From Lysobacter sp. HDW10 (GTDB lineage: Bacteria; Pseudomonadota; Gammaproteobacteria; Xanthomonadales; Xanthomonadaceae), in contig NZ_CP049864.1 in NCBI RefSeq assembly GCF_011300685.1, positions 1,418,885 through 1,482,884 of the forward strand: 64,000 bases of DNA. The letters are read 5' to 3'. Positions 1 through 64,000 of the stretch are shown one piece after another. The first letter of the stretch is position 1; every line of letters starts with the position of its first letter. The position numbers and the translations under genes were made by a program. The notes beneath the pieces are model-generated. The model did no database searches, was not told the origin of the DNA, and saw only the letters and a program-made list of their open reading frames with translations.

Positions 1-1538
1 TCGGCGCACGTCCGATGCCGCTCGGCCTCGATTTGCAGGGTGGTGTGCACTTCTTGATGCAAGTCGATCAAAAGGCCGCACTCGAAAAGCGCATGGATGG
101 CACCGCGGAACGTATCCGCACGGCCTTGCAAAACGACAAGATCCCCTACGGTTCGATCGAGCGGATGGCAGATTCCAGCGTGGCTGTCGTTTTGGATCCC
201 TCAGCCAATAAGGACAAAGCGCAATCTTTGATCAGCACCACCTTGTCCTCAGGTGTGGCGATGGGTGCCGGTAATCCTTACACCGTCACAGAGCAAGGCA
301 ACACCTTGTTGGTGCGCGTAAACGAAGCGGCATTGCAAGCGGTCTCGGCAGACGCCGTGGATCAAAACCGCAACGTGATTGCAGATCGTATTAACTCGCT
401 CGGCGTGGCTGAGCCGGTCTTGCAGCGTCAAGGCACTGATCGACTTGTGGTTGAATTACCCGGTCTTCAAGACATGGCAGAAGCCAAGCGCCAAATCGGT
501 GCGACCGCCACGCTCGAGTTCCGCGCAGTAACGGGTGATCTCACCGCGGCGGCTGAAGCAGAGCGCAGTGGCATCATTCCGCCGGGCTCGAAGTTGTATC
601 GCATGGAAAACGGCGCGCCTATCTTGTTGTCCAAGCGCGTTTTGGTGTCGGGCGACGAATTGTTAGACGCGCAAGTCACGCCGGACCCGAAGTCGGGTAT
701 GCCGTCGGTCAGCGTGACCTTGACCGGTGAAGCCGGCAAGCGCATGTTCAACCACACGGTCAATAACGTGAACAAGCAATTGGCCACGGTGTATATCGAT
801 CGTATTCCGGTCACTACCAAAGATGCCAACGGCAACGAAGTGCAATCATCGCGCACGCAAGAGCGCGTGATCGCAGCGCCGAACATCGCGGAACCCTTTG
901 GTGAGCGCTTCAATACGACGGGTCTCACCAACGAACAAGCGACAGACCTTGCCAAGCAATTGAAATCCGGTGCCCTTGCAGCGCCGATGGACTTTGTCGA
1001 ACAGGGCGTGATCGGTCCGAGCTTGGGCCGCGAGAACGTGGAGCGCGGTGTACAAGCGGTGCTGTATTCTTTTGTCTTCGTGTTGTTCTTCTTCTTGGTG
1101 TACTACCGCATGTTCGGCATGATCACCTGTCTGGCCTTGTTGCTACAGATGGTGATGATTGTGGCGGTGATGTCGATCTTCGGCGCCACCATGTCCTTGC
1201 CTGGTTTTGCCGGTCTTGCGCTATCGGTCGGTATGTCGGTGGACGCCAACGTCCTGATCAACGAACGTATCCGTGAAGAACTTCGCGCAGGTGTGCCGCC
1301 TAAGGCTGCGATTGCCGTGGGTTACGACCGCGCGTCGGGCACGATTTTCGACTCAAATATGACCGCGTTGCTGGCAGGCGTTGCCTTGCTTGCATTCGGT
1401 ACCGGCCCACTGAAGGGCTTTGCCATGACGATGATCATCGGCATCATGACCTCGCTGTTCTCCGCAGTGACAGTTTCGCGCGGTATTGCCACTTTGATTT
1501 ACGGCAAGCGCAAGAAACTGAAGTCGATCGCCATCTGA
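1..1538 (+). CDS. secD: Protein translocase subunit SecD (5' end missing)
   Basis: SecD is the large RND-like subunit of the SecDF proton-driven complex that pulls secreted proteins through SecYEG at the inner membrane. The window opens inside the gene: the frame is open from base 3 and reads GARPMPLGLDLQGGVHFL, the conserved segment just after the first transmembrane helix. The ATG at 15 is therefore internal, and the first helix lies outside the window. About 511 residues are visible. They comprise the periplasmic P1 region, then the C-terminal five-helix membrane block starting near VLYSFVFVLFFFLVYY, with the family motif GMSVDANVLINERIREEL. The stop codon lies 13 bp before secF, so the two form an operon. 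Identification is certain. Confidence 0.97.
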   Translation, partial: GARPMPLGLDLQGGVHFLMQVDQKAALEKRMDGTAERIRTALQNDKIPYGSIERMADSSVAVVLDPSANKDKAQSLISTTLSSGVAMGAGNPYTVTEQGNTLLVRVNEAALQAVSADAVDQNRNVIADRINSLGVAEPVLQRQGTDRLVVELPGLQDMAEAKRQIGATATLEFRAVTGDLTAAAEAERSGIIPPGSKLYRMENGAPILLSKRVLVSGDELLDAQVTPDPKSGMPSVSVTLTGEAGKRMFNHTVNNVNKQLATVYIDRIPVTTKDANGNEVQSSRTQERVIAAPNIAEPFGERFNTTGLTNEQATDLAKQLKSGALAAPMDFVEQGVIGPSLGRENVERGVQAVLYSFVFVLFFFLVYYRMFGMITCLALLLQMVMIVAVMSIFGATMSLPGFAGLALSVGMSVDANVLINERIREELRAGVPPKAAIAVGYDRASGTIFDSNMTALLAGVALLAFGTGPLKGFAMTMIIGIMTSLFSAVTVSRGIATLIYGKRKKLKSIAI

Positions 1539-1551
1539 CGGAATACAGCAC

Positions 1552-2520
1552 ATGAAACTTTTCCCACTTCACCTTATTCCGAATGACACGCGCATTGATT
1601 TCGTGCGCATGCGCTGGGTCTCGATCAGCATCGCTGCATTACTCATGTTTGCAGCGATCGGCGCTATCGGTTTCAAGGGCTTCAACTTCGCACTCGACTT
1701 CACCGGTGGCACCTTGGTTGAGCTCGAGTTCAAGCAAACACCGAACATCGATACCGTCCGTAGCAATTTGGACAAAGCCGGTTTCGGCAATGCCACCGTG
1801 CAGACCTATGGCGCGGGTAACAAACTGTTGGTGCGTACGGAGTCTGACGCAAGCGTTAAGAATGCGGACGAGGCGAGCAGCCTCACTGCACAACGCGTGC
1901 TGCAAGCCGTCAACCAAACGTCCAACCCGGCCAAGGTGGGTCGTTCAACCTTTTTGAATCCACAAGTCGGTAGTGACTTGGCCAAGAACGCGGCCATGGC
2001 ACTTGCCTTCGTGATCATTGGTTTCTTGGGCTACATCGCGTTCCGATTCGAATGGAAGTTTGCTGTCGCGGCCATTATTGCCACGATGCATGACGTCTTG
2101 ATCTGCGCAGGCTTCTTCGCTGCAACCGGTCGCGAGTTCGATCTCACGGTGTTGGCAGGCTTGTTGTCTGTCATGGGTTACTCAATCAACGACACCATCG
2201 TGGTGTTTGACCGTGTTCGCGAAAACTTCCGCAGCATGCGCGCCGATCCGGCCACCGTGTTGAACGCATCGATCAACCAAACCTTGTCGCGTACGATCAT
2301 TACCTCGTTCGTGGCCTTCTTGACGGTCCTCGCGCTGTATATCTACGGCGGTGGCTCGCTCGAAGGCATGGCCTTGTCGCAGATGATGGGTATCGTGATC
2401 GGTACGCTGTCTTCAATCTTCATCGCCTGCGCATTGCTGACCATCGGTCCGATGAAAGTCACGCGCCAAGATCTGCTGCCGCGTGCGAAGGATCAAGAAG
2501 CGCTAAATCGCCGCCCGTAA
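1552..2520 (+). CDS. secF: Protein translocase subunit SecF
   Basis: This is the smaller partner of SecD in the inner-membrane SecDF complex. The 322 residues match the family's normal length. The N-terminal helix lies near residues 25-45, followed by the signature FNFALDFTGGTLVELEF. After the short periplasmic domain come five C-terminal helices carrying the motif GYSINDTIVVFDRVREN (D and R positions of the RND core). It follows secD directly and ends at an intrinsic terminator, so it is the last gene of the operon. Confidence 0.97.
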   Translation: MKLFPLHLIPNDTRIDFVRMRWVSISIAALLMFAAIGAIGFKGFNFALDFTGGTLVELEFKQTPNIDTVRSNLDKAGFGNATVQTYGAGNKLLVRTESDASVKNADEASSLTAQRVLQAVNQTSNPAKVGRSTFLNPQVGSDLAKNAAMALAFVIIGFLGYIAFRFEWKFAVAAIIATMHDVLICAGFFAATGREFDLTVLAGLLSVMGYSINDTIVVFDRVRENFRSMRADPATVLNASINQTLSRTIITSFVAFLTVLALYIYGGGSLEGMALSQMMGIVIGTLSSIFIACALLTIGPMKVTRQDLLPRAKDQEALNRRP

Positions 2521-2525
2521 ACAGA

Positions 2526-2563
2526 AACGCCCTTCTCCACAGCGTGGGGAAGGGCGTTTGCTT
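2526..2563 (+). terminator. Intrinsic terminator after secF
   Basis: A 15-bp stem with one G-U pair is formed by 2526-2540 and 2544-2558. It is followed by a short T-rich tract. It sits 6 bp after the secF stop and 20 bp before the convergent phosphatase stop, so it may act in both directions. Confidence 0.8.
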
Positions 2564-2582
2564 TGAATCAATGCGTGGGGGC

Positions 2583-3407
2583 TTAGCGACGAAAGCTCGC
2601 AGCGTAGCCTGACGTCGCAATGACTTTTTGCAGCGCGTCTGACAACTTCAAATTGCCGGCCAGAATATGTCGGCTATCGATGCCGCGTTCATCCAGCGGA
2701 CCCGTTTGCGAGCCATTGTAGTCGCACACGCGGCCACCCGCTTCGCGGACCAACAAGACGCCTGCTGCAACATCCCAAGGTTTGACGCCGGCTTCGAAGT
2801 AACCATCCAATCGACCCGCGGCGACATAGGCCATGTCGAGTGCTGCCGAACCCGAGCGGCGAATGTCTTCCGCCTGCAACAAGATCTGACGCGTGCATTC
2901 CAGCTGTGCCGGCGTGCGTTCACGTTCACGCGGGTGGAAACCCGTCGCGATCAAAGCGCCATTCAAATCTTTTCGCTCGCCGACGCGGATACGCGAGCCA
3001 TTCAACAAAGCGCCTGCACCTTTGCTGGCGGTGAACAAATCATTGCGAATGGGATCGTAGATGACCGCATGAATCGGTTCGCCACGCTCGACCAATGCGA
3101 TTGACACGCAATAGTGACCAAAACCGCGGATGTAGTTACTCGTGCCGTCCAACGGGTCGATAACCCAGATAAGCGGACCGCCGCGACCACGCAAGCCACT
3201 TTCTTCGGCTAAGACCGAGCATTCGGGCATCGCGCGCGTGAGTTCACGAATGGCGGCATCTTCTGCGTTCTTGTCGACATCGCTTGCGTAGTCTTGCGTT
3301 GCCTTTTCAACCACATTGAGCTTGTCCAAACGCTGCGCGCTGCGCAACAAAACGTCACCGGCAGCACGTGCCGCCTTGACCATGATTGTGACCGCGGGTT
3401 TCTGCAT
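2583..3407 (-). CDS. suhB: Inositol monophosphatase family protein (SuhB-like)
   Basis: This is a predicted Mg2+/Li+-sensitive sugar- or inositol-phosphate phosphatase. In E. coli the homologue SuhB also binds NusA/RNA polymerase in rRNA antitermination. I chose the ATG at 3407 ([17 protein letters not shown], 274 aa) because AGAGGG lies at a good distance upstream; a longer reading starting at 3497 would run into trmJ. Visible motifs are LAEESG around residue 69, [15 protein letters not shown] (metal-binding DPLDGT motif) and the C-terminal [17 protein letters not shown] (WDxAAG motif). It is transcribed divergently from trmJ and converges on secF. The family is certain; its exact substrate is not. 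Confidence 0.9.
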
Positions 3408-3482
3408 CGCGGGAGCCCTCTGCTGGAATGAAAAAGAACAATCCGGCTCCGTGGCCGGGTCGGGAAGTTTAACATTGATGAC

Positions 3483-4289
3483 ATGGATTCCGATCAAGCC
3501 TACTCAACACCGCCCATCCGCTTCGTTCTTGTGGGGACACAACACCCTGGAAATTTGGGCGCGGCCGCTCGGGCCATGCGCACCATGGGGTTCTCCAACA
3601 TGGTGCTCGTTGCGCCGGAAAAGGCCCCAAATCACGATACAGACGCCATGGCGGCAGGTGCGGAGGCGCTGGTTCACGACGCACCCGTGTTTGCCAGCTT
3701 GGCCGAAGCCGTCGCTGATTGCGGATTGGTGTTGGGCTGCACGGCGCGCAGTCGACGTGTGGCGCTGGAGGAGCTGCCGCCGCCTGACGCGGCTGTACGT
3801 GCCCTGGGCGCCGTCGCCAATGGGCGCGAAGTTGCCTTGGTCTTCGGCCGCGAACGCACGGGGCTCACCAACGAAGAACTTCAGCTCTGCCATGCCGCGA
3901 TCCACATCCCGTCCGATCCGACATTCAGCTCATTGAATCTGGCCGCAGCGGTGCAAGTGCTCGCGTACGCTTTGCGTATGGCGCAGCTGGACGCGCGCCG
4001 CGACGTGCAGGCTGTGCCGAATCCCACAGAGACGCATGAGGGCGAAGTGCCGGCGAGCCACCAAGACCTCGAAGGCTTCTTCGGTCAGCTCGACGAAACC
4101 CTGCATGCAATTGATTTCCACAAAGGCCGCGCGCCCGAATCCGCCATGCGCAAGTTGCGCAGGATCTTTCTGCGCAACGAGCTATCCATCAAAGAAGTTC
4201 GATTGTTACGCGGCATCCTCGCAGATGCGCAACGCATGGCGATGCTCGCCAATCAACCATCGACTGTGTCAGACAAAGATCCGATGTAA
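3483..4289 (+). CDS. trmJ: tRNA (cytidine/uridine-2'-O)-methyltransferase TrmJ
   Basis: This is a SPOUT-class methyltransferase that 2'-O-methylates position 32 of several tRNAs using S-adenosylmethionine. The N-terminal stretch [21 protein letters not shown] and the motif [13 protein letters not shown], followed by [18 protein letters not shown], form the trefoil-knot cofactor site. The C-terminal extension (from about residue 190) is the dimerisation and tRNA-binding helix region of TrmJ. The 268-aa length is slightly above the usual 245-260. The last 21 bp overlap the 3' end of the convergent exoD-like gene. Confidence 0.93.
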
Positions 4290-4907
4290 GACATCACTGG
4301 CGTTGTCTTTGATGGCATTGAACGCATCAATGATCTGACCCGACAAAACAAATGCCGCAATGATCAAGGCAAGTCCGACGCACCAAGAGACAATCATCAA
4401 GCCACCGTCGCGCTCGATCATTGCCAATGCAAACAGCACTAGCGTTAATCCGAACAGGTAGTTAGTGCCCGGAATGGGCAGTGCCAGCAGCACCGCGAGA
4501 AACAGCAAGATCAGGCCGGTGAAGCGAAAGGTAATGCTGTTCTCGAAAATCCAATCCGCGCGCGGCCGAATGAGGCGATGCACGGGCCTGAAAATGCGGC
4601 TGAGTTGTGCATGGACTTTCGCCAGCGCACTCCGCTTCGGGCCCTTCGACAACAAGCGCTTTGGAAGCCAAGGTTCATGACGGCCGACGATCATTTGCAG
4701 CGCGAGGAGCGCAACCAATGGGCCTGAGAGCGCACCACCGACTGGAATGGGGATGAAGGCTGGCAGGGTAAGCACGAACAAAATCATGCCGAAACCGCTT
4801 TCCTCGACTTCATCAATGATTTGATGCATCGTGATGTGCGATTCGGGATCGCCTTGCGCCAATCGACCCACCATGCCGAGCAATCCGGTGTCTTTGTCAG
4901 ACTGCAT
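4269..4907 (-). CDS. ExoD family membrane protein
   Basis: This 212-aa integral membrane protein belongs to the ExoD family, named after a Rhizobium gene required for exopolysaccharide synthesis; the biochemical role is unsettled. The family pattern is visible: an N-terminal cytosolic helix (residues 1-38), the hydrophobic segment GFGMILFVLTLPAFIPIPVG, a basic central loop, then three C-terminal hydrophobic segments containing the PIPGTNYLFG repeat-like motif. It follows the CNNM-CBS gene on the same strand and is probably co-transcribed with it. Its start codon lies in the inner copy of a 25-bp tandem duplication; the outer ATG is out of frame. The 3' end overlaps trmJ by 21 bp. Confidence 0.85.
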   Translation of the reverse strand: MQSDKDTGLLGMVGRLAQGDPESHITMHQIIDEVEESGFGMILFVLTLPAFIPIPVGGALSGPLVALLALQMIVGRHEPWLPKRLLSKGPKRSALAKVHAQLSRIFRPVHRLIRPRADWIFENSITFRFTGLILLFLAVLLALPIPGTNYLFGLTLVLFALAMIERDGGLMIVSWCVGLALIIAAFVLSGQIIDAFNAIKDNASDVLHRIFV

Positions 4908-4935
4908 GGTCGGTGTCTTTGTCAGACTGCATGGT
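4886..4935. repeat. Perfect 25-bp tandem duplication at the exoD start
   Basis: Bases 4886-4910 and 4911-4935 are identical and directly adjacent. The unit contains the exoD start codon and its first seven codons. Because 25 is not a multiple of three, the upstream copy (ATG at 4932 on the minus strand) opens a different frame. That frame encodes the 11-residue peptide MQSDKDTDHAV and stops 9 nt past the true start at 4907. The outer edge touches the stop codon of the upstream gene at 4935. Confidence 0.95.
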
Positions 4936-6242
4936 CAATGACCGTCCGCGGTGCGCTCGGTTCCAAGCGGGGTCAAGAGCAACTTGTCGACGCGCGGCCC
5001 ATCAAGATCGACGACTTCGTAGCGCCATTGATGCCATTCGAATGATTCGCCTACGTGCGGAATTCGACCGAACCATGCAATTGCGAAACCCGCCGCGGTA
5101 TGAAAATCGTGTTCGTCTTCCAAGGGCAATTTGTTTGAACCGACGAGCTCGCGCACTTCATCAATCGGCAAACTGCCATCGACCAACCACGAGCCGTCTT
5201 CGCGCTGCACCACCATCGTCTCGGCGTCTGAATGCTCAGCCGACTGCAAGCGCCCAGTCACGGCGCCCATCACATCACTCACGGTGACCATGCCGGTGAC
5301 ATCGCCGTATTCGTCCACCACCAGCGCCAGCGATTGCTGTTCTTCGCGGAAGATTTCCAGAAGCTTCATCGCCTGCGTCGATTCACTGACGAACAAGGCC
5401 TCTCTCAGCTCTTGGAAAAGGGCGGGGCGTGCCTCGCCTAAGTTGTCGAGCAGAGACTTCACTTCCAATACGCCGAGTACGTCCGCATCGCTGCCACGAT
5501 AGACGGGATAACGAGAGAACGGCGTTTGCCGCATGATCCCGAAGTTTTCTTCGAATTCGGCTTCGCTATCGAGCCAGATGATGCGCGTTCTGGGGGTCAT
5601 CAAACTTTCGGCAGTGCGATCACCCAAGCGCAACACGCGCGTCATCATGTTGCGTTCGTCATCGTCGATGACACCTTGCTCGTGTCCTTCCGACACCAGC
5701 ATTTGAATTTCTTCTTCTGTGATTTGCTGTTCGTTGACACCTGCCATACCGACCAACTTGATGATGCCGCGCGTACTGACAGACAGCAGGTCCACCAAAG
5801 GCTTCACAATGATGGCGAAGAATTCAATGGGGTAGGCCGCCACCGAAGCGATACGCTCGGGCGCGATCGTGCCTAAGCGTTTGGGCACCAGCTCACCCAA
5901 CAATCCGAATGCGAACAGCATGACGATGAAGCCGACGATGACCCCAATCAAATGTGCGTGCGGGGCCAACATTGGAAAGTTCTTGAGTGGCTCGGCAATT
6001 TGATCGCCGATCGTTTCGCCACCGAAGAAGCCAATCATCAAACTGAGCAAAGTAATCCAGAGCTGCACCGCAGAAAGAAAGCTCTCCGGATTGTTCGCCA
6101 ACGCCAAGGCCTTCGCGGCGCCGCGACTGGTGATCGACATTTGCTTCAAGCGGCTCTTACGCGATGTCATCACCGCCATTTCGGACATGGCGAAGAACGC
6201 GTTCAGAATGATCAGGAACAGGACGATCAAGAACTTCAGCAT
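4935..6242 (-). CDS. CNNM/CBS/CorC_HlyC membrane protein
   Basis: This 435-aa protein has the architecture of the CorC/YtfL (PaeA) family: an N-terminal DUF21/CNNM transmembrane domain (residues 1-190, starting FLIVLFLIILNAFFAMSEMA), a tandem CBS pair (about 205-330, with SLALVVDEYGDVTGMVTVSD) and a C-terminal CorC_HlyC domain (about 345-430). Members are proposed Mg2+/Co2+ or polyamine exporters; the substrate cannot be read from sequence. The frequent 'hemolysin' label is historical. It is the first gene of a probable two-gene unit with exoD. The C-terminus GTERTADGH meets the 25-bp duplication. Confidence 0.88.
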   Translation of the reverse strand: MLKFLIVLFLIILNAFFAMSEMAVMTSRKSRLKQMSITSRGAAKALALANNPESFLSAVQLWITLLSLMIGFFGGETIGDQIAEPLKNFPMLAPHAHLIGVIVGFIVMLFAFGLLGELVPKRLGTIAPERIASVAAYPIEFFAIIVKPLVDLLSVSTRGIIKLVGMAGVNEQQITEEEIQMLVSEGHEQGVIDDDERNMMTRVLRLGDRTAESLMTPRTRIIWLDSEAEFEENFGIMRQTPFSRYPVYRGSDADVLGVLEVKSLLDNLGEARPALFQELREALFVSESTQAMKLLEIFREEQQSLALVVDEYGDVTGMVTVSDVMGAVTGRLQSAEHSDAETMVVQREDGSWLVDGSLPIDEVRELVGSNKLPLEDEHDFHTAAGFAIAWFGRIPHVGESFEWHQWRYEVVDLDGPRVDKLLLTPLGTERTADGH

Positions 6243-6391
6243 GTGCGTGGCACCGGCTGTGTATTCGTCGGGATGTCGATGCGCGCGGGGCGCAGGGTCT
6301 CGGTAGGTTCGTCCATGTGTGCTTCAATGCTCCGACTGCATGGTAGCAGTTGAATGCGGCGGAACGCGCTTAGTGTAGGAGTGGCAGTGCC

Positions 6392-6721
6392 ATGGATTCA
6401 GCGGACGAGGCCAAAGTGTGGAAAGTCATTCGTGCCATACCGGCCGGCACCGTGCTGGGCTATGGCGAAGTCGGGCGGTTGGCGGGGTTTCCCAAACGTG
6501 CCCGCTGGGTGGCCAAGCTGCTTGCCAGCAAGACGCCCGCAGGCCTGCCATGGCACCGCGTGTTGCGCAGCGACGGAAAAATCGCATTCGCTGAGGGTTC
6601 ATCCGGCTACGAACGGCAATTGGCGGCGCTGAAGAAAGAGGGCGTTGAGGTGCGCAACGGTCGGGTCTTGAAAAAGCGCGTCGTGACTGAAGATGAACAC
6701 CTCTGGGGGCCACCGGTTTAG
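6392..6721 (+). CDS. Alkyltransferase-like protein (Atl, MGMT family)
   Basis: This 109-aa stand-alone version of the O6-alkylguanine-DNA alkyltransferase C-terminal domain has the helix-turn-helix stretch IPAGTVLGYGEVGRLAGFP. The active-site PCHRV motif reads PWHRV here (Trp54), so the protein cannot accept alkyl groups. Proteins with Trp at this place (ATLs, such as E. coli YbaZ) bind O6-alkylguanine lesions and hand them to nucleotide excision repair. The start ATG at 6392 follows TAGGAG at suitable spacing. The last 4 bp overlap the convergent oxygenase gene. Confidence 0.9.
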   Translation: MDSADEAKVWKVIRAIPAGTVLGYGEVGRLAGFPKRARWVAKLLASKTPAGLPWHRVLRSDGKIAFAEGSSGYERQLAALKKEGVEVRNGRVLKKRVVTEDEHLWGPPV

Positions 6722-7329
6722 TCCAGCCGCCGCATCCAGCCGGCAATGCTCAGGCGCGGGTGATACGCGGGCAGAACTTCGTGCTCCATGTCGCTCAAGA
6801 AACACACCGAGGTGCCGAACGTCGGCGCGATATCTACGGAATGCTCTGCCGCGTCATAGAGGCGCAATAGTCCGCCGTGCTCCGGTTGCCACCCTGCGTT
6901 CAAGTAGGTGACCCACGACACCATTCGTGCGCTGTCTGATTGCATCCGATCCCGATGTCTGATGTACCGACCGCCTGGCGGGTAATGCGCATAGTGGGCT
7001 TCGACGCCTTGAATCGGCATTCGCAAGTACATACGCAAATGTTGGCTGAGCGCGTTGAGCTCGGCTAAGAATGCAGGGCCGACCGTGCAACGTGGATCGT
7101 CGAGCCAGAGCGTTTGGTCGCCGCGTAGCGCAGCTTCCGAAGTGATCGAAGCGCCGCGACCCATACGCGCGGCAGTAAACGCACTGGCATTCAAAAGTGC
7201 GCGCGCCTCTTCGCGAAGCGCGTTTGCCGTGGGTTCATCGATAAACGACTGGACTTTGCAGACACCGGCGCTGAACAAGGCCGATGCAATTTTTTCCGGA
7301 TCGTTGCCTTGCACTTCAACTACACGCAT
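6718..7329 (-). CDS. 2-oxoglutarate/Fe(II)-dependent oxygenase
   Basis: This 203-aa protein has the double-stranded beta-helix pattern of prolyl-4-hydroxylase-like dioxygenases. The iron triad appears as His and Asp in RYIRHRDRM, with the distal His in EHEVLPAYHPR. The Arg of the RLSIAGWMRR stretch is the expected 2-oxoglutarate ligand. The substrate is unknown; it could be protein, nucleic acid or a small molecule. It converges on the Atl gene with a 4-bp overlap, and its 5' end faces the rhomboid gene only 32 bp away. Confidence 0.83.
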   Translation of the reverse strand: MRVVEVQGNDPEKIASALFSAGVCKVQSFIDEPTANALREEARALLNASAFTAARMGRGASITSEAALRGDQTLWLDDPRCTVGPAFLAELNALSQHLRMYLRMPIQGVEAHYAHYPPGGRYIRHRDRMQSDSARMVSWVTYLNAGWQPEHGGLLRLYDAAEHSVDIAPTFGTSVCFLSDMEHEVLPAYHPRLSIAGWMRRLD

Positions 7330-7334
7330 GTCCG

Positions 7335-7347
7335 TATCATAGGCGCA
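7335..7347 (+). promoter_or_regulatory. Putative -10 element and transcription start of rhomboid gene
   Basis: TATCAT (7335-7340) is followed by AGGCGCA, which places a likely +1 at A7347, 15 nt before the ATG at 7362. GGAG lies in between as ribosome site. The same 13 bases (TATCATAGGCGCA) occur at 35524-35536 in front of the arginine leader ORF, supporting a promoter rather than chance. No good -35 box is seen at 17 bp. Confidence 0.4.
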
Positions 7348-7361
7348 ATCTCGGAGACCCC

Positions 7362-8000
7362 ATGATCAACAACATTCCCCCCGTCACACGGGCCATCGCC
7401 ATCACTATTGCCGTGGGATTCCTGGCTCAGATGATTGCCGGGCCGTGGTTGACGCAATTTTTTGCTTTGTGGCCGCTTTCGAACGGTTTCATGCCCTGGC
7501 AATTGTTGACACACGGCTTGTTGCACATGTCGTTCTTGCATCTGTTCTTCAACGGATTGGCCTTGGTGATGTTCGGCGCGCAACTTGAATACACCTGGGG
7601 TTCGCAACGCTTCATGACCTTCATCGCCGTGACCACGATTGGATCAGGCTTGTGTTGGTTGCTGTTGAGTGCCTTGCTTGGCAGTGGCAGTCCCGCCATG
7701 GGGACATCCGGAACGCTGTTCGGCATGTTGCTGGCGTACGGCATGTTGTTTCCGAATCAGCAGGTGATGATGCTGATTCCGCCGATTCCGATGAAGGCAC
7801 GCACGCTCGTCATTGTCTACGGCATTCTTGCTTTGGTATTCGCAGGCAGTGGTTTGCAATCACCCGTTGTTGTCGTTGCACATTTGGGTGGCATGTTGTT
7901 TGCCTGGCTGTTGATCCGCTATTGGCGCGGGCAACCGCCGTTTGGGCGCGGTGGCAAAGGTGGGGGCAAGAAGCCGCCCACCTTGCGACGCGTGGTCTAA
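7362..8000 (+). CDS. Rhomboid family intramembrane serine protease
   Basis: This 212-aa polytopic protein has six to seven hydrophobic segments. The catalytic dyad of rhomboid proteases is intact: Ser in the GTSG motif (AMGTSGTLFGMLLAYG) and His in the later helix (VVAHLGGMLFAWLL). The Asn-containing FLHLFFNGLALVMFG segment fits the oxyanion helix. The start at 7362 is chosen because GGAG precedes it; the frame is open upstream to 7284 but that part would overlap the oxygenase promoter. The basic, glycine-rich tail is cytosolic. The stop lies 1 bp from the convergent M13 gene. Confidence 0.9.
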   Translation: MINNIPPVTRAIAITIAVGFLAQMIAGPWLTQFFALWPLSNGFMPWQLLTHGLLHMSFLHLFFNGLALVMFGAQLEYTWGSQRFMTFIAVTTIGSGLCWLLLSALLGSGSPAMGTSGTLFGMLLAYGMLFPNQQVMMLIPPIPMKARTLVIVYGILALVFAGSGLQSPVVVVAHLGGMLFAWLLIRYWRGQPPFGRGGKGGGKKPPTLRRVV

Positions 8001-8001
8001 C

Positions 8002-10023
8002 TCAACGCCAAATGTTGACTTGCTTGTTGGCGGGCAGTGCCATCGGCGTGCCTGCCTTGCATTTGAACGCGGTTGCAAATTCCGGCATGTTGACCAGCGG
8101 CCCATTCGTGCGCCATTTGCCGGGCGCGTAGCTGCTGGTGGCTTGTTGCAAGGCCGCCGCTTCTTTGCTCATTGCCTGAGGCCACAAACGTGCCCAGCCG
8201 TTGAAGAATGCAGTGCTGTTTGCTGCATCCGGTGTGCCGCTCTTTGCCAACGCATCCCACGCGAGTTCAAGCCCTGCCAAGTCGGCGGTGTCTTGTTCAC
8301 GGGTGAGCGATCCGTTGACCTTTGCGCCGCCCAGTTCGGGATACGCATGACCACTGTATTGCGCGGCAATCGCCGACATACGCGTGTTCCAAGCAGCTGC
8401 ATCTTGCGGTGTCCACCAATCACGAATATTGCCGCTTGCATCGAGCATGCGGCCGCGGTTGTCAAAGCCTCGTGTCAACTCGTGACCCACCAACGCACCC
8501 AATGCGCCGTATTGGCTGGCTTGGGGTTGTGACATATCAATGACGGGCGCCTGCAACATGGCGGCCGTAATGATGATGCGGTTGTGTGCCACGTCGTAAC
8601 CTAACGCGGCATCTTGCGGCAGCACATCCCAGCGGAGATCCGCATTGCCCTTACCGATGCGCTTCATTTCTTGCGCGTGACGCCATGTGGATGCAATCAA
8701 CATGTTGCCGCCAAAGCTGCCACGGCCCATCGGTTGAATGGTGTAGTCGAGATCGCGACGCGGCGCACCGACTTCGATACGCGTCTTTTCGAGTTTGCGC
8801 TTGGCTTCCTGTTTCGCCGTCGCACTCATCCATGTGTTTGAATCGATGCGTTTTGACAGAGCTTCAACGACTTCCTTAGCCACTGATTCTGCGCGCGCGC
8901 TGGTGGCAGATGGGACGTAGCGCGAAACATATTCACGACCCAACATCGGGCCTGCGGCCAAATTGATGGCAGAGAGCACTTCTTGCCAACGCGGCGGTGC
9001 ACCTGTTTGGTCACGGAACACGCGACCGAAAAATTCGCCTTCGGCCTTCCGGAAACTCTTCGACAAATACGGCGCCATCGCGTGGCCGATCTGATAGCGC
9101 AAGTAGGTCTTCCACTGTTCGGTGGACGTGTTCTTGACCAGTGCATCCAATTGCGCAAAGTACTGCGGATCCGCCATCGACACGATGTCGTCTTTCACGC
9201 CTTGTGCTGCAATAAATTCAGCCAACTGCAAATTGCGATATTGATTTTTCAAGTTTGAAATGGGCATGGCCGCATAAGCACTGCGCGGATCGCGCGTGGG
9301 CTGCGCCGACTTCGAGAACTTTGCAATGCTGGATTCGATGCCCATCACCCAATTGACATCGTTGGCCACTTTGCCCGGATCGCTGCCGGTCAAGGTCAAA
9401 ATATTCTTGACGTAGTCGCGGTAGCGCGACATCAAGGCGGCGGTGTCCGGGTCTGTGCGCGTATAGAACGCCGAGTCCGGCAAACCGAGACCACCTTGCG
9501 AGAAATAGCCGATATGGCGATCGAGATCGTTCAAATCGATATCGGCACTGAAATTGAAAGCTACAGGAATGCCCACTTGATGCAAAGCGGCAATCGCAGC
9601 GGGAATGTCTTTGGCGCGCTTGATCGCATTGACGCGTTGAATCAGCGGTGCAATCGACTTGGAACCGTCGGATTCAATGGATGCTTCGTCCAAGCCGCTC
9701 GCCCAGAAATCGCCGAGTAATTTTTGATTCTTGTTTTGCGGCGAAGTCATTGCCGAATCAAGCAACTGGCGTTGCTGCTGCAAGCTATTGGCCTGCAGCA
9801 CGGCCATGGCCGAATTCACTGCAGTGCCGGTCGGCGCTTTGTTGGCATTGAACCAGTCGTTGTTGACCGTGCTGTAGAAGTCCGTGCACACCTGCGGCGC
9901 GACGGTTTTGGTCAACTTGGCCTTCTTCGGCTTAGCCTTTGCTTTGGCTGAATCTGCGCCGGCAATAGAAGGTGCGAGCGCGAGCGCGGCAGAGAGAGCG
10001 AGGACCAACGTGCGTTGAATCAT
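8002..10023 (-). CDS. M13 peptidase-like protein, predicted catalytically inactive
   Basis: This 673-aa secreted protein has the M13 (neprilysin/PepO) fold: a signal peptide (LVLALSAALALAPSIAGA), a basic Lys/Ala-rich linker, the helical N-domain and the C-terminal motif NMPEFATAFKCKAG. The catalytic signatures are lost. The zinc motif HExxH reads HELTR (H514 to R518). The ENIAD zinc glutamate is replaced by Gln577 in EQDTAD. The substrate-binding NAYY is ALGY. The C-terminal HAPxxxR histidine is Tyr (SYAPGKWR). The paralogue immediately upstream (10072-12156) keeps all of these. The ATG at 10023 has a GGAAG site before it. The frame is undamaged, so this is a maintained pseudoenzyme rather than a decaying pseudogene. 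Confidence 0.87.
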   Translation of the reverse strand: MIQRTLVLALSAALALAPSIAGADSAKAKAKPKKAKLTKTVAPQVCTDFYSTVNNDWFNANKAPTGTAVNSAMAVLQANSLQQQRQLLDSAMTSPQNKNQKLLGDFWASGLDEASIESDGSKSIAPLIQRVNAIKRAKDIPAAIAALHQVGIPVAFNFSADIDLNDLDRHIGYFSQGGLGLPDSAFYTRTDPDTAALMSRYRDYVKNILTLTGSDPGKVANDVNWVMGIESSIAKFSKSAQPTRDPRSAYAAMPISNLKNQYRNLQLAEFIAAQGVKDDIVSMADPQYFAQLDALVKNTSTEQWKTYLRYQIGHAMAPYLSKSFRKAEGEFFGRVFRDQTGAPPRWQEVLSAINLAAGPMLGREYVSRYVPSATSARAESVAKEVVEALSKRIDSNTWMSATAKQEAKRKLEKTRIEVGAPRRDLDYTIQPMGRGSFGGNMLIASTWRHAQEMKRIGKGNADLRWDVLPQDAALGYDVAHNRIIITAAMLQAPVIDMSQPQASQYGALGALVGHELTRGFDNRGRMLDASGNIRDWWTPQDAAAWNTRMSAIAAQYSGHAYPELGGAKVNGSLTREQDTADLAGLELAWDALAKSGTPDAANSTAFFNGWARLWPQAMSKEAAALQQATSSYAPGKWRTNGPLVNMPEFATAFKCKAGTPMALPANKQVNIWR

Positions 10024-10071
10024 GAAAACTTCCGGGTTCCAAGGTTCCCGGAAGTTTATCAAGTGCAGCGC

Positions 10072-12156
10072 TTACCAGATGACGACACGGTGCGCGTCGT
10101 CACGCACCATTGCATCTCCTGCCTTGCATTGGAAGGCTTTTGCAAACGCCGGCATGTTGCTCGGTGCGCCGATTGCACGGAAATTCGCGGGTGCATGCGA
10201 ATCTGTGTTCAAACGTACCTTCAGCTCTTCCGGACGATGGTTGCGACGCCACACGGTGGCCCAGTTCATGAAGAAGCGCTGTTCGTAGGTCAGGCCATCG
10301 ATTTTTGCATCGGGCTTGATGCCATCACGTTTCATAGCTGAATGCAGTGCATCCAAGGCGACGTTGAGGCCACCGAGATCGGCGATGTTTTCACCCAAGG
10401 TCAATTGACCCTTCACCGGCAAGTTGTCGACCGAACGGTAATCATCGAATTGCTGAACGAGTTTGTCGGTGCGCGACGTAAAGCCTTTGCGATCCGACTC
10501 TGTCCACCAATTTGAGAAATTGCCGTTGGCATCGAATTGGCTGCCCTTGTCGTCATAGCCGTGCAGCATTTCGTGACCGATCACCGCACCGATGCCGCCG
10601 TAGTTCACTGCGATATCCGCATTCGGATCGAAGAAAGGCGGTTGCAGAATGGCAGCGGGGAAAACGATGACGTTCTTGCTTGCGTTGTAATAGGCGTTGA
10701 CGGTTTGCGGTGTCATACCCCATTCATTGCGATCTGACGGCTTACCGATTTTTGCCATCGAATAGGCAGAATTGAATTTCCGCGCGGCGACAATGTTGCC
10801 GACGTAATCATTCCGCTTGAAGTTGAGGCCTTGCCAGCTGCGCCATTTATCGGGGTAGCCGATCATGGGTTTGAAGGTCGCCCACTTTTCCATGGCCTTC
10901 TTCTTGGTTTCGGGGCTCATCCAATCCAAGCCGTTGATGCGCGCCTTCAAGGCTTGGCTCAGATCACCGACCAAACCTTCCATCGCTTTCTTGGACGAGG
11001 CGGGGAAGTAATCCTTCACATAAAGCTGACCCAGTGCTTCGCCGGTACTGCCTTGCACGCTGCCCAACACGCGTTTCCATAGATCACGTTGTTCGGGCTG
11101 ACCTTTCAAGGTTTTACCGAAGAAAGCGAACTGTTCGTCTTGGAATGTGTTGGAGAGGTAGGGCGCCAAGCTCATCGCGGCGTGGGTACGGAAATAGGCT
11201 TGCCAATGTGCAACCGGCTCGTTGGCGACCAAGCCATCGAGTGCTTTGAAGAAAGCAGGTTGCGACAACGAGAAGGACGCGACGTTCACGCCTTGTGACT
11301 TCCAGAAATTCGCCCAATCCAAATGCGGGTTGGCTGCTTGTGCATCAGCCATGCTGATCACGTTGTAGTTCTTGGCAGGATCGCGACGTTCAATCGGGCT
11401 CAAAGACGCTTGCGCGAGCTTGGTTTCAAGTGCCAAGGTTTGTGCGGCCTGCTGCGCGGCGAGTTCAGGCGCAACGCCTGCATTGACCAATTGGTTCTTC
11501 AAATGGCCGACGAACGCTTCGCGGATGCGCTTATAGCTACCGTCTTTGCCATCTTCCAAGTAGTAGGCGCGTTCCGGTAGGGACAGACCGCCTTGTACTG
11601 CGAATGCGATGACTTTGGTTGCGTCCTTAAAGTCGGATCCGCCACCGGCGCCGAACGCATCCGCCAAACCGTCGTCATTGTGCACGGCCATGTAGCGTGC
11701 GATGTCGGCCGGCGTTTTCAATGCGTCGATCGATTTGAAAGCCGCCTTCAAAGGCGCAGCACCCATCGCTTCACGTGATTGCGTGTCCATGCCACTGGCA
11801 AACAATTCACCGACCAGCTTTTCGACGCCGGTTGCACGGGTGTTCGCCGCTGCTTTCACCGCAATGGAATGCGTCGCTTCTTCGGATTGCTGGGCCAGAC
11901 GTTCAAACGCGCCCCAGGTGGTGCGGTCTGCAGGAATCGGATTTGCTGCCAGCCACTTCGAGTTCACGTACTCGGACAAATCGTCGCAAACGCGCTTGCT
12001 CGTGTCCAAATCGGTGACTCGGAAGCGCGGCGTCGCAGGGTCGTCTTTAGCGGCGGCCTGACCGGATTGTTTTGCGGCAATGGCAGTGCCTGCAGCCATG
12101 ATCGACACAGCCACGCCGACGGCCAGCAAGGCGCGTTTCGGGAAATTCGCTTTCAT
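10072..12156 (-). CDS. M13 family metallopeptidase (neprilysin/PepO-like)
   Basis: This 694-aa secreted zinc endopeptidase cleaves short peptides. The signal peptide covers about residues 1-27 (ALLAVGVAVSIMAAGTAIA). All M13 catalytic elements are visible: the substrate-binding NAYY, the zinc motif HEMLHGYDD (H528), the zinc glutamate in GENIADLGG, the HAPANFR transition-state residues, and the terminal NMPAFAKAFQCKAG...VVIW. The ATG at 12156 follows AAGGGGTG at good spacing, whereas the frame continues upstream without a ribosome site. The inactive paralogue follows 48 bp downstream on the same strand, probably in one transcript. Confidence 0.93.
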   Translation of the reverse strand: MKANFPKRALLAVGVAVSIMAAGTAIAAKQSGQAAAKDDPATPRFRVTDLDTSKRVCDDLSEYVNSKWLAANPIPADRTTWGAFERLAQQSEEATHSIAVKAAANTRATGVEKLVGELFASGMDTQSREAMGAAPLKAAFKSIDALKTPADIARYMAVHNDDGLADAFGAGGGSDFKDATKVIAFAVQGGLSLPERAYYLEDGKDGSYKRIREAFVGHLKNQLVNAGVAPELAAQQAAQTLALETKLAQASLSPIERRDPAKNYNVISMADAQAANPHLDWANFWKSQGVNVASFSLSQPAFFKALDGLVANEPVAHWQAYFRTHAAMSLAPYLSNTFQDEQFAFFGKTLKGQPEQRDLWKRVLGSVQGSTGEALGQLYVKDYFPASSKKAMEGLVGDLSQALKARINGLDWMSPETKKKAMEKWATFKPMIGYPDKWRSWQGLNFKRNDYVGNIVAARKFNSAYSMAKIGKPSDRNEWGMTPQTVNAYYNASKNVIVFPAAILQPPFFDPNADIAVNYGGIGAVIGHEMLHGYDDKGSQFDANGNFSNWWTESDRKGFTSRTDKLVQQFDDYRSVDNLPVKGQLTLGENIADLGGLNVALDALHSAMKRDGIKPDAKIDGLTYEQRFFMNWATVWRRNHRPEELKVRLNTDSHAPANFRAIGAPSNMPAFAKAFQCKAGDAMVRDDAHRVVIW

Positions 12157-12278
12157 CTTCACCCCTTGAAACATGGAAACCTTCACTGTAGGCGATAGGG
12201 GCCGGCGAACAGGGGTGCTGGAAGTCACGCTCCAACCGTATTCTATTCAGGTGAGGCGTTACTTAAAGGAGTGTGAAA

Positions 12279-13652
12279 GTGCAGGTCGATTTTCATGGGG
12301 CGGCAGGGCAAGTCACGGGTTCGATGCATGTGGTGGAAGTCGGGGGCAAGCGACTCTTACTGGATTGCGGCATGTTGCAAGGTAGCCGGGAAGCCGAGTT
12401 AAGCAATTTCGATTCATTTCCGTTCGATCCCGCAAGCATTGATGCGGTCATCTTGAGTCATGCGCACATTGATCATGTCGGACGCCTGCCGTTATTGACG
12501 GATCGGGGCTTCAAGGGGCCGATCTTGGCGCAAGAAGCCACGGCAGAACTGTTGCCGATCATGTTGTTGGATTCCGCATCCTTGCAAGAAAGCGATGCAG
12601 AACGAAGCAATCGCAAGCGCAAGCCGGGTACGCCTGAAATTCGTCCGCTCTACACGCGAGAGTCTGTTGCACGCGCCATGCTTCAAGTGCGCACACTTAA
12701 ATACGATCTGCGTATTTCCATATTTCCAGGCGTAGATCTGCAGTTTCGTGACGCCGGTCATATCCTTGGCTCTAGCACTGTGACTGTGCAAGGCGATGGC
12801 AAGGTACTTGTGTACACAGGTGACTTGGGCCAGAAAAACACGCCGATTTTGCGTGATCCCGAGCCGATTCCTAAAGCCGATCTGTTGTTGATGGAGTCCA
12901 CCTACGGCAATCGCTTACATAAAGACCGCGAGACAACCATCGCAGAAATTGGCCGAATCCTCGACGCGGCTTGGCGTAACGGCGGCAATGTGTTGATTCC
13001 GGCATTCGCAGTCGGAAGGTCTCAAGAGCTTTTGTACTGGTTTGCGCAGAACTGGAACGAATGGAATATGTCGCGCTGGAAAATCGTGCTCGACTCACCG
13101 ATGGCCGCGAAAGTCGTTCGCGTGTACGACAAGCATCACGCGATTTTTGACGAAGCCGCGCAAAAAGTGATGCAAGGATCACAGAATCCGTTCCGTTTGC
13201 CGAATCTGCTCATTACACAAACGGTCGATGAGTCCAAATCCGTGAACGCGATGACCAGTGGCGTCATCATCATTGCGGGCAATGGCATGGCCAGTGGCGG
13301 TCGCATCATTCACCATTTGCGCCGACAGCTGGAGCGCCCGCAATCTCACGTGATGTTTGTGGGTTATCAAGCACAAGGCACCTTGGGCAGACGATTGGTC
13401 GACGGTGCGCAATGGGTTCGGATTGATCGCGCAAACGTGCGGGTCAATGCACGCATCCATACCGTGGGCGGCTTATCTGCGCACGCAGATCAGGCCGGGT
13501 TGATGGATTGGTATGGCGGATTCAAGGAACCGCCGCGGGTCGTGTTGGTGCACGGCGAAGATGTCGCACGCGAAGCTTTGGCGGGCGAATTGTCACTTAA
13601 ATATGGGGTGGACGTTGATTTGGCCTACCCGGGTGAATCCGTCACCGTTTAA
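12279..13652 (+). CDS. Metallo-beta-lactamase fold beta-CASP exonuclease
   Basis: This protein of about 457 aa belongs to the beta-CASP group of RNA-processing nucleases (CPSF73/YsgR-like). The N-terminal lactamase core has the zinc motif SHAHIDHVG, then AGHILGSS and YTGDLG. The central beta-CASP part has IPAFAVGRSQELLY. The C-terminal zinc-metabolising RNA (RMMBL) segment has NARIHTVGGLSAHADQ. I chose GTG at 12279 because AAGGAG ends 7 nt upstream and the result MQVDFHGAAGQVTGS aligns with the family's usual start. GTG at 12273 would leave only 1 nt after that site. RNA or nucleic-acid substrate is inferred from the family. Confidence 0.88.
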   Translation: MQVDFHGAAGQVTGSMHVVEVGGKRLLLDCGMLQGSREAELSNFDSFPFDPASIDAVILSHAHIDHVGRLPLLTDRGFKGPILAQEATAELLPIMLLDSASLQESDAERSNRKRKPGTPEIRPLYTRESVARAMLQVRTLKYDLRISIFPGVDLQFRDAGHILGSSTVTVQGDGKVLVYTGDLGQKNTPILRDPEPIPKADLLLMESTYGNRLHKDRETTIAEIGRILDAAWRNGGNVLIPAFAVGRSQELLYWFAQNWNEWNMSRWKIVLDSPMAAKVVRVYDKHHAIFDEAAQKVMQGSQNPFRLPNLLITQTVDESKSVNAMTSGVIIIAGNGMASGGRIIHHLRRQLERPQSHVMFVGYQAQGTLGRRLVDGAQWVRIDRANVRVNARIHTVGGLSAHADQAGLMDWYGGFKEPPRVVLVHGEDVAREALAGELSLKYGVDVDLAYPGESVTV

Positions 13653-13670
13653 GTCCGGCAAGAAACGATG

Positions 13671-13716
13671 CTTCGCACCGCTTGCGCCTCATCTTTATGA
13701 CGCAAGGGTGCGAAAG
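13671..13716. terminator. Long imperfect hairpin between convergent genes
   Basis: Arms 13671-13686 and 13701-13716 pair over about 15 bp with one bulge on each side and a 14-nt loop. No T-run follows on either strand, so intrinsic termination is uncertain. Its place between two convergent stop codons suggests a bidirectional 3'-end structure. Confidence 0.45.
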
Positions 13717-13733
13717 CTAGAACCGAGAGAAAC

Positions 13734-14351
13734 TTAAAGGACTTTCAGGCCTTCAGCCGTCAGTGCTTTGACGACGCTCGCATCTGAATCCAAGCGTGCT
13801 TTGTACGCTTCAAGATGGGTGAGCGCGCTCAAATCAATCTTGACGGCTTTTGCCCAACGCAACGTTATATATAGGTATGCGTCTGCAGCGCTGCGAAAGC
13901 CTGCCAGCCATTCGGATTCTGCCAAACGCTTGTCGGCGACTTCAAAGACCTTTTGCACGCGTACTGCTGCGCGCGCCTTCACCGCGTCGTATTGCGCTTC
14001 GTCATCAATAAATGCAGCCGGCGAGAAAATCGGCTTGAACGCAGGATGCACGTCGGAATTGACATAGGCCAACCATTGCGTGGCTACGCCACGGTGCTGA
14101 CGGCTGTTATCACCGTACAGGCCGGATTCCGGCGCGCCATCGGCGATATAAGCCATGATCGCCGCGTTTTGGGTCAGGACAAAATCACCGTCAGTAATGA
14201 CAGGCACAGCTCCCGAGGGATTCATCGCCAAGAAATCCGGCGATTTCATCGTCGCTGCATCGACGATCTCTACCTCATAAGGCTTTCCCGCCCACTCGCA
14301 CACAATGTGGACAGCGGTAGAGCATGCACCGGGTTTGGAATAGAGCTTCAT
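13734..14351 (-). CDS. Glutathione S-transferase (beta-class type)
   Basis: This 205-aa protein has an N-terminal thioredoxin-like domain starting MKLYSKPGACS, where Cys10 is the hallmark residue of bacterial beta-class GSTs. The glutathione-binding stretch NPSGAVPVI...LTQNAAIMAYIAD follows. The C-terminal all-helical domain occupies residues 90-205. I chose the internal ATG at 14351 over 14363: GAAGG precedes it and the beta-class N-terminus begins exactly there. The substrate is unknown; likely roles are detoxification or redox protection. It is downstream of and on the same strand as the SleB-like gene's reading direction, but a 48-bp gap separates them. Confidence 0.9.
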   Translation of the reverse strand: MKLYSKPGACSTAVHIVCEWAGKPYEVEIVDAATMKSPDFLAMNPSGAVPVITDGDFVLTQNAAIMAYIADGAPESGLYGDNSRQHRGVATQWLAYVNSDVHPAFKPIFSPAAFIDDEAQYDAVKARAAVRVQKVFEVADKRLAESEWLAGFRSAADAYLYITLRWAKAVKIDLSALTHLEAYKARLDSDASVVKALTAEGLKVL

Positions 14352-14399
14352 TGCGACCTTCATTCATGTTGAAAGTCGAACAGTGTGCCTGTGAATGCG

Positions 14400-14876
14400 T
14401 TAGCTTCCGGTAGAGGTCCGGCGATACGGCGACTTCACGCGATCGACTTCAAAGAAGGTGTGGTCACCGATCGTCGCCACGCGGTATGCATTGCGCCAGC
14501 TCGGTTGCGCGATGTCCAACGCGGCGAAGTGGGTCGCGCCAGGCACAACTTCTTTGCGTCGGCCGACCGGCAGGGACCAGTTTTGTTCAGCTTCGAGCGC
14601 GACATTCACCGCCGCACCCCAAGCGTCAGGATTGCCCAGATCGTACTGCGGCGATACCAAGGTGGGTGCGAACTGCTTGCGTGCGGTGACGACTGAACAC
14701 ATCGAGTCGCCCCACTGGCCGCTTTCCTGACGACGCAGGGCGACTTCAGCGACGGCCCGTTGGCCCATCACCGGTTGATTGCGCGCTTCCAAATACACCG
14801 TGGTGCTCAGACAAAGCGAATCTGAGGCTTGCGGCGGCAAAACCGAGGCCAACCACAACAACCATGCCAATTTCAT
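14400..14876 (-). CDS. Secreted cell-wall hydrolase, SleB/Hydrolase_2 family
   Basis: This 158-aa protein starts at ATG 14876 with AAGGAG 7 nt upstream. A short signal peptide (WLLWLASVLPPQAS) leads to the Hydrolase_2 domain. The family signature is STTVYLEARNQPVMGQRAVAEVALRR (shown here across residues 26-50), where the glutamate of YLEAR is the presumed catalytic acid. Conserved SMCSVVTARKQF and PGATHF stretches follow. SleB-type enzymes are muramidase or lytic-transglycosylase-like. Outside spore formers their roles are in peptidoglycan turnover. The frame is open upstream to 14990 but lacks a ribosome site there. Confidence 0.82.
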   Translation of the reverse strand: MKLAWLLWLASVLPPQASDSLCLSTTVYLEARNQPVMGQRAVAEVALRRQESGQWGDSMCSVVTARKQFAPTLVSPQYDLGNPDAWGAAVNVALEAEQNWSLPVGRRKEVVPGATHFAALDIAQPSWRNAYRVATIGDHTFFEVDRVKSPYRRTSTGS

Positions 14877-15400
14877 ACATCTACTCCTTGCGCGTTGCCC
14901 CACCGTGCGTTCCACTCGAGGTGGCGCGTGCGATGTTCTGGCGTTTTGGGGAGGGCGCCGATCTCTGCCGGCGTATTGCCCTTTAGGCATCCATCAAATG
15001 GGATGGACTGGCCTGTCGAATTCCAACTCGTTCAGCTATCTGTTCAGCAAAGAGTGGATGGGGGAAAGTGCGCGAACCTTAAAAGGTTGAACCCCAACCT
15101 TTCCTGAATGGCTGGTTTGCAGAACGGGGTCGCGGTATGCTTGGATCGTGCGTAGACGTGGGGAAGACAAGCGCACCCGAGATGTCCTGACTGACCTGAT
15201 TCAGTGAGGAAAGTTCCTGAACACGTAATTCAATCAAGGCGTAAATTCAGCATATCGTTATGGTATCGTTAACGCGGTCTTCACGGCTGGGTTTCTAAGG
15301 TTGCCCATGTCGGCTAACGGCTAAGTTTATTTACAGATTTCGTTTCACTTTGTTTTATTTGTCGCAAGACTTTAATTTTCAATAGTTCAAGGAGCTCACG
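14877..15400. promoter_or_regulatory. Gene-free 524-bp region upstream of ompA
   Basis: This is the only long non-coding stretch in the window. The first part (to about 15110) is of normal composition and holds the SleB-like gene's upstream region. It also holds overlapping inverted repeats: 15075-15080 with 15083-15088, or 15082-15089 with 15095-15102. These cannot form together. The second part becomes AT-rich and carries two 8-bp direct repeats TATCGTTA at 15253-15260 and 15264-15271, 11 bp apart. It also carries a 7-bp tandem CGGCTAA at 15311-15324. A long AT-rich stretch then leads to the ribosome site AAGGAG before 15401. I see no credible ORF or tRNA. Confidence 0.5.
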
Positions 15401-16510
15401 ATGAACAAGAAACTCCTCTGCGCCGCCCTCTTGTGCGGTATGGGCGTGGCGCAAGCCGCTTCTGCCCAGGAGTTCGACGACCGCTGGTATGTCTCAGGCA
15501 GCACCGGTGTCAACTTCCAGGATTCTGATCGCGGTACTGAGGATGCGCTGTTCGGCACCTTGGGCTTCGGTAAGTTCTGGACCCCGAACTGGTCCGTGGA
15601 TTTGGAAGCTAACTACCAAAACCCGGATAAGACTTCGAACCCGAACCTGTGGTGGACCCAATACGGTCTGTCCGTTGACGCGCGTTACCACTTCCGCAAT
15701 GCGGACAGCAAGTGGTGGCCCTACGTGAAGTTCGGCTTGGGCATGCAACGTCACGAAGAAGAGTTCGCTGCTACCTGTGGTCCGGCTGCTGGCATCCCGA
15801 TGCAAGCTGATTGCCCGGCTCAGCACGAAGACAACAACGCAGCTGCCAACCTCGGCGTTGGTCTGCAATTCGACTTCGGTCGCGTTGACCTGCGCACGGA
15901 ACTCGGCGCACGCGTTGATTTCGACAAAGAGCAAGGTCGTCGCCCGCAAGATCAACAATCGCAGTTCACCGACCTCTTGGCTTCGGTTGGCTTGACCGTG
16001 GCTTTGGGCCCGGATCGCGCTGCTCCGGTTGTTGAAGCACCGGTTGTCGACAACTGCGCCGACAAAGACGGCGACGGTGACGGCGTCAACGATTGCAACG
16101 ACAAGTGCCCGGATTCGACCGCTGGTCAAGCCGTCGGCCCGGACGGTTGCGCTGTTCCGTTGACGATCGACCTGAAGGGTGTCAACTTCGACTTCGATAA
16201 GTCCAAGCTGCGTCCCGACGCGATCGCCATCCTGAACGAAGGCATCGAAATCCTGAAGCGTTACCCCGACCTGCGCGTTGAAGTTGCCGGCCACACCGAC
16301 TTGTGCGGCGCCGACACCTACAACCAAGCTTTGTCGGAACGTCGTGCACGCGCTGTGTATGACTACATGGCTTCGAATGGTATCGACGCTGGCCGTATGG
16401 CCGGTCCGGTCGGCTACGGCGAAAGCCGTCCGCTGGTCAGCACCGCTCAAACCAAGCCGGATTGCAAGAACGAAACCAACCGTCGTACCGAACTCAACGT
16501 CCAAAACTAA
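15401..16510 (+). CDS. OmpA family outer-membrane protein with TSP3-type linker
   Basis: This 369-aa porin-like protein has a signal peptide (residues 1-22, ending in SAQ), an eight-stranded beta-barrel (about 25-205) and a short thrombospondin-type-3 acidic linker. The linker contains DKDGDGDGVNDCNDKCPDS, with Cys and Asp at calcium-binding spacing. The C-terminal OmpA domain (about 240-369) has VNFDFDKSKLRPDA, VAGHTDLCGADTYNQALSERRA and NRRTELNV, and anchors peptidoglycan. Two extra Cys (GHTDLC...KPDCKNET) may form a disulfide. A strong AAGGAG site, biased codon use and a long AT-rich leader fit very high expression. An intrinsic terminator follows. Confidence 0.95.
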   Translation: MNKKLLCAALLCGMGVAQAASAQEFDDRWYVSGSTGVNFQDSDRGTEDALFGTLGFGKFWTPNWSVDLEANYQNPDKTSNPNLWWTQYGLSVDARYHFRNADSKWWPYVKFGLGMQRHEEEFAATCGPAAGIPMQADCPAQHEDNNAAANLGVGLQFDFGRVDLRTELGARVDFDKEQGRRPQDQQSQFTDLLASVGLTVALGPDRAAPVVEAPVVDNCADKDGDGDGVNDCNDKCPDSTAGQAVGPDGCAVPLTIDLKGVNFDFDKSKLRPDAIAILNEGIEILKRYPDLRVEVAGHTDLCGADTYNQALSERRARAVYDYMASNGIDAGRMAGPVGYGESRPLVSTAQTKPDCKNETNRRTELNVQN

Positions 16511-16548
16511 TTGGTCGTTGTTTCGAGAAACGGAAGTTTCAGAAACAC

Positions 16549-16583
16549 AAAGAAGCCCGGCAATGCCGGGCTTCTTTTTTTTT
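16549..16583 (+). terminator. Intrinsic terminator after ompA
   Basis: A 13-bp perfect stem (16549-16561 with 16565-16577) with a 3-nt loop ends in a run of nine T. It is a textbook strong terminator 38 bp after the ompA stop codon. Confidence 0.95.
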
Positions 16584-16630
16584 GATGCGCATCAGCGATA
16601 CACTGTGCAAAGACATAAGAGGACAACAAG

Positions 16631-17152
16631 ATGCGCCAACTGCTTGCTTTTGCTTTGATCGCTGCGTGTGGCACTGCCGCCGCACAATCACAAAACTGTG
16701 CGAACGTGCCGCGCTCGTTGCCCGCCAACACAGATTTGCTTGCGCCTGTTGCACCTGAACTGTCCGCCATTAATTCTCAGCTCGGCACGCCGGCGGGCGT
16801 GCTTGCACAAGCCTATGGCGATGCCGTGTCGGTTGGCGCCGTCATTACGCGTATTCGAATTGAAAACTGCAAGAGTGTGTCCAGCGCTATTCCTGCACCG
16901 TCTGCTGCGAATTCGAACGATCCTGCAGCTTACAAAAAGCGCTCGGAGTTCGATAACGGTCCTTGGCGCTTTGACATGACGCAAGGGGGCAAGCGTATGA
17001 CTGCCGACGAATTCTATGCGTGGATGAAGTCGCGTGGTGTTCGCGTCGCACGCGGAGCAACACCTGTCGCACCCTCTACAGCGCAACCTTCTGCACCGGC
17101 AGGCACCGCTGACACAGCACCTGCAAAAAATCCTGCACCGAAGAAAAAGTAA
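16631..17152 (+). CDS. Small secreted/periplasmic protein of unknown function
   Basis: I do not recognise the family. The 173 aa start with a clear signal peptide (QLLAFALIAACGTAAAQS). A folded middle with two Cys (NCANVP and ENCKSV) follows, then FDMTQGGKRMTADEFYAWMKSRGVRVARG, written here only as a region around residues 110-140. The last 30 residues are a Pro/Ala/Thr-rich low-complexity tail ending in KKK. The two Cys could form one disulfide. It lies between the ompA terminator and the pseudouridine synthase gene 6 bp downstream, so it is probably co-transcribed with the latter. Confidence 0.75.
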   Translation: MRQLLAFALIAACGTAAAQSQNCANVPRSLPANTDLLAPVAPELSAINSQLGTPAGVLAQAYGDAVSVGAVITRIRIENCKSVSSAIPAPSAANSNDPAAYKKRSEFDNGPWRFDMTQGGKRMTADEFYAWMKSRGVRVARGATPVAPSTAQPSAPAGTADTAPAKNPAPKKK

Positions 17153-17158
17153 TTCTTC

Positions 17159-17884
17159 ATGACATCGAAACGTGCGCCCAGATTTGGTCTTGCGCGCGTC
17201 ATGTCCAAGCGCGGGCTCTGTTCGCGCACTCAAGCCGCGGCACTCATCACAGAGGGCCGCGTTTTGCTTGATGGCAGGCGTATTGAAGACCCGGAACATC
17301 CCACCGATTTGGAAAATGCAAAGATCCGCATTGAAGGTCAAGCGGAGACCTCTGCTGAGAAGCGCTATATCGCACTCAATAAGCCGCGCGGCTTAGTCAC
17401 AACCACGAAAGACGAGCAGGGCAGAGACACGGTTTACAGCTGTTTTGAAGGCGCCGATCTGCCTTGGCTTGCACCCGTCGGTCGCTTAGACAAAGCCAGC
17501 GAAGGTTTGCTGCTGTTTAGCAATGATCCGACGTGGGCTGCAAAAATCACCGCCCCCGATACAGGACCTTCGAAAACGTATCACGTGCAAGTCGATTGCA
17601 TTCCCGACATCGACATGATCGTGAAGCTCATGCAAGGTGTCGAACTCGACGGTGAGTTTCTGTCTGCCAGCTCAGTGATTGTCTTGCGCGAAGGCAGCAA
17701 GAACGCATGGCTTGAGATCGTGCTTGATGAAGGTCGGAATCGACAGATTCGACGGTTGTTGGCGGCGTTTGATATCGCAGTGCTGAGGCTCATTCGCATT
17801 GCAATCGGCGAGCTCTCCTTGGGAGAACTCGCCAAGGGCGAATGGCGGGCGCTGACGCCCGCCGAGGTGAAGTCACTTGCCTAG
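17159..17884 (+). CDS. rRNA pseudouridine synthase, RsuA/RluB/RluE family
   Basis: This 241-aa enzyme isomerises a uridine in rRNA. It has an N-terminal S4 RNA-binding domain (LARVMSKRGLCSRTQAAALITEG). The catalytic domain has the RsuA-family motif VGRLDKASEGLLLFSND, where Asp is the nucleophile. Conserved LNKPRGLVTT and EGRNRQIRRLL stretches follow. The presence of S4 favours the RsuA/RluB branch over RluE, but the target position cannot be read. It converges on kbl with an 11-bp gap. Confidence 0.9.
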   Translation: MTSKRAPRFGLARVMSKRGLCSRTQAAALITEGRVLLDGRRIEDPEHPTDLENAKIRIEGQAETSAEKRYIALNKPRGLVTTTKDEQGRDTVYSCFEGADLPWLAPVGRLDKASEGLLLFSNDPTWAAKITAPDTGPSKTYHVQVDCIPDIDMIVKLMQGVELDGEFLSASSVIVLREGSKNAWLEIVLDEGRNRQIRRLLAAFDIAVLRLIRIAIGELSLGELAKGEWRALTPAEVKSLA

Positions 17885-17895
17885 CGCGAGTGGCT

Positions 17896-19086
17896 TTACT
17901 GGATTACGCCGAGTTCTTTGCCGATACGCGTGAACGCATCGATCGCGCGATCCAAATGTTCGCGGGTGTGAGCGGCACTCATTTGCGTGCGAATACGCGC
18001 TTGACCCTTGGGCACAACAGGAAAGAAGAAACCAATCGCATAGATGCCTTCTTCAAGCAGTCGCGCGGCAAACTTTTGCGCCAAGGGCGCATCGTGCAGC
18101 ATCACAGGGCTGATCGGATGCACGCCTAGGCGAATCTCAAAACCACGCGCGGTCATTTGCTCACGAAAGTACTTCGTGTTTTCAGTCAATTGTTCGCGCA
18201 GCACACCCGCAGAGGCGAGCATGTCGAACGCTTTGATGCCTGCGGCAACGACGTGCGGCGGCAAGGAGTTCGAAAACAAGTAGGGACGTGAACGCTGACG
18301 CAGCAGCTCGATGACTTCACGCTTCGCGGTGGTGAATCCGCCGAGCGCGCCGCCCATCGCTTTCCCCAACGTACCCGTGAAGATATCGATCTTGTCCATC
18401 ACACCTTTGACTTCCGCAGCGCCGCGGCCGGTGGCGCCCAAGAAGCCCGTGGCATGGCATTCGTCGATGTGCACCAAAGCGCCGTACTTTTGCGCGAGTG
18501 TGGTGATTTCATCCAGTGGCGCGATGAAGCCGTCCATCGAGAACACGCCATCTGTCGTGATCATGATCGTGCGCGCGCCATCGGCCTTGGCTTGCTTCAA
18601 CTGCGCTTCGAGATCCGCCATATCGCAGTTTGCGTAACGGTAGCGCTTTGCCTTGCACAAACGCACGCCATCAATAATTGAGGCGTGGTTGAGCGCATCG
18701 GAAATGATGGCGTCGTTCTCGTCCAGCAGTGGTTCAAAAAGACCGCCATTTGCATCGAAGCACGCCGCGTACAGAATCGTATCCTCGGTGCCAAAAAATT
18801 CCGCGATCTTGGCTTCCAGCGCTTTGTGCAAGTCTTGCGTGCCACAGATGAACCGCACAGAAGCCATCCCGAAGCCGTGGCTGTCCAACGCGTCTTTGGC
18901 CACTTGGATGATGTCGGGGTGGTCGGCCAAGCCAAGATAGTTGTTGGCGCAGAAGTTCAGCACCTTGCGACCATCTTCCAGTTCAATTTCGGCGGATTGC
19001 GGGCTGGCGATGATGCGTTCCGACTTGAATAAGCCCGCGTCGCGAATTTCGTCCAGCGTATGTGTGTAGCGTTCGGTCAATGACAT
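17896..19086 (-). CDS. kbl: Glycine C-acetyltransferase (2-amino-3-ketobutyrate CoA ligase)
   Basis: This PLP enzyme (396 aa) of the alpha-oxoamine synthase family splits 2-amino-3-ketobutyrate with CoA into glycine and acetyl-CoA. Motifs visible are [13 protein letters not shown] at the N-terminus, [17 protein letters not shown] (the PLP-binding Asp is in DECHATG) and [16 protein letters not shown] with the Schiff-base Lys. It is the second gene of the tdh-kbl operon, 24 bp after tdh, the standard threonine-to-glycine route. Confidence 0.96.
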
Positions 19087-19110
19087 CTGTAGTCCTTCGC
19101 GGTATCGGAG

Positions 19111-20145
19111 TTAATTCCAGCTCAGTACAACTTTGCCCGACTTACCGCTTTCCATGAGGTCAAAACCTTTTTGGAATTCGTCGATCGGCAACTGGTGTGT
19201 CAACACTTTGCTGAGTGGGAAACCCGACAAAACCAATTGGGTCATCTTGTACCAGGTTTCATACATCTTTCGGCCGTAGATGCCATGCAAGGTCAGGCCT
19301 TTGAAAATCACCTTGTCCCACTCAATGCCCGCACCATTTGGCATGATGCCGAGCATGGCGATCTTGCCACCGTGATACATGCAATCGAGCATGTCACCGA
19401 AGGCGCGCGGATTGCCGCTCATTTCAAGGCCGACGTCGAAGCCCTCCATGTGCAGATCCGCCATGACGTCTTTCAACGATGAGTTGGCCACGTTGACAAC
19501 GCGCGTCGCGCCCATGTCTGCGGCAAGCTTCAATCGATAGTCATTCACGTCGGTCACAACCACATTGCGCGCACCGATGTGTTTGCAAATACCCGCGGCA
19601 ATAATGCCAATCGGGCCTGCACCGGTGATCAACACGTCTTCGCCAACAACGTCGAATTCAAGTGCGCAATGTGCGGCGTTTCCGTATGGATCGAAGAACG
19701 CAGCGAGTTCGCTGGGAATTTGATCCGGAATCGGCCAGAGGTTGGTGGCGGGCATCACGATGTATTCGGCGAATGCGCCATTGCGATTCACGCCAATACC
19801 CACGGTATTGGGACACAAGTGTTGGCGGCCGGCGCGACAGTTGCGGCAATGGCCACACACGATATGACCTTCGGCGCTGACGCGTTGTCCGATCTCATAG
19901 CCGGTGACACCTGCGCCGAGCTCGACAATTCGACCCACGAATTCATGACCGATCACAAGCCCCGGCTTGATCGTGCGCTGACTCCATTCATCCCACAGGT
20001 AGATATGCAGGTCGGTTCCGCAAATCGCGGTCTTTTCGAGTTTGATCAATACTTCATTCGGGCCGGGCGTAGGCACGGCCACTTCCGCCATCCAAATCCC
20101 TTTTCCGGCTTCTTTCTTGACCAATGCTTTCATCATTTGCGACAT
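19111..20145 (-). CDS. tdh: L-threonine 3-dehydrogenase
   Basis: This zinc-dependent medium-chain dehydrogenase (344 aa) oxidises L-threonine to 2-amino-3-ketobutyrate with NAD+. The start at 20145 has GGGAG 7 nt upstream and gives [14 protein letters not shown], close to the E. coli start. Motifs: catalytic zinc [10 protein letters not shown] and GHEFVGRI, structural zinc Cys cluster [15 protein letters not shown], and a Rossmann glycine motif [12 protein letters not shown]. It is the first gene of the operon, divergent from the S46 peptidase gene at a distance of 115 bp. Confidence 0.96.
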
Positions 20146-20260
20146 GCAACGGCTCCCAATGGATATCTCTCCCCATTTTAACGCCGGAGCTTGACGCAGG
20201 CCCAAGAAATAGCGCTTGGCACATGATGTAATGGGCGGTCATTGGTAGAGGAATGTGAAC

Positions 20261-22417
20261 ATGCGCAAGAAAATCTTGGCGGGCGTCATCGCCGGCATGG
20301 TCGTCGCTCCGGCGGCTTGGTCTGATGAAGGCATGTGGTTGCCATCTCAATTGCCGACTATCAAGGCGCAAATCAAGGCTGCGGGCTACAAAGGTGATGT
20401 CAATGCGCTGGCGGATGTCACCAAGGCACCCTTGTCTGCGGTTGCCAAGGTGGGCGGCGCCACGGGCGCATTTGTGTCCAAAGACGGTTTGGTGCTGACC
20501 AATCACCACGTGGCATTCGGGGTCATCCAATACAACAGCTCGAATGAGCGCAATTTGATCAAGAACGGTTTTGTGGCGGCGAATCGCGCGGCAGAGCTGC
20601 CGGCCAATCCGGACTACCGCGTGTTGGTGACAACAGGGTTTGATCGCATTACAGATCGTATTTTGAAGTCGACCACAGGTAAGACAGGTCGCGCGTATTA
20701 CGACGCAATCAACTTGGCCAGCAAAGCAGAAGTCAAAGCGTGTGAGCAAGACGCGGGCTATCGTTGCAGTGTTGTGAATATGCACTACGGCAGTGACTTC
20801 TATCTGATCAAGCAATTGGAACTGAAAGACATTCGCTTGGTGTACGCGCCCCCCGAATCGATCGGTAACTATGGCGACGAAGTCGATAACTTCATGTGGC
20901 CGCGCCACAGCGGTGACTTCACTGTATTGCGTGCCTATGTGGGCAAGGACGGTAAACCCGCGGCGTACAGCAAAGACAACGTGCCCTATAGCCCGCCGGC
21001 ATTCCTGCAAATCAGCACGACACCGATCAAAGACGGCGACTACGCCATGTTGGCCGGCTACCCGGGGACGACTTATCGCAATCGCACGGCCGGTGAGTTT
21101 GCCGACCAAATGCGTTGGCAGTTGCCGACGCGCGTCGATCTCTATGGCAGCATCTTGAAAGACATCGCAGCGGCTGCACCTATTGGTTCGGACGCAGCCG
21201 TGAAGTACGCGGCACAAACGCAGAGCGCGAAGAACACGCTGAAGCGTGCGCAAGGCGAGTTGGAAGGGATGACGCGCAGCAAGGCGGACGTCGTTCGCAA
21301 GGAAGACGAACAGGCCATGCTCGCTTGGCTGAAAAAACAGCCGGGTTCTCAAGACACCCTGCGTGATATTTCGGCTGTCGAAAAGCTGTTGGCCGATGGT
21401 CGTGCAACGCGCGACGCCGATCAACTGTTCATGATGATGCGTTCGCAAACGCAACTTCTGCGTGCGGCGATCCAGTTGCAGCGCTATGCGATCGAAAAGC
21501 AAAAGCCCGATGCAGAACGTGAAAGTGGCTATCAAGTCCGCGACGAAGCACTGATCGAGGGCACGCTTAAGCAGGTGCAACGTCGCTACGACGTGGCTGT
21601 CGAGAAAGCGATCATGACTGACTTGCTGAAACGCTATTACGCGTTGCCGGCCGGACAGCGAATTGCAGAGATTGACGCGGTGTACGGCGCGAATAGCGAA
21701 GCGGCTTCCCGCGCTTTGAACGCGATGTACGGAAGCTCGCATTTGGATCAAGAAGCCGAACGTCTTCGTTTGATGAAAGCGCCGTCAGCAGAAGTGTCCG
21801 GTTCCAACGACGCTTTGCTCGTTGCTGCACGTACCTTGATGCCAGCCATTCTGAAGAATGAGCAAGCGGCCAAAGAACGTGATGGCGAGCTTTTGCGTTT
21901 GCGTCCTGCCTACATGCGCACATTGGCAGAATTTAGAAAGAGCCAAGGACGCGCCATGTATCCGGATGCCAACAGCACTTTGCGTGTGAGTTACGGAAAG
22001 GTTTCCGGTATGCATGTGCGTGATGGCATGGAATATACGCCGGTCACCACCGTGCAAGGCATTAAGGAAAAGCACACGGGCGTTGCACCCTTTGATGCAC
22101 CTGAAGCACTGCGTAAGGCCATTAGCAAGGGTGATTTCGGCAGCACGCGCGATCCGAGCTTGAACTCGCAAAGTGTGAACTTCATGACCAACCTCGATAC
22201 CACGGGTGGCAACTCGGGTTCGCCGGTAATGGACGCAGACGGAAAATTGATCGGGTTGAACTTCGACAGCAACTGGGAAGCGGTCAGTGCAAGTTGGATG
22301 TACGATCCGCGCTACAAGCGCGCGATCCACGTTGATTTGCGTTACATGCGTTGGTTGATGGCCAAGGTCTATCCAGCGCCCTGGCTCTTGAAAGAATTGA
22401 ACGTACCTGCGGAATAA
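20261..22417 (+). CDS. S46 dipeptidyl-peptidase, DPP11-like
   Basis: This secreted serine exopeptidase (718 aa) removes dipeptides from the N-terminus of peptides. A signal peptide (ILAGVIAGMVVAPAAWS) leads to GMWLPSQLP. The chymotrypsin-like triad is visible: His in LTNHHVAFG, Asp in the DNFMWPRHSGDF region, Ser652 in GGNSGSPV. The residue 18 positions after the catalytic Ser is Ser670 (FDSNWE). In S46 enzymes that position is Gly in DPP7 and Arg or Ser in DPP11, so Asp/Glu at P1 is predicted. The ATG at 20261 is preferred over GTG 20255 because GAGGA lies 8 nt upstream. The paralogous DPP7-like gene follows 12 bp later. Confidence 0.9.
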   Translation: MRKKILAGVIAGMVVAPAAWSDEGMWLPSQLPTIKAQIKAAGYKGDVNALADVTKAPLSAVAKVGGATGAFVSKDGLVLTNHHVAFGVIQYNSSNERNLIKNGFVAANRAAELPANPDYRVLVTTGFDRITDRILKSTTGKTGRAYYDAINLASKAEVKACEQDAGYRCSVVNMHYGSDFYLIKQLELKDIRLVYAPPESIGNYGDEVDNFMWPRHSGDFTVLRAYVGKDGKPAAYSKDNVPYSPPAFLQISTTPIKDGDYAMLAGYPGTTYRNRTAGEFADQMRWQLPTRVDLYGSILKDIAAAAPIGSDAAVKYAAQTQSAKNTLKRAQGELEGMTRSKADVVRKEDEQAMLAWLKKQPGSQDTLRDISAVEKLLADGRATRDADQLFMMMRSQTQLLRAAIQLQRYAIEKQKPDAERESGYQVRDEALIEGTLKQVQRRYDVAVEKAIMTDLLKRYYALPAGQRIAEIDAVYGANSEAASRALNAMYGSSHLDQEAERLRLMKAPSAEVSGSNDALLVAARTLMPAILKNEQAAKERDGELLRLRPAYMRTLAEFRKSQGRAMYPDANSTLRVSYGKVSGMHVRDGMEYTPVTTVQGIKEKHTGVAPFDAPEALRKAISKGDFGSTRDPSLNSQSVNFMTNLDTTGGNSGSPVMDADGKLIGLNFDSNWEAVSASWMYDPRYKRAIHVDLRYMRWLMAKVYPAPWLLKELNVPAE

Positions 22418-22429
22418 GTGGAGATGGCA

Positions 22430-24589
22430 ATGAAAATCAGTTTGAAATGGACCGTGATGGCCATGGCTTTGACGGCAACTTCTGGGGCCATTGCAGGCGA
22501 AGGCATGTGGGTGCCGCAACAACTGCCCGAAATTTCGGCGCAGTTGAAGAAGGCCGGTCTTAAATTGGATCCGAAACAATTGGCCAATCTGACCGGTGAT
22601 CCCTTGGGCGCCATTGTGTCGCTCGGCGGTTGTACGGCCAGCTTTGTCTCTCCGGACGGCTTGGTTGCAACCAATCACCACTGCGCGTACGGCGCGATTC
22701 AGTTGAACTCGACGGCAGAGAATAATCTGATTGCCAAAGGCTTCAACGCAGCAAACATGGGCGATGAATTGTCGGCCGGTCCCGGCAGTCGCATCTTCGT
22801 TCTTGAGCAAATCGATGACGTCACCGCCAAGTTCAAAGCGGCGATCGACTCAGCAAGTGCACCCGCAGACCGCACACGTGCCGTTGAGAAGTTCGAGAAA
22901 GAACTCATTTCCAAGTGCGAAGCACCCGGTGGTTATCGCTGCAGCGTATCTAGCTTCTTTGGCGGCAATACCTACCGCTTGTTCCGTGCCATCGAAATCA
23001 AAGACGTGCGCCTCGTGTACGCACCTCCGGGTTCGATCGGCAATTACGGTGGCGAAATTGACAACTGGATGTGGCCGCGTCATACCGGTGACTTCTCGTT
23101 CATTCGCGCCTATGTGGGCCGTGACGGTAAGCCTGCTGCATACAGCAAAGACAACGTCCCCTACAAACCGAAGCACTGGTTGAAGTTTGCAGACAAGCCA
23201 CTGGAAGCAGGCGATTTCGTCATGGTGGCGGGTTACCCCGGTTCAACCAACCGCTATGCCTTGGTTGACGAGTTCCAAAGCACACAGGATTGGGTCTACC
23301 CGAGCGTTGTGCAGAACTACAAAGATCTGACCCGTCTCGTGCTGTCTGCCGGCAAGAAGAATCCAGACGTTCAAGTGAAGTACGCCAACACCGTTCGGGG
23401 TTGGGAAAACACGATGAAGAACTTCGAAGGTCAGATCGCGGGCTTCAAACGCACCAATGCATTGGCCACTAAGCAAGCCGAAGAAGCCGCTGTTTTGGCG
23501 TGGTTGAAGAAGAACGGCAAGTCGGGTCAAGCAGCACTGGCTGCGCATGAGCACGTCGTTGCACTCAACGCGGAAGGCCGCAAAACGCGTGAACGCGATT
23601 TGGTCATGAACAACCTGGGCGGTGCCTTGGGTGGCGTCGCGATGCAGTTGTACCGTGCCTCGATCGAGCGCGAGAAGCCGAATTCGGAACGGGATAAGGG
23701 CTATCAAGACCGCGACTATCCAAATATTGAAGCAGGTCTAAAGCAAATGGACCGTCGATACGAAGCCAGCATGGACAGCGCCATTCAAAGCTATTGGTTG
23801 AACAAGTACGTCGCGCTCGATGCATCGCAACGGATTGCAACGGTTGATGCATGGGTGGGTGGCAATACGGCCAAAGACGTCGACGCAGCGGTCAAGGGCA
23901 TGCACAAGAGCGAGCTGTCGAAAGAATCTGCGCGCTTGAAGTGGCTGAAGGCTGACCGCAAGGCGTTTGAATCGAGCAAAGATCCGGCGATTCGCTATGC
24001 CGTTGCCATGATGCCGACGGTGCTTCAAGTGGAAGACGAACGCAAAGTACGCGCCGGTGAAATGATGGTGAGCCGTCCGTTGTATTTGAAAGCGGTGGCC
24101 GACTACAAGCGTTCGAAGAAGCAAGGTGTTTACCCGGATGCGAACTCGACCTTGCGTCTGACCTTCGGCAAGGTGCGCGGTTACACCAAGCTGGATGGCA
24201 AGGTGCAAACACCGTTCACGCGTTTGGAAGAAGTCGCAGCCAAGGCGACCAAGGAAGAACCCTTCAATGCGCCACCTGAGTTGTTGTCCGCCATTTCCGC
24301 CAAGAAGTACGGTGGTATGGAAGACAAGAAGCTCGGCACCGTGCCGGTCAATTTCTTGTCGGATCTCGACATCACGGGCGGTAACTCGGGTTCGCCAGTT
24401 TTAGATGCGAACGGAAAGTTGGTGGGCCTTGCATTCGATGGCAATTGGGAATCGGTCGCTTCGAACTGGGTCTTTGATCCGGTAATGACGCGCATGATCT
24501 CGGTCGACCAACGCTATATGCGTTGGATCATGCAAGAGGTCTATCCGGCGCCGCGTTTGTTGAAGGAAATGGGCGTCGCTAAACCTTGA
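22430..24589 (+). CDS. S46 dipeptidyl-peptidase, DPP7-like
   Basis: This 719-aa secreted paralogue of the preceding gene has a signal peptide (MAMALTATSGAIA) and begins EGMWVPQQLP. The catalytic His is in ATNHHCAYG and Ser653 in GGNSGSPV. Gly671 (FDGNWE), 18 residues after Ser653, is the DPP7 state and predicts preference for hydrophobic P1 residues. I chose the ATG at 22430 because GGAG lies 6 nt before it; the frame is open from GTG 22418. It probably shares a transcript with DPP11 and with folC, whose start overlaps its stop codon. Confidence 0.9.
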   Translation: MKISLKWTVMAMALTATSGAIAGEGMWVPQQLPEISAQLKKAGLKLDPKQLANLTGDPLGAIVSLGGCTASFVSPDGLVATNHHCAYGAIQLNSTAENNLIAKGFNAANMGDELSAGPGSRIFVLEQIDDVTAKFKAAIDSASAPADRTRAVEKFEKELISKCEAPGGYRCSVSSFFGGNTYRLFRAIEIKDVRLVYAPPGSIGNYGGEIDNWMWPRHTGDFSFIRAYVGRDGKPAAYSKDNVPYKPKHWLKFADKPLEAGDFVMVAGYPGSTNRYALVDEFQSTQDWVYPSVVQNYKDLTRLVLSAGKKNPDVQVKYANTVRGWENTMKNFEGQIAGFKRTNALATKQAEEAAVLAWLKKNGKSGQAALAAHEHVVALNAEGRKTRERDLVMNNLGGALGGVAMQLYRASIEREKPNSERDKGYQDRDYPNIEAGLKQMDRRYEASMDSAIQSYWLNKYVALDASQRIATVDAWVGGNTAKDVDAAVKGMHKSELSKESARLKWLKADRKAFESSKDPAIRYAVAMMPTVLQVEDERKVRAGEMMVSRPLYLKAVADYKRSKKQGVYPDANSTLRLTFGKVRGYTKLDGKVQTPFTRLEEVAAKATKEEPFNAPPELLSAISAKKYGGMEDKKLGTVPVNFLSDLDITGGNSGSPVLDANGKLVGLAFDGNWESVASNWVFDPVMTRMISVDQRYMRWIMQEVYPAPRLLKEMGVAKP

Positions 24590-25872
24590 ACGAATCTGTA
24601 CTCGCCGCATGGCTTCGAAAAATCGAAGCCATGCATCCCGCGACCATCGAGCTCGGGCTTGCGCGGGTCAATGAAGTGGCAGGGCGGCTCGGAATCGGGC
24701 CGCCTGCGTCGTGTGTATTCACGGTTGCGGGCACGAACGGAAAAGGCTCGACGGTTGCGTTTATCGAGTCCATTGCGCGCGCAGAAGGTTTGAGTGTTGG
24801 CGCCTACACATCGCCACACATTCAAACGTTCAACGAACGCATCTGCATCAATGGCCAAGTGGTGGATGATTCGACCTTGGTCGCCGCTTTTGAGCGCATT
24901 GACGCTGCTCGCGAAGGCACGTTGCTCACGTACTTCGAGTTCACCACCTTGGCTGCCTTGCTCATTTTCGAACAGTCGGCATTGGATGTTGCCGTACTCG
25001 AAGTGGGCTTGGGTGGACGCTTGGACGCGGTGAATATCGTCGACGCAGACGTTGCGATCGTGACGACCGTCGACATTGATCACACCGATTGGTTGGGAAA
25101 TGATCGTGAGGCGATCGGCGCAGAAAAAATCGAGATCGCACGCGCGGGTAAACCCGTCGTCATCGGTGATGATGATCCGCCGAGCAGTGTGTTGCGTCGC
25201 GCCTATGCGCTGGGCGCTTCCGCCATTCGCATCAACTGTGATTTCTTCTTTGGTAGACACGCTGAGAACGCGTGGCATTGGCGAAGCCTAGGTGACGCGC
25301 TCGAGTTGCCTTTGCCGGGCATGATTGCGCCTGTGCAGTTGCGAAATGCGGCGATGGCGATTGCAGCCTTGAAAGCCTCCTCACTGGACATCTCTAATAC
25401 GGCCTTTGCAGAAGGTGTGCGCGACGCACATGTTGCCGGCCGACTGCAACATCGTCGCGTCGCTGACATCGGCGTCTATCTGGATGTTGCGCACAATGCG
25501 CAGGCGGCAAAAGCCTTGTCGCACTGGTTGTCATCCAGCAAGACGGCGCATGAAACGCGTGCGGTCTTAGCGATGTTGGCAGACAAAGATGCGGCCTCAG
25601 TGTTTGACGCACTCAACGCCGACATCACGCATTGGTATCTCGCGGGGCTCACCGGTGCGCGGGGTCAAACGGGCGCGACACTTGCGTCCCTCATGCCCGC
25701 GCGCATGGCGGCGCGCGATGTCTTCGATTCGGTCGCGCATGCAATGGAAGCGGCCATCGCCGCATCGTCGCCTGGGGATCGGGTGGTCGTGCTTGGGTCG
25801 TTCCACACCGTTGCAGAAGCGTTCACGCATCTGGGTGCTATTGAGGGCGAGAGAGGCACCGCAGGCGTATAA
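24586..25872 (+). CDS. folC: Folylpolyglutamate synthase / dihydrofolate synthase
   Basis: This cytosolic ATP-dependent ligase of the Mur-ligase superfamily (428 aa) joins glutamate to dihydropteroate and to folates. Motifs: LAAWLRKIEAMHPATIELGL at the N-terminus, the P-loop TVAGTNGKGSTVAFI, TSPHIQTFNERI, LEVGLGGRLDAVN and LDVAHNAQAA. No upstream ATG exists. The start is TTG at 24586, whose TTGA overlaps the stop codon of the DPP7-like gene, so translation is likely coupled. The next genes (SPOR protein, purF) match the conserved folC-dedD-cvpA-purF order without cvpA. Confidence 0.95.
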   Translation: MNESVLAAWLRKIEAMHPATIELGLARVNEVAGRLGIGPPASCVFTVAGTNGKGSTVAFIESIARAEGLSVGAYTSPHIQTFNERICINGQVVDDSTLVAAFERIDAAREGTLLTYFEFTTLAALLIFEQSALDVAVLEVGLGGRLDAVNIVDADVAIVTTVDIDHTDWLGNDREAIGAEKIEIARAGKPVVIGDDDPPSSVLRRAYALGASAIRINCDFFFGRHAENAWHWRSLGDALELPLPGMIAPVQLRNAAMAIAALKASSLDISNTAFAEGVRDAHVAGRLQHRRVADIGVYLDVAHNAQAAKALSHWLSSSKTAHETRAVLAMLADKDAASVFDALNADITHWYLAGLTGARGQTGATLASLMPARMAARDVFDSVAHAMEAAIAASSPGDRVVVLGSFHTVAEAFTHLGAIEGERGTAGV

Positions 25873-25873
25873 T
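25868..25873 (+). promoter_or_regulatory. Consensus -10 element upstream of the SPOR gene
   Basis: TATAAT overlaps the end of folC, 32 bp before the ATG at 25905. No good -35 box lies at 16-18 bp (TTGAGG is 21 bp away). It may give an internal promoter for the SPOR-purF part of the run. Confidence 0.4.
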
Positions 25874-25904
25874 TCACGGGCTTCCAGATACCGGTCGACT
25901 ACGC

Positions 25905-26864
25905 ATGGATCGAGCTACCACCCAGCGCCTTTGGGGCGCCGCAGTGCTGATTGCGATTGCCGTCATTTTCTTACCTATGCTGGTGACAGGCCCCGCACCC
26001 GACAGTGGCGTGCGCGACGTACCGCTCGATATCCCGAAAGCTTCGACACAACCGCAAACCAACGTGCAGGAATTGCCGCTGGGCGAACCGGGTACGTTGC
26101 CGGCAAGCGGTGCAGTGGGCTTTGATGAAGCGGAAGCGACCGAACCACAGCCGCAAGTTGAGCCTGCCAAGGTTGCAGCGGGTGACTATGCCATTAATTT
26201 CGGCAATTACTCGACCGCGGGTGACGCGCAAAAGGTCATCGCCGCTTTGGCAAAGGCGAATCTGAACGCCTACAGCGATGTCGTAAAGGCTGCGGGTAAA
26301 ACCGTCTATCGCGTACGCATCGGCCCCTACGCGACGCAAGCAGCGGCTGAAGCCGCACGCATCGATGCCGCACGTGTAAACGCCGCCGTCAAAACGGAAG
26401 TCGTCGCTTTAAATGCGGTGAGTACTTCGGCAGATGCGGCGAAACCCACGGCTGCGTCACCAACACCGACGCCCTCTGCCACAGCACCCGTTGCGGCCGT
26501 GCCGGTGGAGAAGCCCAAGCCCAAGCCCGAAACGGTTAAGCCGCAACCGCAACCAACGGCAACTGCAGCGGTTGATGCGCCTGCAGCGAAGCCCGTCGAA
26601 AAGCCCGTAGAGAAGCCGGCTGCAGCAAGTACCGGATTCGTGGTTCAGCTCGGTGCGTTTTCACACCCGGAAGAAGCACAGAAACTTCGTGATCGCGCGC
26701 GAGCTGCAGGCTTTAGTGCGACCACAGAAACAGTCAAAACAGACAAAGGTGTCTTGACCCGCGTGAAGTTGGGTCCGGCCACCACGCGTCAATCTGCAGA
26801 TGCCTTGCGCGCATCTGCACAATCCAAGCTCGGCGTCGCAGGCGTCGTGCGTTCGCAACCCTGA
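25905..26864 (+). CDS. Cell-division SPOR-domain protein (DedD-like, two SPOR domains)
   Basis: This 319-aa protein is anchored by one N-terminal helix (WGAAVLIAIAVIFLPMLV). The first SPOR domain is at about residues 95-170 (YAINFGNYSTAGDAQKVI, YRVRIGPYATQAAAEA). A Pro/Ala/Lys-rich linker covers about 175-240. A second SPOR domain is at 245-319 (FVVQLGAFSHPEEAQKL, TRVKLGPATTRQSAD). SPOR domains bind denuded septal peptidoglycan. Position between folC and purF corresponds to E. coli dedD, which has only one SPOR domain. Confidence 0.88.
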   Translation: MDRATTQRLWGAAVLIAIAVIFLPMLVTGPAPDSGVRDVPLDIPKASTQPQTNVQELPLGEPGTLPASGAVGFDEAEATEPQPQVEPAKVAAGDYAINFGNYSTAGDAQKVIAALAKANLNAYSDVVKAAGKTVYRVRIGPYATQAAAEAARIDAARVNAAVKTEVVALNAVSTSADAAKPTAASPTPTPSATAPVAAVPVEKPKPKPETVKPQPQPTATAAVDAPAAKPVEKPVEKPAAASTGFVVQLGAFSHPEEAQKLRDRARAAGFSATTETVKTDKGVLTRVKLGPATTRQSADALRASAQSKLGVAGVVRSQP

Positions 26865-26876
26865 TTCGGAGTTCGC

Positions 26877-28343
26877 ATGTGCGGAATTGTTGGCATTGTT
26901 GGTATCCATGACGTCGCCGCGCGTCTGTATGACGGGCTGACCGTCTTGCAGCACCGGGGTCAGGACGCCGCAGGGATCGCCACCAGCAATGGCCGTCAAT
27001 TGCGTGTTGAAAAAGGCAACGGCCTCGTCAGCGATGTGTTCGACGAAAGCACCATGTCTTTGCTTCACGGCCAAATCGGAATTGCGCATTGCCGCTATCC
27101 GACCGCGGGCAGCGAAGGCTCAGACGAAGCACAGCCGTTTTACGTCAATTCGCCCTACGGCATCGCTTTGGTGCACAACGGCAACTTGATCAATACGGAA
27201 ACCTTGCGCAAGGAAGTCTTTGAACAAGACCGCCGAAGCGTCAACACGCAATCAGATTCGGAAGTGTTGTTGAATGTGTTCGCACACGAATTAGGCACCC
27301 AATCTGCTCTGACACCGGAGGCTGCGTTCCGTGCCGTCGAAGGCGTCAACAAGCGCGCCAAGGGTGGTTACGCGGTGGTCTGCATGGTGATGGGACTTGG
27401 CTTGGTGGCCTTCCGGGATCCGAATGCCATTCGCCCGCTCATCTTGGGTCGTCGCCAACTCGAAGGTGCGTTCGAGTATGCGGTTGCATCGGAATCGGTC
27501 GCGCTCGACATTCTTGGCTTCGAACGCATGCGCGATATCGAACCTGGTGAAGCCGTAGTCATCACCAATGATGGCCGTTTGTTACACCAACAATGTGCCG
27601 AGCAAGGTCCGATGCGTCCATGCATCTTCGAGTACGTGTATTTCGCGCGTCCGGATTCGATGATGGACAACATCTCCGTGCACAAAGCACGCATGCGCAT
27701 GGGTGTCACGCTCGGTGAAAAAATTCTGCGCGAGCGTCCAGAGCATGACATCGATGTAGTCATTCCAATTCCCGATACATCGCGTGATGCCGCACTCGAA
27801 ATTGCCAACGTGCTCGGCGTGAAGTATCGCGAAGGCTTCATCAAGAATCGTTACGTCGGCCGTACCTTCATCATGCCGGGTCAAGAAGAACGCTCGAAGT
27901 CTGTACGCCGCAAGTTGAATCCGATCCCACTCGAATTCAGGGGCAGGGTGGTGCTGTTGGTCGACGACTCGATTGTTCGCGGCACAACCAGCAAACAGAT
28001 CGTGCAAATGGCGCGCGATGCAGGTGCAAAGAAGGTGTATCTGGCATCCGCCGCACCGCCTGTGCGCTATCCAAACATTTACGGCATCGATATGCCGACG
28101 CCGACGGAACTGATTGCACATGACCGCACAGAGGCTGATATCGAAGCCTTGATTGGTTGTGATTGGCTGATCTACCAAGACTTGGAAGATCTCGAGTCCG
28201 CCGTGGCAGGTCCGAAACATCCCGGCATGAAGTTCGATACCTCCTGTTTCTCGGGCGAATATGTGACCGGCGTGGGCGAGGGCTACTTCGAACAGCTCCA
28301 ATCACAACGATCAGACGACGCAAAGACGAAACGTCGCGCTTGA
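26877..28343 (+). CDS. purF: Amidophosphoribosyltransferase
   Basis: This enzyme catalyses the first committed step of purine synthesis, moving glutamine amide nitrogen to PRPP. The 488 aa begin MCGIVGIVG, so Cys2 becomes the N-terminal nucleophile without a propeptide. The Ntn glutaminase domain covers 1-230. The PRTase domain has the PRPP loop [19 protein letters not shown], and the PNIYGIDMP stretch is conserved. Only 12 bp separate it from the SPOR gene, leaving no room for cvpA. Confidence 0.97.
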
Positions 28344-28348
28344 GTGGG

Positions 28349-29161
28349 ATGGAAGCAGCGCACTCAGACGATCTGTTTGAAGTCGCATTCGCCTGCCTTT
28401 CCGAAGGCGGCGTCGAGGCAAAACCGGCGCTCACGCGTGCAGCCGCGGCGGCGTTTGCACGAGGCGAGCTGCATCGTCCTGTTGGTCGCGGCGAGCCACT
28501 GCCGATCAAAATGCCGGGCAGACCCGAGAAGCCCGAATTGGTCGAACCAAAGTTCTTGCGCAAGCGCGGCTTCGGTACAGACGAAGGCAAAGCCGCCTTC
28601 ATCCACGCGGTTGCGCACATTGAGTTCAACGCCATCGACTTGGCATGGGATGCGGTGTACAGATTCCGCAACATGCCTGATGACTACTATCGCGATTGGA
28701 TACAAGTCGCAGACGACGAAGCACGTCACTTCACGATGCTGCGCGCGCGACTTCAATCGCTTGGCTATGACTATGGCGACTTTCCTGCGCACAACGGCCT
28801 GTGGGAAATGGCAGAAAAGACCGCCCATTCGGGACTTGCACGCATGGCTTTGGTGCCTCGTGTTCTGGAGGCCCGCGGACTAGATGTCACGCCCGGAATG
28901 ATCGAGCGGCTAAAAGCTCAAGGTGATGTGGAAACTACCGCCATTCTCGAAATCATCCTTGCGGAAGAAGTCTCGCATGTGGCGCACGGTTCGAAGTGGT
29001 TTCGCTGGTGGTGTGAACGGGAAGGCGTGGATTCAAAGCAAACCTTCAAGACACTGCTTGAAGACTATGCGCGGAATGTGCTGCATGGTCCTTACAACCG
29101 CGCCGCGCGGTTGGCAGCGGGGTTTGACGAAGACGAACTGAAAGCGATATTTTCAATCTGA
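28349..29161 (+). CDS. DUF455 ferritin-like protein
   Basis: This 270-aa protein is predicted as a di-metal four-helix bundle. The metal ligands are recognisable: Glu in AHIEFNAIDLAWD, the ExxH pair in DEARHFTML, and a second ExxxH pair in LAEEVSHVAHG. The fold is related to MiaE-type tRNA hydroxylases, but the DUF455 function is not established. The ATG at 28349 lies 5 bp after the purF stop; the ribosome site is weak (GAGTGGG), suggesting translational coupling to purF. Confidence 0.85.
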   Translation: MEAAHSDDLFEVAFACLSEGGVEAKPALTRAAAAAFARGELHRPVGRGEPLPIKMPGRPEKPELVEPKFLRKRGFGTDEGKAAFIHAVAHIEFNAIDLAWDAVYRFRNMPDDYYRDWIQVADDEARHFTMLRARLQSLGYDYGDFPAHNGLWEMAEKTAHSGLARMALVPRVLEARGLDVTPGMIERLKAQGDVETTAILEIILAEEVSHVAHGSKWFRWWCEREGVDSKQTFKTLLEDYARNVLHGPYNRAARLAAGFDEDELKAIFSI

Positions 29162-29217
29162 GATAGATCGACGGACTCGAAGTTCGAGACCTTTACTGAA
29201 ATAGGCAAGGAATTGTC

Positions 29218-29385
29218 GTGAGCAAAAATATTTCAAATGCATTTCTCCGAGGCCTATGGATCGCAGTATCCGTTTTGATTGCCATTCGCTTAGGCGGCGG
29301 ATTCTGGCGGGAAATTGTCACGGCCGCGGTGTTGGTATTACTGCCGTTTGCGGTGCTCGCGATGCGCCGAAGAATGCGCGGTTGA
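29218..29385 (+). CDS. Small membrane protein, 55 aa
   Basis: A short ORF starts at GTG 29218 with AAGGA 6 nt upstream. It encodes 55 residues with two hydrophobic segments (LWIAVSVLIAIRLGG and TAAVLVLLPFAVLAM) and a basic tail RRRMRG, suggesting a helical hairpin in the inner membrane. I do not recognise a family. It follows DUF455 by 56 bp, with a small palindrome (29176-29188) between. Ribosome site and composition support a real gene. Confidence 0.6.
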   Translation: MSKNISNAFLRGLWIAVSVLIAIRLGGGFWREIVTAAVLVLLPFAVLAMRRRMRG

Positions 29386-29452
29386 GTTAGCCGTAATAGC
29401 GACGCCGGCAAACTTCATTTCAAGCGAAACGCTTAAGCGCTCTGAGAGACTT

Positions 29453-30178
29453 TCAAGTTTTAAGCGTGTAGAGCTGTACTGCGCCAGCATCTGCCCGTGC
29501 AACCGTCCCCACGCCATACCAATCACCCAACACAATGCGCTCGCCCCCTTCATCGGTATGAACTGCAGGACGATGGGTGTGTCCGTGAATCATTCGCTTT
29601 AAACCAAAGCGCGAAAACATCTCACGCACAGCAGATTTCGATACATCACCGACCACTTCATGCGTGCCTTGCGCTTTGAGTTCGCCATAGCGCGCTTTAC
29701 TGGCCTCGCGCGCCTGCGCTGCGAATGCGAGTCGTGCCGCCAGCGGCTGCGCAAGAAATTGCGCGCGCCACTCGGGGTTGCGCGTCATGGCCCTAAATTG
29801 CTGATAGGCAGCGTCGTCCGTGCAGAGCAAATCGCCATGACCAATCAGCAGCGGTTGGCCTTCGACCATCACCACACTCGGGTCGGGCAACAGCTGCATG
29901 CCGCAGCGCGCGGCGTAGTCGCGGCCGAGCAGAAAATCCCGATTGCCATGGATAAAGAAAACGGGTGTTCCACTGTCTGAGACACCTTTGATCGCTTCCG
30001 CCGCCCGTGCGCCACATTCGCTCGGGTCATCGTCGCCAATCCAGGCTTCAAATAGGTCGCCCAAAATGTAGAGCGCACTGGCCCCCCGAACTTCGTCGCT
30101 CAAATACCGTACGAACCGCGTGGTGTTATCAGGGGCGACATCCTCAAGATGCGTATCGGAAACAAAGAAGGTCGTCAT
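29453..30178 (-). CDS. lpxH: UDP-2,3-diacylglucosamine diphosphatase
   Basis: This peripheral membrane Mn2+ enzyme of lipid A synthesis (241 aa) hydrolyses UDP-2,3-diacylglucosamine to lipid X and UMP. It has the calcineurin-like phosphoesterase motifs FVSDTHL at the N-terminus, LYILGDLFEAWIGDD, FFIHGNRDFLLG, LIGHGDLLCTDD and MIHGHTHRPA. It is divergent from gltX with about 80 bp between the starts. Confidence 0.95.
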   Translation of the reverse strand: MTTFFVSDTHLEDVAPDNTTRFVRYLSDEVRGASALYILGDLFEAWIGDDDPSECGARAAEAIKGVSDSGTPVFFIHGNRDFLLGRDYAARCGMQLLPDPSVVMVEGQPLLIGHGDLLCTDDAAYQQFRAMTRNPEWRAQFLAQPLAARLAFAAQAREASKARYGELKAQGTHEVVGDVSKSAVREMFSRFGLKRMIHGHTHRPAVHTDEGGERIVLGDWYGVGTVARADAGAVQLYTLKT

Positions 30179-30257
30179 GCCTTCATTGTAGGGTGCAGTC
30201 GGAGCAAGTTCCGGAGAGACGGTAAAATGGTCGCCTCCCTAGAAAGCAGCTTTGTCC

Positions 30258-31658
30258 ATGACCGTTCGCACCCGCTTCGCGCCCAGCCCCACCGGCTACC
30301 TCCATATTGGCGGTGCCCGCACTGCGCTCTACTGTTGGCTGGCCTCGCGTCACGCGAAGGGCGCGTTTGTACTGCGAATTGAAGACACCGATCGCGAGCG
30401 CAGCACGCAGGAAGCGATCGATGCCATTTTGGAGGCCATGGCGTGGTTGGGTCTCGACTATGAGGAAGGCCCGATCTATCAAACTGCACGTCTGTCGCGC
30501 TACCAAGAAGTGGCGCAGCGCATGGTGGCAGAGGGCACGGCGTATTACGCCTACGAAAGCAAAGACGAGCTTGAAGCCATGCGCAATACCGCATTGGAAA
30601 AGAACGAAAAGCCGAGATATAACGGCGCCTATCGCGATGCGAATGCCGGCTTTAAAGAAGACCCCAATCGCGTCATTCGATTCAAGAACCCAATGGACGG
30701 CAGTGTTGTCTTTGATGACCTGGTCAAAGGTCGCATTGAATGGCAAAACACCGAGCTAGATGACTTGGTCATTTTCCGTTCCGACGGCTATCCGACGTAT
30801 AACTTCGCGGTTGTCGTCGACGACATGGATATGGGCATCACGGATGTGGTGCGTGGCGATGACCACGTCAACAACACCCCCCGACAAATCAACATCTATC
30901 GTGCGTTAGGCGTCGAACCGCCGCGTTTTGCGCACTTGCCGATGATTCTCGACCCCGAAGGCGCGAAGTTGTCCAAGCGCACGGGCGCGGCAGATGTCAT
31001 GCAGTATCGCGATGCCGGATACCTTCCGCATGCCTTGTTGAATTACTTGGCACGCTTGGGTTGGTCGCACGGTGATCAGGAGATCTTCTCGATTCAGGAG
31101 ATGATCGATTTGTTCGAATTGAAAGACGTGAACGCAAAAGCATCACGTCTCGATATGGCCAAACTCGGTTGGTTGAATCAACACTATTTGAAGACCGATA
31201 CCCCTGAATCGGTGGCGGCCCATTTGGTCTGGCATCTAGAACACCTCGGCTACGATTTGACGCAAGGCCCTGATCCGGCAGACGTTGTCGTTGCTTTGCG
31301 TGAACGTTCGCAAACTTTGAACGAAATGGCGGAAAAAGCCGCCCCTTGGTATCAAGCTGAAGTGACCTTCGACGAAGCCGCTGTGAGCAAACAACTCACG
31401 GAAGCAGCGCGTGCACCTTTGAGTGCCGTGCATGCAGCGCTCAAAGATTTGAACGACTGGCAAGTCGAAAGTATCTCCGCGGCTTTTCATGCGGTCTTGG
31501 AAGCGCTTGGGCTTGGCATGGGCAAAGTGGCACCCGCCTTGCGTGTTGCATTGACGGGGAGCACGGTGAGCCCGGACATCGCGCACACCATCTACCTGAC
31601 CGGTCGTGCACGCGCATTGGCACGTATCGAAGCCGCCTTGGACAAGATCCCGACTTGA
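30258..31658 (+). CDS. gltX: Glutamyl-tRNA synthetase
   Basis: This class I synthetase charges tRNA-Glu. The 466 aa begin [19 protein letters not shown], which contains the HIGH-like motif; KLSKR (AKLSKRTGA) is the KMSKS-loop. The Rossmann domain, stem-contact fold and the C-terminal anticodon-binding helices are all present at normal length. ATG 30258 is preferred to TTG 30252. A TAAAAT -10-like box lies at 30222-30227. The zur gene follows 31 bp later on the same strand. Confidence 0.96.
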
Positions 31659-31689
31659 AGCGGCGGCAATTCGCCACCACTATTGAAAG

Positions 31690-32172
31690 ATGACAGACCT
31701 AGCTTGCACGCATCCAAAAGAGCACGTTCATGGCGCACAGGATTTTGTGGCGGCGGTGGAGCGGGCCTGTGTGGCACGTGGTTTGCGGCTCACCCCAATC
31801 CGTGCATATGTGTTGGGGCTTATTGCAGAGGTCGCCCATCCGATTAAGGCCTACGACCTGCTCGAGCGCGTGCGCGATGGCGATGGACCGGGCGCTGCGG
31901 CGCCGCCCACGGTCTACCGTGCGCTGGATTTCTTGCTTGCCAATGGCTTCATTCACAAATTGGAATCGGTGAACGCCTTTGTGGCTTGCCATCATCCGAA
32001 CGCAGCAAAGCACTCCGTGCCGTTTCTGATCTGTACACGCTGTCATCAGGCCGTTGAGCTTGAAGATCAGGCCGTCGTAGAAAATTTGGACCGGCAGGCG
32101 CGCGCACTGGGTTTCAGCCCGCAGACCCAAACCTTGGAAGTGCACGGGATCTGCGCCGCCTGTAGCGGTTGA
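31690..32172 (+). CDS. zur: Zinc uptake regulator, Fur family
   Basis: This dimeric winged-helix repressor (160 aa) uses Zn2+ as co-repressor. The DNA-binding domain covers about residues 15-90 (LRLTPIRAYVLGLIAEV, PTVYRALDFLLANGFIHKLE). The regulatory metal site is in FVACHHPNAAKHSVPFLIC. The structural zinc site has two CxxC pairs, CTRC and CAAC near the C-terminus. This Cys pattern and the adjacent Zur-like palindrome in front of the merC-like gene support Zur over Fur or PerR. Its stop codon overlaps the -35 box of that promoter. Confidence 0.9.
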   Translation: MTDLACTHPKEHVHGAQDFVAAVERACVARGLRLTPIRAYVLGLIAEVAHPIKAYDLLERVRDGDGPGAAAPPTVYRALDFLLANGFIHKLESVNAFVACHHPNAAKHSVPFLICTRCHQAVELEDQAVVENLDRQARALGFSPQTQTLEVHGICAACSG

Positions 32173-32210
32173 CATCGCGCAGGGCATTTTGTTATATAAT
32201 TACAAAATGC
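32169..32210 (+). promoter_or_regulatory. Zur-type operator over a leaderless promoter
   Basis: A perfect -35 box TTGACA (32169-32174, overlapping the zur stop) faces TATATA (32193-32198, 18-bp spacer) or TATAAT (32195-32200, 20-bp spacer). The ATG at 32207 falls at the expected +1, so the mRNA would be leaderless. A 27-bp palindrome at 32184-32210, with 11 of 13 base pairs matching, covers the -10 and the start codon. Its centre has TGTTATA as one half-site and AATTACA as the other. That agrees at 12 of 14 positions with the enterobacterial Zur core TGTTATA-N-TATAACA. Confidence 0.75.
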
Positions 32211-32605
32211 AGAATGACTCCTGGATTGATCGAATTGGCGCGACGGGCTCCTTGCTCTGTGCGGTGCATTGCGCCGTGGGTCCGCTTTTGATCGCCTTGT
32301 TGCCGACACTGGGGCTCAGCTGGTTCGATCCGCGCTTAGAGGTGTCTATTGCCACCTTTGTGACCGTGCTGGGCCTGGGGAGCGTCTACCTCGGCTGGCG
32401 CAGACATCGCGCCTCACGTGCGCTTGGCTTCATGGTGCCGGGCTTGGCTCTGATCTGGTTGACGCTGATGTGGCCGCTTTTGCACGATCACATCGTCCGC
32501 CATGCGGCGGTGATGGCCGTTGGCGGCACTTTGGTCGCCGCGGCGCACCTCATCAACCTCAAGCTGAATCACGGGCACGTGCACGACGCCAGCTGTAGCC
32601 ATTGA
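32207..32605 (+). CDS. MerC-domain membrane protein
   Basis: This 132-aa inner-membrane protein has four hydrophobic segments. The MerC signature Cys pair lies in the first segment (GSLLCAVHCAVGPLL). The C-terminus is rich in His and Cys (NHGHVHDASCSH). MerC proteins carry Hg2+ and Cd2+ across the membrane; here the zur neighbour and the operator at its start suggest zinc as the natural ion. That is inference. ATG 32207 is chosen because upstream in-frame TTG 32189 lies inside the operator and has no ribosome site. Confidence 0.85.
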   Translation: MQNDSWIDRIGATGSLLCAVHCAVGPLLIALLPTLGLSWFDPRLEVSIATFVTVLGLGSVYLGWRRHRASRALGFMVPGLALIWLTLMWPLLHDHIVRHAAVMAVGGTLVAAAHLINLKLNHGHVHDASCSH

Positions 32606-32686
32606 AATTTGTTAGAATTGCAGGTCTTTCCGCCAGTGGCCGTCTTGGTCGCGGCACGACTTAATTAGATTTGGAGCAGGATTCAC

Positions 32687-32857
32687 ATGGGTAAGGGCGA
32701 CCGTCGTACCACCAAGGGCAAGCGTTACAACTCGAGCTACGGCAATTCACGTGGTCGCGGCATCTTGAAGGCCACCGGTGACGCAGCTGCGCCCGTCGTG
32801 AAAACTGCTGCCAAGACAACCAAGAAAGTTGTTGCCAAGAAGACCGCTGCTAAGTAA
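32687..32857 (+). CDS. 30S ribosomal protein THX
   Basis: This 56-aa very basic protein has a start MGKGDRRTTKGKRYNSSYGN that matches the bTHX family, which binds at the top of the 30S head in Thermus. The last 30 residues are a Lys/Ala-rich tail (VVKTAAKTTKKVVAKKTAAK). Thermus Thx is only about 26 aa, so the tail is an extension. GGAGCAGG lies upstream at good distance, and a strong intrinsic terminator follows, marking a single-gene unit. Confidence 0.9.
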   Translation: MGKGDRRTTKGKRYNSSYGNSRGRGILKATGDAAAPVVKTAAKTTKKVVAKKTAAK

Positions 32858-32882
32858 TTTCGGCGAACATTCTTGATGTAAG

Positions 32883-32912
32883 AACGCCCTGCTCAGCAGG
32901 GCGTTTTTGTTT
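32883..32912 (+). terminator. Intrinsic terminator after the THX gene
   Basis: A 9-bp GC-rich stem (32883-32891 with 32897-32905) with a 5-nt loop ends in a T-rich run. It is 25 bp after the THX stop. Confidence 0.92.
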
Positions 32913-32992
32913 GTGGGATTCTTCGGCGGCCAGGCTGTCCTGAATCATACGATTGGATGCCACGCGCAAACCCCGATGGTCTGCGTCAAACT

Positions 32993-34201
32993 TTATTCTG
33001 GCGTCAATCGAGCGCCCGCTTTAAACGTCGCAGCACACAATCGTCCGCCCAACCAATAGGCCAGTTCCGCCGGATGATGCGCACGCCAACAGGCGAAATC
33101 AGCACGCATCCCCTCGACCAATCTGCCGCGGTCGTTCAAGCCCAACGCCGATGCTGCATTGACCGTCGCACCCCGCAACACTTCTTCAGGTGTCATCTTG
33201 AAGTGCGTACATGCCAATTGCATTGCTTGCCTGAGTGAACGCAGGGGCGATGTGCCAGGATTCAAATCGGTCGCAATGGCCATCGGTACTTTGTGTTTAC
33301 GCAATAGATCGATCGGCGGCAACTTCGTTTCACGCAATACGTGGAAGGCACCCGGCAGCAACACGGCAACAGTGCCCGCTTCTTTCATGGCGAGAACACC
33401 GCTTTCAGACGTGTGTTCGATATGGTCTGCAGAAAGGGCGTTGTACTTTGCCGCCAATGCCGCGCCATTGCCGTCGCTGAGCTGGTCTGCGTGCAGTTTT
33501 ACCGGTAAACCCAAGGTACGCGCGGCCGACAACATGCGCTCGCCTTGCGCTGTGGTGAATCCAATACGTTCGACAAACGCATCGACAGCATCAATCAAGC
33601 CTTCGGCGTGCAGTTCGAGCATCCAGCTGATGGCGGCTTCAATGTAGTCATCTCCGCGCCCGGTATACGCTTCAGGCAGCGCGTGCGCAGCTAAAAATGT
33701 TGTGCGAACGGAAACACCCGTTTGCTTCGCGATCTTGCGCGCCACTTGCAACATCTTGCGTTCGTTGTTCAAATCCAAGCCATAGCCGGATTTGATTTCC
33801 AATGTCGTCACGCCATCGGCGATCAAGTCATACACGCGTGGCAAAGACTGTTCGAGCAGCTCTTCTTCCGAGGCCGCATGGACAGCATTGACGGAAGAGA
33901 CGATACCGCCGCCTGCACGTGCGACTTCTTCGTACGTCGCGCCTTTCAAGCGAAGCTCGAATTCATTAGCACGATTGGACGCAAAAACGGCGTGGGTATG
34001 GCAGTCAATTAGGCCGGGCGTGATCAGACCATTGAATTCAATCTGCCGCACCGCAAATTGTGCGCTATCAGGCAAGGCGTCTCGCGGCCCCACATAGACG
34101 ATGCGGCCGTCTTTCCACGCCAACGCGCTGTTTTCGATACGACCAAAGCCTTCGTCATTTGCGAAGGTGACCAAGGTTGCGCCAACGATTACGCCATCCA
34201 T
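32993..34201 (-). CDS. hutI: Imidazolonepropionase
   Basis: This amidohydrolase (402 aa) of histidine catabolism opens 4-imidazolone-5-propionate to N-formimino-L-glutamate. The metal site is intact: HTH in IDCHTHAVF, His in VKLHADQLSDGNG, His in DHIEHTSESG, and Asp in IATDLNPGTSP. The start at 34201 (MDGVIVGATLVTF) has GGTGAG upstream; the frame continues further but into hutF. It is divergent from hutF with only 37 bp between the start codons, so both promoters must overlap coding sequence. Confidence 0.95.
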   Translation of the reverse strand: MDGVIVGATLVTFANDEGFGRIENSALAWKDGRIVYVGPRDALPDSAQFAVRQIEFNGLITPGLIDCHTHAVFASNRANEFELRLKGATYEEVARAGGGIVSSVNAVHAASEEELLEQSLPRVYDLIADGVTTLEIKSGYGLDLNNERKMLQVARKIAKQTGVSVRTTFLAAHALPEAYTGRGDDYIEAAISWMLELHAEGLIDAVDAFVERIGFTTAQGERMLSAARTLGLPVKLHADQLSDGNGAALAAKYNALSADHIEHTSESGVLAMKEAGTVAVLLPGAFHVLRETKLPPIDLLRKHKVPMAIATDLNPGTSPLRSLRQAMQLACTHFKMTPEEVLRGATVNAASALGLNDRGRLVEGMRADFACWRAHHPAELAYWLGGRLCAATFKAGARLTPE

Positions 34202-34238
34202 TCTGCAACTCACCCCTTGCTGCGGCACAATTGACCGG

Positions 34239-35483
34239 ATGATGACATACCCGAGCCCTGTCAAGGCATTGCCAAACGGTGATTGGTCGCTTCCCGGCAT
34301 TGCCAACCTCCATTCCCACGCCTTCCAGCGCGCCATGGCCGGTCTGGCCGAGCACCAAACCGACCCTGCGGATTCGTTCTGGACTTGGCGTGAGGTGATG
34401 TATGGCTTGGCCCAGCGTTTCACCCCAGAGCACCTGCATGCAGTCGCGAGCCAGTTGTACGTGGAAATGCTCGAGGCGGGCTATACGCATGTCTGCGAGT
34501 TCCACTACTTGCACCATCAAGCCGATGGCACGCCCTATCCAAACGCCGCGGCCATGTCCGAAGTCTTGATTCAGGCGGCTCGTGAAACAGGCATCGGCAT
34601 CACCTTGCTGCCCGTCTTATATATGCAAGGCGGTTTTGATGGACGTGACTTGGATACGCGTCAACGTCGATTCGGTCATCACGTCGATCACTATTTGAAT
34701 CTTCTGCAGCAGTTGCGCGTGCACGAAGATGCGCAGGTCAAGATTGGGTGTGCGCTGCATAGCCTTCGCGCCGTGCCTGAGTCTGCCATCCGCGATGTCG
34801 TCAGTGCTTTGCCGGGCGATAGCCCGATCCATATCCACATTGCTGAGCAATTGCCTGAAGTCGAAGAGTGCGTTGCGATTCGCGGTGCGCGTCCGGTGGC
34901 ATGGCTGTTGGACCATCACGAGGTCAACGCACGCTGGACACTCGTGCACGCCACGCATATGGACGCAGCGGAAGTAGGGCGCGTCGCTGCTTCAGGCGCT
35001 ACCGTCGCAATTTGCACGACGACCGAAGGCAATCTGGGCGATGGCCTGTTTCCGTTTGGTGCCTATGCCGCTGCCGGGGGCGCTTGGGGCGTCGGTTCTG
35101 ATTCACATATTTCAGTGTCACCCGTCGAAGAATTGCGCTGGTTGGAATATGGCCAGCGTCTGATCACCCATCGTCGAAATGTGGCGAGCGACGCGCAGAA
35201 CGCCCACACGGGGCTCAACCTCCTCAGGGCCACCTACCAAAGCGCGCCGAATGCTACCGGCGTGTCCAGCCCTGACGCTCAACTCATCTTGGCGGGCGAC
35301 GCACCGATCATGGCGGCGGCGAGCCTTGAAAACGTGCCCGAGCGCTGGATCTTCTCAGGCAATGTCCCGATCGTCCGAGAGGTGGTCGTGCGCGGACGCC
35401 GTTGGGTGGCGCAGGGGCGGCATGTCGATCACGATGCCGTGGCGGGGCGGTTCAGGCGCACGATGCAGGCATTGCTGGGCTGA
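34239..35483 (+). CDS. hutF: Formimidoylglutamate deiminase, shortened beta-sandwich
   Basis: This amidohydrolase converts N-formimino-glutamate to N-formyl-glutamate and ammonia in the five-step hut pathway. Catalytic elements are present: LPGIANLHSHAFQRAMAGLAE (HxH, residues about 19-39), LHSLRAV, HIHIAEQ, LVHATH and GVGSDSHISVSPVEELRW. At 414 aa it is shorter than typical HutF (about 450). Only 18 residues precede LPG, against roughly 48 in Pseudomonas HutF. The C-terminal GxxADLLVLD strand is reduced to AQLILAGDAP. The in-frame upstream part (34101-34238) does not resemble the missing segment. ATG 34239 or 34242 may be used. Confidence 0.88.
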   Translation: MMTYPSPVKALPNGDWSLPGIANLHSHAFQRAMAGLAEHQTDPADSFWTWREVMYGLAQRFTPEHLHAVASQLYVEMLEAGYTHVCEFHYLHHQADGTPYPNAAAMSEVLIQAARETGIGITLLPVLYMQGGFDGRDLDTRQRRFGHHVDHYLNLLQQLRVHEDAQVKIGCALHSLRAVPESAIRDVVSALPGDSPIHIHIAEQLPEVEECVAIRGARPVAWLLDHHEVNARWTLVHATHMDAAEVGRVAASGATVAICTTTEGNLGDGLFPFGAYAAAGGAWGVGSDSHISVSPVEELRWLEYGQRLITHRRNVASDAQNAHTGLNLLRATYQSAPNATGVSSPDAQLILAGDAPIMAAASLENVPERWIFSGNVPIVREVVVRGRRWVAQGRHVDHDAVAGRFRRTMQALLG

Positions 35484-35523
35484 AACCTTGGGCGTTGGTT
35501 CACAAGCTGGGCCGCAAAGTCGG

Positions 35524-35536
35524 TATCATAGGCGCA
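35524..35536 (+). promoter_or_regulatory. Putative -10 element of the arg operon
   Basis: TATCAT (35524-35529) places +1 at A35536, which is the A of the leader ORF start codon. TTCACA at 35499-35504 is a weak -35 with 19-bp spacing. The identical 13 bases occur before the rhomboid gene. Confidence 0.5.
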
Positions 35537-35625
35537 TGCGTACCGTGAGTTTCCATTCCTTTGCTTGTTCCGCTGCCATGGCCAGCGGCATGACCTCGCG
35601 CGCCCGTACCCGCTTGCCCGACTGA
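35536..35625 (+). CDS. Putative arginine leader peptide, 29 aa
   Basis: A 29-codon ORF reads MRTVSFHSFACSAAMASG, then MTSRARTRLPD and stop. Three Arg codons (35599, 35605, 35611) lie within five codons, just before the end. It probably starts at the first transcribed base, so it would be translated from a leaderless mRNA. Its stop is 27 nt before the 5' arm of the intrinsic terminator in front of argF'. Position, length, clustered codons for the operon's own end product and the downstream hairpins match the leader peptides of trp/his-type attenuators. The start context alone does not prove translation. Confidence 0.65.
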   Translation: MRTVSFHSFACSAAMASGMTSRARTRLPD

Positions 35626-35682
35626 CGCCGGCTCGCATTTCTGTATCTCTAGAAAAGCCCGGCTATCCAGCTGGGCTTTTTT
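35584..35682 (+). terminator. Attenuator: mutually exclusive hairpins and terminator before argF'
   Basis: Four segments can pair alternatively. Segment 1 (35584-35589, inside the leader ORF before the Arg codons) pairs with segment 2 (35627-35633, 1 nt after the stop codon). Segment 2 also pairs over 7 bp with segment 3 (35656-35663). The full 5' arm (35653-35664) pairs over 12 bp, with one G-U, with segment 4 (35669-35680), followed by six T: an intrinsic terminator 37 nt before argF'. A ribosome stalled at Arg codons frees segment 2 to form the antiterminator; one at the stop codon covers it, so the terminator forms. Confidence 0.7.
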
Positions 35683-35719
35683 GTTTCCGTCTTTTTCTTT
35701 CAAGTTTGCCAAGAATCCT

Positions 35720-36724
35720 ATGAAGCATTTCCTCAACACCCAAGATTGGACACGTCCTGAACTCGACGCTGTACTGCGCCTTGCTGCGAACTACAAGCAA
35801 AACAAGCTCGGCGATGCGTTGAAAGGCAAAAGCGTTGCGCTGGTGTTCTTCAATCCATCGTTGCGTACGCGTACAAGCTTTGAGCTCGGCACCTTTCAGT
35901 TGGGCGGTCATGCTGTCGTGTTGTCGCCGGGCAAAGACGCGTGGCCGATTGAATTCGATTTCGGCACCGTCATGGATGGCGAAGCTGAAGAGCACATCGC
36001 AGAAGTCGCGCGTGTTTTGGGTCGCTATGCCGATTTGATTGGTGTTCGTGCGTTCCCGAAATTCGTCGATTGGGCGCAAGACCGCGAAGACCGCATTTTG
36101 AAGGGCTTTGCCACGTATGCCGGCGTGCCGGTCATCAATATGGAAACGATCACGCATCCCTGCCAGGAACTCGCGCACGTGATGGCGCTTCAGTCTCACT
36201 TTGGCACCGAGGATTTACGCGGGAAAAAGTACGTGCTGACATGGACGTATCACCCCAAAGCCTTGAATACGGCCGTCGCGAATTCGGCGCTGACGATTGC
36301 AACGCGCATGGGCATGGATGTCACCTTGTTGTGTCCGACCCCTGACTACATTCTCGACCCGCGCTACATGGATTGGGCTGCGCAAAACTCAGCAGAGAAC
36401 GGCGGCGCCCTCAGCGTGAGCCACGACATCGAATCCGCGTACGCCGGTGCGGATGTCGTCTACGCGAAAAGTTGGGGCGCCTTGCCTTACTTCGGCCAGT
36501 GGCAAGACGAAAAACCGATTCGTGATCAATACAAACACTTCATCGTCGATGAGGCCAAAATGGCGCTCACCAATGGTGGCGTGTTCTCGCATTGCTTGCC
36601 TTTGCGACGCAATGTCAAAGCGACCGATGCAGTGATGGATTCTCCTGCATGTATCGCCATCAATGAAGCCGAAAATCGCCTTCACGTGCAAAAAGCCGTG
36701 ATGTCCACCCTGATCTCGCAATAA
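35720..36724 (+). CDS. argF': N-acetylornithine carbamoyltransferase
   Basis: This enzyme (334 aa) carbamoylates N-acetyl-L-ornithine instead of ornithine, the variant route described for Xanthomonas. Carbamoyl-phosphate motif SLRTRTSFELGTFQLGG is present. The long insert VVLSPGKDAWPIEFDFGTVMDGEAEEH is characteristic of the acetylornithine type. NMETITHPCQELAHVMAL holds the HPxQ-like motif and HCLPLRRN the C-terminal motif. The start at 35720 (MKHFLNTQDWTRPEL) lies downstream of the attenuator terminator; its ribosome site is weak. It is the first structural gene of the arg operon. Confidence 0.94.
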   Translation: MKHFLNTQDWTRPELDAVLRLAANYKQNKLGDALKGKSVALVFFNPSLRTRTSFELGTFQLGGHAVVLSPGKDAWPIEFDFGTVMDGEAEEHIAEVARVLGRYADLIGVRAFPKFVDWAQDREDRILKGFATYAGVPVINMETITHPCQELAHVMALQSHFGTEDLRGKKYVLTWTYHPKALNTAVANSALTIATRMGMDVTLLCPTPDYILDPRYMDWAAQNSAENGGALSVSHDIESAYAGADVVYAKSWGALPYFGQWQDEKPIRDQYKHFIVDEAKMALTNGGVFSHCLPLRRNVKATDAVMDSPACIAINEAENRLHVQKAVMSTLISQ

Positions 36725-36734
36725 GGATTTTTAA

Positions 36735-37949
36735 ATGTCACTCCATGATTCCAAAGACATTGTGCTCGCATTTTCCGGCGGGCTGGACACCAGCTTTTGT
36801 GTGCCGTATTTGAAAGAGCGTGGTTGGAATGTCCACACCGTTTTTGCAGACACCGGTGGTGTCGATGCGGAAGAACGCGCGTCCATTGAACAACGCGCCC
36901 AAGAGTTGGGTGTGGCGAGCCACATCACCATAGATGGTGGCCCCGCGATTTGGGAAGGTTTCGTCAAGCCCTTCGTATGGGCCGGTGAGGCGTATCAAGA
37001 TCAATACCCGTTGTTGGTGTCAGATCGCTATTTGATCGTTGATGCGGCCTTGGCACGCGCCCACGCTTTGGGCACCAATGCCATCGCACACGGTTGCACG
37101 GGCATGGGCAATGACCAAGTGCGTTTTGACTTGGCGGTGAAGTCGAGTGGCGACTACAGAATCGTGGCACCGATTCGTGAAATCCAGAAAGAGCACACGC
37201 AAACGCGCGCCTACGAGCAGGCCTATCTTGAAGCGCGCGGATTTAGCGTCAGCACGAAACAACAGCACTACACCATCAATGAAAATCTGCTTGGCGTCAC
37301 CATGTCGGGGGGTGAAATCGATGAGTGGAAAGCACCCGGCGCGAAAGCACGCGGCTGGTGCAAATCACGCGCCGAATGGCCGGCAGAAGGCCTGGACGTG
37401 CGCTTGAAGTTCACTCAAGGCGAAGCCGTCGCGATCAATGGCGAGGCCATGGCTGGCGACAAGCTGTTGCAAACGCTCAACCGGGTGTTTGCTGACTATG
37501 GTGTTGGGCGCGGTGTGTATACCGGCGACACCACCATCGGTCTGAAGGGTCGCATTGTCTATGAAGCACCCGGCCTCGTTGCTTTGCTAACGGCACATCG
37601 CGCACTCGAAGAGGCCGTGTTGAGCAAGCAACAAAATCGCTTCAAGCCAGAACTTGCGCGTAAATGGGTTGAGTTGGTCTATGAGGGTTTCTTCCATGAC
37701 CCGCTCAAGACCGACATCGAGCACTTCCTTCAATCCAGTCAACGCATGGTCAATGGCGAAGTCGTGCTGCGTACCGAAGGTGCACGCGTCGACGCGGTTG
37801 AGGTGGTTTCGCCGCATCTTCTGAACTCGAAGGGTGCGACCTATGCGCAGAGTGCAGATTGGGGCGTAGAAGAGGCAGAGGGCTTTATTAAATTGTTCGG
37901 CATGAGCAGCACGCTGTGGGCCGAAGTCAATGCGGGATCACACGGCTAA
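36735..37949 (+). CDS. argG: Argininosuccinate synthase
   Basis: This enzyme (404 aa) joins citrulline and aspartate with ATP hydrolysis to AMP. The N-terminal PP-loop [19 protein letters not shown], the [13 protein letters not shown] segment and the [21 protein letters not shown] region are visible. It lies 10 bp after argF', and its TAA stop overlaps the argE start (TAATG), implying coupled translation. The length is normal for the family's shorter bacterial form. Confidence 0.94.
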
Positions 37950-39031
37950 TGGACCTGCTTTCGCATTGCCTGTCGCATCTGCGTGCTCTGGTTGCCTTTG
38001 ATACGCGCAATCCGCCACGACAGATCGATGAGGCAGGCATTTTCGCCTATCTGCGCTCGCAGCTCACGGGCTTTGATGTTGAGGTGCAAGATCTCGGCGC
38101 AGGTGCTGTGTACTTGTACGCCAAACGTGGCACGCCAAAAGTGCTGTTCAACGTCCATGTGGACACCGTGCCCGATTCCGCTGCATGGCTGAACGATCCG
38201 TTTGCGCTTGAAGTGACCGCAGATCGCGCCATTGGTTTAGGTGCGTGTGACATCAAAGGGGCTGCAGCAGCCCTGTTGACCGCGGTGCAGCAGACCGAAG
38301 GGGATGTGGCCTTGTTGTTCAGTAGCGATGAAGAGGCGAACGATGCCCGGTGCATCGCTCACTTCTTGCAACGAGGCGAGTCATTCGATGCCGTTTTGGT
38401 GGCCGAACCGACGAAGTGTGAGGCAGTGGCTGTGCATCGCGGCATTTCATCCGTACGCGTCGCGTTTACCGGCGAAGCGGGGCACGCATCCAATGCGAAC
38501 AATCCGAGCGCGGTGCATAAGGCAGTGCGCTGGGCTGCGGAAAGCTTGGAGTGGGTTGCTTCGATGGCCGACGAAACCTTCGCGGGTTTGCAGGGCAGTC
38601 GCTTCAATATCGGCAAGATGGAAGGCGGCATCAAAGGCAATGTCATTGCGCCGTCAGCAGAGCTTCGCTTCGGATTCCGGCCTTTGCCATCGCAAAGCAT
38701 GGATGGCATGCATGCACAGCTCCGTGCCTTCACGGGCGGAGACGCTGAGTACGAAGAGCTTTTCCGCGGACCTTCCTTGCCATCAGGTAAAGACAGCGAC
38801 GCACGCCGCTTACGCGCAGAGGCCCTCGCACACGCATTTGAATTACCGCTGGGCGCCCCGGTCGATTTTTGGACAGAGGCATCACTCTTCTCGCAAGCAG
38901 GCTTCGACACCTTGGTGTTCGGCCCCGGCAATATCGCCCAAGCCCACAGTGCCGACGAATGGGTCGCACTCTCTGATCTATCCACCTATACGCAACACGT
39001 CGTACGCATCATCGGAGCACAACAGGCATGA
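37949..39031 (+). CDS. argE: Acetylornithine/acetylcitrulline deacetylase
   Basis: This M20-family zinc amidohydrolase (360 aa) removes the acetyl group. Because the upstream carbamoyltransferase makes N-acetylcitrulline, that is the expected substrate here. Metal motifs: [32 protein letters not shown] and [10 protein letters not shown]. The dimerisation domain starts near [20 protein letters not shown]. The start ATG at 37949 overlaps the argG stop; the gene's stop overlaps argB as ATGA. Confidence 0.92.
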
Positions 39032-40374
39032 CGCCTTTGAATCATCAGACGGCGGTCCATGACCCGCAGACTCGGCAAACGATTGTCCGTTTGCTGTCGA
39101 GCATGGCCAGCGCGAAAGAAATTTCGCAATACCTCAAGCGCTATTCACAGTTAGAGGCGGCGCGATTCGCAGTCGTCAAAGTCGGTGGTGCAGTGCTGCG
39201 TGACGATCTCGAAGCTTTGTCGTCTTCCTTGGCGTTCTTGCAAGATGTCGGCCTGACACCCATTGTGATTCACGGTGCGGGCCCGCAGTTGGATGCGGCC
39301 CTCGCCGAAGTGGGGATCGAGAAGCAGACCAAAAACGGCCTGCGTGTAACCACGCCTGAAGTATTGTCGGTCGTGCGCAAAGTGCTGCACGCACAAAACT
39401 TTGCCTTGGTTGAAGATCTGCAAGCACGAGACGCACGCGCGACTTCCATTGTTTCGGGTGTATTTGAAGCGACCTTGATGGATCAAGACACCTATGGGTT
39501 GGTAGGCGAGGTGGTCGACGTCGAGCTGGGACCGATTCGCGCGAGCCTGAAAGCCGGCTCAATTCCGGTGCTCGCGTGCCTGGGTGAAACGGCGACAGGG
39601 CAAATCGTGAACATCAATGCCGACTTTGCCGCCAATGCACTGGTGGCCAAGCTTCAGCCTGACAAGATTGTGTTTCTCACTGAAACCGGCGGCCTGCTGA
39701 ATGCAGATGGCGACATCATCGATTCAATCAATCTCTCTTCGGAGTATGACGAGCTGATGGATGCTGCGTGGATCAATGGCGGCATGCGCGTCAAGATCCA
39801 ACAAATCAAAGCGCTATTGGACACCGTGCCTTTGTCGTCATCGGTTTCCATTACGCGTCCGTCTGAACTCGCCAAAGAGTTGTTCACGCATCGCGGCTCA
39901 GGCACGTTGGTACGCAAAGGCGAACGCGTCGTTTCAAGCATGCAGTGGGATGCGTTCGATCTACCGCGCTTACGGACGCTAATCGAGTCAGCATTCGGTC
40001 GAAAGCTCGCTTCCAACTATTTCAATGACACGCGTTTGCTAAAGGCTTACGTGAGTGAAAACTACCGCGCCGCGTTGATTCTTGCGGAAGCTCGTGACGG
40101 CGTGCCCTATCTCGACAAGTTCGCGGTGTTAGATGACGCGCAGGGCGAAGGTTTGGGTCGCGCTGTTTGGCACGTCATGCGCAGTGAAACGCCGACACTC
40201 TATTGGCGCTCACGACGCTCGAATCCGGTCAACGCGTTCTATGAGAGCGAATCTGACGGCAGCTATAAGCGCGATCCGTGGACGGCGTTTTGGTACGGGA
40301 TCGATGCGTTCTCGAAAATCGAACTGCTTGTGGAAGACGCGCTTTCGCGTCCGCCCACATTGGAGGCAGCATGA
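39028..40374 (+). CDS. argB: Bifunctional N-acetylglutamate kinase/synthase
   Basis: This fused enzyme (448 aa) catalyses the first two steps of arginine synthesis. The amino-acid-kinase domain (about 30-290) has [39 protein letters not shown] and LTETGGLL. The C-terminal GNAT/DUF619 acetyltransferase domain (about 300-440) has [21 protein letters not shown] and [16 protein letters not shown]. This arrangement is typical of Xanthomonadales and resembles vertebrate NAGS. It has 4-bp ATGA overlaps with argE before and argC after. Confidence 0.95.
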
Positions 40375-41324
40375 CGTTCAAAGTGGGTTTGATCGGCGCC
40401 CGTGGACATGTTGGCGAAGCATTGATCCGCATCATCGATACGCATCCCGCTCTGTCCCTTGGATTCGTTTCCTCGCGTGAACGTACGGGTGAACTGCTTT
40501 CAGCCCATATCTCGGGCCTGAGTGAAGACCTCACCTATTCGAATGTGCCGTTTGCGGCACTGGGGCAACATGCGGTGGATGTTTTTGTACTCGCATTGCC
40601 AAATGGGAAAGCAGCCGAATGTGTTGAGGTGATTGCGCGTGAGCGGCCAGACGCCTGTGTGATTGATCTCTCTGCGGACTATCGCTTTGATGCGGACTGG
40701 TACTACGGATTACCCGAGCTCACGCGCGCGCAAGGGCAGGGCGTCCGTCGAATCAGCAATCCGGGCTGTTATGCCAGTGCGATGCAACTTGCGATCGCGC
40801 CGATGAAAGACCACTTGGCGGGTCCCACGCAATGTTTCGGCGTTTCGGGGTATTCGGGTGCGGGGACTACGCCGAGCGATAAGAACGATCCGCAGAAGCT
40901 CGCGGACAACTTGATGCCCTATAGCCTGATCAATCATATTCATGAGCGCGAAGTGGCGCGCCATTGCGCACCCGTTGAATTTATTCCGCACGTAGCACCG
41001 CATTTTCGTGGCATTACCATGACCTGCAATCTGCATTTGTCGCGCAAGTTTGAGTTGGACGAAGTGCGTGATCTCTACCGCGCGGCGTATGTCAACGAGC
41101 CTCTCATTCGCGTCCAGAATGACGCGCCTTGGGTGAGTGAGATCGCAAGCAAGCATGGCGTTCAGTTGGGCGGTTTCAGCTTGGATGAAAGCGGACACCG
41201 TTTGGTGGTCGTCTCAGTCTTAGACAACCTGTTGAAAGGTGCGGCCACACAAGCCATTCAGAACATCAATATTGCGCTCGGCATGAATGAATTTGCGGGC
41301 ATCGATTTGGAGCGCGCGGTATGA
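40371..41324 (+). CDS. argC: N-acetyl-gamma-glutamyl-phosphate reductase
   Basis: This NADPH-dependent reductase (317 aa) makes N-acetylglutamate semialdehyde. The Rossmann start [18 protein letters not shown], the active-site Cys in [15 protein letters not shown] and the [14 protein letters not shown] stretch are visible. The C-terminal [13 protein letters not shown] region is conserved. Its start overlaps argB and its stop overlaps argH, both by ATGA. Confidence 0.95.
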
Positions 41325-42610
41325 GTACCTTGCTATGGCAGAAAGATGGCGTTGTTGTGGATGCTGCGATTCAAGCATTTCTCGCAGGAGATGACGTCAT
41401 TCTCGATCGTGAGTTCATTCGCTATGACATCACGGCAAGTCGCGCGCATGCTTCCGGCTTGCATAAGATTGGCGTACTGGATGCAGATGAGTGGGCGGCG
41501 ATCGATCGAGAATTGCAGCAGCTCGATCAAGATGTCGTCAGTGGTGCGTTCGTCCTCGATGCGCACTATGAAGACATGCATAGCGCCATCGAAGCACGTC
41601 TGATTGATCGATTGGCGGAGACGGGCAAGAAAATTCACACCGGTCGCAGCCGTAATGATCAGGTGCTGGTGGCCACGCGACTGTGGTTGAAAGCCCAGTT
41701 GCTCGCATGTCAGCAACACTGCACAGCGATAGCGCAGGTGGCTTTGGCGCGTGCCGCTCAAGATCGGGATGTGGCGATTCCCGGCTATACCCATTTGCAG
41801 CGCGCCATGGTGTCTTCGGGCTTGATGTGGTGGTCTGCTTGGGCAGAAGCGTTCATCGACAATGCGGAGCGTTTGCGTGCGACGGCCGCGTGGCTGGATT
41901 CAAATCCACTCGGTACGGCCGCAGGGTATGGCGTCAATATGGCGCTGGATCGCGCCCATGTCACTGAGGCCTTGGGCTTTGCGCGCATGCAGGTTTCGCC
42001 CATCTATGCGCAGCTCTCGCGTGGCAAGTTTGAAATCGCGGCCATTGAAGCGGTGTGCAGTGCCTTGTTGGATGTGCGTCGTTTGGCTTGGGACTTGAGT
42101 TTGTTCACGACCGCCGAATTCGGATTCGTCAAACTGCCGGCGCACTATACGACCGGCAGCTCATTGATGCCGAATAAGCGCAATCCCGATGTCATTGAGC
42201 TACTTCGCGCTGCATACGCGCGCTGTGCGGCGTCGCGCACCGAGATCGAGCAATTGATGTCATTGCCTAGCGGCTATCACCGCGATTTGCAGTTTTCCAA
42301 GCCTGCGATCGTGAACGCCTTCAAACAGGGCGGAATGGCGCTTGCACTTGTGTCGCCGCTATTGGACGCATTGGTCTGGGTGCCAGAGAAGTTGAATGCG
42401 TCTTTGGATGCCTCGATGCATGCAACCGATTTGGCGTTGGAGCTCGCGCAGTCCGGCATGCCATTCCGCGATGCGTATCAAGCGGCGGCAAATCCGGAAC
42501 GATGGGAAACCCGGTCTGCTGAAAGCAGCTTGCAAGCACGCGTCTCGCCAGGTGGGCATGCAATGCCCATGCTTGAGATCTTAGCGGCGCGATTGCAAAC
42601 GCTTATTTGA
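41321..42610 (+). CDS. argH: Argininosuccinate lyase
   Basis: This lyase (429 aa) splits argininosuccinate into arginine and fumarate, the last step. Family motifs: [34 protein letters not shown] and the catalytic signature [13 protein letters not shown]. It is the last gene of the operon; in Xanthomonas relatives proB/proA often follow, here a convergent phosphodiesterase gene overlaps its end by 8 bp. Confidence 0.95.
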
Positions 42611-43841
42611 GCGGATCAGCTTTCGCGGCTTTCAAGACCTCGGGGTTTCCGTCATTGGCCTGCGCGGGCAGTGCCAAGACGTCCATCAACAGCGAATACA
42701 CGTGGACGTTGTTGAATTGCGGCAGTACACGATGTTCGGCAAATGCAGGGCCGCGCGCGATGAACAGCGCAGACATCTCAGGTAAGTCCGGGTCATAGCC
42801 GTGCGAGCCGCGTGAGGTGAAGGGTCGAATGCGGGCGAACACCGCAGGAAATAGTGCATCCCAGCCCTTGTCCATTTGGCACAAGATGGGTGGAATACGC
42901 GGGTGATGTCCATAGTGCCAGCGTGCAGGCAGCTCCGCCTTTGCATAGCACGTGCCATGCTTCAAGGACGCCTTCGCCGTTCTAAGCGCGTCCTCCGTTT
43001 TGCCGGGCTTCGGCATAAAGCCAATGACTTGCCCGTCGCTGATCGGCGTTGCCAATGTGGTTGGAATAATGGTGCTGGTCGATATCTGTTGGCCCGGCGA
43101 CACCGTGGCGAAGCCATGATCTGACACCACCACCAAGTTGTAGTTATCTTCAGGTGCGTAAGACGCAATGTCTGCCGCAATCGCGCCAATGGCACGGTCA
43201 ACCTCAGCACGCGCCTGTCGCGCTTCACCCGAGTCGGGGCCAAAGTCATGCGAAGCCTTATCGACCTGCGGGAAATAAACCGTAATAAAACGCGCGCGTT
43301 CCGACTGCGGCAGATTCAACCACGCGTGCGCTTGTGCTGAGAGTTGCGCCGCACTTGTCTTCGCGTCGAACGTCAGCCAGCGTGTCGGGCGGACCCCTTC
43401 GACGGCAGCCTCTGATCCTGGCCAAAACGCAGTGAAGGCACGCGCACCACTTCGAATGACGGACACCCAAATGGGCTCTCCGCCCCACCATGCGCCATTG
43501 CCCGTGCTGCTGGCTTTGGACGTGCGGAATTCACCCAGCTGTGCATCGAACATTTGGTTGTGTACGACGCCATGGTGATCCGGTCGCAATCCGGTCACCA
43601 GCGTGTAGTGGTTGGGAAAAGTCAGCGACGGAAAGGACGGGCGCATGGTGCCCCGTACGCCCGCTCGTCCGAGTGCGCTCAATGCAGGCATCTGCGATGC
43701 GTTGACATCCGCGGGCCTCAGCCCATCCACAGAAATCAGAATGACCGTGGCCGGTGCCTTGGCGAGCTGGGGTTTGGGCACGGAAGATACCGCGCAGGCG
43801 CTCAGCAGCACTGCCAAGGCCATCATCAAGCGCATTTTCAT
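42603..43841 (-). CDS. Ectonucleotide pyrophosphatase/phosphodiesterase-like lipoprotein
   Basis: This alkaline-phosphatase superfamily protein of about 412 aa is of the NPP type. A signal peptide with a lipobox-like LSAC ([14 protein letters not shown]) suggests anchoring to a membrane. The metal-binding start [13 protein letters not shown], nucleophile Thr in [20 protein letters not shown] (residues about 60-80), [26 protein letters not shown] and [19 protein letters not shown] are all conserved. It likely hydrolyses phosphodiester or pyrophosphate bonds of nucleotides outside the cytoplasm. The start is either 43841 or 43835; no clear ribosome site is seen. Confidence 0.87.
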
Positions 43842-43926
43842 CAGGCTATCTTGCCATTCGCAGATGACACAAACGGCGCTGCCTGTCGCAAATGCGATAA
43901 TTGCCTTTTCATCGGGATGCCTTCGA

Positions 43927-45606
43927 ATGACCACCTCGACACCGCTGAACCGTCATGATCCCTCGCGGAAAATCCGTGCGCCCCGTGGCGCGGAATTGAA
44001 TTGCAAAAGCTGGCAGACCGAAGCGCCTTACCGGATGCTGCAAAACAATCTTGATGCGGAAGTGGCAGAACGCCCTGAAGACTTGGTGGTCTATGGCGGT
44101 ATCGGTCGCGCTGCACGCGACTGGGACAGCTACGACAAGATTCTGGAAGTTTTGAAACGTCTCGAAGATACAGAAACCTTGTTGGTGCAATCCGGCAAGC
44201 CGGTGGGCGTGTTCAAATCACACCCCGATGCGCCGCGTGTGCTGATCGCCAATTCCAACTTGGTACCGCACTGGGCCACGTGGGAGCATTTCAATGCGCT
44301 CGACCGCGAGGGCTTGATGATGTACGGACAAATGACCGCAGGTTCGTGGATCTACATCGGTTCGCAAGGCATCGTTCAAGGCACGTACGAAACTTTTGTT
44401 GAAATGGGACGCCAACACTACGGTGGGTCACTCACCGGCAAGTGGATTCTGACCGCAGGTTTGGGCGGTATGGGTGGCGCACAACCATTGGCTGCGTCGC
44501 TTGCGGGTGCGTGCTCCCTGAATATCGAATGCCGTCAATCGAGCATCGATTTCCGTTTGAAGACACGCTACGTCGACGAGCAAGCGACCGATATCGACGA
44601 CGCGCTTGCACGCATTGCCAAGTACACCGCCGCCGGCGAAGCGAAATCGATTGCATTGTTTGGAAATGCAGCAGAAATCTTGCCGGAGTTGGTGAAGCGC
44701 AATGTGCGCCCCGACTGCGTGACGGATCAAACCTCGGCGCACGATCCCGTGCATGGTTACTTGCCGATCGGTTGGACCGTAGAACAGTGGGAAGCTGCAC
44801 AAAAAGCCGATCCCGATGCAGTACGCGATGCCGCAAAAGACTCGATGCGCGTGCACGTGGAGGCGATGTTGGCCTTCCACGCACAAGGCATCCCGACGGT
44901 TGACTATGGCAACAACATTCGTCAAATGGCGTTCGACGTCGGCTGCAAGCATGCGTTCGATTTCCCGGGCTTTGTGCCTGCCTATGTGCGCCCCTTGTTC
45001 TGTCGTGGCGTGGGGCCGTTCCGCTGGGTCGCTTTGTCGGGTGATCCGGAAGACATCTACAAGACCGACGCGAAGGTCAAAGAAATCATTGCGGATGATC
45101 CGCATCTGCACCGTTGGCTCGACATGGCGCGTGAGCGCATCAGCTTCCAAGGGTTGCCCGCACGCATCTGCTGGGTAGGCTTGGGACTGCGTCACAAACT
45201 CGGCCTGGCGTTCAATGAAATGGTGCGGAATGGCGAATTGAAAGCGCCGGTTGTGATCGGCCGCGATCATTTGGATTCGGGCAGTGTGGCAAGCCCGAAC
45301 CGTGAAACGGAATCCATGAAGGACGGCAGCGACGCAGTCAGCGATTGGCCGCTGTTGAATGCCATGCTCAATGTCGCGGGTGGTGCGACTTGGGTGTCAC
45401 TGCACCACGGCGGCGGTGTCGGTATGGGCTATTCGCAACACAGCGGCGTCGTGATCGTGTGTGATGGCAGCGAAGCCGCTGACGCGCGTATCGCGCGCGT
45501 GCTTTGGAATGATCCGGGTACCGGTGTCATGCGCCACGCCGATGCGGGCTATGACATCGCTCAAGACTGCGCGCGCGAGCAAGGCCTCGATTTGCCGATG
45601 CTTTAA
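43927..45606 (+). CDS. hutU: Urocanate hydratase
   Basis: This NAD+-cofactor enzyme (559 aa) converts urocanate to imidazolone propionate, the substrate of HutI. Conserved stretches: [90 protein letters not shown] and NYGNNIRQ-like [11 protein letters not shown]. Length is normal for the family. The start at 43927 ([19 protein letters not shown]) is the first sensible ATG after the divergent NPP gene. No hutH is present in the window. Confidence 0.96.
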
Positions 45607-45612
45607 GCGTGT

Positions 45613-45638
45613 GTGAGGTGCGGTGCGCCGCGCCTCAC
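45613..45638. terminator. Hairpin between convergent hutU and dbpA
   Basis: An 11-bp stem with one G-U pair (45613-45623 with 45628-45638) and a 4-nt loop overlaps the dbpA stop codon. No T-run follows. It probably shapes both 3' ends. Confidence 0.45.
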
Positions 45639-47023
45639 AGTCGATTGACGCGAACCTTCCGGCCTTTGATCTTGCCCTGACGCAGTTTCTCTAGCGTTTG
45701 CCCGGCTTGTGGGTGGGCAATTGCAACATAGCTGCGCGTGGCAAACACATCAATCTTGCCAACGGCCTCTTTCTTCAGACCCACGTCGCCCGTGAGTGCG
45801 CCAACGATGTCGCCCGGGCGAAGTTTGTCTGTGCGGCCTGCATCCAGTCGCAACGTGACCATGGGTGCCTGTGGCACGGCACGCGGTCGACCTTCCAGCG
45901 CGGGAATGCTTTCCCACTCGGTCGCCTTGCCCAGATGCAAGTCGATGACGCGCGCTCTGTTGTCTTCGCCATCAGACACCAAGCTCAGCGCGAGACCACT
46001 GCGTCCTGCACGCCCTGTGCGGCCAATGCGATGCAAATACGTATCTGCATCTGAAGGCAATTCGTAATTCACGACCGCATCGATGATGTCAATGTCGAGA
46101 CCGCGCGCAGCGACATCGCTGGCCACCAACACCGAACAACTGCGATTGCCAAATCGCACCAATACTTCTTCGCGGTCGCGTTGTTCCATATCGCCATGCA
46201 GCGCCAAAGCACTGAAGCCGTAATGCGCCAAGGAGCGCACAACTTCCTCTGTGTCACGACGCATGTTGCAGAAAACGACCGTCGACTGAGGCCGGTAGTG
46301 CATCAATGCGGCCGCCAATTGCGGCATTCGTTTCTCGGCGTCGGTATGGATAAAGCGAGCCTTGATATCGGGCGTGCTTTCAACCGAGTCCACCGAGACC
46401 TCAACGGGGTTTTGTAGCAGCGCTTTACCCAAAGCACGAATGGCTTCTGGGAAGGTCGCTGAAAACATCAAGCCCATCCGTTGTTTCGGCATGCGTTTCG
46501 AGATCGCGCGGATGTCTTCTTCAAAGCCCATATCGAGCATCCGATCCGCTTCATCCAAGACGAACACGGCGACGGATGAAAGGTCCAATGCCCCTTTTTC
46601 AATGAGCTCTAAAATGCGTCCAGGTGTGCCGACCACGACGTGTGGTGCATGTGTGAGTGATGCCAGTTGCGGCGCAAGCGGAATCCCGCCGCACAGAATC
46701 GAGAGTTTGAGATTGGGGATGCCGGTCGCGAGTTTGCGCAACTGTTTGCCTACTTGATCCGCGAGCTCCCGCGTCGGGCAGAGGACCAAAGATTGCGTGC
46801 GGACTTGGCTAGCGTCAATCCGCTCAAGCAGCCCCAAGCCGAACGCAGCGGTCTTGCCACTGCCGGTGGGCGCTTGGGCGATCAGGTCCTTCCCTGACAA
46901 GATCACCGGCAATGCAAGTGACTGCACGGGGGTCATCTTCTGATATCCGAGCGCATCCAGGCCGGAGCGGAGTTGGGGCGAGAGCGGTAGGGTGCTGAAT
47001 TCGGGCGTGTTTTCCATAGGCAT
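45635..47023 (-). CDS. dbpA: ATP-dependent RNA helicase DbpA
   Basis: This DEAD-box helicase (about 462 aa) acts in late 50S assembly. All helicase motifs are seen: the Q-motif region GYQKMTPVQSLALP, AQAPTGSGKTAAFGLGLL, PTRELADQV, VGTPGRILELI, VLDEADRMLDMG, FSATF, and the C-terminal HRIGRTGRAG. The last 75 residues form the RNA-recognition domain that binds 23S hairpin 92 (starting VTLRLDAGRTDKLRPGDIVGAL). The start is ATG 47023 or 47017; neither has a clear ribosome site. Confidence 0.92.
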   Translation of the reverse strand: MPMENTPEFSTLPLSPQLRSGLDALGYQKMTPVQSLALPVILSGKDLIAQAPTGSGKTAAFGLGLLERIDASQVRTQSLVLCPTRELADQVGKQLRKLATGIPNLKLSILCGGIPLAPQLASLTHAPHVVVGTPGRILELIEKGALDLSSVAVFVLDEADRMLDMGFEEDIRAISKRMPKQRMGLMFSATFPEAIRALGKALLQNPVEVSVDSVESTPDIKARFIHTDAEKRMPQLAAALMHYRPQSTVVFCNMRRDTEEVVRSLAHYGFSALALHGDMEQRDREEVLVRFGNRSCSVLVASDVAARGLDIDIIDAVVNYELPSDADTYLHRIGRTGRAGRSGLALSLVSDGEDNRARVIDLHLGKATEWESIPALEGRPRAVPQAPMVTLRLDAGRTDKLRPGDIVGALTGDVGLKKEAVGKIDVFATRSYVAIAHPQAGQTLEKLRQGKIKGRKVRVNRL

Positions 47024-47135
47024 ATGATCGCAGGAACGGCCGCATCGTGCCCTGAAGCGTTGAATGGCAGGCCTCTGGATACAGAATTGGGCTACGCTCA
47101 CAGGGCACCCGATTCGGGGCGTATGGGGAAGGACA

Positions 47136-47573
47136 ATGGATACATTGAGCGCACCGCGCACCGCCACATTTCGACTCGTTGCCGTACTTGCTTTAGCTTG
47201 GAATCTCATTGGGCTCGCCATGTTCTGGATGCAAATGAACATGACACCGGAGCAACTCGCAGAACTGACCGAAGGTCAACGCAAAGTGAATGCATTGATG
47301 CCGCAGTGGCTGTGGTGGATCGATGGTATCGCCGTCGGGACAGGCGTCATTGCTTCTATTCTTTTGATCATGCGAAAGAGACTGTCTGTTGCGTTTTTCA
47401 TGATTTCGCTTGTTGCGATTGTCGTGCTTTTTAGTTCCGGCATGGTGATCACCGACATGATTCAAAACGTGGGTGCAACAGAAGCGTTGACGATGCCCAT
47501 CACGGTCACAGTCATCGCCATTGCCTTGCTTTGGTATGCGCGCCGCGCAAACGCAAAGGGCTGGCTCAGTTGA
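47136..47573 (+). CDS. Four-helix membrane protein of unknown function
   Basis: This 145-aa protein has four hydrophobic segments (about 15-35, 60-80, 85-105 and 115-135) and a short loop MTPEQLAELTEGQRKV between the first two. Related bacterial proteins are often labelled 'sugar transporter' without evidence. I see no catalytic motif. GGGGAAGGA precedes the ATG at 47136. It stands alone between dbpA (divergent) and the serine hydrolase. Confidence 0.7.
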   Translation: MDTLSAPRTATFRLVAVLALAWNLIGLAMFWMQMNMTPEQLAELTEGQRKVNALMPQWLWWIDGIAVGTGVIASILLIMRKRLSVAFFMISLVAIVVLFSSGMVITDMIQNVGATEALTMPITVTVIAIALLWYARRANAKGWLS

Positions 47574-47624
47574 GCGAAGCGCAGCGCTCGGCTTCCGCGT
47601 AAAGACTTTCGTGATTCACGTTCA

Positions 47625-47648
47625 CATCTAGGCCTTTTGGCCTAGGTG
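47625..47648. other. Palindromic hairpin upstream of the serine hydrolase
   Basis: A 10-bp stem (47625-47634 with 47639-47648, one G-T pair) closes a TTTT loop. No T-run follows. It may be a 3'-end structure for the membrane-protein gene or part of the downstream 5' region. Confidence 0.5.
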
Positions 47649-47700
47649 CGACGCGACACGATTTGTTACATTCGAAGGGTTCTCCAGGGGTCTGACACGT

Positions 47701-49335
47701 ATGTCCATCAAGTACTTTGCGGCTGTGTTGTTTTTGGCAACGGCGCCTGTTTTTGCAGCACCGCCGCAACAAGACGCGGCAATCGCAGCTGCGAAGCCGC
47801 ATGTCGCACGTGCGGAACCCGATTGGGCGGAATTTGATGCCTACGTCGATGCCGTTAGAAAGCGTTTTGACGTGCCCGGTATCGCTGTGGCGATTGTCAA
47901 AGACGGCAAAGTCGTGCATGAGCGCGGCTACGGCGAACGCGAAATGGGCAAGCCGGGCAAAGTGGACGAACACACGATGTTCGCCATCGCCTCGAACACC
48001 AAGGCGTTCACAGCCGCAGCACTGCAAATGTTGGCCGATGAGAAGAAGCTTTCAATGGATGATCGTGTCATCGACCATCTGCCGTGGTTCCGTATGTCTG
48101 ATCCCTATATCACGCATGACATGCGCATCCGTGACTTGCTTGCGCATCGCAGCGGATTGGGCTTGGGCGCAGGCGATCTTTTGTACTGGCCGACAACAAC
48201 CTATAGCACCAAGGAAGTGGCCCAACGCTTGAAAGACGTACCCCTCACGGGTTCGTTCCGTGCACGTTATGCCTACGACAACATCTTGTTCGGAGTGGCC
48301 TCACTGGTGATTGAAGAAGTCAGCGGCATGTCGTTCAAGCAATTCCTCGCCACGCGTTTCTTTGCGCCGTTGGGAATGACTGAAACGCGCTACAACGCCG
48401 ACGATTTAAAGGCAGGCGACAACGTCGCAACGGGTCATGCGAAATTCAACTTCACCGAGTTGAAACCCGTCGGTACGCTGACATGGTTCAACGCACCGGG
48501 TGCAGGCGGCCTGTATTCCAGCGTGCATGATTTGACGCGTTGGATGAACACCATGTTGTATGGCGGCAAAGCGGGTGGCGATGCCAAGGGCAAACAATTG
48601 TTCAGCGATCGCGCAGCACGTGATCTATGGAATGTGCTCACACCGATCCCGGTAGGCAAATCTTCAATCCCTGAGCTTGCACCGGCGGCGCCCAACATGA
48701 TGGGGTATGCGCAAGGCTGGAACGTGGGCGATTATCAGGGCAATCGCTTGATTTGGCATACGGGCGGTTGGCCGGGACAAGTCTCGCGCTTGACCTTGTT
48801 GCCGAATAGCCACATGGGTGTGGTCGTGCTGACCAACCAAGAAGTCGGTGTCGCCTTCAATGCGGTCACCTATAAAGCGATTGATATGCTTTTGAACGGC
48901 GGCAGCGGCAATGATTGGTTGGCCGCATATGGAAAGGCCTACGACAAAGCACAAGCAGATTCCGACAGCAGTTGGCAGAAACACGTGGCCGCACGTAAAG
49001 CCGGTAAACCGCAGCTGCCGCTTTCCGGCTACGCGGGCACTTGGCGAGACCCGTGGTATGGCGATATTGCACTCACACTCGCGAATGGCGCATTGAATAT
49101 CCAGTTCAGCAAGACCCCGCAATTGAAGGGCAAGTTGGAACACTGGCAAGGCGAGACATTCATCATTCGTTGGGATGACCGTTCGCTCAATGCCGATGCT
49201 TTCATGACTTTCCAGCTGAACCCGGATGGCAAGCCCGTAGGCGCCCGCATGGAAGCCATCTCTCCGTTGACGGATTTCAGCTTCGATTTCCAAGACTTGC
49301 GACTTGAGCCGGTCCAAGTTGTCAAAGGCGCGTAG
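47701..49335 (+). CDS. Secreted serine hydrolase (beta-lactamase class C/PBP-like) with DUF3471
   Basis: This 544-aa exported protein has signal peptide YFAAVLFLATAPVFA. The class C-type core covers about residues 40-400. The nucleophile motif SxxK is in FAIASNTKAFTAAAL, the YxN-type motif is in RYAYDNILFG, and the third motif is HTGG (IWHTGGWPGQVS). The C-terminal beta domain (about 430-540) resembles DUF3471. Such proteins act as esterases, D-aminopeptidases or peptidoglycan-related enzymes; the substrate cannot be assigned and resistance should not be inferred. Confidence 0.87.
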   Translation: MSIKYFAAVLFLATAPVFAAPPQQDAAIAAAKPHVARAEPDWAEFDAYVDAVRKRFDVPGIAVAIVKDGKVVHERGYGEREMGKPGKVDEHTMFAIASNTKAFTAAALQMLADEKKLSMDDRVIDHLPWFRMSDPYITHDMRIRDLLAHRSGLGLGAGDLLYWPTTTYSTKEVAQRLKDVPLTGSFRARYAYDNILFGVASLVIEEVSGMSFKQFLATRFFAPLGMTETRYNADDLKAGDNVATGHAKFNFTELKPVGTLTWFNAPGAGGLYSSVHDLTRWMNTMLYGGKAGGDAKGKQLFSDRAARDLWNVLTPIPVGKSSIPELAPAAPNMMGYAQGWNVGDYQGNRLIWHTGGWPGQVSRLTLLPNSHMGVVVLTNQEVGVAFNAVTYKAIDMLLNGGSGNDWLAAYGKAYDKAQADSDSSWQKHVAARKAGKPQLPLSGYAGTWRDPWYGDIALTLANGALNIQFSKTPQLKGKLEHWQGETFIIRWDDRSLNADAFMTFQLNPDGKPVGARMEAISPLTDFSFDFQDLRLEPVQVVKGA

Positions 49336-49396
49336 TCACATTCAGAGTTTTTCGGGGTAACCTGATTGAATTGGCCTGATCGAGTCTTTTGCACGA

Positions 49397-50647
49397 ATGC
49401 TGGAAGAGCATGAAATTCCTGTCGGTTCTCTTGAGCTGGGCATGTGGGTCTGCCGGCTCGATAGGCCATGGGCGGGAACCCCCTTCCTCTTGCAAGGACT
49501 GCTGATCGAAACGCCCGCTGACATCAAATTGTTGGCGGAGTACTGCAAGACCGTCTTCGTCGACGTGGATCTCAGCAAACCCGAAATTTCTGCAAAGCTG
49601 CGTAGCCTTCCGAGACCGGCAAACGGGATCAAGTCGCCGTTTGTTGCGTCCAGCGCAACTATCGCCAAGCCCGAATTGCATGTCACCGTGCCGCATAAGA
49701 CGGGTCGACTCCCAACGCCGGTCGATCTGCAGGTGGCCCGCGAGGCGATCACCTTCGTGGTCGAACGCACCACACAATTGTTTGAAGAAATGCGGGAAGG
49801 GCGCTCTGTTTCGCGAGAAGAGCTCGAGCAAGCGGCAGAGCCCGTCGTCCGCAACGTCACGCAAAATCAGGATGCCTTCCTGTGGTTGATGGCGCTCAAG
49901 CGCGATTCCAACTATGGCTATTTGCATGCGATCAACTGCTGCGCATTGTCTGCCGCGTTTGCACATGAATTGGCACTGCCGCATGACCGCATCAATGCGA
50001 TTGCGGTGGGCGGATTGATCATGAACATCGGCATGGTCGATGTGCCCGAAGAAATTTTGAACGTACGTCGTGAACTCAAACCCGACGAGCGCAATGTGGT
50101 TGAGCAGCATGTGGCACATGGCATGCGCCGCATCGAAGACATGGGGTTCACAGATGTCGATACGGTCGCCATGGTCAAGTGCCACCACGAACGCTACGAC
50201 GGCACCGGTTATCCCTTGGGTTTGATGGGTGCGAGCATTCCAATGGCGGGCCGACTGGCAGCGATCGTCGATGCCTTTGATGCGATGAGTGCAGACCGTC
50301 CGCACCGATTTGCGATTTCGCGCTCTGAATCCTTGCATGAGCTTTACGCGCAGCGCGGCAAGCGCTTCCACAGTGAGCTGGTCGAAGAATTCGTGAAGTG
50401 CCTCGGTATCTACCCGGTGGGATCCTTGGTCGAACTCAACACAGGTGAGGTCGCCATTGTCATGGTGCAGAACGCATTGTTGCGCCTACGTCCTCGCATC
50501 ATGGTGTTGACCGACGAGAGCAAGAAAACGCTGGGTCATTTCCATTCAATGGATCTGTCCGAAACACGCGAAGACGCGAGCGTACATATCATGCGCACCC
50601 TGGGTCCGGGTGCGTTCGGATTGGATCCTTCGGAGTTGTTCCTTTGA
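49397..50647 (+). CDS. Degenerate HD-GYP protein (MN-GYP) with DUF3391
   Basis: This 416-aa protein has an N-terminal DUF3391 (about residues 1-110, IPVGSLELGMWVCRLDRPW) and an HD-GYP domain (about 150-350). HD-GYP enzymes hydrolyse cyclic di-GMP using an HD...K metal site. Here the canonical LLHDIGK reads LIMNIGM: Met209-Asn210 replace His-Asp, and Met213 replaces Lys. Other elements are kept: YLHAINCCALS, EQHVAHGMR, the HHERYDGTGYPLGL GYP loop and DAFDAMSADRPHR. It is predicted to bind but not cleave, or to be an altered enzyme. Its stop overlaps the start of the EAL gene. Confidence 0.88.
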   Translation: MLEEHEIPVGSLELGMWVCRLDRPWAGTPFLLQGLLIETPADIKLLAEYCKTVFVDVDLSKPEISAKLRSLPRPANGIKSPFVASSATIAKPELHVTVPHKTGRLPTPVDLQVAREAITFVVERTTQLFEEMREGRSVSREELEQAAEPVVRNVTQNQDAFLWLMALKRDSNYGYLHAINCCALSAAFAHELALPHDRINAIAVGGLIMNIGMVDVPEEILNVRRELKPDERNVVEQHVAHGMRRIEDMGFTDVDTVAMVKCHHERYDGTGYPLGLMGASIPMAGRLAAIVDAFDAMSADRPHRFAISRSESLHELYAQRGKRFHSELVEEFVKCLGIYPVGSLVELNTGEVAIVMVQNALLRLRPRIMVLTDESKKTLGHFHSMDLSETREDASVHIMRTLGPGAFGLDPSELFL

Positions 50648-51897
50648 TCGGATTGCATGCATTGCGTCAAGAGTTTGACCGCGCGATCCAAAGTGACAAC
50701 GGCGACGTTGCGCCTGTCGGATTGGTCATCGCACGTTTGCAGAGACTTCGTGATCTCGAGTTGCTCTATGGGCATGAGCTCGGTGATTCGCTGTATCACG
50801 CCATGCCGGAACGCGTACGCGAAGCCTTGCGTCCGGGCGACAAATTAGTCCGCATCGGCGAGGCCGATTGTGCAGTCGTGTTCTGCAATCTACGTAGCCG
50901 AAACCATTTGGAGTTGGCGGCAGGCCGGATTGCGCGCTCATTCTCCGATCCGGTTGAAATCGGCGACCGTAAGTTTCGCGTGCGCGTTGCCGTAGGTGCT
51001 GCCTATTTCCCCAGCGATGGCCAAGATTTCGATGCCTTGTTAATGGCGGCCGACCGCGCCTGTGCGCGCGCCGTCAATAACCAATACAGCTACGAAATGC
51101 ACCGGAGCGATGCCAGCGCGACGCAGTATGAGCACGAGCGTTTGGTGCAAGCGATTCGACAGAACGAGCTCCAGCTGTATTTGCAGCCGATTCATTCCGC
51201 GCGATCGCCGGAAAAAATTGTGGCGTTTGAATCTCTCGCGCGTTGGCCCACGGAAGGTGGCTTTGTCCCACCCAATGTCTTTATTCCGATGGCCGAGCGG
51301 GGCGGGCTCATTCAAGATTTGACGATGTGGAGCCTGCACTCCTCCTTGCGCTTGCTGTCTCAGTGGTTGGAGTTCGCGCCTGACATAAGTGTCTCAGTGA
51401 ACATTTCGCCGCTCTTTGCTGCAGATCCTGTGTTCCCGGATTTGGTGCTGCGCGCCATGGGCATTTGGAATGTGCCGCCTGAGCGGCTTGTTCTCGAAAT
51501 TACCGAAACGGCATTTGCAGAGAATGCCGATGCCGTGATCGACGGCATGATGACCTTGAAGCGCAGTGGCGTCTCGATTGCCATTGACGATTTCGGTACC
51601 GGCTATGCGTCCTTCGCTTATTTGAAAGATTTCCCGGTCTCAGAGCTCAAGATCGATCAGGTCTTCATTCGTACACTGTTGCATCGTCAGCGACTTCAGC
51701 ACCTTGTCGGTTCCATGATCGACATGTCGCATCGACTGGGGATTACCGCGGTCGCCGAAGGTGTGGAAGATCAGAAGACTTTGGAAGTGCTCGAATCCTT
51801 GGGCTGCGACTTCGTGCAGGGATATCACTTGGGTCGGCCTATGCTTGGTGAAACAGCCGTGGCCCAACTGCAGACGCGCTATTTCGGTACGACGTGA
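50644..51897 (+). CDS. Degenerate GGDEF plus EAL-domain protein
   Basis: This 417-aa cytosolic protein has an N-terminal GGDEF-like domain (about 1-155), where the signature reads GEADC (residues 72-76), so cyclase activity is not expected. The EAL domain (about 165-415) has FESLARW (E196-S197-L198 in place of EAL) but retains the other catalytic residues: VNISPLF, ITETAFA, IDDFGTGYAS, LKIDQVFI, AEGVED and QGYHLGRPM. Cyclic di-GMP phosphodiesterase activity is plausible. The start is TTG 50644, 8 nt after GGAG and overlapping the stop codon of the MN-GYP gene (TTGA), so both proteins are made together. Confidence 0.88.
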   Translation: MIGLHALRQEFDRAIQSDNGDVAPVGLVIARLQRLRDLELLYGHELGDSLYHAMPERVREALRPGDKLVRIGEADCAVVFCNLRSRNHLELAAGRIARSFSDPVEIGDRKFRVRVAVGAAYFPSDGQDFDALLMAADRACARAVNNQYSYEMHRSDASATQYEHERLVQAIRQNELQLYLQPIHSARSPEKIVAFESLARWPTEGGFVPPNVFIPMAERGGLIQDLTMWSLHSSLRLLSQWLEFAPDISVSVNISPLFAADPVFPDLVLRAMGIWNVPPERLVLEITETAFAENADAVIDGMMTLKRSGVSIAIDDFGTGYASFAYLKDFPVSELKIDQVFIRTLLHRQRLQHLVGSMIDMSHRLGITAVAEGVEDQKTLEVLESLGCDFVQGYHLGRPMLGETAVAQLQTRYFGTT

Positions 51898-51930
51898 CTC
51901 TGCGCTCGCGCACGTCGTGCACAATGAACC

Positions 51931-53784
51931 ATGATCTTCAAATGGTTCGAATCACGCATTGACCCGTTTAAGCCGGTGCAAGTCGGCGCACCGCCGGCTT
52001 CGCTTTGGCGCTTCTATGTGCACTATCTGAAGCAGGCAAAGGGCGTTTTGCTTTGGACCTGTGTATTGGGGTTCTTTGTGGCCCTGGTCGAAGTGTCTCT
52101 GTTCTCGTTTGTGGGACGCATCGTTGATCTGGCGCAGGGTCTACCCGTGCGCGACTTCTTGTCGATTCATGGGCATGAGTTGCTCTGGATGGCGGTAGTC
52201 GTCGTTGTCATTCGGCCCTTGCTCTTGCTTGCGCATGACTTACTCGTGAACCAAGCGATGTTGCCTTCGTTCACGGCCTTGGTGCGTTGGCAGCAGCATC
52301 GACATGTGTCCATGCAAAGCTTGGCCTTCTTCAACAATGACTTTGCCGGACGTATTGCCAATCGCATCATGCAAACCGGTGCCAGCTTGCGCGAGTCAGC
52401 TGTGCAGATCGTGGACGCCATTTGGTACGTCGTGATTTACACAATTACCGCGCTGGTACTTTTTGCAAAAGCGGATCCGAAATTGAGCTTGCCTTTGGCC
52501 ATATGGTTAGTGGGCTATATCGCATTACTTGTGTTCTTTGTACCGCGTACCAAAGTGCGGTCATTGGCCGCTTCGACCGCCAAATCGAAATTCATGGGCC
52601 GGGTTGTCGATGGTTATACCAATGCAAGTGCCCTAAAGCTCTTCCCGCAAGGCACACGTGAAGACGCCTATGTGCGTGAATCGGTGCAAGAGAACGTCGA
52701 CAAAGTACGGGCCATGACGCGCCTCACCACGCTGATGGATATCAGCATCACGGTGTGGAACGGGCTCCTGATCGCCGCCACGGGCGCATTGGGAATTTGG
52801 TTGTGGTCAGGCGGCCACATCACCGCAGGTGCCATCGCGCTGTCGACGGGTTTGGTCATTCGAATCAACAACATGTCAGGTTGGATCATGTGGGTGGTGA
52901 ACGGCATCTTCGAATCGATCGGAACGGTGCAAGATGGCATGGAGACGGTCGCCAAGCCTTTGACCGTGGTGGATGCCAAAGATGCACCGGCATTGCGCGT
53001 GGGTGCAGGCGATATTCGCTTCGAGGACATCCACTTTCACTATGGACAGGGCAGTGGCGTCATCAGTGGCCTCGACCTCCATTTGAAGCCGGGTGAACGC
53101 GTCGGCTTGGTCGGACCTTCAGGTGCAGGTAAAACCACGCTGATGAACTTGCTGTTGCGCTTCTACGATTTGGAAGGCGGACGAATTCTGATCGATGGAC
53201 AAGACATTGCGAAGGTCACGCAAGACAGCTTGCGGCATGCCACGGGTGTGGTGACACAAGAGCCGTCGTTATTGCATCGATCCATTCGCGACAACCTGCG
53301 GATTGCGCAGCCTGACGCGACAGACACGCAGTTGTATGCGGCGCTCGCGGCAGCGCGCGCAGATGGATTCGTGCCGAATCTGATCGATAGTGAAGGGCGC
53401 CGCGGCTTAGATGCACATGTCGGCGAGCGCGGTGTCAAACTTTCGGGCGGGCAACGGCAACGAATCGCGATTGCGCGCGTGCTACTTAAAGATGCGCCGA
53501 TACTGGTGCTCGACGAGGCCACGTCGGCTTTGGATTCTGAAGTGGAAGCGGTCATTCAAGACTCGCTGGCCACCTTGATGGACGGCAAAACCGTCATTGC
53601 GATTGCACATCGCCTGTCAACCATTGCGCGGATGGACCGCTTGGTGGTCATGGACCAAGGGCATATCGTTGAGAGCGGTACACATGCCAGTCTGCTGGAG
53701 GCCGACGGCTTGTATGCACGGTTATGGAAAAGACAAACCGGCGGATTTGTGTCCGCCGGTTTGGATGAAGCCGAAGTTGATTAG
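51931..53784 (+). CDS. ABC transporter, fused permease and ATPase (exporter type)
   Basis: This 617-aa half-transporter works as a homodimer. Six transmembrane helices lie within residues 35-320, and the nucleotide-binding domain is in 355-600. Walker A GLVGPSGAGKTTLMN, Q-loop VTQEPSLLH, ABC signature VKLSGGQRQRIAIARVLL, Walker B ILVLDEATSALD and the switch His in VIAIAHRLSTI are intact. The family (MsbA/multidrug type) exports lipids, peptides or drugs; the cargo is not readable. The end overlaps the convergent membrane-protein gene by 4 bp. Confidence 0.92.
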   Translation: MIFKWFESRIDPFKPVQVGAPPASLWRFYVHYLKQAKGVLLWTCVLGFFVALVEVSLFSFVGRIVDLAQGLPVRDFLSIHGHELLWMAVVVVVIRPLLLLAHDLLVNQAMLPSFTALVRWQQHRHVSMQSLAFFNNDFAGRIANRIMQTGASLRESAVQIVDAIWYVVIYTITALVLFAKADPKLSLPLAIWLVGYIALLVFFVPRTKVRSLAASTAKSKFMGRVVDGYTNASALKLFPQGTREDAYVRESVQENVDKVRAMTRLTTLMDISITVWNGLLIAATGALGIWLWSGGHITAGAIALSTGLVIRINNMSGWIMWVVNGIFESIGTVQDGMETVAKPLTVVDAKDAPALRVGAGDIRFEDIHFHYGQGSGVISGLDLHLKPGERVGLVGPSGAGKTTLMNLLLRFYDLEGGRILIDGQDIAKVTQDSLRHATGVVTQEPSLLHRSIRDNLRIAQPDATDTQLYAALAAARADGFVPNLIDSEGRRGLDAHVGERGVKLSGGQRQRIAIARVLLKDAPILVLDEATSALDSEVEAVIQDSLATLMDGKTVIAIAHRLSTIARMDRLVVMDQGHIVESGTHASLLEADGLYARLWKRQTGGFVSAGLDEAEVD

Positions 53785-54659
53785 CGCGAGATTCTGGCGA
53801 GTGTTTCCAGACGCATCACGCGGAACAATCCGCCCACTGCTGTAGCCAATGCCACGACGACGAGGGCAATCCAAGCATTCTGGATACCCATGAGCGGTGC
53901 ACTGATCAACGCCAACGCGGCGAGCCCAAGCAGCAAGAACAAGACAAAGCCGAAAATCGACGCAAACGGACGCTTGAACAAAGTCTTCAGACCTTTCATC
54001 ACGGTGCCGCGTACGCGCGGCTTTGCGTCGCTCATGTTGGACAACGCGGCGCGTGCCAAGTCAAACCACAGCAAGAACAACAGCACGGTCACAGCGACAA
54101 CCCAATTGACGATGGATGCCGCATGCGCAGTTTGTTCAGCGGTGACCGCCACTTTGCTGACACCCGACGACCACTTGAAGGTGAAGTACGCGGGCAGGGC
54201 AAGCACGATCAGTACCAAGATAAAGATCAGGCTTTGCTTCAGCTGTGCCCAGAAGCCCGCATTGGCGACGCGAATCAACTCGCGATAGCCCAAGCCGCGG
54301 CCGCCACGAACGCTGCCGACCAAGCCGCTGGCGAGCCAAATTTTCAGCAACCAAGCAACGATGGCACAGCTCAACAATCCCAGGACGAACTGCGAAACAC
54401 CTTCGGTGTTCCCGGCGAACGCACGCATGGATTCCACCCAGGCTTGAATACGATCACCCAGGTCTGTTGAAGCGGCGGATGGATTGAAGCCCAGGCTGGC
54501 CTTCAGTTGTCGAACGATCGGCAATGCAGCAATCCAACCAAGCAACAATGCAAACAAGACCGTGAGACTAAGCCAGCGCCAGTGACGGAAGCTGGCGCCA
54601 AAGCTTTGGCCAATGGCTTTGAAGGCGCCAATGCGCGCATGTGAGATTTCAGTTGTCAT
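53781..54659 (-). CDS. Polytopic membrane protein of unknown function
   Basis: This 292-aa protein has about six hydrophobic segments (for example WLSLTVLFALLLGWIAALPI, FILVLIVLALPAYFTF, FGFVLFLLLGLAALALI) and a conserved-looking loop GSVRGGRGLGYRELIRVANAGFW (region about 118-140). I do not recognise a named family. The start codon overlaps the stop of the M1 peptidase gene (ATGA), so the two are translationally coupled. It may assist or depend on the secreted peptidase, but this is only context. Confidence 0.75.
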   Translation of the reverse strand: MTTEISHARIGAFKAIGQSFGASFRHWRWLSLTVLFALLLGWIAALPIVRQLKASLGFNPSAASTDLGDRIQAWVESMRAFAGNTEGVSQFVLGLLSCAIVAWLLKIWLASGLVGSVRGGRGLGYRELIRVANAGFWAQLKQSLIFILVLIVLALPAYFTFKWSSGVSKVAVTAEQTAHAASIVNWVVAVTVLLFLLWFDLARAALSNMSDAKPRVRGTVMKGLKTLFKRPFASIFGFVLFLLLGLAALALISAPLMGIQNAWIALVVVALATAVGGLFRVMRLETLARISR

Positions 54660-56713
54660 AGGGCAAGCATCCAGCCGAATACGGTTTGAAACGCGCTTCG
54701 GGCAGTCGTGGTGAAACCATTGGTATTCACCGCGGCAACCGAGCGCGCATTGTCATTGAGGTCGATGTCGACGTAGTTGCCGCCATTCGGGTCCAAGGCA
54801 GCAGAAACGGCGGGCGAGGCGCTCAAGAATTTGTAATCTTGCTTGGGCTTCGTGTCGTTGACAGACAGCGTCTGCTGACTGCCGTCCTTAAATGTCACCA
54901 CCAAAGAACGTGGCAAAGCCACGCCGCTACGACGGAAGTCGACATGCGTTTCATAGCCGCCTGCTGCGGACTTCGTGGTGACCGCTGCAATTCGATCATT
55001 CAAACGCTTTGCACCATAGATTTGAGCGGCGAAGTAGGGCTTGATGATGTCCGCGCGACCCGTGCCATCGATCAGTGCCTGTTCCAAATCGGCAATGCCC
55101 GGATGTCTGAACTTCCAACGGTCGTAATACAGCTTCATGGCGCTTTCCATCGTTTCACGACCGACGGCGGTCTCGATGTCGTGCATGACGGTGGACGTGC
55201 CTTGATACACGCGCGTATAGCTTTGGCTGGTCTTACGATCCCAGGCGCTGTTACCCAGCGGATCTTCAGGATGCTCGGGACGTGACATCACGCGTTCGGC
55301 AGCGAATGCATTGAACGGCACGAAGCCTTTGCCATCGAAGCGCTCGATCTTCGGGCCGCGATTGAGATCACGCACCATGCGCATGTCCCAATACTCGTTC
55401 ATGCCTTCGTCCAGCATCGGCTCTTCGAACTCATTCGACGCGAGGATGCCGTAGAAATAGCCATGACCGAATTCGTGGATGGTGACGAAATCCAACATCA
55501 AGTCGGGAACGCCATAGCCCTTCGTGCTGGGCTTGGTCAATGTCGCCGTGAAGAAGGTGGGATACTCCATGCCACCTGCTTCATCCGCGTTGTACGCCGG
55601 GACCACTGCGGTGACGGTCTTGTACGGATAGGCGCCAAGCGTCTTGGAGAAATACGCCAAAGAATCCACTGTGGATTTCATGACGAACTTACCGGTCGCT
55701 TCGTACCCCTTCGGATACAACACGCGGACCTTGACGTCGTGCCCGGCCGGGCTGCGCCATGTCGTTTCCATCGGCACGCCGTACTTGTCGTAGGCGGTCC
55801 AAGCAAAGTCATGTACGTCGTCTTGCTTGTAGTGATGGGTGGTCCAACCGGCATCTTCAACAGGCGTGCCTTGAAGTTCACCCGTTGCACCGACGATGTA
55901 GTTCTTCGGTACTTTGAGTTTCACGTCATAGCTGCCGAAGTCTGCATAGAACTCACTATGCAGATGCATTTCGTGAGCATTCCAACGGGGTGCGGTGGCA
56001 CCGCGTTCGCCCGGCAACTCAAGGACGCCGATTTTCGGGAACCACTGACCCACCAGATGGAAGGTATCGAAATAGCCGGTACGTGCGACGACGCGCGGCA
56101 ATTGGTTCTCAAATTGGATGTCGAGATTCGTGGTTGCACCCGCCGCGACTGCGGTGGGTAAGTCCAAGCGAACGACGGTTTCGTCGGTCTTCGGGCCGTT
56201 GTCTGGATGCACGAATTGCCATTTCACCGCTTGGCCGTTCTGCATCACGCTAATCAACTTCGCATTGCCGGCTTCTTTTTCATCTGAAGCGACGCCCGAT
56301 CGGAACTTAAAGCCCTTTTCTTGTTCAGTACGGAAGGTGCTGCCTTTCTTGAATGCATTCAAATACAAATGGAGGTACACGCTGCACACGGGTTGTGCGC
56401 TGCGATTCCGCCAACCCAATTGCTGCTCACCCTTCACGGTGTGTTTGACCGGGTCCAACGTGGCATCGATCTTGTAGCTGACGACGCGATCAGACAAAGT
56501 CTCTGCGCCATCTGCGCGTTGACCGCCCCAGGCAGATTCACTGCTCGGCGTGGTCACCATGCCGGCGGTCTTACCGGCGATTGGAATATCCGCACATACC
56601 GGCGGATTCGGATTTGCTGCGGGTGCAACCGCCGCCTTATTGGGTGCATTCGCAGACGCGAAAACACCTGCCGCACAGGCGAGTGCGGACATCCCCAAGA
56701 TTACTTTTTTCAT
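54656..56713 (-). CDS. M1 family metallopeptidase (secreted aminopeptidase-like)
   Basis: This 685-aa exported zinc peptidase has signal peptide LGMSALACAAGVFASA. The N-terminal beta-saddle covers about 60-300. The exopeptidase motif is AGGMEYPTFF. The zinc motif is IHEFGHGYFYG, with the third ligand in EEPMLDEGMNEYWD at the usual 18-residue spacing. The C-terminal part (about 560-685) is beta-rich. It belongs to the group of long bacterial M1 peptidases with a shortened helical domain. It has 4-bp overlaps with the 98-aa gene before it and the membrane gene after it. Confidence 0.9.
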   Translation of the reverse strand: MKKVILGMSALACAAGVFASANAPNKAAVAPAANPNPPVCADIPIAGKTAGMVTTPSSESAWGGQRADGAETLSDRVVSYKIDATLDPVKHTVKGEQQLGWRNRSAQPVCSVYLHLYLNAFKKGSTFRTEQEKGFKFRSGVASDEKEAGNAKLISVMQNGQAVKWQFVHPDNGPKTDETVVRLDLPTAVAAGATTNLDIQFENQLPRVVARTGYFDTFHLVGQWFPKIGVLELPGERGATAPRWNAHEMHLHSEFYADFGSYDVKLKVPKNYIVGATGELQGTPVEDAGWTTHHYKQDDVHDFAWTAYDKYGVPMETTWRSPAGHDVKVRVLYPKGYEATGKFVMKSTVDSLAYFSKTLGAYPYKTVTAVVPAYNADEAGGMEYPTFFTATLTKPSTKGYGVPDLMLDFVTIHEFGHGYFYGILASNEFEEPMLDEGMNEYWDMRMVRDLNRGPKIERFDGKGFVPFNAFAAERVMSRPEHPEDPLGNSAWDRKTSQSYTRVYQGTSTVMHDIETAVGRETMESAMKLYYDRWKFRHPGIADLEQALIDGTGRADIIKPYFAAQIYGAKRLNDRIAAVTTKSAAGGYETHVDFRRSGVALPRSLVVTFKDGSQQTLSVNDTKPKQDYKFLSASPAVSAALDPNGGNYVDIDLNDNARSVAAVNTNGFTTTARSAFQTVFGWMLAL

Positions 56714-57006
56714 TCGTTATCCACCGATTCGAATTCGACCATCATGTCGAGGTCATAGGCCAATGCATCCATTGCTTCTTGCACTTTTGCGGAGGTTGAT
56801 CGATTCGATACTTCGACCTCGACCTCGTGCACCGTGGGGCCCAGTTCGTCGCTCAATCCGGAAGAGCTTGAATCCGGGTCATCCATGTGCGGCATCAGAT
56901 CCGCGACTTCCTCTACTGAATGGACACCGTCCATCCCCTCCAGCAGATTCATCATGGTTCGAATCTGTCCATCATCACCAGTCATGCGTACACGGAGCAC
57001 AAACAT
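56710..57006 (-). CDS. Acidic 98-aa protein of unknown function
   Basis: The protein begins MFVLRVRMTGDDGQIRTMM with AGGAG about 8 nt before the ATG at 57006. Predicted alternating strands and helices plus an acidic Ser-rich loop (PHMDDPDSSSSG) suggest a ferredoxin-like small domain: beta MFVLRVRM, helix IRTMMNLLEGM, beta VHEVEVEVS, helix AKVQEAMDALAYDL. I do not recognise a family. Its stop overlaps the M1 start (ATGA), giving a coupled three-gene set. Confidence 0.7.
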   Translation of the reverse strand: MFVLRVRMTGDDGQIRTMMNLLEGMDGVHSVEEVADLMPHMDDPDSSSSGLSDELGPTVHEVEVEVSNRSTSAKVQEAMDALAYDLDMMVEFESVDNE

Positions 57007-57043
57007 GGGTGCATCTCCTGTTGCAAAGTGAGGTCTCCCAAGC

Positions 57044-57979
57044 TTACTTGGGCGTACGTACCACGGGCGAAATACTACAAATACCAATATGGTTGGCAGG
57101 GCGCTTGTACCATTCGTCACGCCTGTTGCGGCGCGCTTCGGTCGCGCGGTCGAACCAGGCGGTGTCCGTGCGCAGCACTTGCAACGGAGTACGTTCGGCT
57201 GCCGGGACATCGCTTTCAAGACGAATCGATTGAATCGGCACGCGCTGTGTTGGATCTTCAAAGAACCCCATGGGGGCGGGCCCGCGTGGCGTGGCACTCA
57301 AGTACTCCATGCCCTGCAATACGCGACCGACGACCGTGATGTTTCGATCGAGTCCGCGCGGTGCGTCGCCGATGATCACATAGAGTTCTGCACCGGTGGA
57401 GCTATCGGACTCGTTGCCTCGGCCCGCACCCAAGGTGCCGTAACAGTGGGTCATCCAAGCAGTATGTGTGGCCGGATCACGTGCAGCGGGAAATCCGTTT
57501 GAAAAGCCCGTTTCGGGTGCCCAGCCGTCGACATCTTTCAGACGATGGAAAGGCAAGCCTTTGCTGCTGCGTTCGAATTCGGCCGGAAGTTTCGACTTTG
57601 CGTTTGCCGACAGAGGTCTCGCTTTCGTGGCATCGTCAGCGTCCGGATCGCCAAACTGCACGACGTAATTGTCTTGTGCGCGATAGATCGACAAGCCGTT
57701 CCAGAAGCCGCCATGCGCCAAAGCTTGAATGTTGGCGACGTGTTGCGGGGCAAAGTCGGGCGCGAGCTCGATGATGACGCGCTTGCCATTGGCCAGGTCC
57801 ATGTAAAGCACATGCGAGGGATCTGGCATGCGCCAGGCTTCAGCCGGAGCCGCATCAATGATTTGCTTGGCAGTTTGATAGGTCGGCTTCTCAGCCGGTT
57901 GCTTCGTGGCCGCGTACGCAAACGCATGTGCGCTTAATCCGGCGGTGAGACACGCGAGAAATACAAGGTTCCGGTTCAT
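57044..57979 (-). CDS. Periplasmic cyclophilin-type peptidyl-prolyl isomerase
   Basis: This 311-aa exported protein has signal peptide VFLACLTAGLSAHAFAYA. The cyclophilin fold covers about residues 55-270: MDLANGKRVIIELAPDFAPQHVANI at the N-terminus, the catalytic Arg in SIYRAQDNYVVQFGDP (usual QGGDP is QFGDP here), TLGAGRGNESDSSTGAELYVIIGDAPRGLDRNITVVGRVLQG in the core, written as one region near 185-225. It assists folding of proline-containing secreted proteins. It is on the same strand as and upstream of the 98-aa gene, 37 bp away. Confidence 0.9.
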   Translation of the reverse strand: MNRNLVFLACLTAGLSAHAFAYAATKQPAEKPTYQTAKQIIDAAPAEAWRMPDPSHVLYMDLANGKRVIIELAPDFAPQHVANIQALAHGGFWNGLSIYRAQDNYVVQFGDPDADDATKARPLSANAKSKLPAEFERSSKGLPFHRLKDVDGWAPETGFSNGFPAARDPATHTAWMTHCYGTLGAGRGNESDSSTGAELYVIIGDAPRGLDRNITVVGRVLQGMEYLSATPRGPAPMGFFEDPTQRVPIQSIRLESDVPAAERTPLQVLRTDTAWFDRATEARRNRRDEWYKRPANHIGICSISPVVRTPK

Positions 57980-58020
57980 GCAACGTTCCTTGAGAGGCTC
58001 GTTGCAGGATAGCTTGATTT

Positions 58021-59262
58021 TTAGGCGCGCTGACGTGCGATGAAATCCCGGACCTTCGGGTACACCTGTGTGCGCCAGCGGCGACCACTGAAAATACCGT
58101 AGTGACCGGCACCTTCAATGACCAGCTTTTCTCTGTGATCCGCACTTACGCCCGTGCAGAGATCATGTGCAGCGCTGGTTTGCCCCACACCTGAAATATC
58201 ATCCAATTCGCCTTCAATCGTCATGATGGAAGAACGGATCTTGGAGGGGTCGACGCGTTCGCCATGGATGTCCCACAGACCGCGCGGCAACAGGTGGTCT
58301 TGGAAGACAATGCGAATGCAATCCAAATAGTAGTCGGCCGGCATATCCAACACCGCGTTGTATTCGTCGTAGAAGCGACGGTGCGTTTGCGCCGTTTCCA
58401 GATCGCCTTTGACAAGGTCGCGATAGAAGTCCCAATGCGATACGGCATGACGTTCGGGATTCATGGCAATGAAGCCCATGTGTTGCAAAAAGCCGGGATA
58501 GACGCGACGACCTGCACCGGGATAATTCGCCGGCACGATGTGAATCACATTTTGTTCGAACCAACTGTATGGATGGCGCGTCGCCAAATTGTTGACAGAC
58601 GTGGGCGAGCGACGCGTGTCGATTGGGCCACCCATCATGATCAATGAAGTCGGCGTAGGTTCACCGCGCGCAGCCATCAATGACACTGCAGCCAAGGTCG
58701 GCACCGTCGGTTGGCACACACTGATCACGTGCAGATCATCTGCGCCAATTTCACGAATGAAGTCTTCGATGTAGGTCACGTAGTCTTCGAGTGAGAACTC
58801 ACCTTCGCTGACCGGCACCATGCGGGCATCGACCCAGTCCGTGATAAATACATTGTGGTCTTGAAGCAAGCTGCCAACGGTATCGCGCAACAAAGTGGCG
58901 TGATGGCCCGAGAGCGGTGCAACGACCAAAACATTGGCAGCATTCGTCAATCGTTTGACGGTTGCCGAGTCATCTGACAAACGATTGAAGTGTTCCAAAT
59001 TGCAGAAGGGCTTCGCGAGAACGGTGCGTTGCAAAACAGCACACTCTTTTCCATTCACCTCGACACGATCGATGCCGAAGCGGGGCTTTTCATAATCTTT
59101 GGCCAAGCGGTGGAAGAGTTCGAAGCCTGCAGCCGCGCGGTCTGCCCAAGGGAGTTGGGACATCCAACTGCCTTGTGAGGAATACATTTGTGCGCCGGCA
59201 TCTGCCAGGAATGTCCAAGGCTGTAGCCATGCACGCGTGTATTCATTCAATTGATAAAACAT
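58021..59262 (-). CDS. phaZ: Intracellular poly(3-hydroxybutyrate) depolymerase
   Basis: This 413-aa alpha/beta hydrolase belongs to the PhaZ family that mobilises cytoplasmic PHB granules. The N-terminal pattern MFYQLNEYTRAWLQPW is family-specific. The nucleophile is Cys in VISVCQPTVPTLAA instead of the usual Ser. The catalytic Asp lies near MTIEGELDDISG, and His is in EGAGHYGIFSG followed by RRWRTQVYPKVRDFI. No PHA synthase or phasin gene is present in the window; 3-hydroxybutyrate dehydrogenase lies 2.3 kb downstream in coordinates. Confidence 0.92.
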   Translation of the reverse strand: MFYQLNEYTRAWLQPWTFLADAGAQMYSSQGSWMSQLPWADRAAAGFELFHRLAKDYEKPRFGIDRVEVNGKECAVLQRTVLAKPFCNLEHFNRLSDDSATVKRLTNAANVLVVAPLSGHHATLLRDTVGSLLQDHNVFITDWVDARMVPVSEGEFSLEDYVTYIEDFIREIGADDLHVISVCQPTVPTLAAVSLMAARGEPTPTSLIMMGGPIDTRRSPTSVNNLATRHPYSWFEQNVIHIVPANYPGAGRRVYPGFLQHMGFIAMNPERHAVSHWDFYRDLVKGDLETAQTHRRFYDEYNAVLDMPADYYLDCIRIVFQDHLLPRGLWDIHGERVDPSKIRSSIMTIEGELDDISGVGQTSAAHDLCTGVSADHREKLVIEGAGHYGIFSGRRWRTQVYPKVRDFIARQRA

Positions 59263-59323
59263 GCAGTTCTCCGCTTGTGCATTGCAGCATAGCGCACTCA
59301 GCAGTCATTTTTCGTGCGCAACC

Positions 59324-59917
59324 TCACCGTTTTTCCAGTCCGGTCAGCGGATGATCGGCGTCGATCCAACAGTGATTGCCCAGCGCCTGCATGCCCAATG
59401 CCTCGAGGCGACGGGTATAAAACGACGCAGGACGTTGATGAAAATCGTGGAAATCACCTTCCAGAGCGTCGCCGCGCACAAAAGTCGGCAGGCACAAGAT
59501 GCCACCCGTCAGTTCGACGAGGCCCGGTAGCCCGCGGTCAATTTCTCGTGGTGTGAGGTAGTGCAGCACGTCTGAACAGACCACGAGGTCCGCAGGCGGG
59601 CAAGGACGCAACATCTCGAAATCCGCGAATCGCGCGAAATGAATGTTCCGACGTGCGCCGAATTTACGTACCGCGTACTCGCTCGAATCAAAACCCATAT
59701 AGCGCGCCTTCGGGCGCAGCCGCTTCAAGATCGGTTGCCAAGGTCCTTCACCACAGCCGATATCCAGAACGCTGTGAATAGGGCGCTCCAAGTGGTACTC
59801 GGCGGTTGCAACCGCCAAGGTCACTAGGCGCTCGACTTCCGCACGCGTGCCAATCGTGCGGCCGCGATACCAGCGGTCGAAGTACTTTTGATCGTAGATT
59901 TTTGGGGAATTACGCAT
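59324..59917 (-). CDS. Class I SAM-dependent methyltransferase
   Basis: This 197-aa Rossmann-fold enzyme has the SAM motif VLDIGCGEGPWQPIL, then YMGFDSSEYAVRK and the post-motif DLVVCSDVLHYLTPREI. The N-terminus YDQKYFDRWYRGRTIGT is conserved in a set of small methyltransferases. The acceptor is unknown. It is divergent from the HemJ-like gene, whose start is only 39 bp away. Confidence 0.87.
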   Translation of the reverse strand: MRNSPKIYDQKYFDRWYRGRTIGTRAEVERLVTLAVATAEYHLERPIHSVLDIGCGEGPWQPILKRLRPKARYMGFDSSEYAVRKFGARRNIHFARFADFEMLRPCPPADLVVCSDVLHYLTPREIDRGLPGLVELTGGILCLPTFVRGDALEGDFHDFHQRPASFYTRRLEALGMQALGNHCWIDADHPLTGLEKR

Positions 59918-59956
59918 TCGGCCTATGATGTCTGAATCTCACGGGAAGAATAGTCT

Positions 59957-60382
59957 ATGGCGACGTGGTACCCCTTGATTAAAACATTGCATCTGGTTTT
60001 CGCGATTGCCTTCATGTCGTGCGTGTTCTATTTGCCGCGAATCTTGGTCAATATTGCTGAGGTCGGTGATGCGGCAGAAGTGCGTGCGCGACTCATCTTG
60101 ATGGGCAAGCGACTCATGCGTTTCGGCCACATGATGTTCGGCGTCATGCTGATCTTCGGTCTTGTCCTGTGGTTAGGCTTCAAGATTCAAGGTGGATGGC
60201 TGCACGCCAAAGTGTTGATCGTGGCTGTCCTGTTTGCTTATTACATTTGGATTGGCCGCATGCTGAAGTCCGCCGACGCGGGCCAACGCTTGGCAAGTTC
60301 AAAGCAACTTCGATGGATCAATGAGATTCCCGTGTTGCTGTTGCTCGTCGTGGTTTGGCTGGTCATCGCCAAACCCTTCTAA
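59957..60382 (+). CDS. CopD/HemJ family membrane protein
   Basis: This 141-aa protein has four hydrophobic helices and conserved His in TLHLVFAIAF and RFGHMMFGVM, plus Lys in WLHAKVLIVA. The pattern WYPLIKTLHLVF...FYLPRILVNIAE matches the HemJ group, a haem-binding protoporphyrinogen IX oxidase that replaces HemG/HemY in many bacteria. HemJ activity is inferred from the family only. The stop is 3 bp from the convergent patatin gene. Confidence 0.82.
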   Translation: MATWYPLIKTLHLVFAIAFMSCVFYLPRILVNIAEVGDAAEVRARLILMGKRLMRFGHMMFGVMLIFGLVLWLGFKIQGGWLHAKVLIVAVLFAYYIWIGRMLKSADAGQRLASSKQLRWINEIPVLLLLVVVWLVIAKPF

Positions 60383-60385
60383 ACG

Positions 60386-61606
60386 CTATTCGGGCTTCAC
60401 CTGAGACTTCTCGGCATTGCGGTGCACATCGTGCACTGCATAGCCCTTGGCGCGATCCGGCAGTTTTAAAAACTCAGGATGCGCCATCGTCATACGGGTA
60501 TCGCGTAGGCCGCTTTCCCAGTGTTCGCGCATCGCGAACTTTCCAAATGCGTAGTCTTTGAAATTCTCTTCGTGCGACTTCGCCTGATAGATGAAGTGCA
60601 CGATGTTGAACACGCGATCGTCGAGCCAAGGTGCAAGCGCTGCTTCGAGTTCGTCTGGCACTTTCTTATCGGGTAGTCGCTTGATGAGTTCACCCAGTGC
60701 GGTGCGCAAGCGTTGTGTACGCGCGACCATGTCAGTGCCGTGACGCGTCCTGCTGGAGTACTGAATGTCTTTCTGGCGCTCGAGCACCTCAAGCATCGAG
60801 TTTGGCATCGGCCCGCGTGCACTCCACAGATCGACTTGCAATGCCAACGTGTCTTCGCGCGGCCATAGATCGAGTACGTACTCGAGCGGTGTATTTGAAA
60901 TCAGCCCGCCGTCCCAGTACGCCACGCCATCAATTTCCACCGCAGGAAAGGCGGGCGGTAACGCGCCAGACGCCATGATGTGTTCTGGCCTGATCTTGGT
61001 TTCTCGACTGTCGAAGTAGCGGAAGTTACCGGTCGTCACTTCCGCAGCACCCACGGTCAAGCGGCAACTGTCTTTGTGATTGATGCGATCGAAATCGACA
61101 CAGCGTTCCAATGTCTGCTTTAAGGGCGCTGTGTCGTAGAAACTTGTCGCTGCATCGCCGCCGCCCAAGTTGAAGAAGGGTGACACCGGTCTGGATTCAA
61201 AGAAGCCGGATTGGCCATTGAGCATCGCTGCCCCCGCACTCAAAGCGGCCGCCCAAGAATGCGTTAAGTCGGTTTGCGGAAACGCGGACAACATACTCCG
61301 CATATACGTGGCCGGCATCGACAACGCGTCGCCAGGGTGACTGATTTGATCCCAAAAACTCTTGAGTTGCGCCAACCGCTCTTCAGGGGGATTGCCCGCA
61401 ATGATCGCGGCATTGATGGCGCCAATTGAAATGCCCGCGAGCCAATTGGGCAGGACACCGGCTTCCGTCAGTCCTTCATAGACACCGCACTGGTACGCGC
61501 CCAAGGCGCCACCGCCTTGGAGTACCAGTGCAATCGTCGGGTATTCCGCCGCGCACGCTTGGATACGGTCAAGCCGATCCTGATGCTTAGTTGATGTGCC
61601 AGCCAT
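60386..61606 (-). CDS. Patatin-like phospholipase with DUF3734
   Basis: This 406-aa acyl hydrolase has the patatin core (about residues 25-235). The oxyanion glycines are in [20 protein letters not shown], nucleophile Ser is in [15 protein letters not shown] (GxSxG), and the Asp dyad is in [18 protein letters not shown]. The DUF3734-like C-terminal part starts near [15 protein letters not shown]. In other bacteria such genes sit beside 3-hydroxybutyrate dehydrogenase in PHB-related loci. Its start overlaps the end of that gene by 20 bp here, so they are co-transcribed. Confidence 0.9.
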
Positions 61607-62375
61607 GGCTGACGATGATGCTTTGACCGGTCAAGGCATTGGTTTCAAAAGCGGCGAGGAACAAGGCGACATTGGCAACGTCATCGACGGTCGTGAACTC
61701 GCCATCGACGGTTTCTTTCAACATCACGTTCTTAATCACTTCCTCTTCGCTGATGCCGAGCTCCTTTGCTTGCTCAGGAATCTGCTTGTCCACCAAAGCC
61801 GTGCGCACGAAACCCGGACAAATCACGTTCGAACGGATGCCAAGCTTGCCGCCTTCTTTCGCAATGACGCGAGCCAAACCCAGCAGGCCATGCTTCGCAG
61901 TCACATACGGCGCCTTGAGTGGCGAAGCCTCATGCGAGTGCACCGAGCCCATCATGATGATGGCGCCGCCCGCTTTGCGTTTTTCCATATCGCGCATGCA
62001 TTCTCGCGCAGTCAAGAACGCGCCGTCGCAATGAATGGCGAGCATCTTCTTCCAGTCTTCGAAGGCGAAGTCGGTGATCTTGTTGATGATCTGAATGCCG
62101 GCGTTAGAGACCAGCACATCGACTTTGCCCCATTCGCCGACCACTTTGGCAATGCCGTCGATGACTTGCTGTTCTTGGGTGACGTCCATGGCCACTGCAA
62201 GCGCTTCGCCACCCGCAGCGCGAATTTCTTGCGCTGCCGCTTCGGCAGCATCGATCTTCAAGTCTGCGATTGCGACACGTGCGCCGGCCTGTGCATACAC
62301 TTCGGCGATTCGCTTGCCGATGCCATTGGCTGCGCCAGTGACGACGCAGACCTTATTTTTCAACGAGGTGTTCAT
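61587..62375 (-). CDS. bdhA: 3-hydroxybutyrate dehydrogenase
   Basis: This short-chain dehydrogenase (262 aa) interconverts 3-hydroxybutyrate and acetoacetate with NAD. Motifs: the NAD site [21 protein letters not shown] in LVSNAGIQI, catalytic Ser in [23 protein letters not shown] (region about 140-162, with YxxxK) and the characteristic C-terminal [15 protein letters not shown] precedes the ATG at 62375. With phaZ and the patatin gene it forms a PHB-mobilisation neighbourhood. Confidence 0.92.
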
Positions 62376-62433
62376 TCAAGCTCCTTTCAGTCCTTTGATT
62401 ATCGAGCTTCAATACGAAGCATCACGTGAAAAA

Positions 62434-64000
62434 CTAGCGATTGTCGGTGCCTACGAACTTCGTAGGGTCAGGGAGTGTTGTTGGAACCCCTTGAACGCAC
62501 GTGGATTTTGCACAGAGTGCGGAGCGCAAGCGCGGGCTCGATTGCAAGAGGAAATGGAAGATGGTGTTTTCTTCGACATTACCGCGTACGGCATTGGCAC
62601 CTGCACCCCACGCCCACACACCGACGTCATCACCGCCATGTGTTTCGGAACCCATCGGCACCAAAGCCTCTTGCATGTAATCGGGATCTTCGGTGTTGAC
62701 GTTTTCAAGATTCGGACGCGCGTTCAACGGACGCTTGTAGTTGCGCACTTCGTGACCAAACTTTTTCGGTCCTTCTGCTTGCTGCGAGGTCGCACCGACA
62801 TTGCCCGGGCCATTTGCGTAGACCAAGGTGGTGTACGGAAGGCCAGACGCATCGCGTGCGTACTTCGTAGCGTCACTCGATTCGCCACTGCCGCCTTTCA
62901 CCTTGCCCAAGATGGGGTTGCCGCGCGCGGGGTAACCGACGAAGGTCAAGGTATGCGAGTGGTCTGCCGTCACGATCATCAAGGTATCTGCCGGATCGGA
63001 CATTTCTTGTGCGGCGCGCACAGCATCAGACAATGCAACCGTGTCAGAGAGCGCGCGATAGGCATTCCCTGCGTGGTTTGCATGGTCAATACGGCCGCCT
63101 TCCACTAACAACACGTAGCCATTGGGCTGAGCTTTCAGGCGCGTGATCGCGGCGCGTGTCATCTCTGCGAGCGAAGGTTCGCCAGCGCCGTCACGGGCGC
63201 GATCATGCTCGTATTGCATGTGGCTTGGTTCAAACAAGGCGAGTAGGGCACCTGAGGTCGGTGCGGCGCGCAATTGTTGTTCGTTCCACACATAGGTGCC
63301 ATCAGGATGGCGCGCTTTCCAATCTGCAATCAAATCTCTGCCATCACGACGCGCACCCTTTTTGTTCGGATACTCGGGATCCGTTTGTTGTGCCGTCATG
63401 AATCGCGCACGACCGCCGCCCATCAAAACATCGGGCCCGTGACCAAACCGGGTTTCAACCATTTGACGCGCAATGTCGACGCACCCGGCTTCGACATCTT
63501 TCGGTTTGAGTTTGGTGTCGTCTTCCCAGTTGCGATCTGCACTGTGACTAAACGTTGCGCCGGGTGTGGCATGGGTCACCCGCGCGGTGGACACGACGCC
63601 GGTGGCCATACCGCTGGATGCGGCGAGTTCCCACAAGGTCAACAACTCAGCTTTGCGCGCACTGCTGCAATCTCCGCGCGGCGCAGTTTGGCCGATGCTC
63701 AATACACCTAAGCGCGTTTTGACGCCCGTCGCCATGGCGGACATGGTGCCGGCGGAGTCAGGCGTCTGCGAATCCGTGTTGTAGGTACGGCTCAGTGCGG
63801 TGTGCGGCCAGCGCTCCCAAGACAGACGATTCTCTTCACCGCTGCCCCCTTTGCTTTGCCCTTCGAAAATCCGTGCGGCGGCAACCGTGGTCAGGCTCAT
63901 GCCGTCACCCACAAACAGAATCAGATTCTTGGCGCGGCCTTTCGAGGCGCCCAAGTTGGCCGCTTCGGCAGCACCTTGGTTAAACCACCACGCGGGCGTT
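62434..64000 (-). CDS. phoA: Alkaline phosphatase (5' end outside window)
   Basis: This alkaline-phosphatase family enzyme hydrolyses phosphomonoesters outside the cytoplasm. The frame is open to the window edge, reading TPAWWFNQGAAEAANLG before GASKGRAKNLILFVGDGMS, so the start and signal peptide are missing; the TTG at 63954 is internal. Metal and nucleophile motifs: VGDGMSLTT, TPDSAGTMSAMATGVKT with nucleophile Ser, VEGGRIDHANH, VTADHSHTL and SETHGGDDVGVWA. About 520 residues are visible. It lies upstream of and on the same strand as bdhA, 58 bp away. Confidence 0.93.
   Translation of the reverse strand, partial: TPAWWFNQGAAEAANLGASKGRAKNLILFVGDGMSLTTVAAARIFEGQSKGGSGEENRLSWERWPHTALSRTYNTDSQTPDSAGTMSAMATGVKTRLGVLSIGQTAPRGDCSSARKAELLTLWELAASSGMATGVVSTARVTHATPGATFSHSADRNWEDDTKLKPKDVEAGCVDIARQMVETRFGHGPDVLMGGGRARFMTAQQTDPEYPNKKGARRDGRDLIADWKARHPDGTYVWNEQQLRAAPTSGALLALFEPSHMQYEHDRARDGAGEPSLAEMTRAAITRLKAQPNGYVLLVEGGRIDHANHAGNAYRALSDTVALSDAVRAAQEMSDPADTLMIVTADHSHTLTFVGYPARGNPILGKVKGGSGESSDATKYARDASGLPYTTLVYANGPGNVGATSQQAEGPKKFGHEVRNYKRPLNARPNLENVNTEDPDYMQEALVPMGSETHGGDDVGVWAWGAGANAVRGNVEENTIFHFLLQSSPRLRSALCAKSTCVQGVPTTLPDPTKFVGTDNR

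Follow-up and report, generated by a model that had tools for sequence, protein, structure and literature searches.

How is an arginine-synthesis operon controlled in bacteria in which ArgR is not found? The question is raised by the region between hutF and argF' in the window, the whole stretch of 64,000 nucleotides analysed here. A member of an ArgR regulon would need the repressor in its genome. The source genome gave no match to Arg_repressor_C (PF02863), and ArgR (PF01316) was found in 0 of 149 genomes of the family and in 8 of 200 genomes of the order, all in one family (f11; f2-f12 are labels for families of the order, and L and G numbers denote loci and genomes). The control genomes for ArgR were positive as expected, with 8 and 9 of 14. 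From our comparison of sequences, we propose, with a probability of about 0.87, that this region works as a ribosome-mediated transcription attenuator responding to arginine, in place of ArgR. The gene identities of the argF'GEBCH operon and of hutF, as given in an earlier sequence-only reading of this DNA, are confirmed by protein-family matches, and the 29-codon ORF that it pointed out, with Arg codons 22, 24 and 26, is present. The features of the locus are collected in Table 1. The gene order argF'GEBCH is the same across 80 relatives, as far as the fetched loci extend.

Table 1. Features of the argF' leader locus, in positions of the window.
Feature	Position	Strand	Remarks
hutF	stop at 35483	+	Upstream neighbour of the leader, same direction as the hairpin
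-35-like TTCACA	35499..35504	+	Weak; 19-nt spacer to the -10; poor match in the window
-10-like TATCAT	35524..35529	+	6 nt 5' of the leader ATG; predicts a leaderless leader ORF
Leader peptide ORF, MRTVSFHSFACSAAMASGMTSRARTRLPD and stop	35536..35625	+	29 codons; between hutF and argF'
Control codons	35599..35613	+	Arg22 CGC 35599-35601, Arg24 CGT 35605-35607, Arg26 CGC 35611-35613
Segment 2 (antiterminator 5' half)	35627..35633	+	1 nt past the stop codon
Segment 3 = terminator 5' arm	35653..35664	+	35656-35663 pairs with segment 2 in the predicted antiterminator
Segment 4 = terminator 3' arm and T-run	35669..35682	+	3' arm 35669-35680; T-run ends at 35682
argF' (N-acetylornithine carbamoyltransferase)	35720..36724	+	ATG at 35720; NF003384, E 4.8e-184; first gene of the operon
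argG, argE, argB (acetylglutamate kinase), argC, argH	36735..42610	+	Downstream of argF'

The proposed 12-bp intrinsic terminator before argF' was borne out by folding: the hairpin 35653-35664/35669-35680 has an energy of -18.1 kcal/mol (z -4.87, 0 of 200 shuffles as good) and a T-run to 35682. Segments 2 and 3 are able to pair in the window (duplex -11.6 kcal/mol), and the predicted fold of 35623-35664 (stop codon through terminator 5' arm) contains this antiterminator pairing, as had been proposed, at -15.0 kcal/mol (z -2.58, 3 of 200 shuffles as good); the 2:3 duplex alone is borderline against a shuffled spacer (p 0.06). The hairpin between segment 1 (35584-35589) and segment 2, also part of the sequence-only reading, is complementary on paper but absent from the predicted fold of 35536-35640, in which segment 1 pairs instead with an upstream GCCGCT. 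Neither 35536-35640 (z +1.45, 189 of 200 shuffles as good) nor the whole stretch 35524-35722 (z -0.46) folds better than shuffles. A simple pattern scan of the window listed neither the leader terminator nor a consensus promoter, and all Rfam families stayed below their thresholds there. A known riboswitch or leader was dismissed as a candidate; the three weak matches inspected as alignments, to rnk_pseudo, MicC (other strand) and Thr_leader, rest mainly on the terminator hairpin. The combination of an Arg-clustered ORF, a terminator and a 2:3 complement was searched for in 1.81 Mb of strand-bases (the window and 80 argF' loci); 79 of 81 sources have it at the argF' leader, and it turned up at 8 other places, none of them in the window.

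The leader is conserved in Lysobacteraceae. An ORF with the core [M/T/I][T/A]SR[A/T]R, consensus (A)xGMTSRAR, lies upstream of argF' in all 80 named argF' loci, which are the best of a longer list and nearly all titled with Lysobacteraceae genera or higher ranks. A first core pattern missed L046 and L064 and misplaced L035 and L061, and a second pattern found all. A leader profile (A1), built from 44 leaders, matched 193 of 198 family genomes at E <= 1.5e-8, with adjacency to argF' checked only where DNA was read. The leader was not found in the remaining five (G007, G049, G056, G114 and G132; E 0.02 to 0.35), none of which has an N-acetylornithine carbamoyltransferase over the family cut-off. 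G007 (72%) and G114 (85%) are incomplete and two of the five are 99% complete; these five are possibly arginine auxotrophs. In total, the core pattern matches 113 sequences: the window, the 80 loci, 10 more family genomes and 22 from f2, f3 and f12; it is absent from the 18 leaders with unrelated peptides described below. Across the 85 distinct core sequences Arg22 and Arg24 are invariant, and Arg25 is present in most relatives. The proposal of three control Arg codons thus holds for Arg22 and Arg24, but not for Arg26, which is not conserved: a near-identical leader in a genome of the same genus (G149, locus L146) reads SRARTC, with Cys in place of the third Arg. The ORF, the Arg codons, the terminator and the placing of segment 2 were all found conserved when relatives in Lysobacteraceae were compared, which supports the arginine-attenuator reading.

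The same comparison bears on the simplest alternative, in which the hairpin merely terminates hutF and the ORF is a chance occurrence. hutF does end 170 nt before the hairpin and runs in the same direction, but promoter-like boxes and the family-conserved ORF intervene, and only 3 of 80 relatives have a hutF homologue in the 3 kb upstream, against 80 of 80 for the leader. The leader is conserved with argF', not with hutF, and we reject this explanation as extremely improbable.

Beyond the family, the same core precedes argF' at 21 loci of f12, f2 and f3 (12, 3 and 6) and at the f3 locus L166. The leader profile matched 51 of 51 genomes of f12 at E <= 1.4e-7 (counted by eye), 3 of 3 of f2 at E <= 3.5e-6 and 7 of 10 of f3 at E <= 1.2e-7. 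In G199, the one of the three f3 genomes below the profile cut whose DNA upstream of argF' was read, the leader is present (L166). Twenty chosen upstream regions of argF' were read in this way: L166 (f3), L167 (f5), two each from f4, f6 and f8, nine from f7 and three from f9. All 18 regions from f4, f6, f7, f8 and f9 contain an Arg-clustered ORF that encodes an unrelated peptide, with runs such as RRRR, RRLRRP or LRRRRR, and the single f5 region, L167, has no such leader. Between leader ORF and argF' our script found a terminator in 130 of 131 leaders, including 17 of the 18 unrelated ones; it missed that of L169, which is visible by eye. The 2:3 duplex of the unrelated leaders is -11.7 kcal/mol or better in 13 of 17 measured, and weaker, at -7.9 to -9.9 kcal/mol, in the three f9 leaders and L173. 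Elsewhere in the class (321 genomes), the leader profile found no match at E <= 0.001 besides four members of the family. Weak profile matches in f4, f8, f9 and f11 (L129-L137) have no argF' beside them and were taken as chance. Because leaders with unrelated peptides keep Arg clusters and mostly also the terminator and 2:3 pairing, the Arg codons and, for the most part, the predicted RNA switch are common to these families, and the MTSRAR peptide is confined to a part of the order. The proposed attenuator would supply a mechanism for arginine control in a large bacterial group where ArgR was not found.

The attenuators of the trp, his, leu and thr operons of enterobacteria combine a leader ORF rich in codons for the product, mutually exclusive antiterminator and terminator hairpins, and a stop codon placed so that the ribosome covers segment 2. 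By comparison of sequences, the argF' region is equipped with its ORF and Arg codons, the terminator, the complementarity and placing of segments 2 and 3, and the linkage to argF', and ArgR was not found. As in attenuators of the trp/his type, an Arg-clustered leader ORF stands before the matching biosynthetic operon, and an intrinsic terminator lies between the leader and the first gene. Exclusive 2:3 and 3:4 pairings with a ribosome-placed segment 2 are predicted as well, on condition of kinetic control, and this prediction is weaker with footprint-only masking and in f3, f4 and f9. The argF' leader differs from the enterobacterial systems in being directed at arginine, in being probably leaderless or nearly so in the window's family, in lacking a supported 1:2 hairpin and in having a core peptide that is conserved beyond the control codons.

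From these features we infer ribosome stalling, a switch and a response to arginine, which would proceed as follows. Transcription would start at or just before the leader ATG, leaving the ORF leaderless or nearly so, and the first ribosome would translate the leader. With ample charged tRNA-Arg, this ribosome would reach the stop codon and cover segment 2, and the terminator 3:4 would form before argF'. With Arg-tRNA in short supply, the ribosome would wait at Arg22 or Arg24 (and Arg25/26), leaving segment 2 free to pair with segment 3 before segment 4 exists, and the operon would be transcribed.

The geometry of the leaders and their predicted folding are largely consistent with this scheme. 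Measured from the first base of the last clustered Arg codon, segment 2 begins at least 12 nt downstream in 125 of 130 leaders, and at 20 or 21 nt in 92. In 106 of 130 the end of segment 2 is at most 11 nt beyond the stop codon, counted from the first base of that codon; in 4 of those 106 it ends 13-20 nt before the stop, so that a terminating ribosome may already be past it. When everything as far as 12 nt past the A-site codon was masked and 2:3 was scored at a probability of at least 0.5 before segment 4, the pairing was predicted to form in 106 of 113 leaders with the ribosome at Arg22, in 113 of 113 at Arg24 and in 128 of 130 at the last Arg, where two f4 leaders fail, as against 14 of 130 at the stop codon, a number that drops to 3 when the edge is set at 16 nt. 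Five of these 14 belong to f3, so that segment 2 stays free even at the stop in 5 of 7 leaders of f3. In the window, the 2:3 probability under this masking is 1.0 at Arg22, Arg24 and Arg26 and 0 at the stop. For the complete RNA at equilibrium with a stalled ribosome, the terminator is preferred in nearly all leaders (median 1.0; window 0.99-1.0); because the terminator wins once segment 4 exists, the modelled antiterminator must act kinetically, by forming first. Masking only a 30-nt footprint gave a weaker switch, because the 5' part of the leader competes for segment 2: the 2:3 probability reached 0.5 in 73 of 130 leaders with the ribosome at the last Arg, in 59 with it at the first core Arg and in 12 with it at the stop. 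With no ribosome on the RNA, segment 2 is predicted to find a partner further upstream in 125 of 130 leaders. The stronger switch assumes that queued ribosomes would stop this competition.

Compared with dinucleotide-shuffled spacers, the 2:3 duplex reached p <= 0.05 in 19 of 34 non-redundant leaders and p <= 0.01 in 12 of 34 (median z -2.5). A variable 2:3 pair is T-A or C-G in 82 of 91 family leaders, with five G-U and four that misfit by motif, and is of the C-G type in 12 of 12 leaders of f12; L177 has GCCAGG/CCTGGC. In alignment A2, 77.4% of 2:3 positions are paired, against 73.5% when slid by +1, and 12 cells show a change in both partners, a number that none of 500 shuffles reached; this MAFFT alignment is one column out of register for some rows, which dilutes its pair counts, and the permutation was run on registered segments. 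It gave 802 of 20000 on 34 representatives, and 0 of 20000 on all 130 leaders, whose sequences are non-independent. Segments 2 and 3, among those for which the sequence-only reading had asked for compensatory changes, tend to change together, but the covariation is modest.

Promoter-like sequences precede the leader throughout the family. In all 81 cases (80 loci and the window), 6-10 nt separate the end of the best -10-like hexamer from the start of the leader, a tally that leans that way through the script's preference for starts with such promoters, although the fixed spacing is visible in the raw sequences. In all 80 relatives an extended TG is combined with a -35 of the TTG type at 17-18 nt, and in the window TATCAT is combined with the weak -35 at 19 nt. 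GAGGAT is the hexamer in 38 cases, and its GAGG is unlikely to be a Shine-Dalgarno sequence, because 43 of 81 have other hexamers and the box lies upstream of the mapped 5' end of Xoo5. The Rfam family RF02242, 'Xoo5 sRNA', matches the argF' leader in 8 of 10 relatives scanned (none in L009 and L018); in the window it scores 14.5 bits and does not reach the gathering cut-off of 50. At L015 the model covers 4731-4854 and the leader ATG is at 4733, so that model position 1 lies 2 nt before the ATG. According to the available part of the original report (PMC3039613), sRNA-Xoo5 precedes PXO_00353, named N-acetylornithine carbamoyltransferase; its 5' end in X. oryzae was mapped by 5' RACE, its published length is 124 nt, and it was described as an sRNA whose function was not determined there. 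Judging by the -10 box, the mapped 5' end would be the transcription start rather than a processed end. Because it falls 2 nt before the leader ATG, the leader ORF is probably leaderless in the window's family, and we infer the same for the window's own species. As a separate observation, the leaders of L018, L040, L051 and L076 have GTG starts 7-8 nt from a -10-like box and are predicted to be leaderless GTG starts. A scan of f12 gave no support for a leaderless start, and the claim is restricted to the window's family. In f12, a CATGAT box was seen by eye some 25-30 nt before the leader start (L109, L112, L115, L116 and L119), and this distance suggests a short 5' UTR rather than a leaderless ORF.

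By sequence comparison, then, RF02242 is the argF' leader of Xanthomonas and Stenotrophomonas, with an in-frame conserved peptide inside. Alternatively, the short RNA could be what Xoo5 was described as, a trans-acting sRNA, and the operon could be transcribed from a different promoter. Northern blots did reveal Xoo5, as bands of ~130 and ~100 nt in a pattern that shifts with growth phase (PMC3039613, as far as its available text goes), and the accessible part of a report on Sinorhizobium meliloti describes rnTrpL as an attenuator RNA able to act in trans (PMC7298713). The parts conserved here are instead the peptide frame, the Arg codons and the alternative hairpins, and we consider a purely trans-acting RNA quite unlikely; a trans role could be additional to attenuation. 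The cloned 3' end of Xoo5, as published in the text available, corresponds to L015:4854, 7 nt short of the hairpin (4861), and the Northern sizes are below the ~162 nt predicted for the terminated RNA; processing or another end must therefore be assumed. The attenuator reading would give this orphan Rfam 'sRNA' a cis role, and the type of RF02242 could be changed from sRNA gene to cis-regulatory leader.

Codon usage in the core is distinctive. At the control Arg positions of the 85 distinct cores (253 codons), CGC occurs 100 times, CGT 75 and CGA 78, and CGG, AGA and AGG are absent. CGA thus makes up 31% of the core, against 0.7% (9 of 1351) of the Arg codons in argF' of the 80 loci, where CGG, AGA and AGG account for 142. 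The CUA codons in the leu leader of E. coli are a comparable case of rare control codons in an attenuator. In the window, CGA is not very rare in the arg operon (16 of 141) and does not occur in the leader. The Arg that often precedes the core (position 14, Ala in the window) uses CGG freely (27 of 63). Among the 100 Arg codons of the 18 unrelated leaders, 31 are CGA (a raw count), and nine are CGG, AGA or AGG, at the argF' background rate (p 0.74). A single tRNA-Arg as the sensor was rejected: the core avoids CGG, AGA and AGG, but the unrelated leaders use them at background rate.

The core is also constrained as a peptide. For GMTSRAR, pN is 0.021 and pS 0.420 (pN/pS 0.05). The non-Arg residues of this core give a pN/pS ratio of 0.07 and the five codons upstream one of 0.80; pS is 0.39-0.42 in all three sets. 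Such conservation of the nascent chain at the amino acid level, as in arrest peptides, was found for the MTSRAR type only. By this measure conservation extends to the peptide and is not limited to the RNA or the Arg codons, a constraint for which a plain codon counter would have no need. The constancy of the core peptide while synonymous sites vary suggests that the nascent chain also matters for regulation. It might be a sensor in its own right, with AxGMTSRARR arresting or slowing the ribosome and an effector that is either charged tRNA-Arg or free arginine; the part of the peptide inside the exit tunnel would then matter as much as the Arg codons. The low pN/pS speaks for this, as does the location of the conserved residues, which we estimate to be ~10 residues or less from the peptidyl-transferase centre while Arg24/25 is decoded, and the control Arg count of 2-3 in MTSRAR-type leaders as against 3-7 in the 18 unrelated ones. 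On the other hand, f4 and f6-f9 are without such a peptide, and third bases in the core are partly near-fixed (CGA 77 of 83, TCG 80 of 85), so that the constraint may partly be on codon or RNA. We regard such a sensor as possible but rather doubtful; it could supplement attenuation and need not oppose it. Equally tentative is a combined view, somewhat short of even odds, in which arginine attenuation replaced ArgR in most of the families of the order that were read, and Lysobacteraceae and three further families swapped the Arg run for AxGMTSRARR, which would hold the ribosome at 2-3 Arg codons in a hybrid of codon counter and arrest peptide, leaderless in Lysobacteraceae. The attenuator reading also yields two naturally occurring designs of one switch, Arg-rich leaders of free sequence and a conserved-peptide leader with few Arg codons, which makes the contribution of the nascent chain directly testable.

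With ribosome-mediated attenuation as the preferred reading, arginine would join the amino acids whose synthesis operons appear governed by leader-peptide attenuation. Among the papers listed from the open-licence literature we found no attenuator for an arginine-synthesis operon in these bacteria, going by titles and the openings of abstracts, and the terms arginine, argF, argG and carbamoyl are absent from the main text of the terminator survey of Naville and Gautheret (PMC2965389). The sequence-only reading named no described ribosome-mediated Arg attenuator for proteobacteria, but an Arg-codon-sensing leader ORF is known there, with another mechanism and gene: orf34 of Salmonella speF works with mRNA structure, RNase G and Rho (PMC6386406, available part). 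Like the argF' leader, speF orf34/speFL of Salmonella and E. coli has consecutive Arg codons, at which the ribosome pauses without arginine (PMC6386406, PMC7815308; available parts), but it controls ornithine decarboxylase via Rho, structure at the RBS and RNase G, whereas the argF' leader precedes an arginine-synthesis operon and has an intrinsic terminator. Xoo5 occupies the identical place in Xanthomonas and Stenotrophomonas but was described as an sRNA in the accessible text (PMC3039613). The trpL leader of S. meliloti likewise has an ORF that starts at the transcript 5' end and a terminated RNA that is an sRNA, and is thus a published precedent for a leaderless leader ORF; it differs in serving tryptophan and trpE(G) (PMC7298713, available part). 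The carA leader of Pseudomonas also combines an arginine-linked operon, a leader peptide and proposed attenuation, but there, according to the portion available, attenuation is ascribed to pyrimidines and arginine acts at the transcriptional level (PMC4997734).

Further observations concern neighbouring genes and the family with ArgR. argB (39028-40371 of the window) matches the long-type NCBIfam acetylglutamate kinase models of ~440 positions (NF003386, 724.6 bits). hutI (minus strand) and hutF (plus strand) are divergent at 32993-35483, with an overlap of ~320 nt between their longest ORFs. As the match to hutI starts only at residue 95, the true hutI start is probably further downstream. 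Among the 200 genomes of the order, f11 (G207, G216, G224, G231, G237, G243, G255 and G261) is the only family with ArgR. The f11 matches to N-acetylornithine carbamoyltransferase are weaker (E 1e-105 to 1e-122), and for the leader f11 gave only profile matches at E >= 0.001, none of them convincing. Because of these three features, f11 may keep an older arginine control.
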